64,000 bases of DNA, from the NCBI RefSeq assembly GCF_010499455.1, contig NZ_JAAGOH010000001.1, positions 62,001-126,000 on the forward strand, in the 5' to 3' direction. The number at the start of each line of letters is the position of its first letter. The first letter of the stretch is position 1. Origin of the DNA: Ideonella livida (lineage in GTDB: Bacteria > Pseudomonadota > Gammaproteobacteria > Burkholderiales > Burkholderiaceae_C). Under the pieces are notes generated by a model that had not been told where the DNA came from, ran no database searches, and saw only the letters and a program-made list of their open reading frames with translations. This document shows positions 1 through 64,000 of this stretch, piece after piece. The translations under genes and the position numbers were made by a program.

Positions 1-1088
1 ATCTGCGCTGCATGCTGGGCGATCAAGGCTGGCGTATGCAACGCCACCCCCTTGTTGGCCAGCTCGGCGTTGTGGCAAGCCTGGCAGCGCTGAGCCACCA
101 CCGCCTGGACCTGGGCGAAGGTCGGCGCCCCGGCGGGCGCGGCGGGCACACCCAAACGCGCCCACGGCGCCGCCAGGACCAGCGCCAGCCACAGCGGCGC
201 CACGCCGGCCACCGCCCAGCCCCAGGGCGCCGGCTGACCCTTCATGTGGGTCTTGTGGCGGGCCACAAAGAAGTGGCGGATCAACGCCCCGGCCAGCATC
301 ACCAACACCAGCAGCAACCAGTTCCAGCGGTGGCTGAACAGCATGCTGTAGTGGTTGCTGAGCATGGCCACCAGCACCGGCAGGGTGAAATAGGTGTTGT
401 GCACGCTGCGCTGCTTGCCACGCTTGCCGTGCACCGGATCCACCGGCTGGCCAGCCATCATGGCCGCCACCACCTTGCGCTGGCCCGGGATGATCCAGAA
501 GAACACATTGGCGCTCATGGCCGTGGCCATCATGGCGCCCACCAACAGGAAGGCGGCCCGCCCGGCAAAGAGCTGGCAAGCCAGCCAGGACGCCAGCACG
601 ATGAAGCCCAACACCAGCAGACCCACCTTGCGGTCGGCCTCCGGGCCCGCCCCGAACAGGCGGCAAATGCCGTCGTACACCAGCCAGAAGGCCACCAGGA
701 AGCCCAAGGCGCCCGCCACCGCCCCCATGGGGCTCCAGGCGTAGACACTCTTGTCGATCAGGAAGGTGCCCGCATTGAACAGGTACAGCACCGTGAACAG
801 CGCAAAGCCCGAGAGCCAGGTGGAATAGCTCTCCCAGTAGAACCAGTGCAGCTCGGTGTGGATCTTCTTGGGCGCCACCATGTACTTCTGCGGGTTGTAG
901 AAGCCCCCACCATGCACCGCCCACAGCGCGCCATCCACGCCCTTTTCCAGCAGATCGGGCGATTTGGGCCGGATGAGGTGGTTGTCCAGCCACACAAAGT
1001 AGAAGGACGAGCCCACCCAGGCGATGGCGGTGATGACATGCAGCCAGCGCAGCAGCAGGTTGGCCCAGTCCAGCAGATAGGTTTCCAT
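1..1088 (-). CDS. puuD: Urate hydroxylase PuuD, membrane protein with C-terminal cytochrome c (3' end cut by window edge)
   Basis: Catalyses the first step of urate breakdown, urate to 5-hydroxyisourate, in the inner membrane. The reading frame opens at ATG 1088 and stays open to base 1, giving 362 residues. The first about 300 residues hold roughly eight hydrophobic segments, beginning with a tryptophan-rich helix (LDWANLLLRWLHVITAIAW). A cytochrome c motif C335-Q-A-C338-H339 follows near the edge, so electrons probably go to the respiratory chain rather than directly to oxygen. This layout is the membrane urate oxidase type, unrelated to soluble uricase. It lies downstream of uraH, about 170 bases away and in the same direction, which fits sequential steps. 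The last few dozen codons lie outside the window. I am confident of the family; reaction details come from the family, not this sequence. Confidence 0.9.
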   Translation of the reverse strand, partial: METYLLDWANLLLRWLHVITAIAWVGSSFYFVWLDNHLIRPKSPDLLEKGVDGALWAVHGGGFYNPQKYMVAPKKIHTELHWFYWESYSTWLSGFALFTVLYLFNAGTFLIDKSVYAWSPMGAVAGALGFLVAFWLVYDGICRLFGAGPEADRKVGLLVLGFIVLASWLACQLFAGRAAFLLVGAMMATAMSANVFFWIIPGQRKVVAAMMAGQPVDPVHGKRGKQRSVHNTYFTLPVLVAMLSNHYSMLFSHRWNWLLLVLVMLAGALIRHFFVARHKTHMKGQPAPWGWAVAGVAPLWLALVLAAPWARLGVPAAPAGAPTFAQVQAVVAQRCQACHNAELANKGVALHTPALIAQHAAQ

Positions 1089-1257
1089 GGTTCAGCCCCT
1101 TGGGGCACGGCCCCGGCGGTTGGGGCGCTCACCACAGCGGGCGCTGTGAGCGTCAAAGTCACATCGGTCGCGCTGTGGCCGGATGACCCCGGCCTCTGGG
1201 CCCACGGCGACCTGTCGTTGCTCAAAAGACGGCCCGGCGACACCGGACCGGCGGCGC

Positions 1258-1611
1258 TCAACTGCCGCGGTAGGTGGAGTACGACCAGGGGCTGGCCAGC
1301 AGTGGCACATGGTAGTGCGCCGCCGCATCGGCCAGACCGAAGTCCAGCGGCACCTCATCGAGGAAGGGCGGCTCCGGCAGCACCACGCCGCGGGCGCGGA
1401 AATAGGCCGCCACGGCAAACACCAGGCGGTAGCGCCCGGGCTGGAAGGTCTCGCCCTCCAGCAGCGGACCGTCAGCGCGTCCATCCGCATTGAGCTGGAT
1501 CTGGCGCAGGCACTGCGCCCCCCCGGGCTGCAGGCGGTACAGCGTCACCGCCATGCCGGCGGCAGGACAACCGTTCATCGTGTCAAGCACGTGGGTGGTG
1601 AGTCGGCCCAT
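1258..1611 (-). CDS. uraH: 5-hydroxyisourate hydrolase
   Basis: Transthyretin-fold enzyme that opens 5-hydroxyisourate to OHCU, the product of PuuD and the substrate of UraD. The 117-residue length is normal. Active-site signatures are all visible: His7 in LTTHVLD, Arg45 in NADGR, His101 in HYHVPLL, and the C-terminal YRGS at 114-117, the hallmark that separates UraH from transthyretin. It is the first gene of a leftward unit with puuD and is transcribed from a promoter shared back to back with the GntR regulator gene at 1791. No signal peptide, so cytoplasmic. Confidence 0.95.
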   Translation of the reverse strand: MGRLTTHVLDTMNGCPAAGMAVTLYRLQPGGAQCLRQIQLNADGRADGPLLEGETFQPGRYRLVFAVAAYFRARGVVLPEPPFLDEVPLDFGLADAAAHYHVPLLASPWSYSTYRGS

Positions 1612-1672
1612 GGGCGATCCAAGCTCCGCAACGCCGCCGGCTCCCGCAGCCAGCTCCCGGACGTTCCGTCAA

Positions 1673-1684
1673 AGTGTATACAGT
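1673..1684 (+). promoter_or_regulatory. Operator copy 1 of the purine regulator, over the uraH -10 box
   Basis: The 12-mer AGTGTATACAGT has a GTATAC core. Its exact reverse complement recurs at 1749-1760. The TATACA inside it (1675-1680, read leftwards) is spaced 16 bases from TTGCGT (1697-1702), a good sigma-70 -10/-35 pair for uraH-puuD. GntR/FCD regulators commonly bind short TNGTNTACNA-like palindromes, so the neighbouring GntR protein is the natural ligand. Binding is inferred. Confidence 0.7.
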
Positions 1685-1696
1685 TTGGTGTACCCG

Positions 1697-1702
1697 ACGC
1701 AA
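1697..1702 (-). promoter_or_regulatory. -35 box of the leftward uraH-puuD promoter
   Basis: Read on the minus strand this is TTGCGT, 16 bases from the -10 hexamer TATACA (1675-1680). It matches the box used by the opposing promoter (TTGCGC at 1731-1736) in all but the last base and in spacing. Confidence 0.55.
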
Positions 1703-1730
1703 CGAGGCCTTGCCGTCCCTGGAACACCGC

Positions 1731-1758
1731 TTGCGCGGCCCGAAAATTACTGTATACA
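1731..1758 (+). promoter_or_regulatory. Rightward promoter of the GntR-puuE-uraD/allC operon
   Basis: TTGCGC at 1731-1736, 16-base spacer, TATACA at 1753-1758. Transcription would start near 1765, about 25 bases ahead of the chosen ATG of the regulator gene. The -10 box is inside the second operator copy, so a bound repressor would block RNA polymerase directly. Confidence 0.6.
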
Positions 1759-1760
1759 CT
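1749..1760 (-). promoter_or_regulatory. Operator copy 2 of the purine regulator, over the rightward -10 box
   Basis: ACTGTATACACT on the plus strand, the exact reverse complement of the copy at 1673-1684. The start-to-start distance is 76 bases, close to seven helical turns, so two dimers on the same face could interact. That would allow coordinated or looped repression of both directions. Confidence 0.7.
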
Positions 1761-1790
1761 GAAGAACACAGCACTCCAGATTTCAGACCC

Positions 1791-2579
1791 ATGGCCCGCC
1801 GCCCCGCCCCCGCCACCCCCATCGCCCCACTTCCCCCAGAGGGGGTGGACGGTGGCGATGGCATGGAGGGCCCCGAGGCCGCCGGCATCCGCCCGTCGGA
1901 GGCCACCACCACCGCCCGGATCGTGGCCTCGGTCACTGCGGCCATCGTCGAGCGGCGTCTGATGCCCGGCACTCGGCTGGTGGAGCAGCAGATCGCCGAC
2001 ATCTTCAAGGTCTCGCGCACCGTGGTGCGCCAGGCACTCAACCAGCTCAGCCGCGACCGGCTGGTGACGCTGGAACCCGCCCGTGGCGCCTTTGTGCGCG
2101 AACCCAGCGTGCAGGAGGCACGCGAGGTCTTTGAGGTGCGTGCGCTGCTGGAAAGCGCCATGGTGCGCGAGCTGTGCGGGCGCATCACCCCGTCCCAGGT
2201 CGAGCAGCTGCGCCATCACCTGGCGGACGAGGCCGAGGCTGTGCTGCGCACCGATGTGAGCGGTCGCACCCGCCTGCTGGCCGACTTCCATGTGGTGCTG
2301 GCCCGCCTGCTGGGCAACGAGACCCTGGCCGAGTTGCTGGGCGACCTGCTGTCGCGCTCTCAGCTGATTTCGTTGATGTACCAGTCCTCGCACTCGGCCG
2401 AGCACTCCCAGGCCGAGCATGTGGCCATCGTGGACGCCCTGGCCCGGGGCGACGCCGAGGCCGCCGTGGCGCTGATGACCGCGCACCTGGGCAATGTGGA
2501 GCGCAACCTGCGCCTGCAGCCCCGCATCCATGACCTGCAGCAATTGCTGCAGCCTGATACCAACGGAGCCTTGCCATGA
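1791..2579 (+). CDS. GntR family (FCD subfamily) transcriptional regulator of purine catabolism
   Basis: A 262-residue regulator with an N-terminal winged helix (about 43-105; helix-turn-helix around LVEQQIADIFKVSRTVVRQAL) and a C-terminal FCD ligand domain (110-240). Candidate metal or ligand residues Asp165 and His167 (ADFH), His210 and His232 are present. The first 35 residues are proline-rich and probably disordered. Open frame exists upstream to 1674, but the -10 box and both operators lie there, so ATG 1791 is preferred. Its stop overlaps the puuE start (ATGA at 2576-2579), so the two are translationally coupled. Likely an autoregulated repressor of both divergent units, relieved by a purine breakdown intermediate; the ligand is unknown. 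Confidence 0.88.
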   Translation: MARRPAPATPIAPLPPEGVDGGDGMEGPEAAGIRPSEATTTARIVASVTAAIVERRLMPGTRLVEQQIADIFKVSRTVVRQALNQLSRDRLVTLEPARGAFVREPSVQEAREVFEVRALLESAMVRELCGRITPSQVEQLRHHLADEAEAVLRTDVSGRTRLLADFHVVLARLLGNETLAELLGDLLSRSQLISLMYQSSHSAEHSQAEHVAIVDALARGDAEAAVALMTAHLGNVERNLRLQPRIHDLQQLLQPDTNGALP

Positions 2580-3559
2580 CCGAGCCTGCCTCTGGCGACG
2601 TGCGCTACCCGCGTGACCTGCGCGGCCACGGCCGCCACCCGCCTCATGCCCGCTGGCCCGGAAACGCCCGGGTGGCGGTGCAGTTCGTGCTGAACTACGA
2701 GGAAGGCGGCGAGAACTCGGTGCTGCACGGCGATGCCGGCAGCGAACAGTTCCTCTCCGAGATGTTCAACCCCGCCGCCTACCCGGCCCGCCACCTCAGC
2801 ATGGAGGGCATCTACGAATACGGTTCCCGCGTGGGGGTGTGGCGCCTGCTGCGCGAGTTTGAGAAGCGCGGCCTGCCGCTCACGGTGTTCGGGGTCAGCA
2901 TGGCGCTGGCCCGCTGCCCGGAGGTCACAGCCGCCTTCATCGAGCTGGAGCACGAGATCGCCTGCCACGGCTGGCGCTGGATCCACTACCAGAACACCGA
3001 CCCGGCCACCGAGCGTGCCCACATGGACCAGGGCATGGCCATCCTGAGGCAGCTGGCCGGCGCGGCAGACCCCCACCGCCGCCTGCACGGCGCGGGCTGG
3101 TACACCGGTCGCGACAGCCCCAACACCCGTCGCCTGGTGGCCGACTACGGTGGCTTTGAGTACGACAGCGACTACTACGGCGACGACCTGCCCTTCTGGC
3201 TGCAGGTGAAAAAGACCGACGGCAGCCTGGCCCCGCACCTGGTGGTGCCCTACACCCTGGACTGCAACGACATGCGCTTTGCGCTACCCCAGGGTTTCAG
3301 CCACGGCGACGAATTCTTCGAGTACCTGCGTGACACCTTTGACGTACTCTATGCCGAAGGCGACGAACGCCCGGCGATGATGAGCGTGGGCATGCACTGC
3401 CGCCTGCTGGGCCGCCCGGGCCGCATGCGGGCGCTGCAGCGCTTTCTGGACCACCTCGAAGCCCACAGCCGGGTCTGGGTGGCGCGCCGCGTGGACATCG
3501 CCCGCCACTGGAAAGCCACCCACCCCTTCCGCCCCGACACCGCCTTCGTGTGGGAATGA
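2576..3559 (+). CDS. puuE: Allantoinase PuuE (polysaccharide deacetylase-like)
   Basis: Hydrolyses allantoin to allantoate. The 327-residue protein belongs to the polysaccharide-deacetylase (NodB) fold group used by the metal-independent bacterial allantoinase, not the amidohydrolase AllB type. Visible signatures are VQFVLNYEEGGE near the N-terminus, GIYEYGSRVGVWRLL, HEIACHGWRWIHYQ (the CHGW motif is typical), GWYTGRDSPNTRRLV, and MMSVGMHCRLLGRPGR near the end. It starts with an ATGA overlap with the regulator gene and ends with an ATGA overlap with the next gene (3556-3559), so three genes are tightly coupled. No signal peptide; cytoplasmic. Confidence 0.93.
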   Translation: MTEPASGDVRYPRDLRGHGRHPPHARWPGNARVAVQFVLNYEEGGENSVLHGDAGSEQFLSEMFNPAAYPARHLSMEGIYEYGSRVGVWRLLREFEKRGLPLTVFGVSMALARCPEVTAAFIELEHEIACHGWRWIHYQNTDPATERAHMDQGMAILRQLAGAADPHRRLHGAGWYTGRDSPNTRRLVADYGGFEYDSDYYGDDLPFWLQVKKTDGSLAPHLVVPYTLDCNDMRFALPQGFSHGDEFFEYLRDTFDVLYAEGDERPAMMSVGMHCRLLGRPGRMRALQRFLDHLEAHSRVWVARRVDIARHWKATHPFRPDTAFVWE

Positions 3560-5427
3560 GCCGCCCGACCATGCCGCCTGCCCTGCCCACCGCCCCGCCT
3601 GCCGCCCTCCCCCCGGGTCTGCCGCCGCTCCCCGACCTGAGCGCCTTGAACGCCGCCGACCTTGCCGGCTTCGTACAGCAGCTGGCCGGCATCTACGAGC
3701 ACTCTCCCTGGATCGCCGAGCGGGCCTGGGCACAGCGCCCGACCGGCGGCTACAGCAGCCTGGCCGCGCTGAAGGTGGCCCTGGCCGCGGTGGTGCGCGA
3801 AGCCTCTGAAGCCGAACAACTCGGCCTGATCCGCGCCCACCCGGAGCTGGCGGGCAAGGCCATGGTGGCACGCACGCTCACCGCTGAAAGCACAAACGAG
3901 CAGACCACCTCGGGCTTGACGCATTGCAGCCCGGAAGAGTTCGCCACGCTGCAACGGCTCAACGCCGACTACAACGCCCGTTTCGGCTGGCCCTTCATCC
4001 TGGCGGTGCGCGGCCCGCGTGGCGACGGCCTGACCCGCCAGCAGATCATCGATACCTTCGCCCGCCGCCTGGGCGGCACGCCAGCGTTTGAGCGCGCCGA
4101 GTGCCTGCGCAACATCCACCGCATCGCCGAGATCCGGCTGAACGACCGTTTCGGCTTTGACCCGGTGCTGGGCCGCCAGGTCTGGGACTGCGCCGAGCGC
4201 CTGGCCCGCCGCCCCGACGGCCGCTGGGTGTCCGACCCCGGCTTTGCCGAGGCCGGTCAACTCACCGTGACCTACGGCACCGCCGCCCACCAGGCCTGCC
4301 AGCAGCAATTGCTGCTGTGGATGCACGAATGCGGCTTTGACGAGGTGCGCATCGACGCCGTGGGCAATGTGGTGGGTCTGTACCGGGGCGAGGACCCCAC
4401 CGCCCCGCGCCTGCTCACCGGCAGCCATTTCGACACCGTGCGCAACGGTGGCCGATACGACGGCCGACTGGGCATCTTTGTGCCCCTGGTGGCCGTGCGG
4501 GCCCTGTGGCAGGCCGGGCGCCGCCTGCCTTTCGACCTCGAGGTGGTGGCTTTTGCAGAAGAAGAAGGCCAGCGCTTTGCCGCCACCTTCCTGGGCTCCA
4601 GCGCGCTCACCGGCCAGTTCAACCCCGCCTGGCTGACGCAGACCGACGCCCAGGGCATCCCCCTGGCGCAGGCCATGCGCGAGGTTGGTCTGCCCGGCAC
4701 GATGGCCGCCATCGCCGCCGAAGCCCGCGACCCGACCCGGTACCGGGGCTTTGTCGAGGTGCACATCGAGCAGGGCCCGGTACTCAACCAGCTGGACCTG
4801 CCGCTGGGCGTGGTCAGTGCCATCAACGGCAGCCGCCGCTTCACCGGCGAGGTGCTGGGCACCGCCTGCCACGCCGGCACCACGCCCATGGACCGCCGCC
4901 ACGACGCCGCCCTGGCTGTGGCCGAACTGGCCCTGGCCGTGGAAGCCCGCGCCCGCCGCACCCCCGAGGCCGTGGGCACCGTGGGCATCCTGGAGGTGCC
5001 CGGCGGCTCCATCAACGTGGTACCGGGCCGCTGCCGCTTCAGTCTGGACCTGCGCGCACCCCAAAACAGTGCAAGAGACGCCATGGTGGACGAGGCCATG
5101 GCCCAGTTACGCACCATTTGCGAGCGTCGCGGGGTGTCTTTCCAGCTCACCGAGACGATGTCCGCCGCCGCCGCGCCCAGCGATGGTGCGCTGCAGGCCC
5201 ATTGGGCCGCCGCGGTGCAGGCCTTGGGCCTGCCGGCCTTCACCCTGCCCAGCGGCGCCGGCCATGACGCGATGAAGCTGCATGAGGTGATGCCGCAGGC
5301 CATGCTGTTTGTGCGCGGTGGCAACGCCGGCATCAGCCATAACCCGCTGGAGACCGTCACCGCCGACGACGGCGACCTCGCGGTGCGCGCCTTCCTGCAA
5401 CTGCTGGCACGGCTGGCGACGTCCTGA
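3556..5427 (+). CDS. Fused OHCU decarboxylase (UraD) and allantoate amidohydrolase (AllC)
   Basis: One 623-residue polypeptide carries two enzymes of the pathway. Residues about 30-205 are UraD: the catalytic His95 sits in RAHPELAGK, followed by LNADYNARFGWPFILAVRG and NDRFG. Residues about 215-623 are an M20 amidohydrolase of the allantoate/N-carbamoyl amino acid type. Metal-site residues are His291 (GSHFDTV), Asp302 (GRYDGRLG), Glu336/Glu337 (EEEGQRF), His403 (VEVHIEQGP) and the late His in SHNPLE. UraD makes S-allantoin from OHCU; AllC acts two steps later, with PuuE in between. ATG 3556 is chosen over GTG 3550 because it forms an ATGA overlap with puuE. About 28 proline-rich residues precede the first domain. 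Confidence 0.93.
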   Translation: MSRPTMPPALPTAPPAALPPGLPPLPDLSALNAADLAGFVQQLAGIYEHSPWIAERAWAQRPTGGYSSLAALKVALAAVVREASEAEQLGLIRAHPELAGKAMVARTLTAESTNEQTTSGLTHCSPEEFATLQRLNADYNARFGWPFILAVRGPRGDGLTRQQIIDTFARRLGGTPAFERAECLRNIHRIAEIRLNDRFGFDPVLGRQVWDCAERLARRPDGRWVSDPGFAEAGQLTVTYGTAAHQACQQQLLLWMHECGFDEVRIDAVGNVVGLYRGEDPTAPRLLTGSHFDTVRNGGRYDGRLGIFVPLVAVRALWQAGRRLPFDLEVVAFAEEEGQRFAATFLGSSALTGQFNPAWLTQTDAQGIPLAQAMREVGLPGTMAAIAAEARDPTRYRGFVEVHIEQGPVLNQLDLPLGVVSAINGSRRFTGEVLGTACHAGTTPMDRRHDAALAVAELALAVEARARRTPEAVGTVGILEVPGGSINVVPGRCRFSLDLRAPQNSARDAMVDEAMAQLRTICERRGVSFQLTETMSAAAAPSDGALQAHWAAAVQALGLPAFTLPSGAGHDAMKLHEVMPQAMLFVRGGNAGISHNPLETVTADDGDLAVRAFLQLLARLATS

Positions 5428-5439
5428 ACAGGAGATCCG

Positions 5440-6708
5440 ATGAACGACCCGCAAAGCTCCGCCGCCCCCGACCGTCTGGCCGTGCTGGACCGCTGGATCG
5501 CCGACCATTTCGATGAGGAGGTGGAGTTTCTGCGCACTTTGGTGCGCAAGCCCACCGACACCCCGCCAGGGGACAACGCCCCCCACGCTGCGCTCACCGC
5601 GGTGCTGCTGCGCGACTTGCAGCTGCCGGTGCAGAAGGTGCCGGTGCCCGCCGAACGGGTGCAGGCCCAGGGCATGGAATCGATCACCAACCTGATCGTG
5701 CGTCACACCTTCGGCGAGGGCGGCCCCACCATCGCACTCAACGCCCATGGTGATGTGGTCCCCCCGGGCGAGGGCTGGACCCGCAGCCCCTACGGCGCCG
5801 ACGTGGTCGACGGCAAGCTCTACGGCCGCGCCGCGGCCGTGAGCAAGAGCGATTTCGCCACCTACACCTACGCGCTGCTGGCGCTCAAGGCCTCGGGCCT
5901 GCCGCTGCAGGGCACGGTGGAACTGCATTTCACCTACGACGAGGAATTTGGCGGTGAACTCGGCCCGGGCTGGCTGCTGCAGCAGGGCCTGACCCAACCG
6001 GACCTGCTGATTGCCGCCGGCTTCAGCTACCAGGTGGTCACTGCCCACAACGGTTGCCTGCAACTGGAGGTGACCCTTACCGGCAAGTCCTCCCACGCGG
6101 CCTACCCGGACACCGGCGTGGACGCGCTGCAAGCGGCCAACAAGCTGCTGACCGCCCTCTACGCCCACAACGACGTGCTGCGCCAGCGGCGTTCGGCGGT
6201 GCCGGGCATCACCCATCCCTACCTGAACGTGGGTTGGATCCAGGGGGGCACCAACACCAACGTGGTCCCGGGCAAGGTCATCCTCAAGATGGACCGCCGC
6301 ATGATTCCCGAAGAGGACGCCGCGCAGGTGGAGGAAGAGCTCAGCGGCTTGATCGGCGCCACCATGGCCCGGTGTGACGGCGTGCGCTGCAAGGTGCGCC
6401 GCCTGCTGCTGGCCCACGCCCTCAAGCCCCTGCCCGGTCATGAGGTCCTGGCCCAGGCGCTGCAGCGCCATGGCGAGCAGGTCTTTGGCGAGCCTATCCC
6501 CACCTCCGGCACCCCGCTCTACACCGATGTGCGCCTGTACGGTGCCGCCGGCGTGCCCGCCGTCATTTACGGTGCCGGCCCGCGCACGGTGCTGGAGAGC
6601 AATGCCAAGCGCGCCGACGAGCACCTGGTGCTGGACGACCTGCAAGGCGCCACCCGGGTGGTGGCCCGTGCCTTGGCCGACTTGCTGCAACCTGCGACAC
6701 CCGCTTGA
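5440..6708 (+). CDS. M20 family hydrolase (ArgE/DapE/ACY1-type), substrate unknown
   Basis: A 422-residue zinc-dependent M20 hydrolase, 12 bases after uraD-allC and preceded by AGGAG. Metal-site residues visible are His103 and Asp105 in NAHGDVV, Asp138 in VSKSD (where most relatives have GRGxxDMKGG) and the glutamates of YDEEFGGE near 167-172. A dimerisation domain follows (KSSHAAYPDTGVDALQ). It is clearly distinct from the AllC half of the preceding gene. Its place in the purine operon and next to an importer suggests it cleaves a ureido or amide intermediate, possibly ureidoglycolate or an imported compound. This is inference; general amino-acid deacylase activity is equally possible. Confidence 0.8.
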   Translation: MNDPQSSAAPDRLAVLDRWIADHFDEEVEFLRTLVRKPTDTPPGDNAPHAALTAVLLRDLQLPVQKVPVPAERVQAQGMESITNLIVRHTFGEGGPTIALNAHGDVVPPGEGWTRSPYGADVVDGKLYGRAAAVSKSDFATYTYALLALKASGLPLQGTVELHFTYDEEFGGELGPGWLLQQGLTQPDLLIAAGFSYQVVTAHNGCLQLEVTLTGKSSHAAYPDTGVDALQAANKLLTALYAHNDVLRQRRSAVPGITHPYLNVGWIQGGTNTNVVPGKVILKMDRRMIPEEDAAQVEEELSGLIGATMARCDGVRCKVRRLLLAHALKPLPGHEVLAQALQRHGEQVFGEPIPTSGTPLYTDVRLYGAAGVPAVIYGAGPRTVLESNAKRADEHLVLDDLQGATRVVARALADLLQPATPA

Positions 6709-6815
6709 GGCGTTCCGCCGATCCTCCTCAGCAGGACCACAAGCACACTTCTTGCTGACACCCTCTCACCTCACCGGGTGTCCCCCGCGCCACCCCACCG
6801 CCCCACGGAGATCCC

Positions 6816-7904
6816 ATGACCTTGAACTCGCTCGCCTCCCTCACCCGCCGCAGCCTGCTGGCTGGCGCCGCTGCCGTCGCCACCCTGAGCGGCGCCTCTG
6901 GCGCCTGGGCGCAGGAGACCGCCGTCAAGTTCCAGCTGGACTGGCGCTTCGAGGGCCCCAGCGCCTTCTTCCTGCTGCCGGTGGCCAAGGGCCATTTCCA
7001 GGCGGAGAAGCTCAATGTGACGGTGGACGCGGGCAACGGTTCGGGCAACGCCGTCAACCGCGTGGCCTCGGGCACCTATGACATGGGCTTCGCCGACCTG
7101 GCCGCGCTCATGGAATTCCATGCCAACAACCCCACCGCCCCCAACAAGCCGGTGGCGGTGATGATGGTCTACAACAACACCCCGGCGGCCGTGCTGGCCC
7201 TCAAGAAGAGCGGCATCACCAAGCCGGCCGACCTGGCAGGTAAGAAGCTGGGGGCACCGGTGTTTGACGCCGGCCGCCGCGCCTGGCCCATCTTTGACAA
7301 GGCCAACAAGGTGGGCAAGGTGGACTGGGTCAGCATGGACCCGCCGCTGCGCGAGACCATGCTGGTCAAGGGCGACGTGGACGCCATCACCGGCTTCACC
7401 TTCACCTCGCTGCTCAACCTGGAAGCCCGGGGCGTCAAGGCCGAGGACGTGAGCATCCTCCCCTACCCGGCTTTCGGCGTGAAGCTCTACGGCAACGCCA
7501 TCATCGCCAGCGAGGAGTTCATCAAGAAGAACCCGGAGGCGGTCAAGGCCTTCCTGCGCGCCTTCACCAAGGGCGCCAAGGAGGTGATGGCCGACCCCAA
7601 GGCCGCCATCGCCATCGTCAAGGCCCGCGACGGCATCATCAACGCCGAGCTGGAGGAGCGTCGCCTGCGCCTGGCCATCGACACCGCCGTGGCCACCCCG
7701 GATGCCCGCACCGAAACCTTCGGGGCCATCCACGGCCCGCGCCTGGCCCTGATGGGCGCGCAGGTCTCCGACGCCTTCGCCACCAAGAGCCGGGTGGAGG
7801 TGAACAACGTCTGGACCGACAAGTTCCTGCCCGGTGCCGCCGAACGCGCCATCCTGCCGGCCCCCGCCGCGCCGGCCACCCCGGCCAAGCCCGCCAAGAA
7901 GTAA
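6816..7904 (+). CDS. ABC transporter substrate-binding protein (NMT1/THI5-like)
   Basis: A 362-residue periplasmic binding protein of the SsuA/TauA/THI5 group. The N-terminus has a twin-arginine-like signal (T-R-R-S-L-L-A-G, Arg11-Arg12) with likely cleavage after AWA at about 32. The mature part starts VKFQLDWRFEGPSAFFLLPVAKGHF, with a DWxxxxxHxxxxxA-like opening as in pyrimidine-precursor, nitrate and sulfonate binders. The C-terminus ends in a low-complexity Ala/Pro/Lys tail. It is followed by its ATPase and permease. Since it is in the purine operon, a purine-derived or ureide nitrogen source is the best guess for its ligand, but the sequence alone does not fix it. Confidence 0.85.
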   Translation: MTLNSLASLTRRSLLAGAAAVATLSGASGAWAQETAVKFQLDWRFEGPSAFFLLPVAKGHFQAEKLNVTVDAGNGSGNAVNRVASGTYDMGFADLAALMEFHANNPTAPNKPVAVMMVYNNTPAAVLALKKSGITKPADLAGKKLGAPVFDAGRRAWPIFDKANKVGKVDWVSMDPPLRETMLVKGDVDAITGFTFTSLLNLEARGVKAEDVSILPYPAFGVKLYGNAIIASEEFIKKNPEAVKAFLRAFTKGAKEVMADPKAAIAIVKARDGIINAELEERRLRLAIDTAVATPDARTETFGAIHGPRLALMGAQVSDAFATKSRVEVNNVWTDKFLPGAAERAILPAPAAPATPAKPAKK

Positions 7905-7956
7905 GCCCGCTGCAGTCTGCGGGGCCGGCTCGGCCGGCCCCCTCCCGGAGTCCTCG

Positions 7957-8766
7957 ATGAGTTTTGTCGATTTCCGCAACGTCTGGCTCGCCTACAACGA
8001 CGAGCTGCTGGCCCAGGGCCACTTCGCCGTGGAGGACATCAACCTCCAGGTGCAGGAAGGGGAGTTCATCGCCATCGTCGGCCCCTCGGGCTGCGGCAAG
8101 AGCACCTTCATGAAGCTGGCCACCGGCCTGAAGCGGCCCAGCAAGGGCACGGTGGAGATCGGCGGCCAGGAAGTCACCGGCCCGCTCAAGATCACCGGCA
8201 TGGCCTTCCAGGCACCCAGCCTGCTGCCCTGGCGCACCACGGTGCAAAACGTGATGCTGCCGCTGGAGATCGTCGAGCCCTACCGCTCCAGCTTCAAGCA
8301 GAAGAAGGCCGAGTACGAGGCCAAGGCCCGCAAGCTGCTGCAAAGCGTCGGGCTGGGCGGCTTCGAGGACAAGTTTCCCTGGCAGCTCTCCGGCGGCATG
8401 CAGCAGCGCGCCAGCATCTGCCGCGCGCTCATTCACGAGCCCAAGATGCTGCTGCTGGATGAGCCCTTCGGCGCCCTGGACGCCTTCACCCGTGAAGAGC
8501 TGTGGTGCGCCCTGCGCGACCTGCAGGCCGCCCAGAAATTCAACGTCATCCTGGTGACGCACGACCTGCGCGAGAGCGTGTTCCTGGCCGACACGGTGTA
8601 CGTCATGAGCAAGAGCCCCGGCCGCTTCGTGGTGCGCCGCGAAATCGACCTGCCCCGCCCGCGTGACCTGGAAGTAACCTACACGCCCCAGTTCACCGAC
8701 ATCGTCCATGAATTGCGCGGCCACATCGGCGCCATGCGCAAGACCGGCGTGGAGCTGGCCCAATGA
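7957..8766 (+). CDS. ABC transporter ATP-binding protein (SsuB/TauB-type)
   Basis: A 269-residue nucleotide-binding subunit. Walker A is GPSGCGKST (42-50), the Q-loop is AFQAPSLLPW, the signature LSGGMQQRASI, and Walker B LLLDEPFGALD followed by the H-loop VTHDLRE. ATG 7957 is chosen because CGGAG precedes it and the frame upstream of it overlaps the previous gene. The stop codon overlaps the permease start (8763-8766). Powers import of the ligand of the upstream binding protein. Confidence 0.92.
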   Translation: MSFVDFRNVWLAYNDELLAQGHFAVEDINLQVQEGEFIAIVGPSGCGKSTFMKLATGLKRPSKGTVEIGGQEVTGPLKITGMAFQAPSLLPWRTTVQNVMLPLEIVEPYRSSFKQKKAEYEAKARKLLQSVGLGGFEDKFPWQLSGGMQQRASICRALIHEPKMLLLDEPFGALDAFTREELWCALRDLQAAQKFNVILVTHDLRESVFLADTVYVMSKSPGRFVVRREIDLPRPRDLEVTYTPQFTDIVHELRGHIGAMRKTGVELAQ

Positions 8767-9545
8767 GCACCGAAGCCCAACGCCGCAAGCGGCTCGAAGC
8801 CGCCTCGCCCTGGGTCCTGCTGGTCCTCACCCTGCTCGTCTGGCAGGGCCTGTGCAGCGCCTTCAACGTCAGCGAGTTCGTTTTTCCCAGTCCGCTGCGC
8901 ATCTGGGAGCAGCTGCTGGAGTTCAAGGGCGAGATCGCCAAGCACGCCTGGCGCACCTTCTGGGTGACGATGGCCGGCTTCGGCATCGCCATCGTCGTGG
9001 GGGTGCTGCTGGGTTTCCTCATCGGCTCCAGCCGCCTGGCCTACGCCGCCATCTACCCGCTGATGACCGGCTTCAACGCCCTGCCCAAGGCCGCCTTCGT
9101 GCCCATCCTGGTGGTGTGGTTCGGCATCGGCGTGGGCCCGGCGGTGCTCACCGCCTTCCTGATCAGCTTCTTCCCCATCACCGTCAACATCGCCACCGGC
9201 CTGGCCACCCTGGAGCCGGAGCTGGAGGACGTGCTGCGCGTGCTGGGTGCCCGGCGCTGGGATGTGCTCATCAAGGTGGGACTGCCGCGCTCCATGCCCT
9301 ACTTCTTCGGCTCGCTGAAGGTGGCCATCACCCTGGCTTTCGTCGGCACCACCGTGTCGGAGATGACCGCCAGCAATGAGGGCATCGGCTACCTGCTGGT
9401 CAGTGCCGGCAGCGCCATGCAAATGGGCCTGGCTTTTGCCGGCCTGGTGGTGGTGGGGGCCATGGCCATGGGCATGTACGAGTTCTTCTCGGTGCTGGAA
9501 AAGCGCATGACCGGCTGGGCCCACCGAGGCTCGCAGGCGCACTGA
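8763..9545 (+). CDS. ABC transporter permease (SsuC/TauC-type)
   Basis: A 260-residue inner-membrane permease with about six hydrophobic segments and the cytoplasmic EAA-type loop (LEDVLRVLGARRWDVLIKVG) that contacts the ATPase. It is the last gene of the rightward purine operon and is followed by a strong hairpin terminator candidate at 9572-9591. Substrate as for the binding protein: probably a nitrogenous purine-related compound, unproven. Confidence 0.9.
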   Translation: MSTEAQRRKRLEAASPWVLLVLTLLVWQGLCSAFNVSEFVFPSPLRIWEQLLEFKGEIAKHAWRTFWVTMAGFGIAIVVGVLLGFLIGSSRLAYAAIYPLMTGFNALPKAAFVPILVVWFGIGVGPAVLTAFLISFFPITVNIATGLATLEPELEDVLRVLGARRWDVLIKVGLPRSMPYFFGSLKVAITLAFVGTTVSEMTASNEGIGYLLVSAGSAMQMGLAFAGLVVVGAMAMGMYEFFSVLEKRMTGWAHRGSQAH

Positions 9546-9571
9546 GCGGCGCCCCGCCAACGGGGCCTGCC

Positions 9572-9599
9572 GGGCGGCCTGCGGGCCGCCCTTTCATTT
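9572..9599 (+). terminator. Rho-independent terminator of the purine/ABC operon
   Basis: Perfect 8-bp stem GGGCGGCC (9572-9579) and GGCCGCCC (9584-9591) with a TGCG tetraloop, followed by TTTCATTT. It separates the importer genes from ureD. Confidence 0.75.
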
Positions 9600-9621
9600 G
9601 TCTTCCACCAAGGTCCGCACC

Positions 9622-10452
9622 ATGGGCTGGCATGGCCACCTGCACTTGAACTACCGCCGCGACGGCGACCGCACCACCGCGCTGGACCGCCACGACGGCC
9701 CGCTGCGCGTGCTGCAACGCCTCTACCCCGAGGGCGAGGGCATCTGCCACCATGTGTTGGTTCACCCGCCTGGCGGCATCGTCGGCGGCGATGAGCTGGA
9801 TGTCCACATCCAGCAGGCTGAAGGCACCCACGCCCTCATCACCACCCCCAGCGCCACGCGCTTCTACCGCAGTGCCGGTGACTTTGCGGTGCAGCGGGTG
9901 CAGGCCCGACTGGCTGACGGCGCGAGGCTGGAGTGGCTGCCGCTGGAGACCATCGCCTACCGGGGCTGCCTGGCCCGCAACGAGCAGCGCTTTGAGTTGG
10001 CGCCGCAAGCACAGATGATCGGCTGGGACCTGCTGGCCCTGGGTCTGCCCGCCGCCGGCGAAGCCTTCGAGCGGGGCGAGGTGCAGCAGCGCATTGAGCT
10101 GCCGGGCCTGTGGCTGGAACAGGGCCGGCTGGCCGCCGAGGACACCCTGCTGCTGGACAGCCCGCTGGGCCTGGCCGGCCACCGGGTCCTGGGCACCTTG
10201 TGGCTGGCCAGCGGCAGCGCCTGGCCCCGCGCCCAGCGGCAGGACTGGTTGGACGCACTGCGCGAGCGCATCCACACCAGCCCGCTGGCCGCCACCTGCG
10301 GCGCCACCAGCCCCGACGAGCGGCTGCTGGTGGTGCGGGCGCTGGCCCCCCGCGTCGAGCCGCTGCTCCAGCTCTGGCGCGAGCTGCGCGGCCTGCTGCG
10401 CGAGCGCGCCTGGGGCCTGCCCCCGGTGGCACCGCGCATCTGGGCCCTGTAG
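9622..10452 (+). CDS. ureD: Urease accessory protein UreD
   Basis: UreD (276 residues, normal length) is the scaffold that joins UreF and UreG on apo-urease to load nickel. Family signatures are MGWHGHLHLNY at the start, GPLRVLQRLYPEGEGICHHVLVHPPGGIVGGDEL near 35-65, and TTPSATRFYRS. ATG 9622, preceded by AAGG, gives the standard family start; a TTG at 9598 also exists in frame but falls in the T-tract of the preceding terminator. No ureABC or ureEFG follows: the next gene (benE) faces it after 14 bases. It is therefore alone, unlike the usual ureDABCEFG order. It probably serves a urease encoded outside the window. Confidence 0.92.
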   Translation: MGWHGHLHLNYRRDGDRTTALDRHDGPLRVLQRLYPEGEGICHHVLVHPPGGIVGGDELDVHIQQAEGTHALITTPSATRFYRSAGDFAVQRVQARLADGARLEWLPLETIAYRGCLARNEQRFELAPQAQMIGWDLLALGLPAAGEAFERGEVQQRIELPGLWLEQGRLAAEDTLLLDSPLGLAGHRVLGTLWLASGSAWPRAQRQDWLDALRERIHTSPLAATCGATSPDERLLVVRALAPRVEPLLQLWRELRGLLRERAWGLPPVAPRIWAL

Positions 10453-10466
10453 CCGCAACCCCCACC

Positions 10467-11687
10467 TCAGGCGCCGCGCACCGGCACGGCCCCGGTCGGC
10501 GCACGGCGCCAGGGTTGGTGCAGCACCAGGTACGCGGCCGCACCGAACACCAGCCCCCAGAACGCCGCCCCCAGCCCCAACAGGCTCATGCCCGAAGCGG
10601 TGACCAGGAAGGTGATGACACTGGCCTCCAGGTGGGGCGTGTCCTGCACCATCCCCACCAGACCGGTGGTGAAGGCGCCCATCAGCGCCAGCCCGGCCAG
10701 CGCCGCGATCAACTCGCGCGGCAGCGAGGCAAACACCAGTGCCAGGGCGCCACCAAAGGTGCCGATCACCACATAGACCAGGCCGCAGACGATGCCGGCC
10801 ACGTACCGCCGGTCGGCCTGTTCATGGGCCTCACGCCCGGTGCAGATGGCGGCGGTGATGGCCGCCAGGTTCACGCCGTGCGACCCCCAGGGCGCCAGCA
10901 GCAGCGAGGTCAGCCCCGTCACGCTGACGATGCGGCCGGCCGGCACCGCATAGCCGGCCGTGCGCAGCACCGCCATGCCCGGCACGTACTGGCCGGTCAG
11001 GGTCACCAGCGCCAGTGGCAGGCCCAGGCCCAGGACCGCATGCCAGGACCACTCAGGCGTCACCCACACCGGCCGCACCACCTGCAGGCTGACCTGCGCC
11101 AGCTGGGTCTGGCCGGCGGCCATGGCCAGGGCGATGCCCACCACCATCACCGCTGCAATGGCGTACCGAGGCTTGAGCCGGCGCAGGCCCAGGAACGTGG
11201 CCACCATGGCCAGCACCAAGGCCGGGCTGGCCTGCACCGACGCGAACACCTCGGTGCCAAAACGCAGCAGGATGCCCGCCAGCAGCGCCGCGGCCATGCC
11301 CTTGGGCAGACGCCCGATCAGCCGGTCGAACAGGCCCGAGGCCCCCACCGCCGTGATGGCCAGCGCGCTGACCAGGTAGGCGGCCACGGCCTGGGGCAGG
11401 GTCAGCCCCGGCAGCATGCCCACCAACAGCGCGGCACCGGGCGTGGACCACGCGGTGATCACCGGGGTCCTGAGCCGCCAGCTCAGCCACAGGCCGCTCA
11501 GGCCGCTGCCCACCGAGATGGCCCAGATCCACGAAGCGGTGTGCGCCGCGTCCAGGTGCGCCAGGTCCGCCGCCTTGAACACGATGACCAGCGGGCCGGC
11601 GTAGGAGATGAGGACGGCCAGAAAGCCGGCCACCGCGGCCGGCAGCGAGGCGTCTTGGCGCAACTGCGCCAGGGAAGGTGGGTTCAT
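10467..11687 (-). CDS. benE: BenE family transporter
   Basis: A 406-residue membrane protein of the benzoate/proton symporter (BenE) family, related to the nucleobase transporter fold, with about 12 hydrophobic segments. Family traits are SYAGPLVIVFKAA near the N-terminus, WSTPGAALL, FGTEVFASVQ, and the late APWGSHGVNLAAITAAIC segment. ATG 11687 is preceded by CAGGAG. There is no ben or cat gene nearby, so benzoate is not implied by context. It is divergent from a MocR regulator across a 173-base region with several ATTCAAT repeats, so that regulator probably controls it. Confidence 0.88.
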   Translation of the reverse strand: MNPPSLAQLRQDASLPAAVAGFLAVLISYAGPLVIVFKAADLAHLDAAHTASWIWAISVGSGLSGLWLSWRLRTPVITAWSTPGAALLVGMLPGLTLPQAVAAYLVSALAITAVGASGLFDRLIGRLPKGMAAALLAGILLRFGTEVFASVQASPALVLAMVATFLGLRRLKPRYAIAAVMVVGIALAMAAGQTQLAQVSLQVVRPVWVTPEWSWHAVLGLGLPLALVTLTGQYVPGMAVLRTAGYAVPAGRIVSVTGLTSLLLAPWGSHGVNLAAITAAICTGREAHEQADRRYVAGIVCGLVYVVIGTFGGALALVFASLPRELIAALAGLALMGAFTTGLVGMVQDTPHLEASVITFLVTASGMSLLGLGAAFWGLVFGAAAYLVLHQPWRRAPTGAVPVRGA

Positions 11688-11715
11688 GGGCGGGCTCCTG
11701 AAGAGATAGCGGCAC

Positions 11716-11754
11716 TTGAATGGATTCAATAGATTCAATTTACACCCATTCAAT
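11716..11754. promoter_or_regulatory. Cluster of ATTCAAT repeats between benE and its MocR regulator
   Basis: GATTCAAT occurs at 11723-11730 and 11732-11739, ATTCAAT at 11748-11754, and an inverted TTGAAT at 11716-11721; another GATTCAAT lies at 11839-11846 just before the regulator. Direct repeats of this kind are typical MocR/GabR operators. Read leftwards, TTGAAT and TATTGA lie 16 bases apart, so a benE promoter may be embedded here. Binding is inferred. Confidence 0.55.
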
Positions 11755-11838
11755 CCACTTTTACCAGCCCCTTCGTCATGACGGGCCACCGCCGCGGCCT
11801 CCCCCGCAGGTCGTGGGGTGTCGCCCTAGAATTGCACC

Positions 11839-11846
11839 GATTCAAT
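11839..11846 (+). promoter_or_regulatory. Fourth GATTCAAT copy, in front of the MocR gene
   Basis: GATTCAAT, identical to the copies at 11723 and 11732, 15 bases before ATG 11861. Together with GAATTG at 11829-11834 it suggests autoregulation of the regulator gene. Confidence 0.4.
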
Positions 11847-11860
11847 TCAGGCAAAACACC

Positions 11861-13285
11861 ATGTGGCAACCCCAGCTGCCCGCCGAAGAAGGCCCCCTGT
11901 ATGAGCGCATCGCCCAGGCCCTGGCGCAGGACATCCAGGCGGGCAGGCTGCAGGCCGGCCAACGCCTGCCCACGCTCAAGGCACTGGCAGCGCTGTTGGG
12001 CGTGACACCGGGCACGGTGAGCCGCGCCTACGAGCTGGCGCACCGCCGCGGCCTGGTGTCCGGAGAGGTGGGGCGCGGCACCTTTGTGCTGCCCCTGACC
12101 GCCGGCGACGCCGCACCGGTGGTCACACCGCCCGCCCCCACCAGCCCGACCGTGCCCGGGATGCAGCCGGCCGCGGCCGAGGCGGGGGGCGAGGCCCTGG
12201 ACCTGTCCATCGTCAAGCCGTACCTGCCGCTGCAGGAGCCGGTGTTGCGTCAGGCCCTGGCGGAGCTGGCCCGCGCCGCCAGCCTGCCCGAAATGCTGGA
12301 CTACACCCGGGACGGCGGCCTGCCCTCCCACCGCCAGGCGGGGGCGCAATGGTTGCGTGCCGCCGGCCTGGACGCACAAGCCGACCAGATCATCCTGACC
12401 GCCGGCGCCCAGCACGGCCTGTGGGTCGCCGTGCAGGCGCTGACCCGCCCGGGCGAGCTGGTGGCCTGCGAGGCGCTGTGTTATCCCGGTGTGGCCTCGG
12501 TGGTGCTGGGCTTGGGCCGGCGCCTGCAGGGCATCGCCATGGACGAGGAAGGGCTGCAGGTGGAGGCCCTGCGGGCGCAATGCCGACGCGAGCGCCCGGC
12601 CCTGGTCATCTGCATCGCCAATGTGCAGAACCCCACCACCGCAGTGATGTCTGCGGCCCGCCGGGCGGAACTGGCCGCTCTGGCCCGCGAACAGGACCTG
12701 CGCCTGCTGGACGATGACCTCTACGGTTTCTTGGTACCCGGCGTGGCCCCGCCACTGGCGCAACTGGCGCCGGAGCGCACGGTCTACCTGACCAGCCTGT
12801 CCAAGTCGGTGCTGCCCACGGTGCGGCTGGGCTACTTGCACGCCCCGCCGGCCTGGCTCGGCCCCCTCACCGCAGCGGTGCGTTCCACGGTCTGGATGGT
12901 GTCGCCCCTGGCGGCGCAGGTGGCCACCCTGCTCATCCAGCGCGGTCAGGCCTGGGCACTGAGCCAGGCCCAGCGGGAGGAGGCGCGGGCGCGCCAGCAA
13001 CTGGCGGCCGACGTGCTGCAGGGCCTGCGCTGGCGCAGCGCCCCCACCAGCTTCCACCTGTGGCTGGAACTGCCGGGCCAATGGCGCAGCGGCGAGCAGT
13101 TTGCAGCCCTGGCCCGCAGCCACCAGATCGCCGTGGCCGCCGGGGATGCCTTTGCCACCGACCGGGACGGCCTGGGCCGGCAGCACGTGCGCCTGTGCCT
13201 GATGCCCCCCAGCCGCGAGCGCCTGGCCTTTGTGCTGGACAAGCTGGCGGGACTGGCCCGCACCCCGCAGCCGGGCTGGCTATGA
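11861..13285 (+). CDS. MocR family (GntR/aminotransferase) transcriptional regulator, benE-linked
   Basis: A 474-residue fusion of a GntR winged helix (about 10-78; LPTLKALAALLGVTPGTVSR) and a fold-type I aminotransferase-like domain (about 115-470). PLP-binding features are present: Asp285 in LLDDDLYG and the Schiff-base Lys315 in TSLSKSVLPTVRLGY. Such proteins use PLP and an amine ligand to switch DNA binding rather than acting as enzymes. The start is set by the match MWQPQL...PLYERIAQAL to the family start. Divergent from benE, so the likely target is that transporter plus itself. The ligand is unknown. Confidence 0.88.
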   Translation: MWQPQLPAEEGPLYERIAQALAQDIQAGRLQAGQRLPTLKALAALLGVTPGTVSRAYELAHRRGLVSGEVGRGTFVLPLTAGDAAPVVTPPAPTSPTVPGMQPAAAEAGGEALDLSIVKPYLPLQEPVLRQALAELARAASLPEMLDYTRDGGLPSHRQAGAQWLRAAGLDAQADQIILTAGAQHGLWVAVQALTRPGELVACEALCYPGVASVVLGLGRRLQGIAMDEEGLQVEALRAQCRRERPALVICIANVQNPTTAVMSAARRAELAALAREQDLRLLDDDLYGFLVPGVAPPLAQLAPERTVYLTSLSKSVLPTVRLGYLHAPPAWLGPLTAAVRSTVWMVSPLAAQVATLLIQRGQAWALSQAQREEARARQQLAADVLQGLRWRSAPTSFHLWLELPGQWRSGEQFAALARSHQIAVAAGDAFATDRDGLGRQHVRLCLMPPSRERLAFVLDKLAGLARTPQPGWL

Positions 13286-13432
13286 CGGGAGGAGCCAGTC
13301 TCTGAAGACGGCGGGGCTTCCCCCCTCACCTCGGGAAAACGCGCAGAGACCGGGCCCGGGACACTGGCCCCTGGCCGTGGAGGGCGCCCTGCGTGGGCGC
13401 ATGCGGCCTGCCCAACGCTGGAGAAACCCAAG

Positions 13433-15364
13433 ATGCTGCGTGCTTTCCTGGCCCCCGCCCTGGGGCTTTTGCAATCCTGGCGACTCAGGACCAAGCTCAG
13501 CCTGATGGGGGGGCTGGTCTGTGTGCCCCTGGTGTGGCTGGCCCAGCTGGCCATCCTGGAACTGCGTGAGCAGCGGCAGGTCACCGCGCAAGAGGCCGAA
13601 GGCGCCCAGGTGGTCAACGCCCTGATAGACGTGGCGGTACAGCTGCAGACCCGGCGCGGCCAGGCCAACATGCTGCTGTCAGGCAAGGCGGACGTGGCCG
13701 GCCCCCTGCAGGCCACCCAGGCCCGACTGGCTGAGACGGTGCGCCAGGCCGACGCGCTGCTGGGCCGCCACCCGGAATGGGGTGCCCAGGCCCAGTGGGC
13801 CCCCATCCGCCAGCAGCTGGAGGCCTGGACGCAAGGCCTGCCGCAGGGCGACCAGGCCCAGCTGTTCCGCCAGCACACCGCCCAGGTGGCTGCGCTGCGC
13901 GGCCTGGTGCGGCGGGTGGGTGAAGACTCCAAGCTGCTCTTCGACCCCGAGGCCGCCACCTTCTTCCTGATGGACCTGATGGTCGAGCACGCCCTGGACT
14001 GGACCGAGCAGATCGGTCTGCTGCGGGGCCAGGGCGCCGGCCTGCTGACCAAGGGCCAGGCCGAACCTCAGGAGCTGGCCGCCCTGATGGGCCGGCTGGG
14101 CGCGCTGGAGCAGCGCAGCGCCGACGTGCTGGCCCGCCTGGAATCGCTGGAGCGCTTCGGCGAGCCCCGGCCTGAGGGTGCCGCCGGCGCCCTGGCCGGC
14201 AGTCAGCGCTTTGCCGCCCTGGTGCGCGAGAGCTTCCCCCAAGGCCAGGCGCAAGGTGACGCCGCCGCCTACTTCAAGGCCGGCACCGACGCCATCGCCG
14301 GCGTGGTGGCCTTCAACCAGCAAACCGGACAGCGCCTGAACACGCTGCTGCAGGCGCGGCTGGACCACCTCAACCGCGCCACCTGGGGCGCCACGGCGCT
14401 GAGCCTGGCGGCGATCGGACTGATCGCGTACCTGGGCGCCGCACTCTACCTGGGGCTGACCGCCGGCTTTGCGCGCCTGGAAGCCAGCAGCCGCGCCGGC
14501 GCCGAGGGCGACCTGACCGTACGCGCCCACCTGCCCGGCCAGGACGACCTGGCGCAAGTGGGCCAGGCCCTGGACCACATGGCCGAGCGCCTGACGGCGC
14601 TGGTGCGCCGCATCCGCGACCACGCCCAGGACGTGACCCAGACCGGCGACACCATGGCCCAGCAGAGCCTGGACCTCTCCGACCGGGCCAGCCAGCAGGC
14701 CGCCAGCGTGGAGGAATGCGCCGCCTCGCTGGAGGAGGTGTCGCAGACCGTGCGCAGCACCGCCGACAACGTGCAGCGGGTGCACCAGACTTTCAGCGCC
14801 ACGCGGCGCGACGGCGACGAAAGCCACCAGCGCATGCTGGCCGCGGTGCAGACGGTGGAAGGCATGGCCCAGACCAGCCGGCAGGTGGCCGACATCGTGG
14901 GCGTGATCGACGGCATCGCCTTCCAGACCAACATCCTGGCGCTCAATGCGGCGGTGGAGGCCGCGCGGGCCGGCGAATCCGGCCGGGGCTTTGCCGTGGT
15001 GGCCGGGGAGGTCCGGACCCTGGCCCAGCGCAGCGCCCAGGCCGCCGGAGAAATCCGCAGCCTGATCCAGGCCTCGGTGGAACAGGTCGAACGCGGCGTG
15101 GCCGCCATCCACTCGGCGCGCGACAGCGTCAGCCACATGATCGAGAACATCGATGGCGTGAGCGCGACGGTGGCCGAGGTGGCCGACGCCACCCGCCAGC
15201 AGACCGATGCCCTGAGCCAGGTGGCCGAGGCGATACGCCTGATCGACCAGGCCACCCAGGCCAACGCGGCCTCAGCCGAGCAGGCCTCCAGCGCCGCGGG
15301 CAGCCTGCGTCAGCAGGCGCAGGGCCTCTCGGGCCTGGTGGCCCAACTCCGGGTCGAGGCCTGA
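13433..15364 (+). CDS. Methyl-accepting chemotaxis protein
   Basis: A 643-residue transducer. TM1 spans about 24-43, a 270-residue periplasmic sensor region follows, TM2 is about 316-342, then a HAMP domain to about 395, and the methyl-accepting signalling domain to the end. The conserved hairpin tip is visible ([20 protein letters not shown], about 498-517). The sensor region is helical and Ala/Gln-rich and I cannot assign its ligand. No CheR-tethering NWETF tail. It is 147 bases after the MocR gene and convergent with the flavoprotein gene, with only 10 bases between their ends. The chemotaxis adaptor gene cheW is far away at 56.6 kb. Confidence 0.93.
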
Positions 15365-15374
15365 AGGGGGCCGC

Positions 15375-16754
15375 TCAGCCCCGGGCCCACCAGTCCAGCA
15401 CGCCCTGCCCGGCCACCCGGCCACTGGCCATCACGGCGGTCAGCAGGTAGCCGCCCGTGGGCGCCTCCCAGTCCAGCATCTCGCCGGCGCAGAACACACC
15501 GGGACGGCCCTGCAGCATCAGGCCGGCGTCCAGCGATTCCAGGCGCACGCCGCCGGCGGTGCTGATGGCCTCCTCCAGCGGTCGCGGGGCGCGGAAGACC
15601 AGTGGCAGGGCCTTGATGCGGCCCGCCAGTCCCTCAGGCTGGGCAGCCAGCGCATGCCACGCGGCGGCCTCCAGACCCTCCCGCAGCAGCGCAGCCTTGG
15701 CCCCGGAGAGACCCACGGTCTCCTTGAGGTGGTTGGGCAGCGAGCGGCTGCCGCGCCCGCGGGCCAAGGCGGTGCGCACCGCATGGGGCGTCAAGTGCGG
15801 CAGGAGGTCCAGATGGGCCACCGCCTGGCCGTCGGCCTCGATGGCGTCACGCAGCGCCGCGCTGGCGGCATAGACCAGGTTGCCCTCCAGGCCGGTGGCG
15901 GTCAGCACCGCCTCACCCAGGCGGTCGAAGTGGCGGCCCCCGGCCGCGCTGAACACCAGGCGCACATTCTTGAGCGGCGTGCCGGCATGCCGGCTGGCCA
16001 GGTACTCGCTCCAGCCCAGGTCAAAGCCGCAGTTGGCCGGACGCAAGGGCGCCACCGGCACCGCCTGCGCCTGCAGGGGCGCCACCCAGGCGCCGTCCGA
16101 ACCCAGCCGTGCCCAGCTGGCGCCGCCCAGCGCCAGCACCACCGCATCGGCCTGGGCCACCACCGCGCCCGCAGGGGCCGTGAAGCTGGGACAGCGGGGC
16201 CCGGCCCCCTCGCCCAGGCCATCCCCTTGCCAGCGGTGGCGCATATGGAAACGCACCCCCTGGGCGCGCAGCCGCTGCAGCCAGGCCCGCAGCAGCGGGG
16301 CGGCCTTCATCTCGGCCGGAAACACCTTGCCCGAGCTGCCCACGAAAGTGCCGATGCCCAAGCCGGCCGCCCAGTCGCGCAGGCCTTGGGGGCCCAGCAC
16401 CTGCAGCCAAGCGGCCACCTGGGGCGCCCGCTCACCATAGCGGGCGATGAAGTCGGCCAGGGGCTCGGCATGGGTCAGGTTGAGCCCCCCCTTGCCGGCC
16501 AGCAGGAACTTGCGGCCCACCGATGGCATGGCGTCATAGACCTCCACCCGGGCCCCAGCCGCCGCCAGCGCCTCGGCGGCCATCAGGCCGGCCGGACCAG
16601 CCCCGATGACCACCGCCCGGCGGCCGGCGCCGCCAGCGCTCAGGCCAGCGCCCGCCAGGGGCGCGTGGACCGGCGGCAGGCGTCCAGCAGACGCTGCCCC
16701 CAGGTCAGCAGCGGGATCGGGAATGGACGGCGGAGTGGCGTGGGGTACGGGCAT
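15375..16754 (-). CDS. HI0933/YhiN-like FAD-dependent oxidoreductase (TIGR03862-type)
   Basis: A 459-residue flavoprotein with a dinucleotide-binding fold: VVIGAGPAGLMAAEAL (48-63; GxGxxG at 51-56) and a following acidic residue, Glu71. The family marker GRKFLLAGKGGLNLTH lies at 80-95, and the C-terminus has FCAGEMLDWEAPTGGYLL, the second FAD contact. Its true substrate is unknown; related proteins are annotated only as putative flavoproteins. The first 45 residues are low-complexity, and the start ATG 16754 lies 115 bases inside the upstream DUF2917 gene. A shorter start just before VVIGAG (GTG) cannot be excluded. Confidence 0.82.
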   Translation of the reverse strand: MPVPHATPPSIPDPAADLGAASAGRLPPVHAPLAGAGLSAGGAGRRAVVIGAGPAGLMAAEALAAAGARVEVYDAMPSVGRKFLLAGKGGLNLTHAEPLADFIARYGERAPQVAAWLQVLGPQGLRDWAAGLGIGTFVGSSGKVFPAEMKAAPLLRAWLQRLRAQGVRFHMRHRWQGDGLGEGAGPRCPSFTAPAGAVVAQADAVVLALGGASWARLGSDGAWVAPLQAQAVPVAPLRPANCGFDLGWSEYLASRHAGTPLKNVRLVFSAAGGRHFDRLGEAVLTATGLEGNLVYAASAALRDAIEADGQAVAHLDLLPHLTPHAVRTALARGRGSRSLPNHLKETVGLSGAKAALLREGLEAAAWHALAAQPEGLAGRIKALPLVFRAPRPLEEAISTAGGVRLESLDAGLMLQGRPGVFCAGEMLDWEAPTGGYLLTAVMASGRVAGQGVLDWWARG

Positions 16755-17131
16755 GAGGGCGCGCAGTCTACGGCACCCGCCCCTTCGGGGGCCAGCCACC
16801 AGCGCACGCAGGCCCCGGGCGCCCCGCGGCGCGGGTCCGATTCCACCAGCACCCCCCGCAGGTCAGCCGGCAGCGCCAGCGGCTGCCCGGCCTCCAGCAG
16901 GTGGTCCCGCCACTGGCCGGGCCAGGTCACCCACACCGTACCGCGAACCACCGTCAAACCGTGCAGGACACCCCCCTCCAGCACGGCGGGCAGCTGGGCC
17001 GGTCGGCAGGGTTGCCCAGGACGCAGGGTCCAGTCCGCGCCAGCCTGCGGGGCCGGGAGCGGGGCGGCGGGGTGGCCCAGCCTGGCGGACAGGGTCGAGG
17101 GGACAGGGGCGACTTGAGGGCGGGCAGACAT
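16640..17131 (-). CDS. DUF2917 domain-containing protein
   Basis: A 163-residue protein with a good AAAGGAG ribosome site before ATG 17131. Residues about 35-110 match the style of DUF2917, a small cupin-like beta domain: LRPGQPCRPAQL, VVRGTVWVTWPGQWRDHLLEAG, QPLALPADLRGVLVE. The C-terminal about 40 residues overlap the flavoprotein gene in another frame. Function is unknown. It is divergent from the MocR gene at 17336, and this DUF2917/MocR pairing, which I recall from other Burkholderiales, suggests it is that regulator's target. No signal peptide. Confidence 0.75.
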   Translation of the reverse strand: MSARPQVAPVPSTLSARLGHPAAPLPAPQAGADWTLRPGQPCRPAQLPAVLEGGVLHGLTVVRGTVWVTWPGQWRDHLLEAGQPLALPADLRGVLVESDPRRGAPGACVRWWLAPEGAGAVDCAPSCPYPTPLRRPFPIPLLTWGQRLLDACRRSTRPWRALA

Positions 17132-17265
17132 GGGCGTTTCTCCTTTCAGCGCCGCAGGCCAGGCGGGCCTGTCGGCGACGGTCCGGCCATCGTGCCCAAG
17201 GCGCCGGCCTGCGCCCAGCCACAGACGGGCCCGCTGCAGGCACCACAGGCACCGGCGCTCCCCGG

Positions 17266-17300
17266 CTGTACTGGCCGTCAGCCCGGGTTTCTGTACTGAC
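17266..17300 (+). promoter_or_regulatory. Direct repeats between DUF2917 gene and second MocR gene
   Basis: CTGTACTG occurs at 17266-17273 and again at 17291-17298, a 25-base start-to-start spacing, in the shared divergent region. Paired direct repeats about two to three helical turns apart are the usual MocR operator form. Candidate binding site for the protein encoded at 17336. Confidence 0.5.
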
Positions 17301-17335
17301 CTGCCGCACCAGGGCATGCGCACAATCCCCCCACC

Positions 17336-18868
17336 ATGGTCCCCGTCGTGTCACGCCCGCCTTGCCCCACCCCCGTGCCGGAAGCCGCCGCCGGTGAAGA
17401 ACCGGCTGCCCCCCTCTACCGCCAGCTGGCGCAGCGCCTGGGTGCCCTGGTGGCCAGCGGTGCCCTGCGCCGCGGCGACCGCCTGCCCTCGGTGCGCGAA
17501 ATGGCCCGCCAGCAGGGCCTGGCCCAGACCACGGTGCTGCAGGCCTACCGCACGCTGGAGGATGAGCGGCTCATCGAGGCCCGCCCGCGCTCGGGCTTCT
17601 TTGTCGCGGCCAGCGCGGTGCGACCTCGTCCGGGTGCCCGCCGGCCCAGCCTGGCCGTACCCGAGCAGACCCAGCCTCCGGCCAGCCCCGCGCCGGTGGA
17701 CATCAGCACCCTGGTGGAGCGCACGCTGGAAGCTGCCCGGGACCCGGACTTCATCAGCTTCGGCGCTGCCTGCCCGGGCGGCGACCTGTTCCCTCCCGAG
17801 CGCATGCGCAAGGCCATGGGCCGCGCGCTGCAGCGGCAGCAGGCCTCGATGAGCCGCTACCCCTTTGCCCCAGGCATCCGCCCCCTGCGGGAGGTGGTGG
17901 CCCGGCGGGCCTTGGGCTACGGCTGCACCCTGGATCCCGAGCGCATCGTCATCACCAACGGTGCCCTGGAATCCATCAGCCTGTGCCTGCAGGCCGTGAC
18001 CCGGCCCGGCGACACCGTCGCCCTGGAGTCGCCCACCTACTTCGGCCTGCTGCAGATCCTGGAGAGCCTGCACCTGAAGGCGCTGGAGATCCCCACCCAC
18101 CCGCGCACCGGCTTGTCGCTGCCCGCGCTGGAGCTGGCCTTGCAGACCCAGCCGGTCAAGGCCCTGCTGGCGGTGCCCACCCTGAGCAACCCCCTGGGCG
18201 CGGTGATGCCGCTGGCGCAGCGCAAGGCGCTCGCCCGCCTGCTGCGCACCCACCGGCTGCCCATGATCGAGGACCTGATCTACAACGACCTGTGCCCCCG
18301 GGCCGAGGCCCGGCGCGCAGTGCGCAGCTTTGACCCCGAGGGTTGGGTGATGCTGGCCAGCTCCTACTCCAAGACCCTGGCCCCGGGCCTGCGCCTGGGC
18401 TGGGTGGAGGGCGGGCGCTGGGCTGCGCAGGTGCAACGCCTGAAGGCCGCGCTGAGCGGCGGCCACACCGAGCTGCTGGAATGGGCCATGGCCGACCTGC
18501 TGGAGCAGGTGCACCACGAACCCGCCCTGCGCCAGCTGCGCAGCCAGGTGGCGCAGCGCATGGACTTGGCCCGCCGCCTGGTGGCCAGCAGCTTTCCGGC
18601 CGGCACCCGGGTCACGTCCCCGGAAGGCGGCTTCATCCTGTGGGTCGAGTTGCCCGGCGGGCTGCCCGCCCTGGAGCTGCACGAGGCCGCGCTGCGCGAG
18701 CGCATCTGCATCGCCCCGGGCGCGATGTTCAGCAGCAGCTCCCGCTACGACCATTGCCTGAGGCTGGGGCTGGGCCGCGGCTGGGGCCCGGCCGAGCAGC
18801 AGGCCCTGCAGCGGGTGGGTCAGTTGGCGCAAGCCCTGCTGGCCGCCCGCCCACGCCTGGCCGCCTGA
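17336..18868 (+). CDS. MocR family (GntR/aminotransferase) transcriptional regulator, DUF2917-linked
   Basis: A 510-residue GntR winged helix (about 25-92; RLPSVREMARQQGLAQTTVLQAYRTL, cut here to its core LAQTTVLQAYRTL) joined to an aminotransferase-like domain. The PLP lysine is Lys346 in SSYSKTLAPGLRLGW, and MIEDLIYNDL carries the aspartate contacting the pyridine nitrogen. It differs in subfamily from the benE-linked MocR (ARPRSGFFV linker start, longer protein). The start ATG 17336 is 204 bases from the divergent DUF2917 gene. Likely regulates that gene and itself; inducer unknown. Confidence 0.87.
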   Translation: MVPVVSRPPCPTPVPEAAAGEEPAAPLYRQLAQRLGALVASGALRRGDRLPSVREMARQQGLAQTTVLQAYRTLEDERLIEARPRSGFFVAASAVRPRPGARRPSLAVPEQTQPPASPAPVDISTLVERTLEAARDPDFISFGAACPGGDLFPPERMRKAMGRALQRQQASMSRYPFAPGIRPLREVVARRALGYGCTLDPERIVITNGALESISLCLQAVTRPGDTVALESPTYFGLLQILESLHLKALEIPTHPRTGLSLPALELALQTQPVKALLAVPTLSNPLGAVMPLAQRKALARLLRTHRLPMIEDLIYNDLCPRAEARRAVRSFDPEGWVMLASSYSKTLAPGLRLGWVEGGRWAAQVQRLKAALSGGHTELLEWAMADLLEQVHHEPALRQLRSQVAQRMDLARRLVASSFPAGTRVTSPEGGFILWVELPGGLPALELHEAALRERICIAPGAMFSSSSRYDHCLRLGLGRGWGPAEQQALQRVGQLAQALLAARPRLAA

Positions 18869-18929
18869 GCCCGCGGCCCGCCGCCACCCAGCACCACGGG
18901 GCGGGTGGACTGCCTATCATCGCGCCACT

Positions 18930-19850
18930 GTGCGCTCCCCTGCCCCACCTGTCTGCCCCGCCCCGTCCGCCTCTGGCCCGAGCGCCGAGGGCCTGGCCCG
19001 CCTGCCCGCCCTGGGCCCCGCGTTGGGGGCCACCGCCGCCTGCGTGCGCCGCCTGGGGGTGGTCCGGGCCACCCTGGCCCTGGCGGCACTCAGCAGCCTG
19101 GTCTCGGTGGTGCTGACCTGGGTCGTGCTGCGCCTGCAGGGCCACGAGCAGATGGGCACGGCCTTCTGGCTGTCGCTGGGCGTGCCCTTGCCGCTGTGCC
19201 TGGGGCTGGGCGGCTGGACCCTGCATCTGGTGGCCGCCCTGGACCAGGCGCACCAGACCCTGCGCCGCCTGGCGCTGCACGATCCGCTGACCGGCCTGCC
19301 CAACCGGCGGGCCTTCATCCACCGCACCGAGCAGGCCCTGGCCCAGCAACGGCAGGCCACCCTGACCCACGAGGACCTGCCCCTGAGCCTGGCCCTGCTG
19401 GACCTGGACCACTTCAAGGCGGTCAATGACCGCCATGGCCATGCGGTGGGCGATGCGGTGCTGCACGAGGTGGGCCAGCGCCTGCAAGCCCAGCTGCAAG
19501 GTGATGAGTTGCTGGCCCGCTGGGGGGGCGAGGAGTTCGCCCTGCTGATGCCCCAGGCCGATGTGCGCTGCGCCGCCCAGCGCCTGGACCAGCTGCGCAG
19601 CGCCCTGAGCCAGCCGCTGCGCCTGACCCCGGCGGGCGGCCCGCTGGAACTGCGGCTGAGCGCTAGCATAGGCCTGGCCAGCACCAGCGCCGACGCGGCA
19701 GCAGCACTGGATGCCCTGCTGCAGGCAGCCGACGCGGCGATGTACCAGGCCAAGCAGGCCGGCCGCGACATGGTGCGGGTGGCCACGCCACCGGCCGCAC
19801 CAGGGGGGGACGGCGGGCCCCCGCAGGCGCCTCAGTCGGCGAAGCTGTAA
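18930..19850 (+). CDS. Diguanylate cyclase (GGDEF domain) with two membrane segments
   Basis: Makes the second messenger c-di-GMP from two GTP. Of 306 residues, two hydrophobic segments lie at about 47-67 and 76-97 with almost no periplasmic loop, followed by a GGDEF domain (about 110-285). Signatures are HDPLTGLPNRRAF, LLDLDHFKAVNDRHGHAVGD and the active loop RWGGEEF (GGEEF at 199-203). The product-inhibition site is not conserved: the RxxD position reads QGDE, so feedback inhibition may be absent. GTG 18930 is the start; there is no upstream ATG. Its last 19 bases overlap the convergent glutathione transferase gene. Confidence 0.88.
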   Translation: MRSPAPPVCPAPSASGPSAEGLARLPALGPALGATAACVRRLGVVRATLALAALSSLVSVVLTWVVLRLQGHEQMGTAFWLSLGVPLPLCLGLGGWTLHLVAALDQAHQTLRRLALHDPLTGLPNRRAFIHRTEQALAQQRQATLTHEDLPLSLALLDLDHFKAVNDRHGHAVGDAVLHEVGQRLQAQLQGDELLARWGGEEFALLMPQADVRCAAQRLDQLRSALSQPLRLTPAGGPLELRLSASIGLASTSADAAAALDALLQAADAAMYQAKQAGRDMVRVATPPAAPGGDGGPPQAPQSAKL

Positions 19851-20512
19851 GGGCCGCCCCGCTCCAGCGCCCGGCGGTAGGCCGGTCGGGCGTGCACGGC
19901 GTCCAGCCAGCGCTGCAGCGCCGGGTAGCGGGCGCCGGTCAGGCCGGCGCGCTGGGCGGCAGCCTCCAGCGGGAAGCTCATCATCACGTCCGCGCCGGTG
20001 AAGGCCTGGCCGGCAAACCAGGGGCGCTGGGCCAGCTCGGCTTCCATGAAGTCGAGCTGCCGCTGCAGGTTGGGCGAGACGAAAGCGCCCAGCACCTTGG
20101 CGGAGATGCCCTTGGCGATGGGCTTGATGAAGAAGGGCATCGGGGCGTTGGCCACCCGGTCAAAGATGAGCTTGAGCAACAGCGGGGGCATGGCCGAGCC
20201 CTCGGCAAAGTGCAGCCAGTAGCGGTAGCGCAGAAAGTCGACGCTGGCCGGGGTCGGGCGCAGGCCGGCCTGCGGTGCCAGGTCCAGCAAGTACTCGACG
20301 ATGGCGCCGGTTTCAGCCACGGTGACGCCGGCGGCACTGTCGGTGATGACGGGCGACTTGCCCAGGGGATGCACCTGGGTCAATTCAGGCGGGGCCAGCA
20401 GGGTGACGCGGTCGCGCGCATAGCGCTTGACCTCGTAGGGCAGGCCCAGTTCTTCCAGCAGCCACAGCACGCGCTGGCTGCGGGAGTTCTCAAGGTGGTG
20501 GACGGTGATCAT
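19832..20512 (-). CDS. Glutathione S-transferase family protein
   Basis: A 226-residue soluble protein with an N-terminal thioredoxin-like domain (ITVHHLENSRSQRVLWLLEELGLPYE, here signature NSRSQRVLWLLEELG, with the catalytic-type Ser near 10) and the cis-Pro motif GKSPVITD. An all-helical C-terminal domain follows. The motif VAETGAIVEYLL contacts glutathione. It is the last gene behind urtE, 72 bases downstream in the same direction, so it may be co-transcribed with the urea importer, but there is no evident functional link. Substrate unknown. Confidence 0.88.
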   Translation of the reverse strand: MITVHHLENSRSQRVLWLLEELGLPYEVKRYARDRVTLLAPPELTQVHPLGKSPVITDSAAGVTVAETGAIVEYLLDLAPQAGLRPTPASVDFLRYRYWLHFAEGSAMPPLLLKLIFDRVANAPMPFFIKPIAKGISAKVLGAFVSPNLQRQLDFMEAELAQRPWFAGQAFTGADVMMSFPLEAAAQRAGLTGARYPALQRWLDAVHARPAYRRALERGGPYSFAD

Positions 20513-20584
20513 GAGGCCGATGCTAGCCCTGGGGCCCGGCGCGCGCCGACCCGCGGGCGACAGCCCCGGCGCCGCGGGGGACGT

Positions 20585-21277
20585 TCAGATGGACATCATC
20601 TGCCGCACGCCGTCAGCCTCCATGTCCCGGCCAGCACCGCGGGCGATGATCTCACCACGCTCCATCACCAGGTACTGGTCGGCCAGCTCGGCGGCGAAGT
20701 CGTAGTACTGCTCCACCAGCACGATGGCCATGTCGCCGCGGTCGGCCAGCATGCGGATGACGCGCCCGATGTCCTTGATGATGCTGGGTTGGATGCCCTC
20801 GGTGGGCTCGTCCAGCAGCAGCAGCCGCGGCGCCGGGGCCAGGGCCCGGGCAATGGCCAGCTGCTGCTGCTGCCCGCCGGAGAGGTCGCCCCCACGGCGC
20901 TGCAGCATCTGCTTGAGCACTGGGAACAGCTCGAAGAGCTCGGCCGGGATGGGGGTGCTGGCCGGCTTGTAGGCCAGACCCATGCGCAGGTTCTCCTCCA
21001 CCGTCAGGCGGCCGAAGATCTCGCGGCCTTGCGGCACATAGCCCACGCCGGCACGCACGCGGTCGTAGGGCGTGTGGTGGGTGATCTCGTGCTCACCCAG
21101 GCGGACCTGGCCGGTCTTGACCGGCACCACACCCATCAGGCTCTTGAGCAGCGTGGTCTTGCCCACGCCGTTGCGGCCGAGCACCACGGTGACCTCACCC
21201 CGCCGCGCCTCAAAGGAGACACCGCGCAGGATGTGGCTGCCGCCGTAGTACTGGTTCAGACTCTCAACGTTCAGCAT
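20585..21277 (-). CDS. urtE: Urea ABC transporter ATP-binding subunit UrtE
   Basis: A 230-residue LivF-type ATPase. Walker A GRNGVGKTT (34-42), signature LSGGQQQQLAIARAL, Walker B LLLLDEPTEGIQPSI. The EGIQPSIIKDIG motif is characteristic of UrtE and separates it from LivF (LSPxxV). It is the fifth gene of urtABCDE, 21 bases after urtD. Confidence 0.94.
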   Translation of the reverse strand: MLNVESLNQYYGGSHILRGVSFEARRGEVTVVLGRNGVGKTTLLKSLMGVVPVKTGQVRLGEHEITHHTPYDRVRAGVGYVPQGREIFGRLTVEENLRMGLAYKPASTPIPAELFELFPVLKQMLQRRGGDLSGGQQQQLAIARALAPAPRLLLLDEPTEGIQPSIIKDIGRVIRMLADRGDMAIVLVEQYYDFAAELADQYLVMERGEIIARGAGRDMEADGVRQMMSI

Positions 21278-21298
21278 GTTGCTTCCTCATGCCTCGGC

Positions 21299-22180
21299 TC
21301 AGCGGCCCAGATAGACTTCGACGACCTTCTCGTTGGCCTGCACCTCGGCCAGGGTGCCCTCGGCCAGCACGCTGCCCTCGTGCAGCACGGTCACTTTCTT
21401 CCACCCCTGGGTGAGCTCGCCGACGAACTTCATGTCGTGCTCCACCACCACCAGGCTGTGCCGGCCCTCCAGGCTCAGGAACAGCTCGGCGGTGCGTTCG
21501 GTTTCCTCATCGGTCATGCCGGCCACCGGCTCGTCCAGCAGCAGCAGCTTGGGGTCCTGCATCAGCAGCATGCCGATCTCCAGCCATTGCTTCTGACCAT
21601 GGCTGAGCAGGCCGGCGGTGCGCTGGGCCTGGGGCAGCAGGTGGATGAGGGTGAGGATCTCGCCGATGCGGTCGAGCTGGGCCCCGGTCAGGCGGTGCAG
21701 CAGGCCGGCGCGCACCCGGCGGTCGGCCTTGAGCGCCAGCTCCAGGTTCTCGAACACGCTGAGCTGCTCATAGACGGTGGGTTTCTGAAACTTGCGGCCG
21801 ATGCCGATCTGGGCGATCTCACTCTCGCGCAGGCGCAGCAGGTCGATGTTGCTGCCGAAGCTGGCTGTGCCCAGGTCGGGCCGGGTCTTGCCGGTGATGA
21901 CGTCCATCATCGTGGTCTTGCCCGCGCCGTTGGGGCCGATGATGCAGCGCAGTTCACCCACGTTGACCGAGAGGTTCAGGCTGTTGAGGGCCTTGAAGCC
22001 GTCGAAGCTGACGGTGATGCCCTCCAGGTAGAGGGCCACGCCATGGGCAAAGTCGGGCTGCCCGGCGGTGAGCAGGCGCCCGTAGGCGGCGCCACGGTCG
22101 CCCGAGGCGCCGGCTTCGGCCACTTTGGCCCGGTAATCGGCCAGCGCCTTGGCACCGGCTTCCATGAGGTCGGGGGTCAT
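21299..22180 (-). CDS. urtD: Urea ABC transporter ATP-binding subunit UrtD
   Basis: A 293-residue LivG-type ATPase with an extra about 45 N-terminal residues. Walker A GPNGAGKTT, Walker B LLLLDEPVAGMTDEE, and a signature reading LLSHGQKQWLEIG, where His replaces the usual Gly, which is typical of UrtD. ATG 22180 overlaps the end of urtC by four bases (ATGA at 22177-22180), so translation is coupled. Works with UrtE on the cytoplasmic face of UrtBC. Confidence 0.94.
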   Translation of the reverse strand: MTPDLMEAGAKALADYRAKVAEAGASGDRGAAYGRLLTAGQPDFAHGVALYLEGITVSFDGFKALNSLNLSVNVGELRCIIGPNGAGKTTMMDVITGKTRPDLGTASFGSNIDLLRLRESEIAQIGIGRKFQKPTVYEQLSVFENLELALKADRRVRAGLLHRLTGAQLDRIGEILTLIHLLPQAQRTAGLLSHGQKQWLEIGMLLMQDPKLLLLDEPVAGMTDEETERTAELFLSLEGRHSLVVVEHDMKFVGELTQGWKKVTVLHEGSVLAEGTLAEVQANEKVVEVYLGR

Positions 22181-23304
22181 GCGCGCTCCTCCGGCTTGGA
22201 ACCCTTGAACTTCTGCACCAGGCCCACCAGGCCCTGGGGCAGGAACAGCGTGACGGCAATGAACAGCGCGCCCAGGAAGTAAAGCCAGAACTCGGGGAAG
22301 ACCTGGGTGAACCAGCTCTTGGCGCCGTTGACGAAGAAGGCACCGACGATGGGGCCGATGAGGGTGGCGCGCCCGCCCACGGCCGCCCAGATGGCGATCT
22401 CGATGGAGGCGGCAGGGCTCATCTCGCTGGGGTTGATGATGCCCACCTGCGGCACGTAGAGCGCGCCGGCCACGCCGCACATCACCGCCGAGAGGGTCCA
22501 GATGGCGAGCTTGTAAGCCAGCGGGTCGTAGCCGGTGAACATCACCCGGCTCTCGGCGTCGCGGATGGCCTGCAGCACGCGGCCGAACTTGCTGTGCACG
22601 ATCCAGCGCGCCATCAGGTAGCAGCCGATCAGCGTGAGCCCGGTCAGCACGAACAGCACCATGCGGGTGGAGGGCTGCTGCAGCGGGATGTCGAGGATGC
22701 GCTTGAAGTCGGTGAAGCCGTTGTTACCGCCAAAGCCGGTTTCGTTGCGGAAGAACAGCAGCATGGCGGCAAAGGTCATGGCCTGCGTGATGATGGAGAA
22801 ATACACGCCCTTGATGCGGCTGCGGAAGGCGAAGAAGCCGAAGATGAACGCCAACAGGCCGGGCACCAGCAGCACCAGCAGGGCCTGGGCGATGAAGCTG
22901 TCGCTGAGCGCCCAGTGCCAGGGCAGCGTCTTCCAGTCCAGAAAGACCATGAAGTCGGGCAGGTGCGACTTGTACTGGCCATCGGTGCCGATCTGGCGCA
23001 TCAGGTACATGCCCATGGCATAGCCCCCCAGCGCGAAGAACAGGCCGTGGCCCAGGCTGAGGATGCCGGTGTAGCCCCAGATCAGGTCCATGGCCAGCGC
23101 GCAGATGGCGTAGCACATGATCTTGGCGGTGAGGGCCACGCCGTAGTCGCTCAGGTGGAACAGGCTGCCCTCGGGCACCACCAGGTTGAGCACAGGCACC
23201 AGCACGGTGACGGCAAGCAGCGCGGCCAGCAGGCCGGTCCAGCCGGCCGGGCTGAGCAGCAGGCCACGCTTGGGGACGGGAAGGGTCGGAGGGATGGCGG
23301 TCAT
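22177..23304 (-). CDS. urtC: Urea ABC transporter permease UrtC
   Basis: A 375-residue LivM-type permease with about ten hydrophobic segments. Recognisable stretches are YAICALAMDLIWGYTGILSLGHGLFFALGG (core GYTGILSLGHG), the FGGNNGFTDFK loop, and the coupling loop RVLQAIRDAESRVMFTGYDPL that meets the ATPases. UrtC differs from LivM in this GNNG loop. Starts 78 bases after urtB. Confidence 0.94.
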   Translation of the reverse strand: MTAIPPTLPVPKRGLLLSPAGWTGLLAALLAVTVLVPVLNLVVPEGSLFHLSDYGVALTAKIMCYAICALAMDLIWGYTGILSLGHGLFFALGGYAMGMYLMRQIGTDGQYKSHLPDFMVFLDWKTLPWHWALSDSFIAQALLVLLVPGLLAFIFGFFAFRSRIKGVYFSIITQAMTFAAMLLFFRNETGFGGNNGFTDFKRILDIPLQQPSTRMVLFVLTGLTLIGCYLMARWIVHSKFGRVLQAIRDAESRVMFTGYDPLAYKLAIWTLSAVMCGVAGALYVPQVGIINPSEMSPAASIEIAIWAAVGGRATLIGPIVGAFFVNGAKSWFTQVFPEFWLYFLGALFIAVTLFLPQGLVGLVQKFKGSKPEERA

Positions 23305-23382
23305 GGAGTGCGGGCTCCGGTCGTCAGGGCGGTGTGGGGACGGGGCGTTTGGGAGGAGGCGGTGCGGGCCGCGGCGGGCCGT

Positions 23383-24996
23383 TCAGACCTCGCGCCCCTT
23401 CATGGCAAACAGGCCCTGGGGTCGCTTCTGGATGAAGACCACGATGACCACCAGCACCATGATCTTGGCCAGCACCGCACCGGCCCAGCCCTCCAGCAGC
23501 TTGCCCAGCACGCCCAGGCCCAGCGCGGCATAGACGGTGCCGGCCAACTGGCCCACGCCGCCCAGCACCACGACCATGAAGCTGTCGACGATGTAGTTCT
23601 GGCCCAGGTCGGGGCCGACGTTGCCGATCTGGCTGAGGGCGCAGCCGGCCAGGCCGGCCAGGCCGGCGCCCAGGCTGAAGGCGTAGGTGTCGATGCGCGC
23701 GGTGTGGATGCCCACGCAGGCGGCCATGCGGCGGTTCTGGGTGACACCGCGCACGAACAGGCCCATGCGGGTGCGGGCAATCATCAGGGCCACCGCCGCC
23801 AGCACGGCCAAGGCGAAGACGATGATGGCAATGCGGTTGAAGGGCAGGGTGAGGTTGCTGGTGACGGCCACGCCGCCCGACAGCCAGGCCGGGTTCTCCA
23901 CCGGCACGTTCTGCGCGCCAAACAGCGTGCGCACCGCCTGCATCAGCACCAGGGAGATGCCCCAGGTGGCCAGCAGCGTCTCCAGCGGCCGGCCGTAGAG
24001 CCAGCGCAGCACGGTGCGCTCCAGCGCCGCGCCCACCAGGGCAGCACTGAAGAAGGACACCGGGATGGCCACCAGCACGTAGGCATCAAAGGCGCCGGGC
24101 AGCCAGGCACGGAACAGGTTCTGCACCACGTAGGTGGCGTAGGCACCGATCATCATCAGCTCGCCGTGGGCCATGTTGATCACGCCCATCAGGCCATAGG
24201 TGATGGCCAGGCCCAGGGCCACCAGCAGCAGGATGGAGCCCAGGCTGATGCCGGTGAAGACCACGCCCAGGCGCTCACCCCAGGCCAGGCGGGCGGAGAC
24301 CTTGTCAAAGGACGCCAGCAGGGCGCCGCGCACGGCGGGGTCGGCCTCCGGTCCGGCGCCGGCCGGGCTCAGTTCACCCAGGCGCTCCTGCAGCAGGCTG
24401 CGCACCTGGGGGCTGTCGCTCTCGCCCAGGGCGCGGGCGGCCTCCAGACGGCGGGCGGGTTCGTCATGGGCCAGCAGCACGCTGGCGCGCATGAGCCGGA
24501 GCTGTTCCAGCAGGGCCGGATCGGTCTCGGCCGCGAAGGCCTTGTCCAACAAAGGCAGCTGGCTGGGCTCCAGGCTCTGGCGGACCAGCTCGGCCACCGC
24601 CTCGCGGCGCTGCGCAACCTCGGGGGACAGGAGCTTGAGCGCGGCCAGGGTCGATTCCAGGGCGGCGCGCATGCGGTTGTTGTTGACCACGTCCTCCGCC
24701 TCGGGCGGCAGGCTCGCGCTCTGGCCGGTGGTCGCGTCCACCACCTTGTCGCCGTCGATGAGCAGGACCTGTCGGGCGGTGAACTTCACGCTGTCGTCCA
24801 GCAGGGCCCGCACCAGGGCCGGCAGGCCCGCGTCGGCCCGGGCCGAGGCCTCGGCCAGCGCGGCCAGGCGCTCGTCGGTGTCGCCCGACGCGATGGCCAG
24901 CGCCTGCTCAGGCGTCAGCGCCTGGGCCGGCAGGTGAAGGAGCAGGCCGCTGGCGGCGGCCAGACAGGACAGGAGCAGTCGGCGGAGCAGGCGCAT
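23383..24996 (-). CDS. urtB: Urea ABC transporter permease UrtB
   Basis: A 537-residue LivH-type permease with the long N-terminal periplasmic domain that marks UrtB: a signal peptide (LLLSCLAAASGLLLHLPAQA), then about 220 helical residues, then the membrane domain (about 255-530). The permease part shows LAITYGLMGVINMAHGELMMIGAYA (core GVINMAHGELMMIGAY) and VRGVTQNRRMAACVGI, the ATPase-facing loop. The role of the extra domain is not known. A perfect 17-bp hairpin sits in front of it, between urtA and urtB. Confidence 0.94.
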   Translation of the reverse strand: MRLLRRLLLSCLAAASGLLLHLPAQALTPEQALAIASGDTDERLAALAEASARADAGLPALVRALLDDSVKFTARQVLLIDGDKVVDATTGQSASLPPEAEDVVNNNRMRAALESTLAALKLLSPEVAQRREAVAELVRQSLEPSQLPLLDKAFAAETDPALLEQLRLMRASVLLAHDEPARRLEAARALGESDSPQVRSLLQERLGELSPAGAGPEADPAVRGALLASFDKVSARLAWGERLGVVFTGISLGSILLLVALGLAITYGLMGVINMAHGELMMIGAYATYVVQNLFRAWLPGAFDAYVLVAIPVSFFSAALVGAALERTVLRWLYGRPLETLLATWGISLVLMQAVRTLFGAQNVPVENPAWLSGGVAVTSNLTLPFNRIAIIVFALAVLAAVALMIARTRMGLFVRGVTQNRRMAACVGIHTARIDTYAFSLGAGLAGLAGCALSQIGNVGPDLGQNYIVDSFMVVVLGGVGQLAGTVYAALGLGVLGKLLEGWAGAVLAKIMVLVVIVVFIQKRPQGLFAMKGREV

Positions 24997-25055
24997 GGGC
25001 GGGAGTCCGGGCAGCGGGAGAGGCCGACGCCAGTGGCGGCGGCGAATGCAATGCG

Positions 25056-25094
25056 GCAGCGGGCCGGCCGGCGGAGTGCCGGCCGGCCCGCTGC
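25056..25094 (-). repeat. Perfect 17-bp inverted repeat between urtA and urtB
   Basis: Arms GCAGCGGGCCGGCCGGC (25056-25072) and its exact reverse complement (25078-25094) with a 5-base loop, almost pure GC. It lies 59 bases after the urtA stop and 59 before the urtB start, but no T-run follows, so it is probably an RNA stabiliser or partial attenuator. It could keep the binding-protein message in excess over the permease and ATPase messages, as often seen in ABC operons. Confidence 0.8.
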
Positions 25095-25153
25095 GGGTCT
25101 GGCAAGGGGGCGGCGCCCGGCGGATGACGCCGCCGGCGGCCCCGTCTCGGGCC

Positions 25154-26419
25154 TTACTTGGTGGCCGGCACGTTCTTCTTGCCCTTGTTCTCGGGGATGT
25201 AGTCGCTCCACGGGTCGGCCTGGACCGGGCCCTTGGTCTTCCACACCACGTTGAACTGGCCGTCAGCGCGCACCTCGCCGATGAACACCGGCTTCCAGAG
25301 GTGGTGGTTCTCCTTGTCCATGGTGGACATGAAGCCGCCCGGGGCCTGGAAAGTCTGACCCGCCATCGCGGCGATGACCTTGTCGGTGTCCGTGGACTTG
25401 GCCTTGGCCACGGCCTGGGCCCACATGTGGATGCCGATGTAGGTGGCCTCCATCGGGTCGTTGGTCAGCGGCTTGTCCATGTGACCCGGGATCTTCTTGG
25501 CCTTGGCGTAGTCGCTCCACTTCTTGACGAAGGCGGCATTGGCCGGGCTCTTGACGCTCATGAAGTAGTTCCAGGCGGCCAGATGGCCCACCAGCGGCTT
25601 GGTGTCCACGCCGCGCAGCTCCTCCTCACCCACCGAGAAGGCCACCACCGGCACGTCGGTCGCCTTCAGGCCCTGGTTGCCCAGCTCCTTGTAGAAGGGC
25701 ACGTTGGAGTCGCCGTTGATGGTCGAGACCACCGCGGTCTTCTTGCCTTCAGAGGAGAACTTCTTGATCTTGGCGATGATGGACTGGTAGTCCGAGTGGC
25801 CGAAGGGGGTGTACTCCTCCATGATGTCGGCATCGGCCACGCCCTTGCTCTTGAGGAAGGCGCGCAGGATCTTGTTGGTGGTGCGGGGGTACACATAGTC
25901 GGTGCCCAGCAGCACAAAGCGCTTGGCGCTGCCACCGTCCTTGCTCATCAGGTATTCGACCGCCGGGATGGCCTGCTGGTTGGGCGCGGCGCCGGTGTAG
26001 AACACGTTCTTGCTCAGCTCCTCACCCTCGTACTGCACGGGGTAGAACAGCAGGGAGTTGGTCTCTTCGAACACCGGCAGCACCGACTTGCGGCTCACCG
26101 AGGTCCAGCAGCCGAACACGGCGGCCACCTTGTCCTGGGTGATGAGCTGCTTGGCCTTCTCGGCGAACAACGGCCAGTTGGAGGCCGGATCGACCACCAC
26201 GGCCTCGAGCTTCTTGCCCATCACGCCGCCGGCGGCGTTGATCTCCTCGATGGTCATCAGCGCCACGTCCTTGAGGACGGTCTCGGAGATGGCCATGGTG
26301 CCCGAGAGGCTGTGCAGGACACCGACCTTGATGGTGTCGGCGGCCTGGGCCAGCGAGCTCAGGCCGAAGGTGGCGGCGGCAGCGGCCAGCGCGGTGAGGG
26401 AGCGGCGGGTGATCTGCAT
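25154..26419 (-). CDS. urtA: Urea ABC transporter substrate-binding protein UrtA
   Basis: A 421-residue periplasmic urea receptor. The N-terminus MQITRRSLTALAAA is a twin-arginine-like signal with cleavage after AQA at about 29; the mature protein begins DTIKVGVLHSLSGTMAISE, the UrtA/AmiC start. Later motifs VFGCWTSVSRKSVLPVFEE and YPVQYEGEELSKNVFYTGAAPNQQ (core YPVQYEGEE) are specific for urea and short-chain amide binders. ATG 26419 has GGAG upstream. It follows the response regulator gene by 161 bases that carry a LuxR-type palindrome. First gene of urtABCDE. Confidence 0.95.
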   Translation of the reverse strand: MQITRRSLTALAAAAATFGLSSLAQAADTIKVGVLHSLSGTMAISETVLKDVALMTIEEINAAGGVMGKKLEAVVVDPASNWPLFAEKAKQLITQDKVAAVFGCWTSVSRKSVLPVFEETNSLLFYPVQYEGEELSKNVFYTGAAPNQQAIPAVEYLMSKDGGSAKRFVLLGTDYVYPRTTNKILRAFLKSKGVADADIMEEYTPFGHSDYQSIIAKIKKFSSEGKKTAVVSTINGDSNVPFYKELGNQGLKATDVPVVAFSVGEEELRGVDTKPLVGHLAAWNYFMSVKSPANAAFVKKWSDYAKAKKIPGHMDKPLTNDPMEATYIGIHMWAQAVAKAKSTDTDKVIAAMAGQTFQAPGGFMSTMDKENHHLWKPVFIGEVRADGQFNVVWKTKGPVQADPWSDYIPENKGKKNVPATK

Positions 26420-26542
26420 GGAAGAGGACTCCGTGGGAGGGTGGGAGAAGGAGGTGTGCGCGTGTCCTGAAGGACCCGGTCCGCGGTCTGCACCGTGTGC
26501 CGGGATGACGTCCAGTGTGTCCGGCCCCCTGCTGCGCACCAA

Positions 26543-26558
26543 TACGCAGACTGGCGTA
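26543..26558. promoter_or_regulatory. 7-2-7 palindrome upstream of urtA, candidate LuxR/NarL-type response regulator site
   Basis: TACGCAGACTGGCGTA holds the inverted pentamers TACGC and GCGTA separated by six bases. Read as two heptamers, TACGCAG and TACGCCA face each other over two bases, the 7-2-7 layout known for NarL-type regulators (consensus heptamer TACYYMT). It lies 124 bases upstream of the urtA ATG and just past the stop of the LuxR-type regulator gene. I did not see a second such full palindrome. Binding is inferred. Confidence 0.55.
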
Positions 26559-26580
26559 GTCCCGCCCCGACAGGCCGGCC

Positions 26581-27570
26581 TCAACCGCCCTCGCCGCCTC
26601 CCCGCAGGCGGCCCAGGGCCATGGCCGCGGCGGCGGTGCGGCTGGTCACCCCCAGCTTCTCGAAGACATGCTCCAGGTGCTTGTGCACGGTGCGGGGGCT
26701 GGTGCCCAGGATGTCGCCGATGTCGCGGTTGGTCTTGCCCTGGATGACCCAGTGCAACACCTCCGCTTCGCGCGCGGTGAGCACCGGGAAGGCCAGGGCC
26801 AGCGCCTCCAGCAGCGCCGCCTCGCTGGCCTCGCGCAGCACCACCAGCCACTCCCCTTCGCTGCTGCCGTCGGGCAGGCGGTGCAGGGCCAGGCTCAGGC
26901 GGTTGGCCCCGCGGGCCACGGTCAGGCTCTGGGGCTCGGCGCCGGCACGCCGGCGCAGGCTCTCCCGGGCGATCCAGGCCGCCACCTCGGCCGGGGTGGT
27001 GACCTCCGGAACGCCGGGAAAGTAGCTCTCCAGCAGGCGGCGCGCCAGGGCGGTCTGCCACAGGCGTCGGCCGTCGCGCTCGCGCACCACCACGGTGGCG
27101 TGCCCGAAGGCGTCCAGCGCGTTGCGGGCCTGGCGCTGGGCCCGGGCGGTCTGCAGGTGGGCGGCCAGGCGCGCCAGGACCTCGCGGGTGCGGATGGGCT
27201 TGGTCACATAGTCCGTGCCGCCGGCGGCAAAGGCCTGGACCACATGCTCCGCATCCGACAGCCCGGTCATGAAGACGATGGGGATGGGGGCCGTCTCCGG
27301 GTCGGCCTTGAGCCGGCGGGCCACCTCAAAGCCGTCCAGGCCGGGCATCACCGCATCCAGCAGGATGATGTCGGGCGCGTCCTGCGCGGCCAGCCGCAGC
27401 GCGGCCTCGCCGTGGGTGGCCACCAGCACGGTGTAGCCCGACTCGTCGAGCGCGTCGTGCAGCACGGCCAGGTTGTCGGGCACGTCATCGACGATCAGCA
27501 CCAGATCGCCCGTCTCACGGGCGTCGGCCCCCGCGCCGCTGTCGGCCAGGGCAGGTTCATCGACGGTCAT
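26581..27570 (-). CDS. Response regulator with REC and LuxR-type DNA-binding domain
   Basis: A 329-residue regulator. Receiver domain about 22-140: acidic pair Asp28-Asp29, phosphorylation site Asp72 in LLDAVMPGLDGFE, switch Thr102 and Lys124 in YVTKPI. Residues 145-255 are a linker region of unclear fold, then a LuxR/NarL helix-turn-helix about 262-322 (LTAREAEVLHWVIQGKTNRDIG, core GKTNRDIGDILGTSPRTV). ATG 27570 overlaps the kinase stop (ATGA at 27567-27570), so kinase and regulator are coupled partners. Faces straight into urtA, which is the obvious target. Confidence 0.93.
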   Translation of the reverse strand: MTVDEPALADSGAGADARETGDLVLIVDDVPDNLAVLHDALDESGYTVLVATHGEAALRLAAQDAPDIILLDAVMPGLDGFEVARRLKADPETAPIPIVFMTGLSDAEHVVQAFAAGGTDYVTKPIRTREVLARLAAHLQTARAQRQARNALDAFGHATVVVRERDGRRLWQTALARRLLESYFPGVPEVTTPAEVAAWIARESLRRRAGAEPQSLTVARGANRLSLALHRLPDGSSEGEWLVVLREASEAALLEALALAFPVLTAREAEVLHWVIQGKTNRDIGDILGTSPRTVHKHLEHVFEKLGVTSRTAAAAMALGRLRGGGEGG

Positions 27571-30500
27571 GGGGTCTCCTTCAGGGCTTGGCGCAGCTGG
27601 GCCTCCAGGGCATCCAGCCGGAAATCACGCACCAGGCCGCGGGCCTGGTGGACAAATTGTTGGGCGTCGGGCTCGACGGGACTGAGCCCATCGAGCAGGC
27701 GCTGGACGCCGCGGGGATAGCCCCGCTCCACCTGGGCCAGCAGGGCCTGCAAAGTGGCGGTGCCCAGGGCCCGGGCGGCCTGCGCCGGTGGCGGGCCGCC
27801 CGCAACGGGCTCGGCAGGCGGCGGTGCCCCTGCGACGGCCGGAGCCGTCCAGCGCAGGTCCAGCCGCTGGCCCAGCCAGTCCAGCAGCTCGGTCAGGCGC
27901 ACGGGTTTGACCAGGAAATCGGCGGCGGTGATGCCGACGTCGTTCTCCAGTCCCTTGTCAAAGGCGTTGGCAGAGACGACTGCAGCCGGCGCCCGGCTCA
28001 GGCCGTCGCGGCGCAAGCGCCGCAGGGTCTCCCAACCGTCGATGCCGGGCATGGCCAGGTCCATGAAGATCGCATCCGGCCGCAGGGTGGCCAGGCGCTG
28101 CAGCGCCTCCTCGCCCGAGGCGGCCTGCTCGATGTGGAAGCCCAGTGGGGTGAGCAGGTCACGCAGCAGCGCCCGGTCGGCCTCCTCGTTGTCCACCACC
28201 AGAATGGTTCTGCGCGGTCCTTCATAGCCACCGCGCCGTGCCACGGGATGGGCCTCGTGCAGCGCCTCACCGGCCACCTCGGGCAGGAACAGCCGCAGGC
28301 TGAAGGTGCTGCCCTGCCCCGGTGTGCTGTGCACCGCCATCTCGCCCCCCATCAACTCGGTGAGCATCTTGCTGATGGTCAGACCCAGGCCGGTGCCGGC
28401 GGCGGCGGCGGCCCCCGCGGCCGAGCCCCGCACGAAGGGTTCGAAGACCCGGGCCAGCTCCTGGGGGCTCATGCCGGGCCCGGAGTCCTGGATCTCCACC
28501 CGGGCCATGTCGCGGGCATGGCGCAGGCGCAGGCAGACCTCACCCGACTGGGTGAACTTGACCGCGTTGCCCAGCAGGTTGATGAGGATTTGGCGCAGCC
28601 GGCGCTCGTCGGCCCGCACGACCTCAGGCAGGCGCTCGCCGAAGTCGCGGACGAAGCGAATGCCCTTGGCCTGGGCCTGGAGCTCGAACATGCGGGCCAG
28701 TTCCTCCAGGGTGCGGGCAAAGCGCATGGGCCTCACCTCCAGCGAGAGCTTGCCGCTCTCGATGCGGGCCACGTCCAGCGTGCCCTCGATCAGGCCCAGC
28801 AGGTGGTCGCCGCCCCTGCGGATGACGCTGACGGCCTGGCGCCGGTGGGCGGGCATGGCCTCGTCCTCCTCCAGCAGCTGGGCATAGCCGAGGATGCTGT
28901 TGAGCGGGGTGCGCAGCTCGTGGCTGATGGCGGTGATGTAGCGGGTCTTGGCCTGGTTGGCCGCGTCGGCCTGGCGCTTGGCCTCCTGCAGCTGCAGGTC
29001 GGTCTGGCGGTGGGAGTCGATCTCGCGCATCAACGCCTCGGTCTGGCGGGTGGTTTCTTCCTGGGCCACCGCGCGGCTGCGGTGGGCCAGCACCAACCAC
29101 CAAGCCACCACCGAGGCCACGAGCAGCAGCGCGGCATAGGCCTTGAGGAAGCCGCCCTGCAGCGCGGGCTCCACCACGGCGCGCAGCGCCGCGTCCTCGC
29201 CCGCCAGCCGGGCCAGGGACTGGTGGTAGAGCAGGCCGAAGAGCGCCCCGAGCGCCGGCATGATCAGGGCCATGAGCAGCAGGAACTGGCCCAGCCCCGT
29301 GTCCACCCGCTGTCCCATGCGCCGCGGCAGCAGGCGGCCCAGCAGGGCCGCCCAGGCGCGCCAGACCTGATCCACCAGACGCGGCTGGGGCTTGCAGCGG
29401 TCCTGGCAGCGGGCGTCCAAGGTGCAGCACAGCGAGCAGATGGGACCGCCATAGGCCGGGCAGGCGGCCATGTCCGGCGACTCGAAGCGACCGCCACACA
29501 CCACGCATCGGCTGCGCACCGGCGCCCGCAGCCGGGCGTAGGGGCCGTGGTGGTCCGCGGGCCCAGGCGCCTCGGGCACCGGCTCCACCGGTCGGGCCAG
29601 GTAGTAGCGGCCCCGGGTCCACCAGGCCAGCAGTGGCGCGGTGACCAGGGCCGTGGCCAGGGCGATCAGGGCGGAGAAGGCCTGCGCCAACGGTCCGAAG
29701 GCGCCCAGGTGGGCGGCCACCGACAGCAGCGACGCCAGGCCCATCGCCCCCACGCCCACCGGGTTGATGTCATGCAGGTAGGCGCGACGGAACTCGATGC
29801 CTGGCGGGCTCCAGCCCAGGGGCTTGCTGATCACCAGGTCGGCCACCACGGCCATGATCCAGCTGATGGCAATGTTGGAGAACAGGCCCAGCACGCCGCC
29901 CAGCGCCTGGAACACGTCGAGCTCCATGAGCATCAACGCGATCAGGATGTTGAATACCATCCAGACCACCCGCCCCGGGTGGCTGTGGGTGACGCGGGAG
30001 AAGAAGTTGGACCACGCCAGCGAGCCCGCATAGGCGTTGGTGACGTTGATCTTGAGCTGGGAGACGATGACAAAGAGTGCCGTCACGCCCACCGCCCAGC
30101 TGTAGTGCGGCATGAGGTATTCGTAGGCCGCCAGGTACATCTGGTTGGGGTCCACCGCCCGCTCGGCCGGCACCATGTGCTGCAAGGCCAGAAAGGCCAG
30201 CAGCGCGCCGCCCAGCATCTTGAGCACGCCCGGCACCACCCAGCCCGGGCCGCCCACCAGCACCGCCAGCCACCACCGCCGTGGCTGCCCCTGGCGCTCG
30301 GGCATGAATCGCAGGTAGTCCACCTGCTCACCCATCTGGGTGATCAGCGCCACCCCCACCGTCATGGCGGCGCCAAATGCCTGCAGCTGGAAGGCAGCGG
30401 GGCCGCTGGTGCCCTGCCCGGCATAGCTGCTGAGGTCCTGCAGGAGTCCGGGATGGTGGTGGAAGACCACCAGATACGGCAGGATCAGCAGGGCCAGCCA

Positions 30501-31064
30501 CAAGGGCTGGGTCCAGACCTGCAGGCGGCTGATGGCAGTGACCCCGTGGGTGGCCAGCGGCACCACCACCAGGGCGCAGACCAGATAGCCCCAGGCCGGT
30601 GGCAGGTCAAAGGCCAGCTCCAGCGCATAGGCCATCACCGCCGCCTCCAGGGCGAAGAAGATGAAGGTGAAGCTGGCGTAGATCAACGAGGTGAGCGTGG
30701 AGCCCAGGTAGCCGAAGCCGGCGCCCCGGGTGAGCAGGTCCATGTCCACCCCATGCCGGGCGGCATACACGCTGATGGGCCAGCCCGCCAGGGCAATGAT
30801 CAGCCCCGTGGCCAGGATGGCCCAGAAGGCGTTGATGAAGCCGTAGCGCACCAGCAGCGTGGCGCCCACCGCCTCCAGCACCAGGAAGGACGAGGCGCCG
30901 AAGGCGGTGTTGGCCACCCGCCAGGCCGACCACTTGCGAAAGCCGTGCGGGGTGAAGCGCAGGGCATAGTCCTCCAGCGATTCGCTGGCCACCCAGGCGT
31001 TGTAGTCGCGCCGGATGTTGATGACCCGCTGCTGGGCGGCGGGAGGGGGGGACGGGGAGCTCAA
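27567..31064 (-). CDS. NCS1 permease-like sensor histidine kinase with receiver domain
   Basis: A 1165-residue fusion. Residues 20-485 are an NCS1 cytosine/purine permease-like domain with about 12 membrane segments. Residues 520-557 hold eight cysteines (520, 523, 535, 543, 546, 547, 553, 557), probably a metal-binding module. Two more membrane segments (about 592-613, 638-660) lead by a coiled coil to the kinase: His715 in TAISHELRTPLNS, N-box NLLGNAVKF, G boxes DSGPGM and GTGLGLTI. A receiver domain (about 952-1065) has Asp1002. The tail contains HQARG at 1139-1143, which resembles a histidine phosphotransfer motif. The start is TTG 31064 with GGAGG upstream; no ATG occurs in frame before residue 108. 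By analogy with CbrA (SSS transporter plus kinase) it may sense a nucleobase or ureide and drive urtABCDE through the coupled regulator. Ligand and transport activity are unknown. Confidence 0.9.
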   Translation of the reverse strand: MSSPSPPPAAQQRVINIRRDYNAWVASESLEDYALRFTPHGFRKWSAWRVANTAFGASSFLVLEAVGATLLVRYGFINAFWAILATGLIIALAGWPISVYAARHGVDMDLLTRGAGFGYLGSTLTSLIYASFTFIFFALEAAVMAYALELAFDLPPAWGYLVCALVVVPLATHGVTAISRLQVWTQPLWLALLILPYLVVFHHHPGLLQDLSSYAGQGTSGPAAFQLQAFGAAMTVGVALITQMGEQVDYLRFMPERQGQPRRWWLAVLVGGPGWVVPGVLKMLGGALLAFLALQHMVPAERAVDPNQMYLAAYEYLMPHYSWAVGVTALFVIVSQLKINVTNAYAGSLAWSNFFSRVTHSHPGRVVWMVFNILIALMLMELDVFQALGGVLGLFSNIAISWIMAVVADLVISKPLGWSPPGIEFRRAYLHDINPVGVGAMGLASLLSVAAHLGAFGPLAQAFSALIALATALVTAPLLAWWTRGRYYLARPVEPVPEAPGPADHHGPYARLRAPVRSRCVVCGGRFESPDMAACPAYGGPICSLCCTLDARCQDRCKPQPRLVDQVWRAWAALLGRLLPRRMGQRVDTGLGQFLLLMALIMPALGALFGLLYHQSLARLAGEDAALRAVVEPALQGGFLKAYAALLLVASVVAWWLVLAHRSRAVAQEETTRQTEALMREIDSHRQTDLQLQEAKRQADAANQAKTRYITAISHELRTPLNSILGYAQLLEEDEAMPAHRRQAVSVIRRGGDHLLGLIEGTLDVARIESGKLSLEVRPMRFARTLEELARMFELQAQAKGIRFVRDFGERLPEVVRADERRLRQILINLLGNAVKFTQSGEVCLRLRHARDMARVEIQDSGPGMSPQELARVFEPFVRGSAAGAAAAAGTGLGLTISKMLTELMGGEMAVHSTPGQGSTFSLRLFLPEVAGEALHEAHPVARRGGYEGPRRTILVVDNEEADRALLRDLLTPLGFHIEQAASGEEALQRLATLRPDAIFMDLAMPGIDGWETLRRLRRDGLSRAPAAVVSANAFDKGLENDVGITAADFLVKPVRLTELLDWLGQRLDLRWTAPAVAGAPPPAEPVAGGPPPAQAARALGTATLQALLAQVERGYPRGVQRLLDGLSPVEPDAQQFVHQARGLVRDFRLDALEAQLRQALKETP

Positions 31065-31163
31065 GGCGGGGATCCTCCGGCCCTCTCAGGGGTCGGCGCG
31101 CGGACGAATGGGGATCCCCGGCCGCATTCAAGAATTGGGCCAGGTGCCGGACGGACCGGCCGC

Positions 31164-32177
31164 TCAGGCCCAGGGCGGCAGGTCTTCCCCGGCCTGCGGA
31201 GAGGAAGCGGCCACGGCCGGCAGGGGTCCCCCTGCCGCGGCCGTGTCCACCGTCTCGGGTGAGGCCGGCGCGGGCCCCTGCCCTGGCAACAGCTCACCGT
31301 CCAGGGCCTCGACCAGGGCAGGCACCAGGCGACGGAGCTCGCCGGTGGCAATGGCCACATCGGCGTCAAAGCCACCGTCATCGGCCTTGTCGGTCTTGCC
31401 CTCGAAGACCACGTCGTCAAAGCCGATCTTGCGCAAGGCCCCCTGCTCGGTCAGCGTGAAGCCGACACGCCCGGCCCAAGACAGGGCCAGCCGGGTGGGC
31501 TGCTTGCCCTGGGCGATGTGCTCACGCACCTCGTCGATGTCCAGCGCGTGGCGGGCGTAGCGCACCACCGCCTTGGTCTCATCGGGGGCCTTGAGCTCAC
31601 ACTCGCGGTCCAGGGCCAGGTCCCCCGGAGCTTGCCCCTCGGTCAGCCAGGCGGCCATGGCCGTGGCCGGCGCGCACTGGGTCTGCAGCAGCTGCACGGC
31701 AAAGCCCGGCCAGGCCTCGACCAGCAGGCTCAGGGCATCCTCGGCGCGACGCGCACTGGCGCAGTCGGCCAGCAGCAGGCCCGCCTGCGGATCCACCCAC
31801 AGGCGCAGATGGCTGTGCCGGGTGAAGGCCCGGGGCAGCAGCTCCAGCACCGCCTGCTCCTTGAGCTCGCGCATCTGCTTCTTGCCCGGCTTGCGCCCGG
31901 TACTGCGCTCCACGTCCTCGGCAATCTCCTCCATGCGGTCCTTGACCACCGAGGCCGGCAGCAGGCGCTGCTCGGTGCGCAGCTGCAAGATCCAATGCCC
32001 CCCCACCGATTCGATCAACGGCCCGTGGGGCTCACCACGCGGAGGCACCCAGCCGCTGGAGAAGGGCTGGGAAGCGCCGCAGGGCACGAAGGCCTGGGAC
32101 TGCAGGGCGGCCTCGTCACGGACCAGCTCCGGGCTCCAGCCCGGCAGCAGACGGTGGATCAGCAGGTTCTTGAACAT
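31164..32177 (-). CDS. rdgC: Recombination-associated protein RdgC
   Basis: A 337-residue nucleoid-associated ring-forming DNA-binding protein that limits RecA activity. Signatures: MFKNLLIHRL at the start (family MWFKNLxxYRL), GWVPPRG, LPASVVKDRMEEIAEDVE and the conserved GRKPGKKQMRELKEQ region. The C-terminus ends in an Ala/Pro-rich extension of about 35 residues beyond the usual end near 300. ATG 32177 with CGGAG upstream. It follows secA, whose terminator hairpin lies in the 75-base gap. Confidence 0.94.
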   Translation of the reverse strand: MFKNLLIHRLLPGWSPELVRDEAALQSQAFVPCGASQPFSSGWVPPRGEPHGPLIESVGGHWILQLRTEQRLLPASVVKDRMEEIAEDVERSTGRKPGKKQMRELKEQAVLELLPRAFTRHSHLRLWVDPQAGLLLADCASARRAEDALSLLVEAWPGFAVQLLQTQCAPATAMAAWLTEGQAPGDLALDRECELKAPDETKAVVRYARHALDIDEVREHIAQGKQPTRLALSWAGRVGFTLTEQGALRKIGFDDVVFEGKTDKADDGGFDADVAIATGELRRLVPALVEALDGELLPGQGPAPASPETVDTAAAGGPLPAVAASSPQAGEDLPPWA

Positions 32178-32190
32178 CGCAAGGCTCCGG

Positions 32191-32234
32191 AAAACGACGC
32201 GGCCCGGGGCACCTTCAGGCACACCCGGGCCGCG
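32191..32234 (-). terminator. Terminator of secA
   Basis: An 11-bp stem CGCGGCCCGGG (arms 32224-32234 and 32198-32208) with a 15-base loop; reading leftwards it is followed by TCGTTTT. It lies between the secA stop and the rdgC start and overlaps the region just before the rdgC ribosome site. Confidence 0.7.
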
Positions 32235-32252
32235 GGAGGGGGATCAGACCGC

Positions 32253-34997
<2,745 letters not shown>

Positions 34998-35208
34998 GAG
35001 GCGTCGGGGCCTTCCGATTCACAGGGGCGGCCGCGCGGGGCGCGCAGGTCGCATCAAGGCCACGCCGGACGTCGTCCGCAGCCCGGAAAACCGGGGCGGC
35101 AGGGCGTGGCCCGCAAAACAATCGAGTGTAGCACCCGGTTTTTTCGCGACCGTCCACACCGCATCGGGGCCGACAGCCGGCTCCGGCCAACCTGCCCGCA
35201 GGCCCCAA

Positions 35209-36243
35209 TCAGGGCCGCGACGCGCGCCCGGGCTTCTGGCGTGTCAGCAACTCGGCGGCGCGGGAGGGCGCCGTGGCCGCGAGAAAACGCGACGGATTCT
35301 GGGGCACACCCTCCACCAGCACCTCAAAGTGCAGGTGGGGGCCCGTCGAGCGGCCGCTGTTGCCCACCGCCCCGATGACCTGGCCGCGCTTGACCAGGTC
35401 GCCGGGCTGCACGGCCTGGGATTGCAGGTGGGCATACCGGGTCAGCAAACCCTGGCCATGGTCCACCTCAACCATCCGGCCGTACTGGGGATGGCTGTCG
35501 ACCAAAGAGACCACCCCGCCGGCGGCAGCACGCACTGGTGTGCCCGGCGGCGCGGCGAAGTCCAGCCCGGTGTGCAGGGCCGGACGTCCGGTGAACGGAT
35601 CGAATCGGATGCCGAAGCCCGAGCCGGGCTCCACCTCCACCGGGCGGGAGCTGGGCACCGCCAAGGCCAGCAGGCGGGACTCGAACAGCCGGCTCTCCGC
35701 CAGCGCCAGCAGGTCCCCCTGGCGGTCGAGCTGCAGGTGCGTGCTGGCAAGTTCCTGCTCCATCAGACGGAAGTCCACGCCGGGCGGCTCCACAAGCAAG
35801 CCACCCTGCCCGGCACGCGCCGCGCCGCCCGCCCCCGGCACCGCCGACGCAGCCGGCAAGACGGAAGGCGTGGCACTGATGCTCTGGCGCAATGTACGGA
35901 CCTCCTCGCCCTTGAACCCGGCCAGACCCAGCACCCGCTCCTCCATCGCCTCCATGCGCACCACGCGCGCCTGCAACTCACCCAGTCGGGTGGCCATGGC
36001 ATCAAGGTTCTCGCGCATGAGGCGGTCGCGCTGAGCGGACTCATCACGGATCACCCACCGCACCACCTGGCTGACCACCGGCCAGTTGTCCCTCACGGCC
36101 GTCAGGAAGATGAAGTGATAGATGGATCCAGAAAGCGCCATGAGCACCACCACCAACAGTGCCAACGCGCCCCCGAGCTGCCAACGGTTGCACTGCAAGG
36201 TGCGAACGCTGCCCCGGGCATGGTCGGATATCAGGATGTGCAT
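35209..36243 (-). CDS. M23 family metallopeptidase (LytM domain), periplasmic
   Basis: A 344-residue envelope protein. One membrane anchor at about 24-48, a coiled-coil region about 68-118, a low-complexity Ala/Pro linker, then a LytM domain (about 205-320). The zinc motif is intact: His224 and Asp228 in LHTGLDF, and HLHFEV later, so it is probably an active murein endopeptidase rather than an EnvC-type activator. ATG 36243 is only 16 bases from the divergent DciA-like gene. It lies upstream of secA in the same direction, a common Burkholderiales arrangement. Confidence 0.92.
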   Translation of the reverse strand: MHILISDHARGSVRTLQCNRWQLGGALALLVVVLMALSGSIYHFIFLTAVRDNWPVVSQVVRWVIRDESAQRDRLMRENLDAMATRLGELQARVVRMEAMEERVLGLAGFKGEEVRTLRQSISATPSVLPAASAVPGAGGAARAGQGGLLVEPPGVDFRLMEQELASTHLQLDRQGDLLALAESRLFESRLLALAVPSSRPVEVEPGSGFGIRFDPFTGRPALHTGLDFAAPPGTPVRAAAGGVVSLVDSHPQYGRMVEVDHGQGLLTRYAHLQSQAVQPGDLVKRGQVIGAVGNSGRSTGPHLHFEVLVEGVPQNPSRFLAATAPSRAAELLTRQKPGRASRP

Positions 36244-36259
36244 GGCTAAACTCCAGGCG

Positions 36260-36577
36260 ATGCAGCGACCTACTCAAGGGCCCCATACCCGGCCCATCGC
36301 CGAGACGTTGGGGGCCGACAGTGGCCTGCGCCAGCTTCTGGCCCGTGCCCGCGAAGCGCAGCAGCGCTTGGCGCTGGTGCAACGCGCCCTACCCCCTGCC
36401 CTGCGCCCCCATGTGCGCTCAGGGTCCCTGGACCCGGAGGGCTGGACGCTGCTGGTGCCCAACGGCGCGGTGGCCGCCAAGCTTCGCCAGTGCCTGCCCC
36501 TGGTGGAGCAGCAGCTGCGGGAGCAGGGTTATCGACCGGTGCCGCTGCGGGTCAAGACCCTTGCGGCGGGCCGCTGA
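36260..36577 (+). CDS. DciA-like protein (DUF721)
   Basis: A 105-residue protein of the DUF721/DciA group, whose better known members help load the replicative helicase. Matches include ADSGLRQLLARAREAQQRLALVQRALPPALRPHV (core LARAREAQQRL) and WTLLVPNGAVAAKLRQCLPLV, a KH-like module. ATG 36260 has CCAGG just upstream; ATG 36242 would add six residues and overlap the divergent M23 start. Function by family similarity only. Confidence 0.75.
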   Translation: MQRPTQGPHTRPIAETLGADSGLRQLLARAREAQQRLALVQRALPPALRPHVRSGSLDPEGWTLLVPNGAVAAKLRQCLPLVEQQLREQGYRPVPLRVKTLAAGR

Positions 36578-36598
36578 AGCGGCAGAACCGCAAAAAGG

Positions 36599-36674
36599 TG
36601 GTGCCGGCTATCTGACTCGAACAGATGACCTACCGCTTACAAGGCGGTTGCTCTACCAACTGAGCTAAGCCGGC
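36599..36674 (-). tRNA. tRNA-Thr (anticodon TGT), CCA encoded
   Basis: Reads GCCGGCTTAGCTCAGTTGG at the 5' end; the 7-bp acceptor stem GCCGGCT/AGCCGGC is perfect. The anticodon loop CTTGTAA with stem CCGCC/GGCGG-type pairing gives anticodon TGT; the T loop is TTCGAGT. The 3' CCA is present in the DNA at 36599-36601 and is followed by CCTTTTT. Length 76 including CCA. It lies 75 bases after sspB in the same direction. Confidence 0.97.
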
Positions 36675-36749
36675 ATACGTGGGCGAGCATTCTAGGCTGA
36701 GAAAAGCCTCAAGCCTGAGGATGCGCCCCACGAAAAGAAACACGCTACC

Positions 36750-37292
36750 TTACTTGACCCGCTTAAGGGCAGGCCGCGGCCCCGCAGGCGGAGCAGGCGG
36801 CGGCGAAGGCGGCTCCTCGCCGCCTGTCACCTTCGGCGCGGCAGCCTCGGGCACGGCCTCCGACGCCGCCGGAGCCTCGACGGCACGACCGTCGGTGGCC
36901 GCCAGCTGCAACACCACCCCGGGCTTGCCGGCAGCCTCGGTTTCTTCCTGGGCACTGGGATAGGGGAAGGCCATGCCCTGCCCGTTCTCACGGGCATAGA
37001 TGGCTACCACATGATCCACCGGCACCACGATGTCACGCGGCACGCCGCCAAACCGTGCCCGGAACTCGATGTACTCGTTGCCAAGCTTGAGGCCGCTGGT
37101 GGCCTCAAAGCCGACATTGAGCACGATCTCATGGTTGCGCACGTACTCCGGGGGCACTCGGACGGTCTCGTCCACATGCACCGCCAGATAGGGCGTGAAG
37201 CCGTTGTCCGTGCACCAGTCGTGCAGCGCGCGCACCAGATATGGCCGGGTCGAGCTGCCCTCGACCACAGGCGGAAGGGAAGACTTGGTCAC
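36750..37292 (-). CDS. sspB: Stringent starvation protein B, ClpXP specificity factor
   Basis: Adaptor that binds the ssrA tag and hands tagged proteins to ClpXP. The 180-residue protein has the folded substrate-binding domain in the first about 115 residues (SSTRPYLVRALHDWCTDNGFTPYLAV, core RPYLVRALHDWC; ARFGGVPRDIVVPVDHVVAIYAREN, core GGVPRDIVVP), a long flexible Pro/Ala/Glu linker and the ClpX-docking tail RPALKRVK. 22 bases after sspA. Confidence 0.96.
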   Translation of the reverse strand: MTKSSLPPVVEGSSTRPYLVRALHDWCTDNGFTPYLAVHVDETVRVPPEYVRNHEIVLNVGFEATSGLKLGNEYIEFRARFGGVPRDIVVPVDHVVAIYARENGQGMAFPYPSAQEETEAAGKPGVVLQLAATDGRAVEAPAASEAVPEAAAPKVTGGEEPPSPPPAPPAGPRPALKRVK

Positions 37293-37314
37293 CGTGGATC
37301 CACCTGTGCGGCGC

Positions 37315-37926
37315 TTATTTGCGCATCACCTTCTCTGACGGGGTCAGTGCCTCGATGTACGCGGGGCGCGAGAAGATGCGCTCGGCGTACTTCAGCAGCG
37401 GCGCGGCATTCTTGGACAGCTCGATGCCATAGGCATCCAGACGCCAGAGCAGCGGCGCAATGGCCACGTCAAGCATCGAGAAGTCGTCGCCGAGCATGTA
37501 CTTGTTTTTGAGGAAGATCGGCGCAAGCTGGGTCAGGCGGTCGCGGATCTGCGAACGTGCCTTCTCGAGCTGCTTGGCGTCGCCCTTGACGCCACGCCCC
37601 TCCAGCAGGTTGACGTGGGCAAACAGTTCCTTCTCGAAGTTGAAGAGGAACAGGCGCACGCGGGCGCGAGCCACCGGGTCACCCGGCATCAGCTGCGGAT
37701 GCGGGAAACGCTCATCGATGTACTCGTTGATGATGTGGGACTCGTACAGGATCAGATCCCGCTCCACGAGGATGGGCACCTCGTTGTACGGGTTCATCAG
37801 CGCGATGTCTTCAGGCTTTGCGAAGAGATCGACATCCCGGATCTCGAAGTCCATGCCCTTCTCGAACAGCACGAAGCGGCAGCGGTGCGAGTAGGGGCAG
37901 GTGGTTCCGGAATAAAGCACCATCAT
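37315..37926 (-). CDS. sspA: Stringent starvation protein A (GST fold)
   Basis: A 203-residue RNA polymerase-associated protein with a glutathione transferase fold but no expected transferase activity. N-terminal thioredoxin-like part MVLYSGTTCPYSHRCRFVL, the cis-Pro motif NEVPILVERDLILYES and helical C-terminal domain. ATG 37926 is used (a second ATG follows directly) with GGAG upstream. It follows petC across three tandem hairpins, so it may have its own promoter while still belonging to the conserved petABC-sspAB group. Confidence 0.95.
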   Translation of the reverse strand: MMVLYSGTTCPYSHRCRFVLFEKGMDFEIRDVDLFAKPEDIALMNPYNEVPILVERDLILYESHIINEYIDERFPHPQLMPGDPVARARVRLFLFNFEKELFAHVNLLEGRGVKGDAKQLEKARSQIRDRLTQLAPIFLKNKYMLGDDFSMLDVAIAPLLWRLDAYGIELSKNAAPLLKYAERIFSRPAYIEALTPSEKVMRK

Positions 37927-37956
37927 GTCGGAGAGCTCCAGAGCAGAAAGCGGTCC

Positions 37957-37974
37957 GAGGGCCCGTAGGCCCTC
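37957..37974. repeat. Hairpin in the sspA leader
   Basis: 7-bp stem GAGGGCC/GGCCCTC with a CGTA tetraloop, just upstream of sspA. No T-run. First of three hairpins in 83 bases. Confidence 0.45.
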
Positions 37975-37980
37975 AATGAG

Positions 37981-38011
37981 AAAAACGCAGTGGGCCCTTG
38001 GACCCACTGCG
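37981..38011 (-). terminator. Terminator of the petABC operon
   Basis: 9-bp perfect stem CGCAGTGGG/CCCACTGCG (arms 37986-37994 and 38003-38011), 8-base loop, and a run of five T after it when read leftwards. Separates petC from sspA. Confidence 0.85.
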
Positions 38012-38018
38012 CCACACG

Positions 38019-38039
38019 ACCCGGCGCCGGACGCCGGGT
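38019..38039. repeat. Hairpin directly after petC
   Basis: 8-bp stem ACCCGGCG/CGCCGGGT with a 5-base loop, just past the petC stop and 8 bases before the petABC terminator stem. No T-run; may protect the 3' end of the message. Confidence 0.5.
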
Positions 38040-38049
38040 TCGGAAGTCC

Positions 38050-38778
38050 TTACTTAACGTCCTTCCAGAACGTCGAGTTCAGGCGCCAGGCGAGCACAAA
38101 GAAGATGGCCAGGAAGGCCAGCACCCAGACACCCAGGCGCTGCCGCTGGGTCTGACCGGGCTCGCCCATCCATTGCAGATAGGCCACCAAGTCGCCGATC
38201 GCCTCGTCGTATTCCTTGGCGTTCATGGTGCCGGGCTTGGCCAGCTCCAGCTTGTGGCCTTCGCCCAAGCGTTGCTCACCCTGCAGCTCCCACAGCACAT
38301 GAGGCATGCCCACCGCCGGGAAGACCGTGTTGTTCCAGCCGGTCGGGCGGGTCTCATCACGGTAGAAGCCACGCAGGTAGGTGTACAGGTAGTCGGCACC
38401 TGAGCCCTGCGAACCGGCACGCGAACGTGCGATGACGGTCAGGTCAGGCGGGTTGGCACCAAACCAGTCCTTGGCTTCCTTGGGATCGATGGACACCTTC
38501 ATCGTGTCACCAACCTTTTCGCTGGCGAACACCAAGTTGGCCTTGATCTGCTCCTCGGTCAAACCGATGTCGCGCATGCGGTTGTAGCGCATGAAGGCGG
38601 CAGCATGGCAGTTCAGGCAGTAGTTGACAAACAGCTTGGCGCCGCGCTGCAGCGCCGCCATGTCGGTCACCTTTTCCTTGGGGAACTTATCCCAAGGCAC
38701 ACCACCGTCACCGCTCGCCACCGCGCTGGTCACCAGACACAGCGCTGCCGCGAAACCTGCAATGAGTTTTTTGATCAT
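38050..38778 (-). CDS. petC: Cytochrome c1 of the bc1 complex
   Basis: 242-residue membrane-anchored c-type cytochrome that takes electrons from the Rieske protein. Signal peptide 1-21 (ends AVA-S), haem site Cys54-L-N-Cys57-His58, axial methionine in FPAVGMPHVLWE, and a C-terminal membrane anchor at about 212-230. Third gene of petABC. Confidence 0.97.
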   Translation of the reverse strand: MIKKLIAGFAAALCLVTSAVASGDGGVPWDKFPKEKVTDMAALQRGAKLFVNYCLNCHAAAFMRYNRMRDIGLTEEQIKANLVFASEKVGDTMKVSIDPKEAKDWFGANPPDLTVIARSRAGSQGSGADYLYTYLRGFYRDETRPTGWNNTVFPAVGMPHVLWELQGEQRLGEGHKLELAKPGTMNAKEYDEAIGDLVAYLQWMGEPGQTQRQRLGVWVLAFLAIFFVLAWRLNSTFWKDVK

Positions 38779-38802
38779 GTTGTTTGCTCCAGCCTCGGTT
38801 TC

Positions 38803-40203
38803 TCAGTGCGGTTGGAAGGTCACGCGATCAGGCACTTGCTTGAAGGTGCCGATCTGGCTCCACCAGGGCATGAGCAGGAAGAAGCCGAAATAGAAGAGCG
38901 TGCCGACCTGTGCAACCAGGGTGCCCAGATCCGACGGCGGCTGGATGCCCAGGTAGGCCAGGACGATGAAGAACACCACGAACACACCGTACAGGGCCTT
39001 GTGCCAAGTCGGGCGGTAGCGGATGGACTTCACCGGGCTGTAGTCGAGCCAAGGCAGGAAGAACAGGATGATCACGGCACCGCCCATCACCACCACGCCC
39101 CAGAACTTGGCGTCGAAGGTCTTGAGCAGGAACACCGCCACCAGGGCACCCACCACCACGGCCACCTTGAGGGCGGACGCCAACTTGCCCTTGACCAGGG
39201 CACCCACGGCACCCAGCGCGATGATCACGCACAGCACGTTGACCATCACGTCGGTCGTGGCGCGCAGCATCGAGTAGAAGGGGGTGAAGTACCAGACCGG
39301 CGCGATGTGCGGCGGGGTCTTCAGCGGATCGGCCGGGATGAAATTGTTGTATTCGAGGAAATAGCCCCCGAACTCCGGCGCGAAGAACACCACGGCGCAG
39401 AAGCAGATCAGGAAACCTGCCACGCCCAGGATGTCATGCACGGTGTAGTAGGGATGGAAGGGAATGCCATCCAGCGGACGACCCTGCTCATCCTTCTTGG
39501 CCTTGATCTCGACGCCGTCCGGGTTGTTGGAACCCACCTCGTGCAGCGCAATGATGTGCGCCACCACCAGGCCCAGCAGCACCAACGGCACCGCGATGAC
39601 GTGGAAGCTGAAGAAGCGGTTGAGGGTGGCGTCGCCCACCACGAAATCGCCACGGATCAGCAACGCCAGGTCGGGACCGATGAACGGAACGGCAGCGAAC
39701 AGGTTCACGATCACCTGGGCACCCCAGAAGGACATCTGGCCCCAGGGCAGCAGGTAACCCATGAACGCCTCGGCCATCAGCGCCAGGAAGATGGCGCAGC
39801 CGAAGATCCACACCAGTTCGCGCGGCTTGCGGTACGAACCATAAAGCAGACCGCGGAACATGTGCAGGTACACCACCACGAAGAAGGCGGAGGCACCAGT
39901 GGAGTGCATGTAGCGGATCAGCCAGCCCCAGGGCACATCACGCATGATGTACTCAACCGAGGCGAAGGCCACAGCAGCATCAGGCTTGTAGTGCATCACC
40001 AGGAAAATGCCGGTGACGATCTGGATCACCAGCACCAGCAATGCCAGCGAGCCGAAGAAATACCAGAAGTTGAAGTTCTTGGGCGCGTAATACTCGGACA
40101 GGTGCTCCTTGTACAGCTTGGACGCGGGGAAGCGGTTGTCCACCCAGGTCAGCAGCTTTTCGCCCACCGGCGCATCCGCCGGCGCGACTTTGAATTCAGC
40201 CAT
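38803..40203 (-). CDS. petB: Cytochrome b of the bc1 complex
   Basis: 466-residue quinol-oxidising membrane subunit. Matching stretches are FNFWYFFGSLALLVLVIQIVTG (core WYFFGSLALLVL), MHSTGASAFFVVVYLHMFRGLLYG (haem histidines in this and the later FSFHVIAVP helix), GYLLPWGQMSFWGA and the quinol-site PEW-equivalent FFAPEFGGYFLEYNNF (P-E-F instead of P-E-W). It has a longer C-terminus than the alphaproteobacterial protein, normal for beta- and gammaproteobacteria. Confidence 0.97.
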   Translation of the reverse strand: MAEFKVAPADAPVGEKLLTWVDNRFPASKLYKEHLSEYYAPKNFNFWYFFGSLALLVLVIQIVTGIFLVMHYKPDAAVAFASVEYIMRDVPWGWLIRYMHSTGASAFFVVVYLHMFRGLLYGSYRKPRELVWIFGCAIFLALMAEAFMGYLLPWGQMSFWGAQVIVNLFAAVPFIGPDLALLIRGDFVVGDATLNRFFSFHVIAVPLVLLGLVVAHIIALHEVGSNNPDGVEIKAKKDEQGRPLDGIPFHPYYTVHDILGVAGFLICFCAVVFFAPEFGGYFLEYNNFIPADPLKTPPHIAPVWYFTPFYSMLRATTDVMVNVLCVIIALGAVGALVKGKLASALKVAVVVGALVAVFLLKTFDAKFWGVVVMGGAVIILFFLPWLDYSPVKSIRYRPTWHKALYGVFVVFFIVLAYLGIQPPSDLGTLVAQVGTLFYFGFFLLMPWWSQIGTFKQVPDRVTFQPH

Positions 40204-40237
40204 GGTTGCCTTTCAATATGTCTGCGGTCGCGCCCGG

Positions 40238-40834
40238 TCAGGCCTTCTTGTCCTCACCGATCAGCAGCTTGGCGTCGGAGAGGTACATGTGCGGCGGGAC
40301 TTCGAGGTTGTCAGGAGCAGGCTTGTTCTTGAACACGCGCCCGGCCATGTCAAAGGTCGAACCGTGGCAAGGGCACAGGAAGCCGCCCTTCCAGTCGTCG
40401 GGCAGCGAAGCTTGCGGACCGGCGACGAACTTATCCGAAGGCGAGCAGCCCAAATGGGTGCACACGCCGATCACCACCAGGAACTCCGGCTTGATGGAGC
40501 GGTGGGTGTTTTTGGCGTACTCGGGGATCGGATAGGCCTTGCGGTCAGAGGCCGGGTCGGCCATCTGGGCGTCCATCTTGGCCAGCTCGGCGAGCTGCTC
40601 GGGGGTGCGACGCACCACCCAGACCGGCTTGCCGCGCCACTCCACGGTGAGCTTCTCACCCGGCTGGAGGGCGCTCACGTCCACCTCGACGGCGGCGCCG
40701 GCGGCCTTGGCACGCTCAGAGGGGGCAAAGGTGCTGACAAACGGCACGGCTGTCGCCACGCCACCCACGGCACCCGCGCAGCTGGTGGCGATCAGCCACG
40801 TGCGTTTGCCTTGGTCCACCGCGTTATCACTCAT
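40238..40834 (-). CDS. petA: Rieske iron-sulfur subunit of the bc1 complex
   Basis: 198-residue [2Fe-2S] protein. An N-terminal membrane segment with twin-arginine-related start (D-Q-G-K-R-T-W-L) at about 10-33 fits Tat export without cleavage. Cluster ligands: Cys125-T-His127-L-G-Cys130 and Cys154-P-Cys156-His157. ATG 40834. First gene of the operon, 34 bases before petB. Confidence 0.97.
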   Translation of the reverse strand: MSDNAVDQGKRTWLIATSCAGAVGGVATAVPFVSTFAPSERAKAAGAAVEVDVSALQPGEKLTVEWRGKPVWVVRRTPEQLAELAKMDAQMADPASDRKAYPIPEYAKNTHRSIKPEFLVVIGVCTHLGCSPSDKFVAGPQASLPDDWKGGFLCPCHGSTFDMAGRVFKNKPAPDNLEVPPHMYLSDAKLLIGEDKKA

Positions 40835-40895
40835 GTGGGTCCTTCTTGGAGCTCTGGGAAGACTGTGTCGAGATCGGCATCTCGGGCAACCCCGT

Positions 40896-40901
40896 ATTCT
40901 A
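40896..40901 (-). promoter_or_regulatory. Candidate -10 box of the petABC promoter
   Basis: TAGAAT read leftwards, about 60 bases before the petA ATG. No convincing -35 box at the right spacing, so low confidence. Confidence 0.3.
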
Positions 40902-41047
40902 ACCAAGCCCCCCTGGCAATCCGAGTACTTGACGACGGCGTGATCCCACGCCCTGGGCAAAGCCCCTCCTCACCCTGCCGTTATGGGGAATACTGTGGCG
41001 TCCCGCCCACGACCTGACGCGGGGATGACGACCACAGAGGAGTGCAC

Positions 41048-41485
41048 ATGAGTTTTGTCACCGAGTTCAAGGAGTTCGCGATCAAGGGCAACGTCATCGA
41101 TCTCGCCGTCGGCGTGATCATCGGCGGCGCCTTCGGCAAGATCGTGGACTCCATCGTGAGCGATCTGATCATGCCGCTGGTCGGTGTGGTCTTTGGCGGC
41201 CTGGATTTTTCCAACTACTTCATACCCCTGGCTGGCCAGCAGGCAGCCACGCTGGCGGAAGCCAAGAAGCTCGGCGCCGTCTTCGCCTACGGCAGCTTCA
41301 TCACCGTCGCTCTGAACTTCCTGATCCTCGCCTTCATCATCTTCGTGATGATCCAGCAGATCAACCGTCTCAAGCGCTCCCAGGAGGTGGCTGAAGCGGC
41401 CGCCACCCCCCCCGCGGCTGCGCCTGTCACCCCGGAAGACATCCAACTGCTGCGTGAGATCCGCGACGCCCTGAACCGGCGCTGA
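41048..41485 (+). CDS. mscL: Large-conductance mechanosensitive channel MscL
   Basis: 145-residue pentameric emergency channel that opens under membrane tension. Signature [31 protein letters not shown] (core [20 protein letters not shown]) is TM1; TM2 is about 73-97; C-terminal helix [20 protein letters not shown] lies five bases before ATG 41048; a GTG two codons earlier is rejected because it would sit in that site. Confidence 0.97.
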
Positions 41486-41531
41486 CCCCACGGCAGCGAC
41501 CCGCAAGCGGCGGCAGGCTCCACAGGTCGCC

Positions 41532-42602
41532 TCAGGCCGCCTGCACCCCGCGCACCAGGCGACGCGCCATCCTGACGGCCGCCTCCAGGCTGGACGGGTC
41601 GGCGCGTCCCGTTCCGGCCAGGTCGAAGGCGGTGCCGTGGTCCGGGCTGGTTCGCACCCAGGGCAGACCCAGCGTGACGTTCACGCCTTCCTCCACACCG
41701 AGATACTTGACAGGGATCAGGCCGTGGTCGTGGGTCATGGCGACCACCGCGTCGAACTCGCCGGGATGGTGTGGCGGCATGTGCCGCGCCCGCATGAAGA
41801 CGGTGTCCGGCGCATAAGGGCCGCTGACCGCCTCACCTTCAGCCTGCAGCAATTCGACCGCAGGCCGGATGATGTCAATCTCCTCCCGCCCAAACAGGCC
41901 GCCTTCGCCCGCATGCGGATTCAAGCCGGCCACTGCAATGCGCGGGCGAGTCAAGCCGAAGCGCCGCATGGCCTGGAGGGTGATGCGCAAGGTGCTGACC
42001 ACCAGATCGAAGTCCAGCATGTCGATGGCCTGCCGCAGGCCGACGTGGATCGTCACCAGCACCACCCGCAACGCTTCATTGGCCAGCATCATGCGTACCG
42101 GCGGCACCTGCCCGTCGCTCCCCGTGGCCAAGTGCTGGAGCAGCTCGGTATGACCGGGAAAGTTCACGCCAGCCGCATGGATGGCCTCCTTGTGGATGGG
42201 TGCGGTCACCAGGCCTGAAGCCCGCCTCTGGTTCAGCAGCGCCGCGGCGGCCTCGATGCAAGACACCGCGGCCGCGCCGGCCTGGGCATGCACCGCGCCC
42301 CAAGGCAACTGTGCCAAGCCGGTCGGGAGCCCCTCAGGCTGCCAGATCGCCAGGGTGCCATCGGGCACTTGGCATGCATCCTCCACCCGATCCAGCACGG
42401 CCAGCGGCGGCCGCTCGGCGCACAGGGCCGCAGCCCGCCGCATGACCTGGACGTCGCCAATGACCACACCACCCGCCAATCCACCCCGAATGAAGGCTTT
42501 GACCAGGATCTCAGGGCCGATGCCGACCGGATCTCCCATAGTGAGCAAGAGCGGCGCGCCCTCGCGCGAGATCGGGTTGGACGATGGGGAAGCCAACTTC
42601 AT
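41532..42602 (-). CDS. pdxA: 4-hydroxythreonine-4-phosphate dehydrogenase
   Basis: Pyridoxal phosphate biosynthesis, NAD-dependent oxidation of 4-phosphohydroxy-threonine. 356 residues, slightly long because of a 15-residue leader before LLLTMGDPVGIGPEI. Other marks: APIHKEAIHAAGVNFPGHTELL (core NFPGHTELL), VAGLNPHAGEGGLFGREE (core GLNPHAGEGGLFG) and MTHDHGLIPVKYLG. Metal histidines lie in GHTE and NPHAG. 13 bases downstream of the Nif3-like gene. Confidence 0.95.
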   Translation of the reverse strand: MKLASPSSNPISREGAPLLLTMGDPVGIGPEILVKAFIRGGLAGGVVIGDVQVMRRAAALCAERPPLAVLDRVEDACQVPDGTLAIWQPEGLPTGLAQLPWGAVHAQAGAAAVSCIEAAAALLNQRRASGLVTAPIHKEAIHAAGVNFPGHTELLQHLATGSDGQVPPVRMMLANEALRVVLVTIHVGLRQAIDMLDFDLVVSTLRITLQAMRRFGLTRPRIAVAGLNPHAGEGGLFGREEIDIIRPAVELLQAEGEAVSGPYAPDTVFMRARHMPPHHPGEFDAVVAMTHDHGLIPVKYLGVEEGVNVTLGLPWVRTSPDHGTAFDLAGTGRADPSSLEAAVRMARRLVRGVQAA

Positions 42603-42615
42603 GGAGGATCCAGGC

Positions 42616-43374
42616 TCAGGCGGGATTGGGTAGGTCGATGAATTCATGGTGCACCCCGAAGCGATCAGCCAAATGCTCGCCCAGGGCCTGGACACCATAG
42701 CGCTCCGTGGCGTGGTGGCCACAGGCCATGTAGGCGACGCCGGTTTCGGCCGCCAGGTGCATCTGCGGCTCGGACACCTCACCGCTCAAGTAGAGGTCCG
42801 CGCCGGCCGCTACGGCCGCCTCGAAGTAGCCCTGTGCACCGCCGGAGCACCAGGCCACCCGACGTATGGGGCGCCCATCGCCGCACAGCGCCAGGGGATC
42901 CCGCCCCAAGGCGGCCGCCACCAACGCCCGGACTTCCTCGAGCGACTGCCCCGCGTTGGCGCCCGGGAGTTGCCCCAGCCAGCCCATCTCCTGCTCGCCA
43001 AACCGCCCCTGCACCACCCAGCCCAAACGCCGGGCCCACTGCACGTTATTGCCGACCTCCGGATGGGCATCCAGTGGCAGGTGGTAGGCCAGCAGATTGA
43101 GGTCATGGGCCATCAGACGCTGTACCCGCTGCTTGAGCCATCCCGTCAGGCGCCCATCCTGGCCGCGCCAGAACAAGCCGTGGTGAACCAGCAGCAGATC
43201 GGCGCCGCGTTCCGCGGCCAACTCGATCAACGCCCGGCTGGCGGTAACGCCGGTGACCACCTTGTGCACTTCGGCACGGCCTTCGACCTGCAGGCCATTC
43301 GGCCCATAATCCTTGAAACGGTCCACAGCCAGATACTGGGCGAGGTAGTTGTCGATGTCGTCCCGGCGGGCCAT
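42616..43374 (-). CDS. Nif3-like dinuclear metal-center protein
   Basis: 252-residue member of the Nif3/YbgI (DUF34) family, hexameric proteins with a two-metal site and debated function (sometimes called GTP cyclohydrolase I type 2). Metal-site motifs are DLLLVHHGLFW and the late CGHHATERYGVQALGEHL (core GHHATERYG). DYGPNGLQVEG is also typical. ATG 43374 follows GGAGGGG. Divergent from the protease gene with only 26 bases between start codons. Confidence 0.92.
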   Translation of the reverse strand: MARRDDIDNYLAQYLAVDRFKDYGPNGLQVEGRAEVHKVVTGVTASRALIELAAERGADLLLVHHGLFWRGQDGRLTGWLKQRVQRLMAHDLNLLAYHLPLDAHPEVGNNVQWARRLGWVVQGRFGEQEMGWLGQLPGANAGQSLEEVRALVAAALGRDPLALCGDGRPIRRVAWCSGGAQGYFEAAVAAGADLYLSGEVSEPQMHLAAETGVAYMACGHHATERYGVQALGEHLADRFGVHHEFIDLPNPA

Positions 43375-43400
43375 CGCCCCTCCTATCCACTTTTGCACGC

Positions 43401-44564
43401 ATGCGCGCGATCTGGCTACTATTTTCACAGGCCGTCACGGTGGCCGTGGCGCTGCTGTTCGTCCTGGCGACATTCAAACCGGTCTGGCTTGAGCGCACCT
43501 GGGGGATGAACGGGGAGCGGGCCACCGCTCGCGTGCCATCAGACCGCCCCGTAGGGATGCACAGCCCCTTGAGTATGGCCGCCCGCGCCGCGGCACCGGC
43601 CATCGTGAGCATCTCAGCGCGCGCAGCCCCCACCTCCCCGCCCACGCGCTCGCCACATGCCAGCGAGCCCTGGTTCCGCTTCTTTTTCGGTGAGCGCACC
43701 CCCGGCGGCTCACCGGATCCGTCGCCTCGCGAGGGACTAGGCTCCGGCGTCATCGTGGACCCGGAGGGCCTGGTGCTCACCAACCACCATGTCGTGGCCG
43801 GTGCGGCCGACATCCAGGTGCTGCTGGCCGATGGACGCGAGACCACAGCCACCGTGGTGGGTGCCGACCCGGAAACCGACCTCGCGGTGCTGCGGATTCC
43901 CCTGCGAGGCTTGCAAGCCATCATCTTGGGCCGGATGGATCAACTGCAGGTGGGCGATCCGGTGCTGGCCATCGGCAACCCCTTCAATGTGGGGCAGACC
44001 GTGACCGCGGGGATCGTGAGTGCGTTCGGCCGCAGCGGTCTGGGGGTTTCCACCTTCGAGAACTTCATCCAGACCGACGCGGCGATCAACCCTGGCAATT
44101 CCGGGGGCGCACTGGTCGATGACCAAGGCCACTTGGTAGGCATCAACACGGCGATCTACTCCCGCTCAGGCGGCAGCATGGGTATTGGCTTTGCCATTCC
44201 TGTCGACCTGGCCAAGCAGGTGATGCAGGAACTGGTGGCCAAGGGCCAGGTAACCCGCGGTTGGATCGGCGTGCAGCCCAGAGACCTTGATCCAGACTTC
44301 GCCAAAACCCTGCAGCTCCCCGTCACGCAAGGCGTTCTGATCACCGGCGTTCTCCAGGGAGGCCCCGCCGGCCAAGCCGGCATGCGCCCTGGAGACGTTC
44401 TGGTGGGAATCGAGGGCCACTCCCTGTCCAGCACCGCAGAACTGCTCGCCCGGGTGTCAAGACTGGCCCCCGAAAGCGTGATCCAGGCACAAGTGGTACG
44501 CGCAGGTGAACGCGTGGACCTGAAGATCCGCATTGGTCAGCGCCCAGCCAGCGGCGCCCCTTGA
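43401..44564 (+). CDS. DegQ/AlgW-type periplasmic serine protease with one PDZ domain
   Basis: 387-residue trypsin-like protease with an N-terminal membrane anchor (about 4-24). Triad: His130 in LTNHHVV, Asp160 in TDLAVL, Ser234 in GNSGGAL. A single PDZ domain spans about 280-380. One anchor plus one PDZ matches DegS/AlgW/MucD-like stress proteases that cut an anti-sigma factor, but substrate is not shown here. The stop codon is inside a strong hairpin. Confidence 0.92.
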   Translation: MRAIWLLFSQAVTVAVALLFVLATFKPVWLERTWGMNGERATARVPSDRPVGMHSPLSMAARAAAPAIVSISARAAPTSPPTRSPHASEPWFRFFFGERTPGGSPDPSPREGLGSGVIVDPEGLVLTNHHVVAGAADIQVLLADGRETTATVVGADPETDLAVLRIPLRGLQAIILGRMDQLQVGDPVLAIGNPFNVGQTVTAGIVSAFGRSGLGVSTFENFIQTDAAINPGNSGGALVDDQGHLVGINTAIYSRSGGSMGIGFAIPVDLAKQVMQELVAKGQVTRGWIGVQPRDLDPDFAKTLQLPVTQGVLITGVLQGGPAGQAGMRPGDVLVGIEGHSLSSTAELLARVSRLAPESVIQAQVVRAGERVDLKIRIGQRPASGAP

Positions 44565-44589
44565 TGACGCGCCTGCTTGCGTCATCAAG
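44560..44589 (+). terminator. Terminator candidate after the DegQ-type gene
   Basis: 11-bp perfect stem CTTGATGACGC/GCGTCATCAAG with an 8-base loop, starting at the stop codon of the protease gene, followed by CCTTGTTCC. Weak T-run. Confidence 0.6.
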
Positions 44590-44690
44590 CCTTGTTCCAC
44601 ATGGCGATTCGCGATCATCAACGGTCGGCCATCGCGCAGCTGCTGCACCTGGAAGGCAGCAAGAGGAAGCCGGACGCCCCGCCTTGCCGT

Positions 44691-45464
44691 TCAGGAGGCC
44701 CCGTCTTCAGGCGCACTGGTGTGCTTGATGAACAAACCGGCGGCCACGAGCCCGAGTTCATACAGGAGGCACATCGGAATGGCGAGCGCCAGTTGGGACA
44801 CCACATCCGGCGGGGTGATGACCGCCGCGATGATGAAGGCCACGACGATGAAGTACCCTCGGAATTCCCTCAGCTTCTGGAGTGGCACCACCCCCATGCG
44901 GGCCAGCACCACCACCACCACCGGCACTTCGAAGGCGGCACCGAAGGCAATGAACATGGTCAGCACAAAGCTGAGATAGGCCTCGATATCCGGCGCCGCG
45001 GTGATGGACTTGGGGGCGATGCTCTGGATGAAGTGGAAGACCTGCCCGAACACGAAGAAATAACAGAAGGACACCCCGGCGTAAAACAGCACCGTGCTGG
45101 AGACGACCAAGGGCAGCACCAACCGCTTCTCGTGGCTGTAGAGTCCTGGCGCCACAAAGGCCCAGACTTGGTGAAGGACCACGGGCAAGGCCACCAAAAA
45201 GGCGGCCATGAGGGTGATCTTGAGGGGCACCATGAAAGGCGAGATGACGCTGGTGGCGATCATCGTGGCCCCTTGAGGCAGCGCCTTGACCAAAGGGCCA
45301 GCCAGCAGGTCGAACATCCCGCCCGGGCCAGGCCAGAGCGCCAGGCCGATGAAGACGACTGCCACTGCCACCAGGGCCTTCACCAGGCGGTCGCGCAGTT
45401 CGATGAGATGGGAGACGAAGGGGGCCTCGGTGCCGTCCAGCTCGTCCCGGGGTTCAGTGCTCAA
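44691..45464 (-). CDS. tatC: Twin-arginine translocase subunit TatC
   Basis: 257-residue six-span receptor for twin-arginine signal peptides. Conserved start [36 protein letters not shown] and [18 protein letters not shown] (core FGAAFEVPV). Starts in a four-base overlap with tatB. Last gene of the his-tat run. Candidate clients in this window include the Rieske protein and UrtA. Confidence 0.96.
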
Positions 45465-45943
45465 TTCTTAGCTCCCCGGCCTGGCGGCCGGAATCGGGCC
45501 ACTCGGGCCGCACCAGACTGCACGTGCTGACGCTGCCCGGACTGCTGCTTGTACCAGCGCGGCACCGCCGTGCGCTTGACCCGCCAGTTCTTCTTGACTG
45601 GACGGAACTGGGGCGGCGGCTCCGCCCAGGCCGATGACGGCCCGTCTGGCGCCGGGCTGGGCTCCTGCCAAGCGTTCTCCAGGCTGCCGGAGACCTGGCT
45701 CATCTCCTGGTGGACCGTGTGCTCCACGTCACGCGCGGCACTCTCGAACTGCGACTTCATCTTCTGGAGCTCCTCCAGTTCGATGGAGCGGTTCACCTCC
45801 GCCTTGACGTCAGACACGTAGCGCTGGGCTTTGCCCAACAGATGCCCCACAGTACGTGCGACACGGGGCAGCTTCTCAGGGCCGATGACGATGAGCGCCA
45901 CGGCGCCGATCAGGGCCAGCTTGTCGAATCCGAAATCGATCAT
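45461..45943 (-). CDS. tatB: Twin-arginine translocase subunit TatB
   Basis: 160-residue single-span protein: [31 protein letters not shown] (core [14 protein letters not shown]) followed by an amphipathic helix and a charged variable tail. MIDFGFDKL is the TatB mark, against MGSFSIWHW of TatA. ATG 45943. Confidence 0.95.
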
Positions 45944-46004
45944 GGTGCGGGCCGGGACAGGCCCGCCCATTCAAGGCCGCCCCCCAAACGGGTGCGGCAG
46001 GTCA

Positions 46005-46235
46005 TCAGGACTTGGACTTGGCGTCCACGTCCACGGTGTTGGCGTCCTGCGCCTTGGCCGCGGTGACCTGCGCCGGAGGGGCATCACCACCTTCGGCGCC
46101 GCCCTTCATTCCGTCCTTGAAGCCCTTCACGGCCGAGCCCAGGTCCGACCCCACGTTCTTCAGCTTCTTGGTGCCGAAGATGAGCACCACGACGACCAAC
46201 ACGATCAGCCAATGCCAGATGCTGAACGAACCCAT
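46005..46235 (-). CDS. tatA: Twin-arginine translocase subunit TatA
   Basis: 76-residue pore component: [20 protein letters not shown] as membrane helix, hinge FGTKKL, amphipathic helix [16 protein letters not shown] and an acidic/Ala-rich tail. First of tatABC, 61 bases before tatB. Confidence 0.96.
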
Positions 46236-46318
46236 TGAAGTACTCCAGTTATCAGTTCCAACGATTCTAAGGGTCGGGCAACAAGCCCCTGCCGCATGCA
46301 CGTGCGGCAAGGCCGATG

Positions 46319-46666
46319 TCAGCCCTTGCGCCAGGGACGGGGACCGCCCATGACATGCATGTGGAGGTGGTTAACCTCCTGCCCACCGTCCACTCCGGTG
46401 TTGATCACCTGACGGAACCCGCCGGTGACCCCCAGGTCGTGCATGAGCTTGGGGGCCAGCATCATCATGCGACCCAGCATAGCCTGATGGTCCACGCCCA
46501 CCTGCGCCATTGAAACGATGTGCTTCTTGGGCACGATCAAAATGTGGACAGGCGCCCAGGGGGCAATGTCATGAAAGGCGACCAAGTCGTCGCACTCATG
46601 GACCTTGCGGGCGGGCACCTGGCCCGCGACGATCTTGCAGAAGATGCAATCCGGATCGGCATGCAT
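46319..46666 (-). CDS. hinT: HIT family purine nucleoside phosphoramidase HinT
   Basis: 115-residue hydrolase of AMP-lysine and similar phosphoramidates. Histidine triad His100-L-His102-M-His104; start [13 protein letters not shown] is typical of the Hint branch. Part of the hisI-hisE-hinT-tatABC run; 83 bases before tatA. Confidence 0.95.
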
Positions 46667-46711
46667 GGAATTCTCCTCAGGTCTTGCGAAGGGTGGATGA
46701 CGCCCGGCGCC

Positions 46712-47059
46712 TCAGGCTGCCGTGCCGCCAGGCGGATTCGACTGCCGGGCCGCAAATTCCTGGAGGCCCGAGAGGCCCTCGCGGCGGGCCAGTTCAGACA
46801 GCACCTGCTCGGGCCGCAAGCCGAAGTGGGCCAAGGCCACCATGGAGTGGAACCAAAGGTCTGCCACTTCATAGAGGATCTTCTCGGCATCCCCGTCCTT
46901 GGCGGCCATGACCGTCTCGGTGGCCTCTTCACCGACCTTCTTGAGGATGGCGTCGGTGCCCTTGTGGAAAAGTCTGGCGACGTAGCTGCGCTCGGGATCC
47001 GCTCCGCGGCGGGACTCGATCACGTCGGCCAGTCGGGACAGGATGGCGTCTTGGGACAT
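46712..47059 (-). CDS. hisE: Phosphoribosyl-ATP diphosphatase
   Basis: 115-residue MazG-like enzyme of histidine synthesis, hydrolysing PR-ATP to PR-AMP. Signature [18 protein letters not shown] and [15 protein letters not shown] with the metal-binding acidic residues. Standalone, not fused to HisI. ATG 47059, 25 bases after hisI. Confidence 0.96.
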
Positions 47060-47084
47060 GGCAGGCTCAGATGGGACCAAAAGG

Positions 47085-47480
47085 TCAGCGGTAGATGGTG
47101 TCCGGGGCCTTGAGCACCGGATCGGCGGCCGTCCACTGCCCACCATCGTCCAGACGAAGATAGAAGCAGCTGTGGCGGCCTGTGTGACAGGCGATGCCGG
47201 GCTCGTGCCCGAGCTGGGTCACCTTGAGCAGCACCACATCCTGATCGCAATCCACACGGATCTCATGGACCTGCTGGAAGTGGCCGGACTCCTCACCCTT
47301 GTGCCACAGCTTCTGACGAGAACGGCTGAAGTACACAGCCTGCTTGAGTGCAAGCGTGCGGGCCAGCGCCTCGCGGTTCATCCAGGCCACCATGAGCACA
47401 TCGCCCGTCGCGGCTTCCTGCGCGATCGCGGGCACCAGCCCATCGCGGTCCCAGCGGACTTGGTCCAACCATTCGTTCAT
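47085..47480 (-). CDS. hisI: Phosphoribosyl-AMP cyclohydrolase
   Basis: 131-residue zinc enzyme of histidine synthesis, opening the adenine ring of PR-AMP. Zinc ligands Cys78 (RVDCDQD), Cys98 and Cys105 ([13 protein letters not shown]); [11 protein letters not shown] and [16 protein letters not shown] are family motifs. The rest of the his operon must lie elsewhere, since only 120 bases precede it before the PdeM-like gene. Confidence 0.96.
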
Positions 47481-47600
47481 GGCGTCCAGTGTACCCAAGG
47501 GCCCAGGCCGGCTGAGCCCTCCGGCGGCTCGGCAGCCGATCCGCGCCAGCCAGTCACTTCAGTTACCCACCGGGGCCGGGGGCTGCAAGCAGTCGTCAGC

Positions 47601-48326
47601 CTACACCGGCATCACCTGGCCTGCGGCCAGGACGAAACGCAAACGGCCGGGCTCCGCCTGCGCGGGGTGCCCCCCGGTGAAGGCACCGAACGAGGGCAGG
47701 ACCAGGCGCTCCGGGTCCACGACAAAGCAAGGCAGGCGCAGGCGGTCATGCGCCCTGCCGCGCAGGCAGGCCACGGGATGCCAGTGCCCGCAAACGACCG
47801 GCCGGCCTGCCGCACCGGGCACGGGCGCGTCGTCATGGCTGAGCTGCACGCCAGACCATACCAGGGTGTCGGCCACTGCCGTCATGCCCAGTTGTGGCGG
47901 CATCGGTCCGGCCCGTTGGTCATGGTTGCCAGTGACCAGCAGCACCTCCCGGTCCGCATGGCGGGCCCGCCAGGCCTGCCACGCAGACAACACCTCGGGC
48001 GTCAAGGCATCGGCAGAATGGAAGAGATCGCCCAGTACCACGAGCTGCCGCGCTGGCCAACAGGCCAGCAAGCGGTCCAGGCGCTCAAAGTTTTCGCGCG
48101 TGGTGGACTCCGGGACCGGGACGCCCAATCGCCGGAAGGTGCGGGCCTTACCCAGGTGGACATCCGCCACCAGGACGGCACTCCGTGCCGGCCAGACCAA
48201 CGCCCCTTGGGGATCTAACCACCAGCGGTGGCCTTGCCAGCTGAGCGGCTGCGCGCCCGCCACCGGGGTCGCTTGGGACCCGTCCGGCCAGACAAACGCA
48301 CCAGCCGGGCAGCCTTGCTGCGGCAC
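47601..48326 (-). CDS. Calcineurin-like phosphoesterase, PdeM-type
   Basis: 241-residue metallophosphoesterase. Metal motifs: Asp55-V-His57 (ADVHLGK), Gly99-Asp100 (LGDLFHS), Asn134-His135-Asp136 (GNHD) and GHWHP near 181. Similar to the phosphoesterase of the ligase-associated DNA repair set (ligase, exonuclease, Lhr-like helicase, PdeM), but none of those partners is nearby. It is 12 bases after slmA in the same direction. Function assigned by family only. Confidence 0.85.
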   Translation of the reverse strand: MPQQGCPAGAFVWPDGSQATPVAGAQPLSWQGHRWWLDPQGALVWPARSAVLVADVHLGKARTFRRLGVPVPESTTRENFERLDRLLACWPARQLVVLGDLFHSADALTPEVLSAWQAWRARHADREVLLVTGNHDQRAGPMPPQLGMTAVADTLVWSGVQLSHDDAPVPGAAGRPVVCGHWHPVACLRGRAHDRLRLPCFVVDPERLVLPSFGAFTGGHPAQAEPGRLRFVLAAGQVMPV

Positions 48327-48338
48327 GACGCGCCGGCC

Positions 48339-48995
48339 TCAGATCAGTTGCAACAGCGCGTCGAGCTGTTCTGTGGGAGCCCGCTTGAATCCGGAGCGGG
48401 CATAGCGATGCAGACAACCCACGATCATGCAGGTGAGTGCTGCCGGAAGGCCTGCCGCCAGAGGCGTCTCGGCCGTCACCTGCCCGGACTCGGCCTGCTG
48501 GGCTTGGGCATGTCGCAGGCACTGCCTCAGCTGGGCCTCCACCCGTTCGAAGAACTGGGTCATGCGGGTGGTCAGGCGTTCGTTCTCGAACACCAACGCA
48601 TCCCCCACCATGACCCGCACCATGCCCGGATTCTTCTCACCAAACTGCAGCAGCATGTGAACGATACGCCGCGCCTGCTGGCGCCCGTCCTCTTCACGCT
48701 CCTGGATCTGGTTGATGAGGGTGAAGACGCTGGATTCGATGAACTCGATCAGCCCCTCGAACATCTGCGCCTTGCTGGCAAAGTGGCGGTAGAGGGCCGC
48801 CTCACTCACATCCAAGCGGGCGGCTAACGCCGCGGTGGTGATGCGGTCAGCGCCAGGCTGCTGAAGCATTTCAGCCAGAGCTTGCAGGATCTGCACCCGA
48901 CGCTCACCCGGCTTGGGTCGCTTGCGGGTCGCGGTGGCGGCGCCCCCGGCGGCTTCTGGCGTTGCGGCTGCGGGTTCGGCGATCGGAGCGGACAT
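48339..48995 (-). CDS. slmA: Nucleoid occlusion factor SlmA (TetR family)
   Basis: 218-residue TetR-type DNA-binding protein that blocks FtsZ assembly over the chromosome. HTH region about 34-80 (TTAALAARLDVSEAALYRHFASK, core LAARLDVSEAALYRHF), then FEGLIEFIESSVFTLINQI, the SlmA-specific dimer helix. ATG 48995 shares one base with the upstream stop (TGATG). The first 28 residues are Ala-rich. Confidence 0.93.
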   Translation of the reverse strand: MSAPIAEPAAATPEAAGGAATATRKRPKPGERRVQILQALAEMLQQPGADRITTAALAARLDVSEAALYRHFASKAQMFEGLIEFIESSVFTLINQIQEREEDGRQQARRIVHMLLQFGEKNPGMVRVMVGDALVFENERLTTRMTQFFERVEAQLRQCLRHAQAQQAESGQVTAETPLAAGLPAALTCMIVGCLHRYARSGFKRAPTEQLDALLQLI

Positions 48996-49717
48996 CAGGG
49001 CAGGGACAGCAGCGGTTGAAGCGCCCGGATTCTGGCATACACGTATGCCGGCCGGCGGCTCATTCGGGCCCCCTTCTCCGGGCCGTGGCCGCCCTGGCGC
49101 GCCCAGCGCTGCATCCAGGCGGTCCGCATACCCACCGCGTGCGCGGCCTTCTGGTGGACCAGCGTGTCCTCCACCAGCACGCAATCGCGGGGATGGACCT
49201 TCAGGCGGGCAGCCAGCGCCTTGAACATGCGCGCGTCCGGCTTGGGGCGCAGTTGGCCGAACATACGCATCTGCTCGATGGAGATGACGCCATCGAACAA
49301 GTGCCTCATGCCCAGTGCCTGCAGCACGCGCAAGGTGTAGTCCATGGGCGCATTGGTCAGGATATAGCGTCGCCCCGGCAGCCGATGGAGCACGGCCAGG
49401 TCCTGGGGATGGGCCTGCAACTCGGCCTCCAGACCGGGCAATCGGTGGGTGTGGTGCAGGAAATGCTGCATCCGCACCCCATGGTGACGGATCAGCCCCA
49501 GCAAGGTGGCACCGTATCGACGCCAGTACTCATGGCGCAGAGCGTCGGCCTGCGCCGGTGACAGCCGCAACTGCTCGCCGATGTAGGCGTTCATGGCCTT
49601 GTCCAAACGCCGGAAGGACGACGCCGACGCGTTGTGCAGGGTGTTGTCCAGGTCGAAGAGCCACACCCGCGACGCATGCCGGCGCCGGGGTCCGGCGTCT
49701 GCCGACGGCTTGACCAC
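48995..49717 (-). CDS. Pyrimidine 5'-nucleotidase (HAD family)
   Basis: 240-residue HAD phosphatase. Motif I WLFDLDNTLH (Asp22, Asp24), motif II LTNAP, motif III Lys in RPKPD, motif IV VEDTLVHQKAA. This SDT1-like subfamily dephosphorylates pyrimidine nucleotides. One-base overlap with slmA; 12 bases after argB, so argB, nucleotidase, slmA and the PdeM-like gene form one run. Confidence 0.9.
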   Translation of the reverse strand: MVKPSADAGPRRRHASRVWLFDLDNTLHNASASSFRRLDKAMNAYIGEQLRLSPAQADALRHEYWRRYGATLLGLIRHHGVRMQHFLHHTHRLPGLEAELQAHPQDLAVLHRLPGRRYILTNAPMDYTLRVLQALGMRHLFDGVISIEQMRMFGQLRPKPDARMFKALAARLKVHPRDCVLVEDTLVHQKAAHAVGMRTAWMQRWARQGGHGPEKGARMSRRPAYVYARIRALQPLLSLP

Positions 49718-49729
49718 CTTGGCGAGCCG

Positions 49730-50638
49730 TCAGTGCGAGCGGATCATGGTGCCGAAGGCCTGATCGGTCAGGACCTCCAGCAACAAGGCGTGCGGAACAC
49801 GGCCATCGATGATGTGCACCGCATTGACGCCGCTCTTGGCCGCGTCCAGCGCACCCGCAATCTTGGGCAGCATGCCGCCACTGATGGTGCCGTCAGCAAA
49901 CAGTTCGTCGATGCGGCGTGCGGTGAGGTCGGTCAGCAGTTGCCCCGACTTGTCCAGCACGCCGCTGATATTGGTGAGCATGAGGAGCTTCTCGGCCTTG
50001 AGCACCGTGGCGAGCTTGGCCGCCACCACATCGGCGTTGATGTTGTAGCTCTCGTTATCGACGCCAAAGCCGATCGGGCTGATCACGGGGATGAAGGCAT
50101 CCTCCTGCAGCGCGCGGACGACGCTGGGGTCGATGGACTCGATCTCGCCGACCTGGCCGATGTCGTGCTCCTTGCTCGGATCGTCCTTGTCGAGCATGCG
50201 CAGCTTGCGGGCACGGATCATGGCGCCGTCGCGGCCGGTCAGGCCGACGGCCTTGCCACCGGCGGCGTTGATGCGGCCCACGATGTCCTGTTGGACTTCC
50301 CCACCCAGGACCCACTCCACGACCTCCATGGTCTCCTCATCGGTGACCCGCATGCCCTGGATGAAGGTGCCCTTCTTGCCCAGGCGGTTCAGCGCATCAT
50401 CGATCTGGGGGCCGCCACCATGGACCACCACAGGGTTCATGCCCACCAGCTTGAGCAGCACGATGTCCTCGGCGAAGTCCTGCTGCAGTTCCGGGTCGGT
50501 CATCGCGTTGCCGCCGTACTTCACCACGAGCGTCTTGCCGTGGTACTTGCGGATGTACGGCAAGGCCTGGGCCAGGATCTCCGCCTTTTCCCGGGGCAGG
50601 ATGTGATCAACGGAAACAGGTGCAGTGGAATGGCTCAT
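49730..50638 (-). CDS. argB: Acetylglutamate kinase
   Basis: 302-residue amino-acid kinase, second step of arginine synthesis. Motifs: [13 protein letters not shown] (phosphate loop), [26 protein letters not shown] and [15 protein letters not shown]. The insertion after GRDG and the length fit the feedback-inhibitable hexameric type, which is an inference. First gene of the run leading to slmA. Confidence 0.97.
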
Positions 50639-50822
50639 GGTGGGTTAGTCTGAGAGGAACTTGGAGCGGCCCGACATTCTAGGGAAACCGTGATACCGAC
50701 CGACTTTGCCTGTGCAGAATCCGGCCAGCTCGGTAGCGCGCGCAACCATGTGTCCCATGTGCCACGCCAGCCCGGTCACATGCGCCGGCCGTCGCCAGCC
50801 CCTGCCACCCCCACCCTGCTTC

Positions 50823-51155
50823 ATGCCCACCTCTGCCGAACGCCGCCACCCGCCGACATCCGCCCTGCTGCTGGCCGCGGCCTGCCTGGGCATGGGCGCA
50901 TTCCCGGCTCACGCGGCAGAGCCGGCGTCCGACGAGGGTGATGGCGAGGTCCGCCGCCTGGATCCCGGCGCTGGACGGATCACGATTCGCCATGGCGGTC
51001 TCGTCCATCTGGACGTGCCGCCCATGGCACTGACGTTCCGGGTGAGCCCGCCCAGCCTGATGCAAGGCCTGAACGTGGGCGATCTGGTGGAATTCAGGGT
51101 GGAGAAGGTGGAGGGCACCTTCGTGATCACCCGGCTGCAAAAGTCGCGCCACTGA
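50823..51155 (+). CDS. CusF-like copper-binding periplasmic protein
   Basis: 110-residue protein with a signal peptide (SALLLAAACLGMGAFPAHA, cleavage near 31) and a small OB-like barrel. HGGLVHLDVPPMALTFRV gives the His and Met pattern of CusF, which chaperones Cu(I) for efflux pumps; the Trp that stacks on copper in CusF is not obvious. No cusABC nearby. Convergent with livF and divergent from argB. Confidence 0.75.
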   Translation: MPTSAERRHPPTSALLLAAACLGMGAFPAHAAEPASDEGDGEVRRLDPGAGRITIRHGGLVHLDVPPMALTFRVSPPSLMQGLNVGDLVEFRVEKVEGTFVITRLQKSRH

Positions 51156-51217
51156 CTGCCCCTGCCGGGGCGGCCACCCAAGCCGCGGCCCACCGTGTGG
51201 TGGCCGCACCTGTCGGC

Positions 51218-51934
51218 TCAGTGACCCAGGTAGGCGGCGCGGACCTGCGGGTCGTCAAGCAGCTGGGCGCCCGGACCTTCCATGGTGATCTCGCCAGAGT
51301 CCATGACGTAACCCCGATTGGCCAGCGCCAACGCACGGCTGGCGTTCTGCTCGACCAGCAGGATGGTGGTGCCTTGGCCATGGATGGTTTCGATCACCTC
51401 AAAGATCTTGTCCACCATGATGGGGGACAGGCCCATGGAGGGCTCATCGAGCAGCAACACCTTGGGCTTGGCCATCAGGGCGCGACCCATGGCCAGCATC
51501 TGCTGCTCACCGCCGGACATGGTGCCCGCGAGTTGCTCGGCACGCTCCTTGAGGCGCGGGAAGATGCCGAAGATCTTGTCGATGTCGGCCTGAACCTCGT
51601 CATCACGCCGGTTGTAGGCACCCATCATCAGGTTCTCGACGATGGTCATGCGGGTGAAGGTGCCCCGGCCTTCGGGCACCATGACCAGCCCCTTGCGGGC
51701 CAGGTCCCAGGCGCCCTGCCCGCGGATGGATTCACCCAGGTAACGCACGTCACCTGCTGCGATGGGCTGCAGGCCCGTGACAGCCTTAAGAGTGGTGGTC
51801 TTGCCGGCACCGTTGGCGCCGATCAGGCTGACCAGCTCGCCCTGGCGCACCTCCAGCGTGGCGCCCTTGACGGCCTGGATGCCCCCGTAGGCCACCTTCA
51901 GGCCCTGGATCTCCAGCAGGGGTTGATTGCTCAT
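51218..51934 (-). CDS. livF: Branched-chain amino acid-type ABC transporter ATP-binding protein LivF
   Basis: 238-residue ATPase. Walker A GANGAGKTT, signature MSGGEQQMLAMGRAL, Walker B LLLDEPSMGLSPIMV. MGLSPIMV is typical LivF (compare EGIQPSI of UrtE above). Start MSNQPLLEIQ at 51934 is preferred to ATG 51955. Last of livHMGF. Confidence 0.93.
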   Translation of the reverse strand: MSNQPLLEIQGLKVAYGGIQAVKGATLEVRQGELVSLIGANGAGKTTTLKAVTGLQPIAAGDVRYLGESIRGQGAWDLARKGLVMVPEGRGTFTRMTIVENLMMGAYNRRDDEVQADIDKIFGIFPRLKERAEQLAGTMSGGEQQMLAMGRALMAKPKVLLLDEPSMGLSPIMVDKIFEVIETIHGQGTTILLVEQNASRALALANRGYVMDSGEITMEGPGAQLLDDPQVRAAYLGH

Positions 51935-52033
51935 GCTCGTATGTCCTTCTTGCATCGGCAGACGCCGGCGCCGGCCTGCGGAGCCAGCACGGCGTATGCA
52001 TGGGCCGTCGACACAGAGGCCGACGGCAGGCGT

Positions 52034-52810
52034 TCAGTGCGGCTTGTGACCCGCGCCCAGATAGGCCTCGATCACCTTCTCGTTGCTCTGGACTTCGGCC
52101 GGCGTGCCTTCAGCGATCTGCTTGCCGTAGTCCAGCACGGTGACGCGGTCGCACAGGCCCATGACCAGCTTCACATCGTGCTCGATCAGGAGGATGGTGC
52201 GGCCGTCCTTGCGGATGCGGTCGATCAGTTCGCGCAGCACCACCTTCTCGGTGGCGTTCATGCCGGCCGCCGGCTCGTCCAGCGCGATCAGCCGCGGATC
52301 GGTGGCCAGCGCACGCGCGATCTCCAGGCGCCGCTGGTCGCCGTAGCTCAAGGTCCGCGCCTTGAAGTCGGCATAGGCGCCGATGCCCACATAGTCCAGC
52401 AGCTCCCGGGCCCGGACCCGGATGGCCTCTTCCTCGGCCTTGAAGCTGCCAGTGCGCAGGATGGCCCCCAGGATGCCGGACTGGGTGCGGACATGGCGAC
52501 CGACCATCACGTTCTCCAGCGCGGTCATCTCGGCAAACAGCCGGATGTTCTGGAAGGTGCGGGCGATGCCAGCCTTGGCGACCTCATGCACCGTGGTGGG
52601 CTGGTACGGCGCACCGCCCAGCTCGAAGGTGCCCCCATCCGGGGTGTAAAGCCCCGTGATGACGTTGAAGAAGGTGGTCTTGCCGGCCCCGTTGGGTCCG
52701 ATCAGGCCGTACACCTGGCCCTTGCCGATGGTGATGCCCACCTCGGAGAGGGCCTGCAGTCCGCCAAAGCGCTTGGAAACGCCCTGGACTTTCAACACGG
52801 TTTCGCTCAT
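52034..52810 (-). CDS. livG: Branched-chain amino acid-type ABC transporter ATP-binding protein LivG
   Basis: 258-residue ATPase: Walker A GPNGAGKTTFFNVI, signature LSYGDQRRLEIARALA, Walker B LIALDEPAAGMN. Paired with LivF on LivHM. 11 bases after livM. Confidence 0.94.
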   Translation of the reverse strand: MSETVLKVQGVSKRFGGLQALSEVGITIGKGQVYGLIGPNGAGKTTFFNVITGLYTPDGGTFELGGAPYQPTTVHEVAKAGIARTFQNIRLFAEMTALENVMVGRHVRTQSGILGAILRTGSFKAEEEAIRVRARELLDYVGIGAYADFKARTLSYGDQRRLEIARALATDPRLIALDEPAAGMNATEKVVLRELIDRIRKDGRTILLIEHDVKLVMGLCDRVTVLDYGKQIAEGTPAEVQSNEKVIEAYLGAGHKPH

Positions 52811-52821
52811 GGGAGGTGGCT

Positions 52822-53922
52822 TCAGGAGACCTTGACGGGTTGAGGAGCGGCCTTGCCATGCTCAGGCGCGGGCCACAGGCCACGTGGGCGCAACAGCATG
52901 ATGGAGATCATGGCCAGGGCAATGAGGAGCTGTCGCAGGATGGCTGCGTCCAGGCGGCCGTCGGTCAATTGCTGCAGCGGACCCGCCATGTAACGCAGCA
53001 CTTCCGGCAGGGCAGCCAGCATGATGGCGCCCAGGATGACGCCGGGCAGGTGTCCCAGACCGCCCAGCACCACCATGGCGACGATCATGACCGACTCCAT
53101 CAGGGTGAAGGACTCCGGCGAGACAAAGCCTTGGAAGGACGCGAACATGGCACCGGACACGCCGCCGAAGGTGGCCCCCATGCCAAAGGCGGCCAGCTTC
53201 AGGTTGCGGGTGTTCAGGCCCATCGCCTTGGCAGCGATCTCATCCTCGCGGATGGCCATCCAGGCGCGGCCGACCCGGGAATCGGCCAGGCGGTGGCACA
53301 GCACCACCGAGATGACCACCAGCAGCAGGAACAGGTAGTAGTACTGCGTCACGCTCGGCAGGGCGATGCCAAAGATGTGCAGGGGCTGGCCAAAGTCGAA
53401 GCCGAACAGCGTCATGGGCTCGATCTGGCTGATGCCACGCGGGCCGTTGGTCAGGTTGATCGGGTGCTCCAGGTTGTTCATGAACACCCGGATGATCTCG
53501 CCGAAGCCCAGCGTCACGATAGCCAGGTAGTCACCGCGCAGCTTGAGCGTCGGGGCGCCCAGCAACATACCCGCCAAGCCAGCCAAGCCGGCCGCCAAGG
53601 GGATGACCAGCCAGATCGGCACATGCAAGCCATCGGGAAAGGCGGCCGCGATCCACTCGAAGTTGGTGGTGAGGTGCGGCGACGCCAGCAAGGCGTACAT
53701 GTAGGCGCCCACCGCGTAGAAAGCGACGTAGCCCAGGTCCAGCAGGCCGGCATAGCCCACCACGATGTTCAGCCCCAGGGACAGCAGCACGTAAAGCAGG
53801 GCCAACGCCATGATGCGCACCCAACCCTGGCCGAACTGCGCGGCGAACAGCGGCAGCGCCAGCAGGGCAGCCGCCGCAAGAAGGAAGACGGCCAGCTTGG
53901 CCTGTTTGCTCAGGTTGTCCAT
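52822..53922 (-). CDS. livM: Branched-chain amino acid-type ABC transporter permease LivM
   Basis: 366-residue permease with about nine spans. VLLSLGLNIVVGYAGLLDLGYVAFYAVGAY (core GLNIVVGYAGLLDLGYVAFY) and the ATPase loop AWMAIREDEIAAKAMGLN are standard LivM. 18 bases after livH. Confidence 0.94.
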   Translation of the reverse strand: MDNLSKQAKLAVFLLAAAALLALPLFAAQFGQGWVRIMALALLYVLLSLGLNIVVGYAGLLDLGYVAFYAVGAYMYALLASPHLTTNFEWIAAAFPDGLHVPIWLVIPLAAGLAGLAGMLLGAPTLKLRGDYLAIVTLGFGEIIRVFMNNLEHPINLTNGPRGISQIEPMTLFGFDFGQPLHIFGIALPSVTQYYYLFLLLVVISVVLCHRLADSRVGRAWMAIREDEIAAKAMGLNTRNLKLAAFGMGATFGGVSGAMFASFQGFVSPESFTLMESVMIVAMVVLGGLGHLPGVILGAIMLAALPEVLRYMAGPLQQLTDGRLDAAILRQLLIALAMISIMLLRPRGLWPAPEHGKAAPQPVKVS

Positions 53923-53940
53923 GACAAGTGATTCCTCAGG

Positions 53941-54870
53941 TCAGGCGCGGTCCGCCACGCGTTCACCCATCAGGCCGCTCGGGCGCAGGGTCAGCACCAA
54001 GATCAAGACCAGGAAGGCCAGGATCTCGACGTAGTGGCTGCCAAAGACTCCACCGGTCAGTTCACCCAGGTAGCCACCGCCCAGGGACTCGATCAGACCC
54101 AGCAGGACCCCACCCACCATGGCGCCGGTCAGGTTGCCGATGCCACCGAACACGGCGGCCGTGAAGGCTTTGAGGCCGGGCAGGAAACCCATGGAATGCT
54201 GCACGGTGCCGTAATTGGCCGCCCACATCACCCCAGCGATGGCCGCCAGCGCGGCACCGATGATGAAGGTGGCGGAGATGATGTGGTCAGGACGCACACC
54301 CATCAGGCTGGCCACCTTCGGGTTTTCCGCGGTGGCACGCATGGCGCGGCCCAGCCGGGTCTTGTTGACCAGCCACAGCAGCAACCCCAGCACCACCACC
54401 GTGGTGATCAGGATGATGATCTGCGTGAGCGTGATCACGGGGCCATCCTCCCAGAGGAAGAACACCTCCATCGGCAGCACGGCGGGGAACGGCTTGGGGT
54501 TGGGCTTCCAGATGATCATGGCCAGGGTCTGCAGCAGCAGGCTCATGCCCATGGCGGTGATCAGCGGCGACAGGCGCGGTGCACTGCGCAAGGGCTTGTA
54601 GGCAATGCGCTCGATGGTGAAGTTCAGCAATGAACACACCACGATGGCCGCCACCAGCGAAATCAGCAGGGACACCCAGCCCGGGAGCCCGGAGTCCTGC
54701 AGGAAGGTAACCACGGTCCAGCTGACCATGGCGCCGACCATCAGCACCTCGCCGTGCGCGAAGTTGATGAGGCTGATGATGCCGTAGACCATCGTGTAGC
54801 CCAGTGCCACGAGCGCATACATGCTGCCCAGCACCAGACCGTTGATGATCTGTTGCACGAAGATGTCCAT
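53941..54870 (-). CDS. livH: Branched-chain amino acid-type ABC transporter permease LivH
   Basis: 309-residue permease: MDIFVQQIINGLVLGSMYAL start, GLVLGSMYALVALGYTMVYG, INFAHGEVLMVGAMV, and RAMRATAENPKVASLMGV. First gene of livHMGF; no substrate-binding protein gene is adjacent. A sigma-54-like site lies about 73-88 bases upstream. Confidence 0.94.
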   Translation of the reverse strand: MDIFVQQIINGLVLGSMYALVALGYTMVYGIISLINFAHGEVLMVGAMVSWTVVTFLQDSGLPGWVSLLISLVAAIVVCSLLNFTIERIAYKPLRSAPRLSPLITAMGMSLLLQTLAMIIWKPNPKPFPAVLPMEVFFLWEDGPVITLTQIIILITTVVVLGLLLWLVNKTRLGRAMRATAENPKVASLMGVRPDHIISATFIIGAALAAIAGVMWAANYGTVQHSMGFLPGLKAFTAAVFGGIGNLTGAMVGGVLLGLIESLGGGYLGELTGGVFGSHYVEILAFLVLILVLTLRPSGLMGERVADRA

Positions 54871-54942
54871 TGAGGGTTGACTCCAAACTGGTCACTCGGG
54901 AACGCGGTGCGGCGTCGCCGCCCCGTCACGAGCGGGAACCTA

Positions 54943-54958
54943 TGCAAGATTCCCGCCA
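54943..54958 (-). promoter_or_regulatory. Candidate sigma-54 promoter of livHMGF
   Basis: TGGCGGGAATCTTGCA read leftwards: GG and GC dinucleotides are exactly ten bases apart, and TTGCA matches the -12 element fully; the -24 element TGGCACG has two mismatches. Located 73-88 bases before the livH ATG. No enhancer site was identified. Confidence 0.5.
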
Positions 54959-55041
54959 TACCACCAAGTGTGAGCTGCCCGGCACGTGCCCGCCAAGGTG
55001 GCAACCCGCATAGAACCACCAAAAATCCACCTCAATCGAAT

Positions 55042-55076
55042 AAAAATCAAGAACTCATGACTCATTCTTGATTTTT
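55042..55076 (-). terminator. Bidirectional-type terminator after rarA
   Basis: 12-bp perfect stem AAAAATCAAGAA (55042-55053) and TTCTTGATTTTT (55065-55076), 11-base loop, A-run on one side and T-run on the other. Lies 18 bases past the rarA stop and insulates it from livH. Confidence 0.85.
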
Positions 55077-55094
55077 CTCCACCATTTGACAGAT

Positions 55095-56483
55095 TTAAGA
55101 ACGATCCCTCCAGGCCACATCCAACTCACGCAGGCGATCGAGCTTCTCCCGAATACGCAACTCCAGGCCCCGGTCGACCGGCTGGTAGAGGGACGCAGAC
55201 GACATTCCGTCAGGCCAATACGAGACGCCGGGCGCGAACCCGTCTGGCTCGTCATGGGGATAGCGATAGCCCTGACCATGCCCGAGCTGGCGCGCCAGTC
55301 CGGTCGGCGCATTGCGCAGATGATCCGGCACAGGCGCCGTACCGGCCGCCTTGACCATCGCCTGCGCGGCCTTCCAGGCCAGGTAGACGGCGTTGGACTT
55401 GGGGGCCACCGCCAGGTAGGCCACGGCCTGGGCCAGCGCCAGCTCGCCCTCCGGGCTGCCCAACCGCTCTTGCGTCTGGGCCGCCGCGAGGCAAAGCGGC
55501 AGGGCCCGGGGATCGGCATTGCCGATGTCCTCGCTGGCGATGCGCACCAGCCGCCGCGCCAGGTAGAGGGGGTCTGCGCCGCCATCAAGCATCCGCGCCA
55601 ACCAATAGAGCGAGGCATCAGGATCGGAACCCCGGATCGACTTGTGCAAGGCTGAGATCAGGTCATAGAACTGATCCCCGCCCTTGTCGAACCGGCGCAG
55701 GCGGTCGCCCAGCACCTGATCCACCAGCACGCCGGAGAGCGGCTGGCCCGAGGCTTCCGCCACCTCGGCGACGCGCTCGACGGCATTGAGCAGCCGCCGG
55801 GCATCGCCGTCGGCATGGTCAACCAGGCGGGCCACAGCCTCTTCGGGCCATGCCGGCTGACCCAGCGCCTGACACGCCCTGGCCACCAACTGCTGCAGGT
55901 CCTCTGCCTCCAAGCCGCGCAACACGTGCACCGTGGCACGCGAGAGCAGCGCCGAATTGACCTCGAAGGCGGGGTTTTCGGTGGTGGCGCCGATGAAGAC
56001 GAAGAGCCCCGACTCAACATGGGGCAGAAAAGCGTCCTGCTGCGACTTGTTGAAGCGATGGACCTCGTCGACGAAGACCAGGGTGGCGCGCCCCGCCTGC
56101 TGGCTGACCTGTGCCCGCTGCACCGCCTCACGAATCTCCTTGACGCCGGCCAGCACCGCAGACAAGACGATGAAGTCGGCCCGCACCGTCTGCGCCACCA
56201 GCCTGGCCAGCGTGGTCTTGCCGACGCCAGGAGGCCCCCACAGGATCATCGAATGGGGCCGGCCACGTTCCAGCGCCAGCCGCAACGGCTTGCCTGGCCC
56301 CAGCAGGTGGCGCTGTCCAATGACGTCCTGCCAATGGGCGGGCCGCAGCCGCTCAGCCAGCGGCATGCCGAGCGGTGCAGCAGCCGGGCTGGGGCTGGAG
56401 ATGACAGCGGCTGGGGCAGACACCCCGCCAGAGGGAGGCGCAGGCGCCTCTTCAGCGCCAAACAGGCTGTTCTGCTGAGACAT
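55095..56483 (-). CDS. rarA: Replication-associated recombination protein A (RarA/MgsA)
   Basis: 462-residue AAA+ ATPase at stalled replication forks. Walker A GPPGVGKT (83-90), Walker [10 protein letters not shown] (135-143), sensor region [17 protein letters not shown]-terminal part with [20 protein letters not shown] (core [14 protein letters not shown]) is diagnostic. The N-terminal about 38 residues are an Ala/Pro extension after MSQQNSLFG, which resembles a sliding-clamp motif start. Terminated by the hairpin at 55042. Confidence 0.95.
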
Positions 56484-56616
56484 GCGCCCATTGTCCCCGC
56501 CAGGGAACCCGCACGAATTGCCCGCCCGGCGCCCGGCAAATCCGGGCTTCCGGCCGGCGGCCCTGCCCCACACTTCAGGCCATCTTTTCAGGCGGAAGAA
56601 CCCACAGGAGTCCCCC

Positions 56617-57138
56617 ATGAGCGCCAGCACGGCCCTGGAACAGCGTGCACTCGGACAGGCGGAGCGCCAGCCGGCGCCGCCGCGCGAATACCTCTCCTTC
56701 AAGCTCGGTGCCGAGGAGTACGGCATCGACATCCTCAAGGTGCAGGAGATCCGCGGCTACGAGCCGCCCACCCGCATCGCCAACGCCCCCTCCTTCATCA
56801 AGGGAGTGGTCAACCTGCGCGGCGTGATCGTGCCCATCGTGGACATGCGGATCCGGTTCGACCTGTCGGACGTGCAGTACAACGCCTTCACGGTGGTCAT
56901 CATCCTCAACGTCGCACACCGGACCGTCGGCGTGGTCGTCGATTCGGTGAGCGACGTGCTGGAACTGGCGCCAGAGGTCATCAAGCCGGCACCAGAATTC
57001 CATGGGGTCATCGACGCCGGCTACATCACCGGCCTGGGCACCATCAAGAACGGCCAGGAGGAACGCCTGCTCATCCTGCTGGACATTGAACAGATGATGA
57101 CCTCCCCTGACATGGGTCTGGTCGACAGCGGCTTCTGA
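56617..57138 (+). CDS. cheW: Chemotaxis protein CheW
   Basis: 173-residue adaptor linking receptors to Che[25 protein letters not shown], then [13 protein letters not shown] and [21 protein letters not shown], all CheW marks (core [13 protein letters not shown]). ACAGGAG before ATG 56617. No other che gene beside it; a candidate partner receptor is at 13.4 kb. Convergent with lolA. Confidence 0.95.
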
Positions 57139-57191
57139 CGCCCGCGGACGGTCCCGGCGGCAGTGCTCGCGTCAAGCCCGCCGCCCGGCGT

Positions 57192-57210
57192 GCCCGCCAC
57201 CGTGGCGGGC
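57192..57210. terminator. Hairpin between convergent cheW and lolA
   Basis: 8-bp stem GCCCGCCA/TGGCGGGC with a CCG loop, 8 bases from the lolA stop. No T-run on either side. Confidence 0.4.
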
Positions 57211-57217
57211 CAAGGCC

Positions 57218-57880
57218 TCATTGCTCGCTGATGTCCGCGCCCGCAGGGGGCGTGAAGCGGAAAGTGGCCGCAGGCAGAGAGGACTCCTCGCGCAGATCAG
57301 GAAGGCTGAGTACGGAGCGCTGCCCAAAACTGTCGCCCATCTCGAAGGTGGCCGGCACGCGTGCGCCAGGCCTGAAACCCACCTTCAGCCAGAGCACGGT
57401 GCCCCCTTGCTGCCGCGGCGTGGCTTGCACCCACTGCAGCCCCCCCTGGTCAGGAAGGGCCTTGAGCTCGAAGTCATCGTCCAACGACGCGCCTGAGGCC
57501 AGCAAGGCGGCCGGGGTGGACCCCAGCGCCTCCGCCAGCCGCCGCACCGTCACCTGGTTCAGGTCCGGATCGTGGAACCAGACTTTGACACCATCTCCCA
57601 CGATGAGCTGGACATACGGTTTGACATAGCTGAACCGGAAGCGATTGGGACGCTGGAACTCGAAACGGCCCGAGGACACCTTGGGCTTGGTCCCATTGGG
57701 GGCGTACACGGTCTGGGTGAAACTGCTCTGACCCGCCTTGACCTCCTTGACGAAGACCCGCAAGGCGTCCGCGGCATCGGCCCACGCGGCCATCGGTTGG
57801 AACCCACCCACCACGGCGAGTGCGAGGGGAAACACCAGGCGCCGGAATCGGCCGGCGCTCGGCATGCAGGAGTTGTTCAT
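57218..57880 (-). CDS. lolA: Outer-membrane lipoprotein carrier LolA
   Basis: 220-residue periplasmic chaperone that carries lipoproteins from LolCDE to LolB. Signal peptide to about 35 (FQPMAAWADA), then SSFTQTVYAPNG, SSGRFEFQRPNRFRFSYVKPY (core GRFEFQRPNRFRF) and VGDGVKVWFHDPDLNQVTVR (core GDGVKVWFHDPDLNQV), the hydrophobic half-barrel. One base after the ftsK stop, so translation is coupled. Confidence 0.94.
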   Translation of the reverse strand: MNNSCMPSAGRFRRLVFPLALAVVGGFQPMAAWADAADALRVFVKEVKAGQSSFTQTVYAPNGTKPKVSSGRFEFQRPNRFRFSYVKPYVQLIVGDGVKVWFHDPDLNQVTVRRLAEALGSTPAALLASGASLDDDFELKALPDQGGLQWVQATPRQQGGTVLWLKVGFRPGARVPATFEMGDSFGQRSVLSLPDLREESSLPAATFRFTPPAGADISEQ

Positions 57881-57881
57881 C

Positions 57882-60239
57882 TCATTCTTCTCGTTTGGGC
57901 ACCAGCAGTTCGCGGTTGCCATTGGTGGCCATGGAGGAGACCAGGCCAGACTGCTCCATCTGCTCGACCAGCCGGGCCGCGCGGTTGTAGCCGATGCGCA
58001 GATGGCGCTGGACCAGCGAAATGGAAACCTTGCGGTGCTGCAGCACGACCGCCACGGCTTGGTCATAGAGGGGATCCGCCTCGCCGGAGAGCCCGCCCTC
58101 ACCATCGCCCCCCCCTTCTCCCTCACCCTCCAGCACCCCGCCCTCCAGGATGCCTTCGACGTAGTTGGGACCACCCAAGGCCTTCAAGGCCGCCACGACG
58201 CGGTGGACTTCGTCGTCCCCGACAAAGGCACCGTGGACGCGAGTGGGCATGCCAGAGCCTGCAGGCAGGTAGAGCATGTCGCCCATGCCCAGCAGGGCTT
58301 CTGCCCCCATCTGGTCGAGGATGGTGCGGCTGTCCACCTTGCTGGAGACCTGAAAGCTCAGGCGGGTGGGAATGTTGGCCTTGATCAGGCCGGTGATCAC
58401 GTCCACGCTGGGTCGCTGGGTGGCCAGAATCAGGTGGATGCCCGATGCCCGGGCCTTCTGGGCCAGGCGGGCGATCAACTCTTCGATCTTCTTGCCCACC
58501 ACCATCATCAGATCGGCCAACTCGTCGATCACCACCACGATGTGCGGCAAATGGTCCAGGGGTTCCGGTGACTCCGGGGTCAGGCTGAAGGGGTTGGGGA
58601 TCAATTCCCCGCGGACCTTGGCCTCGTCCACCTTGCGGTTATAGCCATCCAGACCGCGGACCCCCAGCTTGCTCATCACCTTGTAGCGGCGCTCCATCTC
58701 GGCCACGCACCAGTTGAGCGCGTTGGCCGCCTGCTTCATGTCCGTGACCACGGGGCACAACAAGTGACCGATGCCTTCGTAGACGCTCATCTCCAGCATC
58801 TTCGGATCGATCAAGATGAGCCGCACCTGGGAAGGGTCTGACTTGTAGAGCAGGCTCAGAATCATCCCATTGATGCCGACCGACTTGCCCGAGCCGGTGG
58901 TGCCCGCCACCAGGCAGTGCGGCATGCGGGCCAGGTCGGCCACCACCGGCGCGCCGACGATATCCTTGCCCAGGGCAATGGTGAGCAGGGAACTGGCATC
59001 GTGGTAGACCTGCGAGCCGAGGATCTCGGCCAGCCGGATGACCTGGCGGCGGGGATTGGGCAGTTCCAAGGCCATCAGGTTCTTGCCCGGGATGGTCTCG
59101 ACCACCCGGATGGACACCAGCGACAGCGAGCGCGCCAAGTCCTTGGCCAGGCCCACGATCTGGGCCCCCTTGACCCCGGTGGCCGGCTCGATCTCATACC
59201 GCGTGATCACCGGCCCGGGCTGCGCCGCGACCACGCGAACCTGCACGCCAAAGTCAGCCAACTTCTTCTCAATCAGTCGGCTGGTGAGTTCCAGGGACTC
59301 CGGGGTGATGACCTCCATGCGGTCAGGCGGCGGATCCAGCAACTCGATGGACGGCAAGCGACCCGTACCGTCGACCTCGAACAGCTCGGTTTGACGGTCG
59401 CGCTGCAGCCGCTCGGCCTTCGGGACCACCAGCACCGGGGGCTCGATCAGGATGGGAGGCAGCACCGAGGCCTGCTCTTGGCGCTGCTGCTGCACTTGGT
59501 CGAGCTCGCGCTCACGCTCGCGCACCGCCTCCTCACCCAACCTTTTGTCCTCCACATGCTCGAGGTGGGTTACCCGACGCTCCCGAAGCCCTTCCACCCA
59601 AGCACCCAAGCCCTCGGCAAGTCGCAGCCACGAGAAATCAAACACTGCGGGCAACGCCAGCACCAGCAGCACAATCCACAACAGGCCAGAGCCCATAAAG
59701 CCCAGGACCTGCATGGACAGCGGCCCGAGCAGGTAGCCCAGCACCCCACCGGCATGCCCGGGCAGACCGGCCTCCAGCACATACATGCGGGTCCACTCCA
59801 GGCCGGTGCTGGCCATCAGCAGACCCACCAAGCCCAGCCACCAGCGCCAGGCAGGCTGCACCTCGGTGGCGGGAGGAGCCGGTGGCGCAGCGCGGCCACC
59901 CCGCGCACCGGTCGCGGCCACGGGCGGCGCTGCCGGCGTGCGCAGGGCCGCCGCCAGGTGGCCAAAGGCACGGCGGCAGGCCAGCAGCGCCACCCACCAG
60001 GCGGACAGCCCCAGCAGCACCAGGGAAAGGTCGGCAGCCAGGGCACCGGGCCGACCCAACCAGTTGCGCACGGTCAAGCCATCGCCTGAGGTGGAGAAAC
60101 CTGGATCCCCCGCATGGCGGCTGGCCAACGCCAGGGCCCAAGCCAGGCAAAACGCCAGCCAAGCCAAGGCACGGCCCCAGCGCCAGAGTTCCTCAGGCGT
60201 GGGCAGGGGCAGGAAGGAAACGTCAGATCCTCGCGACAT
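57882..60239 (-). CDS. ftsK: DNA translocase FtsK
   Basis: 785-residue division-septum DNA pump. N-terminal membrane domain with about four spans (to 215), a charged linker shorter than in E. coli, the alpha-beta motor with Walker A GTTGSGKS (about 441-448) and Walker [14 protein letters not shown], and the gamma domain at the end ([39 protein letters not shown], core [14 protein letters not shown]) that reads KOPS. ATG 60239; ATG 60281 would add 14 Arg-rich residues and is less likely. Followed at once by lolA. Confidence 0.94.
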
Positions 60240-60347
60240 GCCCCGATTCTCCACTTGCCGGCCCCTATGCCGCCTCCTCACAGCGGCCGGTGGACTCGTC
60301 GCACCGGTCAGGCGGTCACCCGAGCAACCGTCCCGCCAAGATCAGGA

Positions 60348-61013
60348 TCAGGCGGCCAGCCGCTCCTTGAGAACGACGGCTCCGCTCTCCAGCGTCTCGA
60401 TCACACCCCGTTCCTCCAGATCCTTCATGACCCGGCTCACCATTTCCCGGGAAGCGCCGACGATCTTGGCCATGTCTTGACGGGACACCTTGCCACGGAT
60501 CACCCGCTCCCCCCCCACCTCCTCGGCCATGTCGAGCAGCGTGCGGGCCACCCGGCCATAAACATCCAGGAGGGCAAGCGATTCAATTTGACGGTCCGCG
60601 GCGCGCAGTCGCGCCACCAGTCCGTGCAAGATAGCAAAGGCTAGGCTGTCAGGCTCCGGCAGGCACCGGGCAAAGTCCGCGCGCCCCAGGACCAACATGT
60701 CGCTTTGGACTTCGCAGCGGACGGTGGCGGAGTGTGGCTGATCGTCTATCAGGCTCATCTCGCCCACATAGTCCCCGGCCTCCAGCACCGCCAGGATGAC
60801 CTCGCGACCGCGCCCATCCGCAGTCAGCACCCGCGCCCGGCCGTTGAGCAGGATGAACAGCGCGTTGCTCTTCTGGCCCTGCTCAACCACCACCTCAGCG
60901 CGGCGGAACCGCCGCTTGACCACCGAATCCGCCACCGAACGCGCCTGCTCCACAGTCAGCATGGAGAACAACGGCACGCGCCGGATCAGTTCGAGGTTGG
61001 AAAGCATCGACAT
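60348..61013 (-). CDS. Crp/Fnr family transcriptional regulator
   Basis: 221-residue regulator. Cyclic nucleotide-binding-like barrel 12-125 (ILLNGRARVLTADGRG, VLEAGDYVGEMSLIDDQPHSATVRC), dimer helix, then a Crp-type HTH (VSRQDMAKIVGASREMVSRVMKDL) whose recognition helix SREMVSR keeps the Arg/Glu/Arg pattern of CRP. The phosphate-binding Arg of CRP (before Ser) is His here (QPHSA), so cAMP binding is doubtful; c-di-GMP, as in Clp, is possible. No Fnr cysteines. Divergent from trxB. Confidence 0.88.
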   Translation of the reverse strand: MSMLSNLELIRRVPLFSMLTVEQARSVADSVVKRRFRRAEVVVEQGQKSNALFILLNGRARVLTADGRGREVILAVLEAGDYVGEMSLIDDQPHSATVRCEVQSDMLVLGRADFARCLPEPDSLAFAILHGLVARLRAADRQIESLALLDVYGRVARTLLDMAEEVGGERVIRGKVSRQDMAKIVGASREMVSRVMKDLEERGVIETLESGAVVLKERLAA

Positions 61014-61094
61014 CCCTTATCCCCTATGGTCCACTTGTCTGCCAGCAGGTTAGCGGCGCCGCATGGCACGGCTTCGTAGAATGAAGCGTGAAAT

Positions 61095-62186
<1,092 letters not shown>

Positions 62187-62195
62187 GCGCCCTGA

Positions 62196-62230
62196 CCCGC
62201 GATTCAGGCTAGAATCGCGGGCTTTCTTGT
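62196..62230 (+). terminator. Terminator of trxB
   Basis: 10-bp perfect stem CCCGCGATTC/GAATCGCGGG (62196-62205 and 62212-62221), 6-base loop, then CTTTCTTGT. It lies 10 bases past the stop. Confidence 0.8.
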
Positions 62231-62241
62231 GCAGACCATCG

Positions 62242-62258
62242 CCAAGCCGCTGGCTTGG
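62242..62258. repeat. Small hairpin in the rpmB leader
   Basis: 7-bp stem CCAAGCC/GGCTTGG with a GCT loop in the 230-base space between trxB and rpmB. Nothing coding was seen in that space apart from this and the trxB terminator; a promoter for rpmB should be here. Confidence 0.35.
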
Positions 62259-62416
62259 ATGTGAGTCATTTGCATGGGGCAAGTCTTCTTCGGGAACTGG
62301 GCTCCACGTGCAGGAACGGGTTACCGCCACCCTATTGGCGAGGTGAGGTCAGGTGGCTGACAGCGGACAATCCAGTCCGTCAAGTGCCTGGCCGGATGAC
62401 ATATCGGAGTGTCCTC

Positions 62417-62650
62417 ATGGCACGCGTCTGCGAAGTCACGGGCAAGAAGCCCATGGTCGGGAACAATGTTTCCCACGCCAACAACAAAACCAAGCGCCGG
62501 TTCCTCCCGAACCTGCAATACCGTCGTTTCTGGGTCGAGAGCGAAAACCGCTGGGTTCGCCTGCGCATCAGCAATGCTGCCCTGCGCCTGATCGACAAGA
62601 AGGGCATCGACGCCGTGCTGGCTGACCTGCGCGCGCGCGGCCAGGCCTGA
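62417..62650 (+). CDS. rpmB: 50S ribosomal protein L28
   Basis: 77 residues: [20 protein letters not shown] opening and [17 protein letters not shown] (zinc-less form, one cysteine only). Pairs with rpmG 25 bases downstream, the usual order. Confidence 0.98.
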
Positions 62651-62675
62651 ACCCAGACTCTGAAGGAGCGACACC

Positions 62676-62846
62676 ATGGCATCCAAAGGCGGACGCGAAA
62701 AGATCAAGCTGGAATCCACCGCGGGTACCGGCCACTTCTACACCACGGCCAAGAACAAGAAGACCACGCCCCAAAAGCTGGAATTCATGAAGTTCGACCC
62801 CAAGGCCCGCAAGCACGTCCTGTACAAGGAAGTGAAGCTGAAGTGA
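62676..62846 (+). CDS. rpmG: 50S ribosomal protein L33
   Basis: 56 residues: [20 protein letters not shown], then [20 protein letters not shown] and [10 protein letters not shown]. It has no cysteine, so it is the zinc-independent form. GAAGGAG before ATG 62676. Confidence 0.98.
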
Positions 62847-62896
62847 TGACACGCCTGCCGCGTCCCGATGGAACGGCAGGTTGTCCAAGGGTCTGA

Positions 62897-62918
62897 AGCC
62901 GGCACGCACATGCCGGCT
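62897..62918. repeat. Hairpin after rpmG
   Basis: 8-bp stem AGCCGGCA/TGCCGGCT with a 6-base loop, just ahead of the main terminator; no T-run. Confidence 0.4.
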
Positions 62919-62923
62919 CCGAG

Positions 62924-62960
62924 AAAAAGCCCCGGCACCGACAGGTGACGGGGCTTTTTT
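62924..62960 (+). terminator. Terminator of rpmB-rpmG
   Basis: 11-bp stem AAAAAGCCCCG/CGGGGCTTTTT (62924-62934, 62949-62959), inner CACC/GGTG pairing, T-run on the plus strand and A-run on the other, so it can work both ways for the convergent desaturase gene. Confidence 0.9.
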
Positions 62961-63019
62961 CATTTGCAGTCTTGCGGGTCCACACGCTTACCTTGACCAT
63001 GCCGGGAGACGCTGGTGGA

Positions 63020-63047
63020 GGGTGTGGCCACTTCCATGGCCACACCC
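63020..63047 (-). terminator. Hairpin after the desaturase gene
   Basis: 11-bp stem GGGTGTGGCCA/TGGCCACACCC (63020-63030, 63037-63047), 6-base loop, 23 bases past the desaturase stop. No T-run; the bidirectional terminator at 62924 lies beyond it. Confidence 0.5.
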
Positions 63048-63070
63048 GCCCACCGGGCTCGCCTGGTCGG

Positions 63071-64000
63071 TCAGGCGCGGGCGGACCTCAACTCCAGCGA
63101 GAACTGCCGCAAGGCCTCGATGCCGCTGGCCTCAGCACGACGACACCAGTCCTGAAGGTCTGCCAACAACTGCTCAGCCGACACATTGGTGCGGGTCCAC
63201 ACCTGCCGCAGCTCCTCACGCATGGCCACCAGGGTATTCAGGGCCGGCAGACCGTCCACCACCACCTGCAAGCGGGGCAGCAGCGCGCTGGGGATCTTGT
63301 CTTGGTCACGGTGCAGCCAGCGCTCCGCCAAACGCAGGTCGCTCCAAGACACGGCACCGGCCGCCCCCCCCTGCTGCTTCAATCGGGCCAGCTCCGCCGC
63401 ACAGGCACGGCGCAGCTCCTTGGCGTAGTGGGCCATCACCTCGTAGCGGTGGGTGATCACGGCTTCCAGCGTCTTGGCATCGGCCTGGGGCTTGAGCGGG
63501 CCCGTCTTCCACTGGGGCGCCACCTTGCGCACCTTGGCCCACCCCAGCAGCTCCAATGCCCGGATATAGCCCCAGCCAATGTCAAACTCGTAGGGGCGGA
63601 TCGAGAACTTGGCCGAGGTCGGGTAGGTGTGGTGGTTGTTGTGCAGCTCCTCGCCGCCAATGATCACCCCCCAGGGAGAGACATTGGTGGACGCATCCAC
63701 CGCCTCGAAATTGCGGTAGCCCCAGAAGTGGCCGATGCCGTTGACCACGCCAGCCGCCCAGAAGGGAATCCAAACCATCTGGATCGCCCACACCGCCAAG
63801 CCCAGGGCGCCGAAAAGCAGCAGGTCGATCACCATCATCAGGCTCACGCCCCACACGCTGCGAGGGCCGTATACGTGCCGCTCCACCCAGTCGTCCGGCG
63901 TGTTGTGGCCGTACTTGGCCATGGTCTCGGCCACTTTGGCCTCCGCCCGATACAGCTCGGCCCCCCGCCACATCACGGTCTTGAGCCCGCGCGTCTGGGG
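63071..64000 (-). CDS. Fatty acid desaturase, C-terminal part (5' end beyond window)
   Basis: About 310 residues of a membrane acyl desaturase; the frame is open to the window edge, so the start and the first two histidine boxes are missing. Two membrane segments (about IDLLLFGALGLAVWAIQMVWIPFWAAG) are followed by GHFWGYRNFEAVDASTNVSPWG (core GYRNFE) and the third histidine box EELHNNHHTYPTSAKFS with the di-iron ligands. The tail of about 150 residues (LEAVITHRYEVMAHYAKEL onward) is helical and long for the family, as in the DesA-like proteins of Burkholderiales. Bond position is not predictable from this part. Confidence 0.88.
   Translation of the reverse strand, partial: PQTRGLKTVMWRGAELYRAEAKVAETMAKYGHNTPDDWVERHVYGPRSVWGVSLMMVIDLLLFGALGLAVWAIQMVWIPFWAAGVVNGIGHFWGYRNFEAVDASTNVSPWGVIIGGEELHNNHHTYPTSAKFSIRPYEFDIGWGYIRALELLGWAKVRKVAPQWKTGPLKPQADAKTLEAVITHRYEVMAHYAKELRRACAAELARLKQQGGAAGAVSWSDLRLAERWLHRDQDKIPSALLPRLQVVVDGLPALNTLVAMREELRQVWTRTNVSAEQLLADLQDWCRRAEASGIEALRQFSLELRSARA

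Follow-up and report, generated by a model that had tools for sequence, protein, structure and literature searches.

What does a sensor kinase perceive when its input domain resembles a nutrient permease and its gene lies just upstream of a urea-import operon? We addressed this question for a locus in a 64,000-nucleotide stretch of the Ideonella livida genome (the window). The first-pass annotation had described the input domain as an NCS1-type permease and had proposed that a purine-related signal drives urea uptake.

A hybrid kinase gene next to the urt operon

The kinase gene occupies positions 27567..31064 on the minus strand, an orientation that the first-pass annotation had not given, and is a 1165-codon open reading frame with a TTG start, encoding 1165 amino acid residues. 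From its N-terminus, the protein comprises (all coordinates on the minus strand) an NCS1-type permease-like domain of 12 spans (29589..31010, residues about 19-492), an eight-cysteine module (29394..29507, residues 520-557), two extra membrane spans that run into the kinase helix in the AF2 model (29085..29294, residues 591-620 and 625-660), a HisKA domain with His715 (28752..28949, residues 706-771, E 6.9e-17), a HATPase_c domain (28284..28610, residues 819-927, E 2.6e-28) and a receiver domain with Asp1002 (27879..28205, residues 954-1062, E 1.8e-20). The features of a hybrid histidine kinase are thus complete, and the two further spans, the histidine and the aspartate are all found as originally described.

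The kinase gene overlaps by 4 nt with the gene for a response regulator that has a receiver and a LuxR-type DNA-binding domain (26581..27570, minus strand). The urtA-E genes follow, as had been noted, also on the minus strand: urtA, for the urea ABC transporter binding protein (25154..26419, TIGR03407, ATG proposed at 26419), urtB (23383..24996, TIGR03409), urtC (22177..23304, TIGR03408), urtD (21299..22120, TIGR03411, with a provisional start in an open frame that extends to 22480) and urtE (20585..21277, TIGR03410). All five urea ABC transporter subunits score over the NCBIfam cut-offs. The urate pathway reported nearby is present in the window, with genes for allantoinase PuuE (2576-3559) and a fused decarboxylase/allantoate amidohydrolase (3550-5427), but it is not near: the purine-breakdown genes lie more than 20 kb from the kinase.

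The input domain is related to NCS1 transporters

None of 17 kinase-family members matched the Pfam profile PF02133 at E 1, and none of the 12 PF02133 matches across the genomes of 60 relatives was the kinase. The kinase protein gave no match to PF00474 (sodium:solute symporter, SSS), and no PDB sequence matched the window domain, the family profile A1, L134 or L137. Because the Pfam profile was blind to the domain in all 17 members, we used profile-profile and fold comparison instead. The hhalign comparison of the kinase family with 11 PF02133 proteins gave a probability of 97.0 (E 1.1e-10, 371 columns), and that with the single protein L134 a probability of 98.4; when only a small subset of NCS1 proteins was used the match was weak, with probabilities of 32.4 and 39.0 for the two subsets tried. 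The SSS control of 15 rows reached a probability of 2.1 (E 0.023), or 3.1 (E 0.014) when two faulty rows were removed.

The AF2 model of kinase residues 1-690 (mean pLDDT 79.9) shows 12 helical spans in the permease-like domain, in line with the earlier count, and a broken TM1 (47-59/61-74). In a Foldseek search with this predicted domain the five best matches were Mhp1 and CodB chains (E 2.6e-8 to 1.7e-6), and the remaining LeuT-fold proteins ranked after them, from E 3.9e-6. Of the 62 diverse kinases listed for fold prediction, the window kinase included, 61 were aligned (L077 was left out). Profile-profile comparison and Foldseek on the predicted structure thus agree that the kinase input domain has an NCS1-type transporter fold, and the type assigned by the first-pass annotation holds. 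By sequence profile the domain is homologous to NCS1 yet falls outside PF02133.

A conserved eight-cysteine module follows the transporter domain

The segment between the NCS1-type domain and the two extra spans, overlooked in the first-pass annotation, contains eight cysteines with the spacing C520-x2-C523-x11-C535-x7-C543-x2-C546-C547-x5-C553-x3-C557. All eight are kept in each of the 109 kinases compared, and the module probably binds metal. No Pfam match over cut-off was found between kinase residues 500 and 700. The predicted structure at the module consists of strands and one short helix, not a four-helix bundle (39 of 81 cysteine-module fragments were folded). A Foldseek comparison of the module with PDB folds gave nothing below E 0.2, and the faint resemblance to zinc fingers seen there was in no case significant. 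When 120 Burkholderiales genomes were searched with the module, 23 matches fell below E 1e-11, all in open frames of at least 1,130 amino acids; four of these frames, including the two most divergent, bear an NCS1-like domain as judged by eye and tblastn.

Sodium-site and pocket positions differ from those of Mhp1 and CodB

We compared the domain with substrate-contact residues of CodB and Mhp1 as given in the available text of PMC9379551; the residue correspondences come from sequence alignment at less than 20% identity. The first-pass annotation had asked whether the substrate and sodium residues are kept; those of the Na2 side-chain position and the stacking tryptophan of TM3 are not. The side-chain position of the Na2 site (Mhp1 Ser312, CodB Thr278) is a lysine, Lys338 (codon 30051..30053, minus strand), in all 167 family rows (164 distinct), and the neighbouring Na2 position is Ile339 in 166 of 167. 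The placement of Lys338 is the same in hhalign and MAFFT. Stand-alone relatives also bear lysine or arginine at this position, so the lysine is not peculiar to sensors.

The base-stacking tryptophan of TM3, present in all 10 rows of ordinary NCS1 proteins, is replaced by phenylalanine (Phe136, 160/167) or leucine (7/167). The aromatic position of TM6, when counted from Asp249, is Leu240 in 166 of 167 rows; the alignments place a one-residue gap there, which blurs the TM6 correspondence, and an aromatic residue occurs somewhere within 236-248 in 43 of 167 rows. Glu140 aligns with Mhp1 Gln121. Overall, the pocket region is strongly conserved across the kinase family.

The family is widespread and accompanies urea and amide genes

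The transporter-kinase family is widespread in Pseudomonadota: kinase matches were identified in 54 of 398 sampled genomes of the phylum and, in a set of 60 genomes, in 27, I. livida itself counted. For the phylum-wide context we used 54 loci drawn from 60 match rows, leaving out the window, two prior loci, two fragments and the stand-alone protein G385:C40. Genes for a urea transporter, urease, formamidase or aliphatic amidase are present at each of the 51 loci that have 5 kb or more of flanking sequence on either side, a count that omits three short-flanked loci, two of them without a marker. The nearest marker gene is a median of 271 bp from the kinase at the phylum-wide loci; the chance of a marker within 3 kb is about 1.4% per gene by a rough analytic estimate that assumes four 8-kb clusters in 5 Mb. 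Of the 56 named loci with both flanks, 49 also carry markers, as do 68 of the full set of 80 named loci and 25 of 29 loci of relatives, window included, where flanks are unevenly cut; no marker was nearby at the other seven of the 56 or at L236, L264 and L265. Representative UreA, UreC, UreG, UrtA, UrtB, UrtD, FmdA and AmiE proteins score over the NCBIfam cut-offs. The kinase adjoins an ABC transporter in most loci, and some of the 51 phylum loci lack urt and carry urease only (6/51) or amidase only (2/51). A gene resembling the LuxR-type regulator lies within 400 bp of the kinase at 48 of 51 phylum loci and at all 56 named loci with both flanks.

In a tree built from 66 of the 167 rows, all 66 representative kinases form one clade (support 100/99). 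Loci with formamidase only branch first and the urease/urt loci are nested, the order expected of a sensor dealing with the amide group that these compounds share. Among stand-alone permeases, the nearest one found adjoins genes for a CN_hydrolase, an AmiC-like binding protein and AmiR, an amidase cluster. A search of 299 genomes at E 1e-30 for further stand-alone relatives of L259 returned only L259 itself and kinase-length open frames.

A recurring dyad upstream of urtA, fmdA and the kinase

Between the regulator gene and urtA lies an inverted repeat, TACGC-N6-GCGTA (26543..26558), that the first-pass annotation had also passed over; this putative operator precedes the proposed urtA ATG by 123 bp. 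The strict form TACGY-N6-RCGTA occurs once in the 5.26-Mb genome, upstream of urtA, and the reversed-pattern control has 15 sites in the same genome. Among related loci, the dyad is present in 33 of 43 urtA upstream regions, whereas 20 dinucleotide shuffles averaged 0.05. Across 170 loci, 82 of 85 dyad sites are upstream of urtA, fmdA or the kinase, although most of the 82 are no independent test because the dyad was picked from these very regions. It is found upstream of fmdA in 8 of 38 cases, and six of these eight are away from kinase upstream regions and so were not used in finding the dyad. Upstream of ureA the strict dyad was absent (0/87); with up to one mismatch it was seen in 15 of 87, versus 2.7 in letter shuffles. 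At the scale of whole genomes the dyad does not track the kinase: 16 kinase-free genomes hold 0-11 sites each, if anything more than the 0-8 in 16 genomes with the kinase (none in G022). The gene order and the recurring dyad sustain the link between the kinase and the urea-import operon that had been proposed.

For urtA of the window, control by sigma-54 was considered and rejected: three one-mismatch sites are at chance level, none is upstream of urtA, and one falls inside urtA on the opposite strand. No sigma-54 site was found in 43 urtA upstream regions of related loci. In a Bradyrhizobium, urtABC is listed with an RpoN site in the portion of PMC13207237 available, indicating that general nitrogen control also acts.

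What the kinase may sense

Judging from gene neighbourhood and pocket residues, the sensor probably reports urea or a short amide, not purines, and switches on genes for urea or amide use. We lean modestly towards a transporter-type nutrient sensor for urea or a short-chain amide that would signal through the LuxR-type regulator to urtA-E. The NCS1-descended domain would sit in the inner membrane, with a central pocket that binds urea or a short-chain amide such as formamide or acetamide. A conformational change caused by ligand binding, or a proton-driven swing with Lys338 in place of sodium, would reach the kinase, with its His715 and Asp1002, by way of the eight-cysteine module and the two extra spans. 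The signal would pass to the LuxR-type regulator, which may act at TACGYC-N4-GRCGTA and activate urtA-E; elsewhere its targets may be fmdA and the kinase promoter.

It is unlikely that the kinase leaves urea unbound and responds instead to Urt flux or occupancy, to cytoplasmic pH or proton motive force via Lys338, or to metal or redox state via the cysteines. Such indirect sensing would fit the ABC transporter that usually adjoins the kinase, the ionisable residue at the Na2 position, the eight invariant cysteines and the weak, non-significant likeness of their module to zinc fingers, but the members with only urease or amidase at the locus and the strong conservation of the pocket region argue against it. 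Hydantoin and allantoin are known cargo of NCS1 transporters. A larger urea-yielding ureido ligand such as these would also suit the allantoinase in the window and Glu140 at the Mhp1 Gln121 position, yet we regard it as improbable, because the formamidase and aliphatic-amidase loci, those of the first-branching kinases included, offer no evident reason for a ureide response. The original proposal of a purine or nucleobase sensor, which would bind uracil, hydantoin or a purine and induce urea uptake within purine scavenging, draws on the NCS1 ancestry and on the purine-breakdown genes of the same window, but is very improbable given the replaced stacking tryptophan, the distance to those genes, and a family that travels with the urea ABC transporter, urease, formamidase and aliphatic amidase, neighbours ill-suited to purine use.

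If the kinase does respond to urea or a short amide, its family may constitute a second class of LeuT-fold transporter-kinases: an NCS1-fold receptor for these compounds with lysine in place of sodium, a new eight-cysteine module, and an operator of its own for the LuxR-type regulator, acting as a direct membrane sensor of urea. We hold this broader proposal to be close to an even call. To our knowledge, direct bacterial sensing of urea is poorly described, and no earlier description of an NCS1-fold sensor kinase was found in the open-access papers searched. The hosts are common soil and water bacteria, in which the ligand, the pocket, the coupling module and the DNA site proposed for the use of urea and amide nitrogen can all be put to the test.

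Comparison with known systems

The domain shares with Mhp1 and CodB the fold, 12 spans, the broken TM1, conserved Asp and Arg after TM6 and profile-profile homology; unlike them, it has a replaced stacking tryptophan and Lys338/Ile339 as Na2 side chains, is fused to a kinase and lies outside PF02133. AmiC/AmiR, a soluble receptor and an antiterminator, and the Methylophilus fmdCABDEF cluster likewise control how short amides and urea are taken up and hydrolysed, but without a membrane kinase. A metformin-importing NCS1 transporter, similar by its description in the available part of PMC13390362, takes a small N-C-N non-nucleobase substrate, but has no kinase. The Kuenenia ammonium sensor kinase, as far as the accessible text of PMC5764959 describes it, also joins a kinase to a transporter domain that senses nitrogen, with an ammonium transporter fold and ammonium rather than the NCS1 fold. 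In Ectopseudomonas guguanensis G3, urtABCDE operon III lies together with genes for a hybrid kinase and a LuxR-type regulator, and the next locus tag is fmdA; the likeness is one of gene order, and the available portion of that description (PMC13296017) mentions no NCS1 domain, ligand or operator.

A further parallel is with the SLC5-STAC histidine kinases CbrA, CrbS and RpuS, which also join a LeuT-fold transporter domain to a kinase and govern nutrient uptake or use. CbrA is termed a rare example of a transporter-kinase and also has a lysine in its Na2 site, according to the available text of PMC13022988, and CrbR, LuxR-type like the regulator here, requires an inverted repeat (PMC5715377, available part). 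Their transporter domain is SLC5 rather than NCS1, their linker is a STAC domain, a place that an eight-cysteine module and two spans probably fill here, and their nutrients are histidine, acetate and pyruvate, as against the urea and amide gene context here. The family described here would, if our reading is true, add a class of transporter-kinases that differs in transporter fold and linker and has a sodium-site lysine, as CbrA does.

Identification of the input domain

The kinase gene (window 27567-31064, minus strand) has 1165 codons and a TTG start. Its product matches the Pfam models HisKA (residues 706-771), HATPase_c (residues 819-927) and receiver (residues 954-1062), with no Pfam match over cut-off before residue 700; His715 and Asp1002 lie where the first-pass annotation had placed them. 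The next gene (26581-27570), overlapping by 4 nt, encodes a receiver with a LuxR-type regulator and is followed by urtA, B, C, D and E, every one over its NCBIfam cut-off. The upstream neighbours are rdgC and secA, and the urease alpha gene of this genome lies on a different contig. Genes for the allantoinase PuuE and a fused ureidoimidazoline decarboxylase/allantoate amidohydrolase are located at 2576-5427, more than 20 kb from the kinase.

The Pfam model PF02133 does not detect the input domain in 17 family members, and searches of PDB sequences gave it no match. The two were bridged by a stand-alone permease from a same-genus genome (L134/L035), which itself scores over the PF02133 cut-off and aligns with the input domain at 28% identity (E 1.9e-7). 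Profile comparison by hhalign of the 17 family members with 11 PF02133 proteins, a set without this bridging permease, gave a probability of 97.0 (E 1.1e-10, 371 columns), whereas the control against sodium:solute symporters gave 2.1 (E 0.023), or 3.1 (E 0.014) after removal of two bad rows. Matches to small NCS1 subsets were weak (32.4 and 39.0). An AF2 model of residues 1-690, built from 61 sequences (mean pLDDT 79.9, pTM 0.80), has 12 spans in the input domain by manual count, with TM1 broken. In a Foldseek search with this model, Mhp1 and CodB account for the five top-ranked matches (E 2.6e-8 to 1.7e-6); further LeuT-fold proteins come next, starting at E 3.9e-6. The NCS1-type permease domain first proposed from reading the sequence is thus borne out, although PF02133 misses it: the input domain is NCS1 by fold and ancestry.

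Substrate and sodium sites

Reference residues of CodB and Mhp1 were taken from a published account (PMC9379551) and from PDB alignments, and conservation was counted over 167 family rows, 164 of them distinct. The TM3 tryptophan, present in all ten ordinary NCS1 rows of the same alignment, is replaced by Phe136 in 160/167 family rows and by Leu in 7. The position of Mhp1 Gln121 is Glu140 in 166/167. Counting from Asp249, the TM6 aromatic (Mhp1 Trp220, CodB Phe204) corresponds to Leu240 in 166/167 rows; both alignments have a one-residue gap there and 43/167 rows carry an aromatic somewhere within 236-248, hence this comparison was not relied on. The TM8 sodium side-chain position (Mhp1 Ser312, CodB Thr278) is Lys338 in 167/167 rows, a placement identical in hhalign and MAFFT, so that the sodium residue, whose retention had been raised as a check in the first-pass annotation, is not kept. 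Stand-alone permeases have Lys (L134 and L158) or Arg (L259) at position 338. Judged by the tested residues, the input domain is no ordinary NCS1 symporter. CbrA, a transporter-kinase of a different family, has Lys196 in its Na2 site, and a proton-dependent switch was proposed for it (PMC13022988). Because Lys338 occupies the sodium position, a proton-driven or sodium-free switch is plausible here by analogy.

Eight cysteines within residues 520-557 are present in 109/109 aligned sequences. In the wider set each is visible in 161 or 162 of 167 rows; the others are shortened rows, and in all six of these the CxxCC motif was recovered further along. AF2 predicts short strands and one helix for this module. 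Its nearest folds are mostly RING, FYVE and LIM zinc fingers, none significant (best E 0.21). The module may be a small metal site coupling permease to kinase.

Distribution and gene neighborhoods

Family matches were found in 27 of 60 genomes close to that of the window, its own counted, and in 54 of 398 evenly drawn Pseudomonadota genomes; of the 54 matches, one is fragmentary and another is weak and lies within a short frame. Genome contigs encode at least 585 relatives among at least 597 pattern-matching stretches.

From the phylum draw 54 loci were fetched, 51 of them with 5 kb on each side. Every one of the 51 contains a marker, that is, a urea-transporter (urt), urease, formamidase (fmdA) or aliphatic-amidase gene: urt and amidase in 32, urt and urease in 7, urease in 6, urt in 4 and amidase only in 2. 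The median distance from kinase to nearest marker in the phylum loci is 271 bp, and in 50 it is at most 3 kb. Of the named loci, a marker occurs in 49/56 with both flanks (68/80 overall); the seven with both flanks and no marker are L047, L072, L073, L076, L103, L116 and L120, and L236, L264 and L265 likewise have none on the locus. Representatives of the UreA, UreC, UreG, UrtA, UrtB, UrtD, FmdA and AmiE calls scored over cut-offs. The kinase family is thus strongly linked to the use of urea and amides.

Several loci have unusual features. By sequence reading, the proteins at L264:7016-11263 and L265:6623-10813 combine an NCS1-like domain, the cysteine module and a kinase with extra receivers and what look like phosphotransfer parts. 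The aliphatic amidase of L258 has a ClpB-like AAA ATPase (~350 aa, L258:16604-17674) as its neighbor, and genes matching it in size and position recur in L210, L212, L247 and L256. In a same-genus relative (G007) the kinase gene is split into halves ~41 kb apart on one strand (L036, ~4840; L046, ~4060), suggestive of the insertion of a large element; the compared stretches share no direct repeat of 10 bases or more. A kinase of the second type (L042:3973-7106) may be frameshifted, its match moving to another frame near residue 907.

Phylogeny and candidate ligands

A phylogenetic tree built from 79 rows groups the 66 representative kinases in a single clade (100/99). Their closest outgroup is the stand-alone permease of L259 (99/88), its placement being unsure given its long branch. 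Its gene is followed by those for a double carbon-nitrogen hydrolase, an AmiC-like binding protein and AmiR (L259:8949-13984), and it is possibly an NCS1 amide transporter. The earliest-branching kinases are accompanied by formamidase only (the placement of one, L044, is weakly supported), urt-plus-amidase loci branch next, and urease/urt loci, the window's included, are nested. Given this order, a sensor for the amide group common to formamide, acetamide and urea fits best; the purine signal suggested in the first-pass annotation is not supported. Ligand and mechanism are put forward here as proposals.

Putative operator and promoter sites

A dyad screen of the regions upstream of urtA, kinase and ureA yielded TACGC-N6-GCGTA and TACGT-N6-ACGTA. 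The strict form, TACGY-N6-RCGTA, occurs once in the 5.26-Mb genome of the window (the reversed pattern 15 times), as a putative operator between regulator and urtA (26543-26558). It was found in 33/43 window-type urtA upstreams (dinucleotide-shuffle mean 0.05), 18/41 second-type urtA upstreams, 34/166 kinase upstreams and 0/87 ureA upstreams. Across 170 loci, including the window, 82/85 dyad sites lie upstream of urtA, kinase or fmdA, most of these upstreams having served to find the dyad and those of fmdA not; the sites stand in 84 different 46-bp contexts. The dyad is present at 8/38 fmdA hits, six of them outside kinase upstreams. We infer that the LuxR-type regulator beside the kinase binds it. 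Among 32 other genomes, there are 0 to 8 dyad sites in the 16 with the kinase and 0 to 11 in the 16 without; thus, the dyad alone does not mark the system, and other proteins may use similar sites.

Sigma-54-like sites were seen in 17/166 kinase upstreams (0.15 in letter shuffles) and 11/87 ureA upstreams (0.3 in letter shuffles). Since an RpoN site has also been described at Bradyrhizobium urtABC (PMC13207237), general nitrogen control may act on some members as well.

Comparison with known systems

The permease-kinase architecture is real and conserved and, as far as we have searched, undescribed: the open-access literature searched contained no NCS1-type kinase. In Ectopseudomonas guguanensis G3, a hybrid kinase and a LuxR-type regulator adjoin urtABCDE, with fmdA as the next locus tag; the portion of that paper available to us does not name an NCS1 domain in the kinase (PMC13296017). 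The transceptors covered in PMC11109136 have a different fold from the NCS1-type kinase. An NCS1 transporter for metformin has been reported (PMC13390362), and NCS1 proteins can therefore accept small N-C-N compounds.
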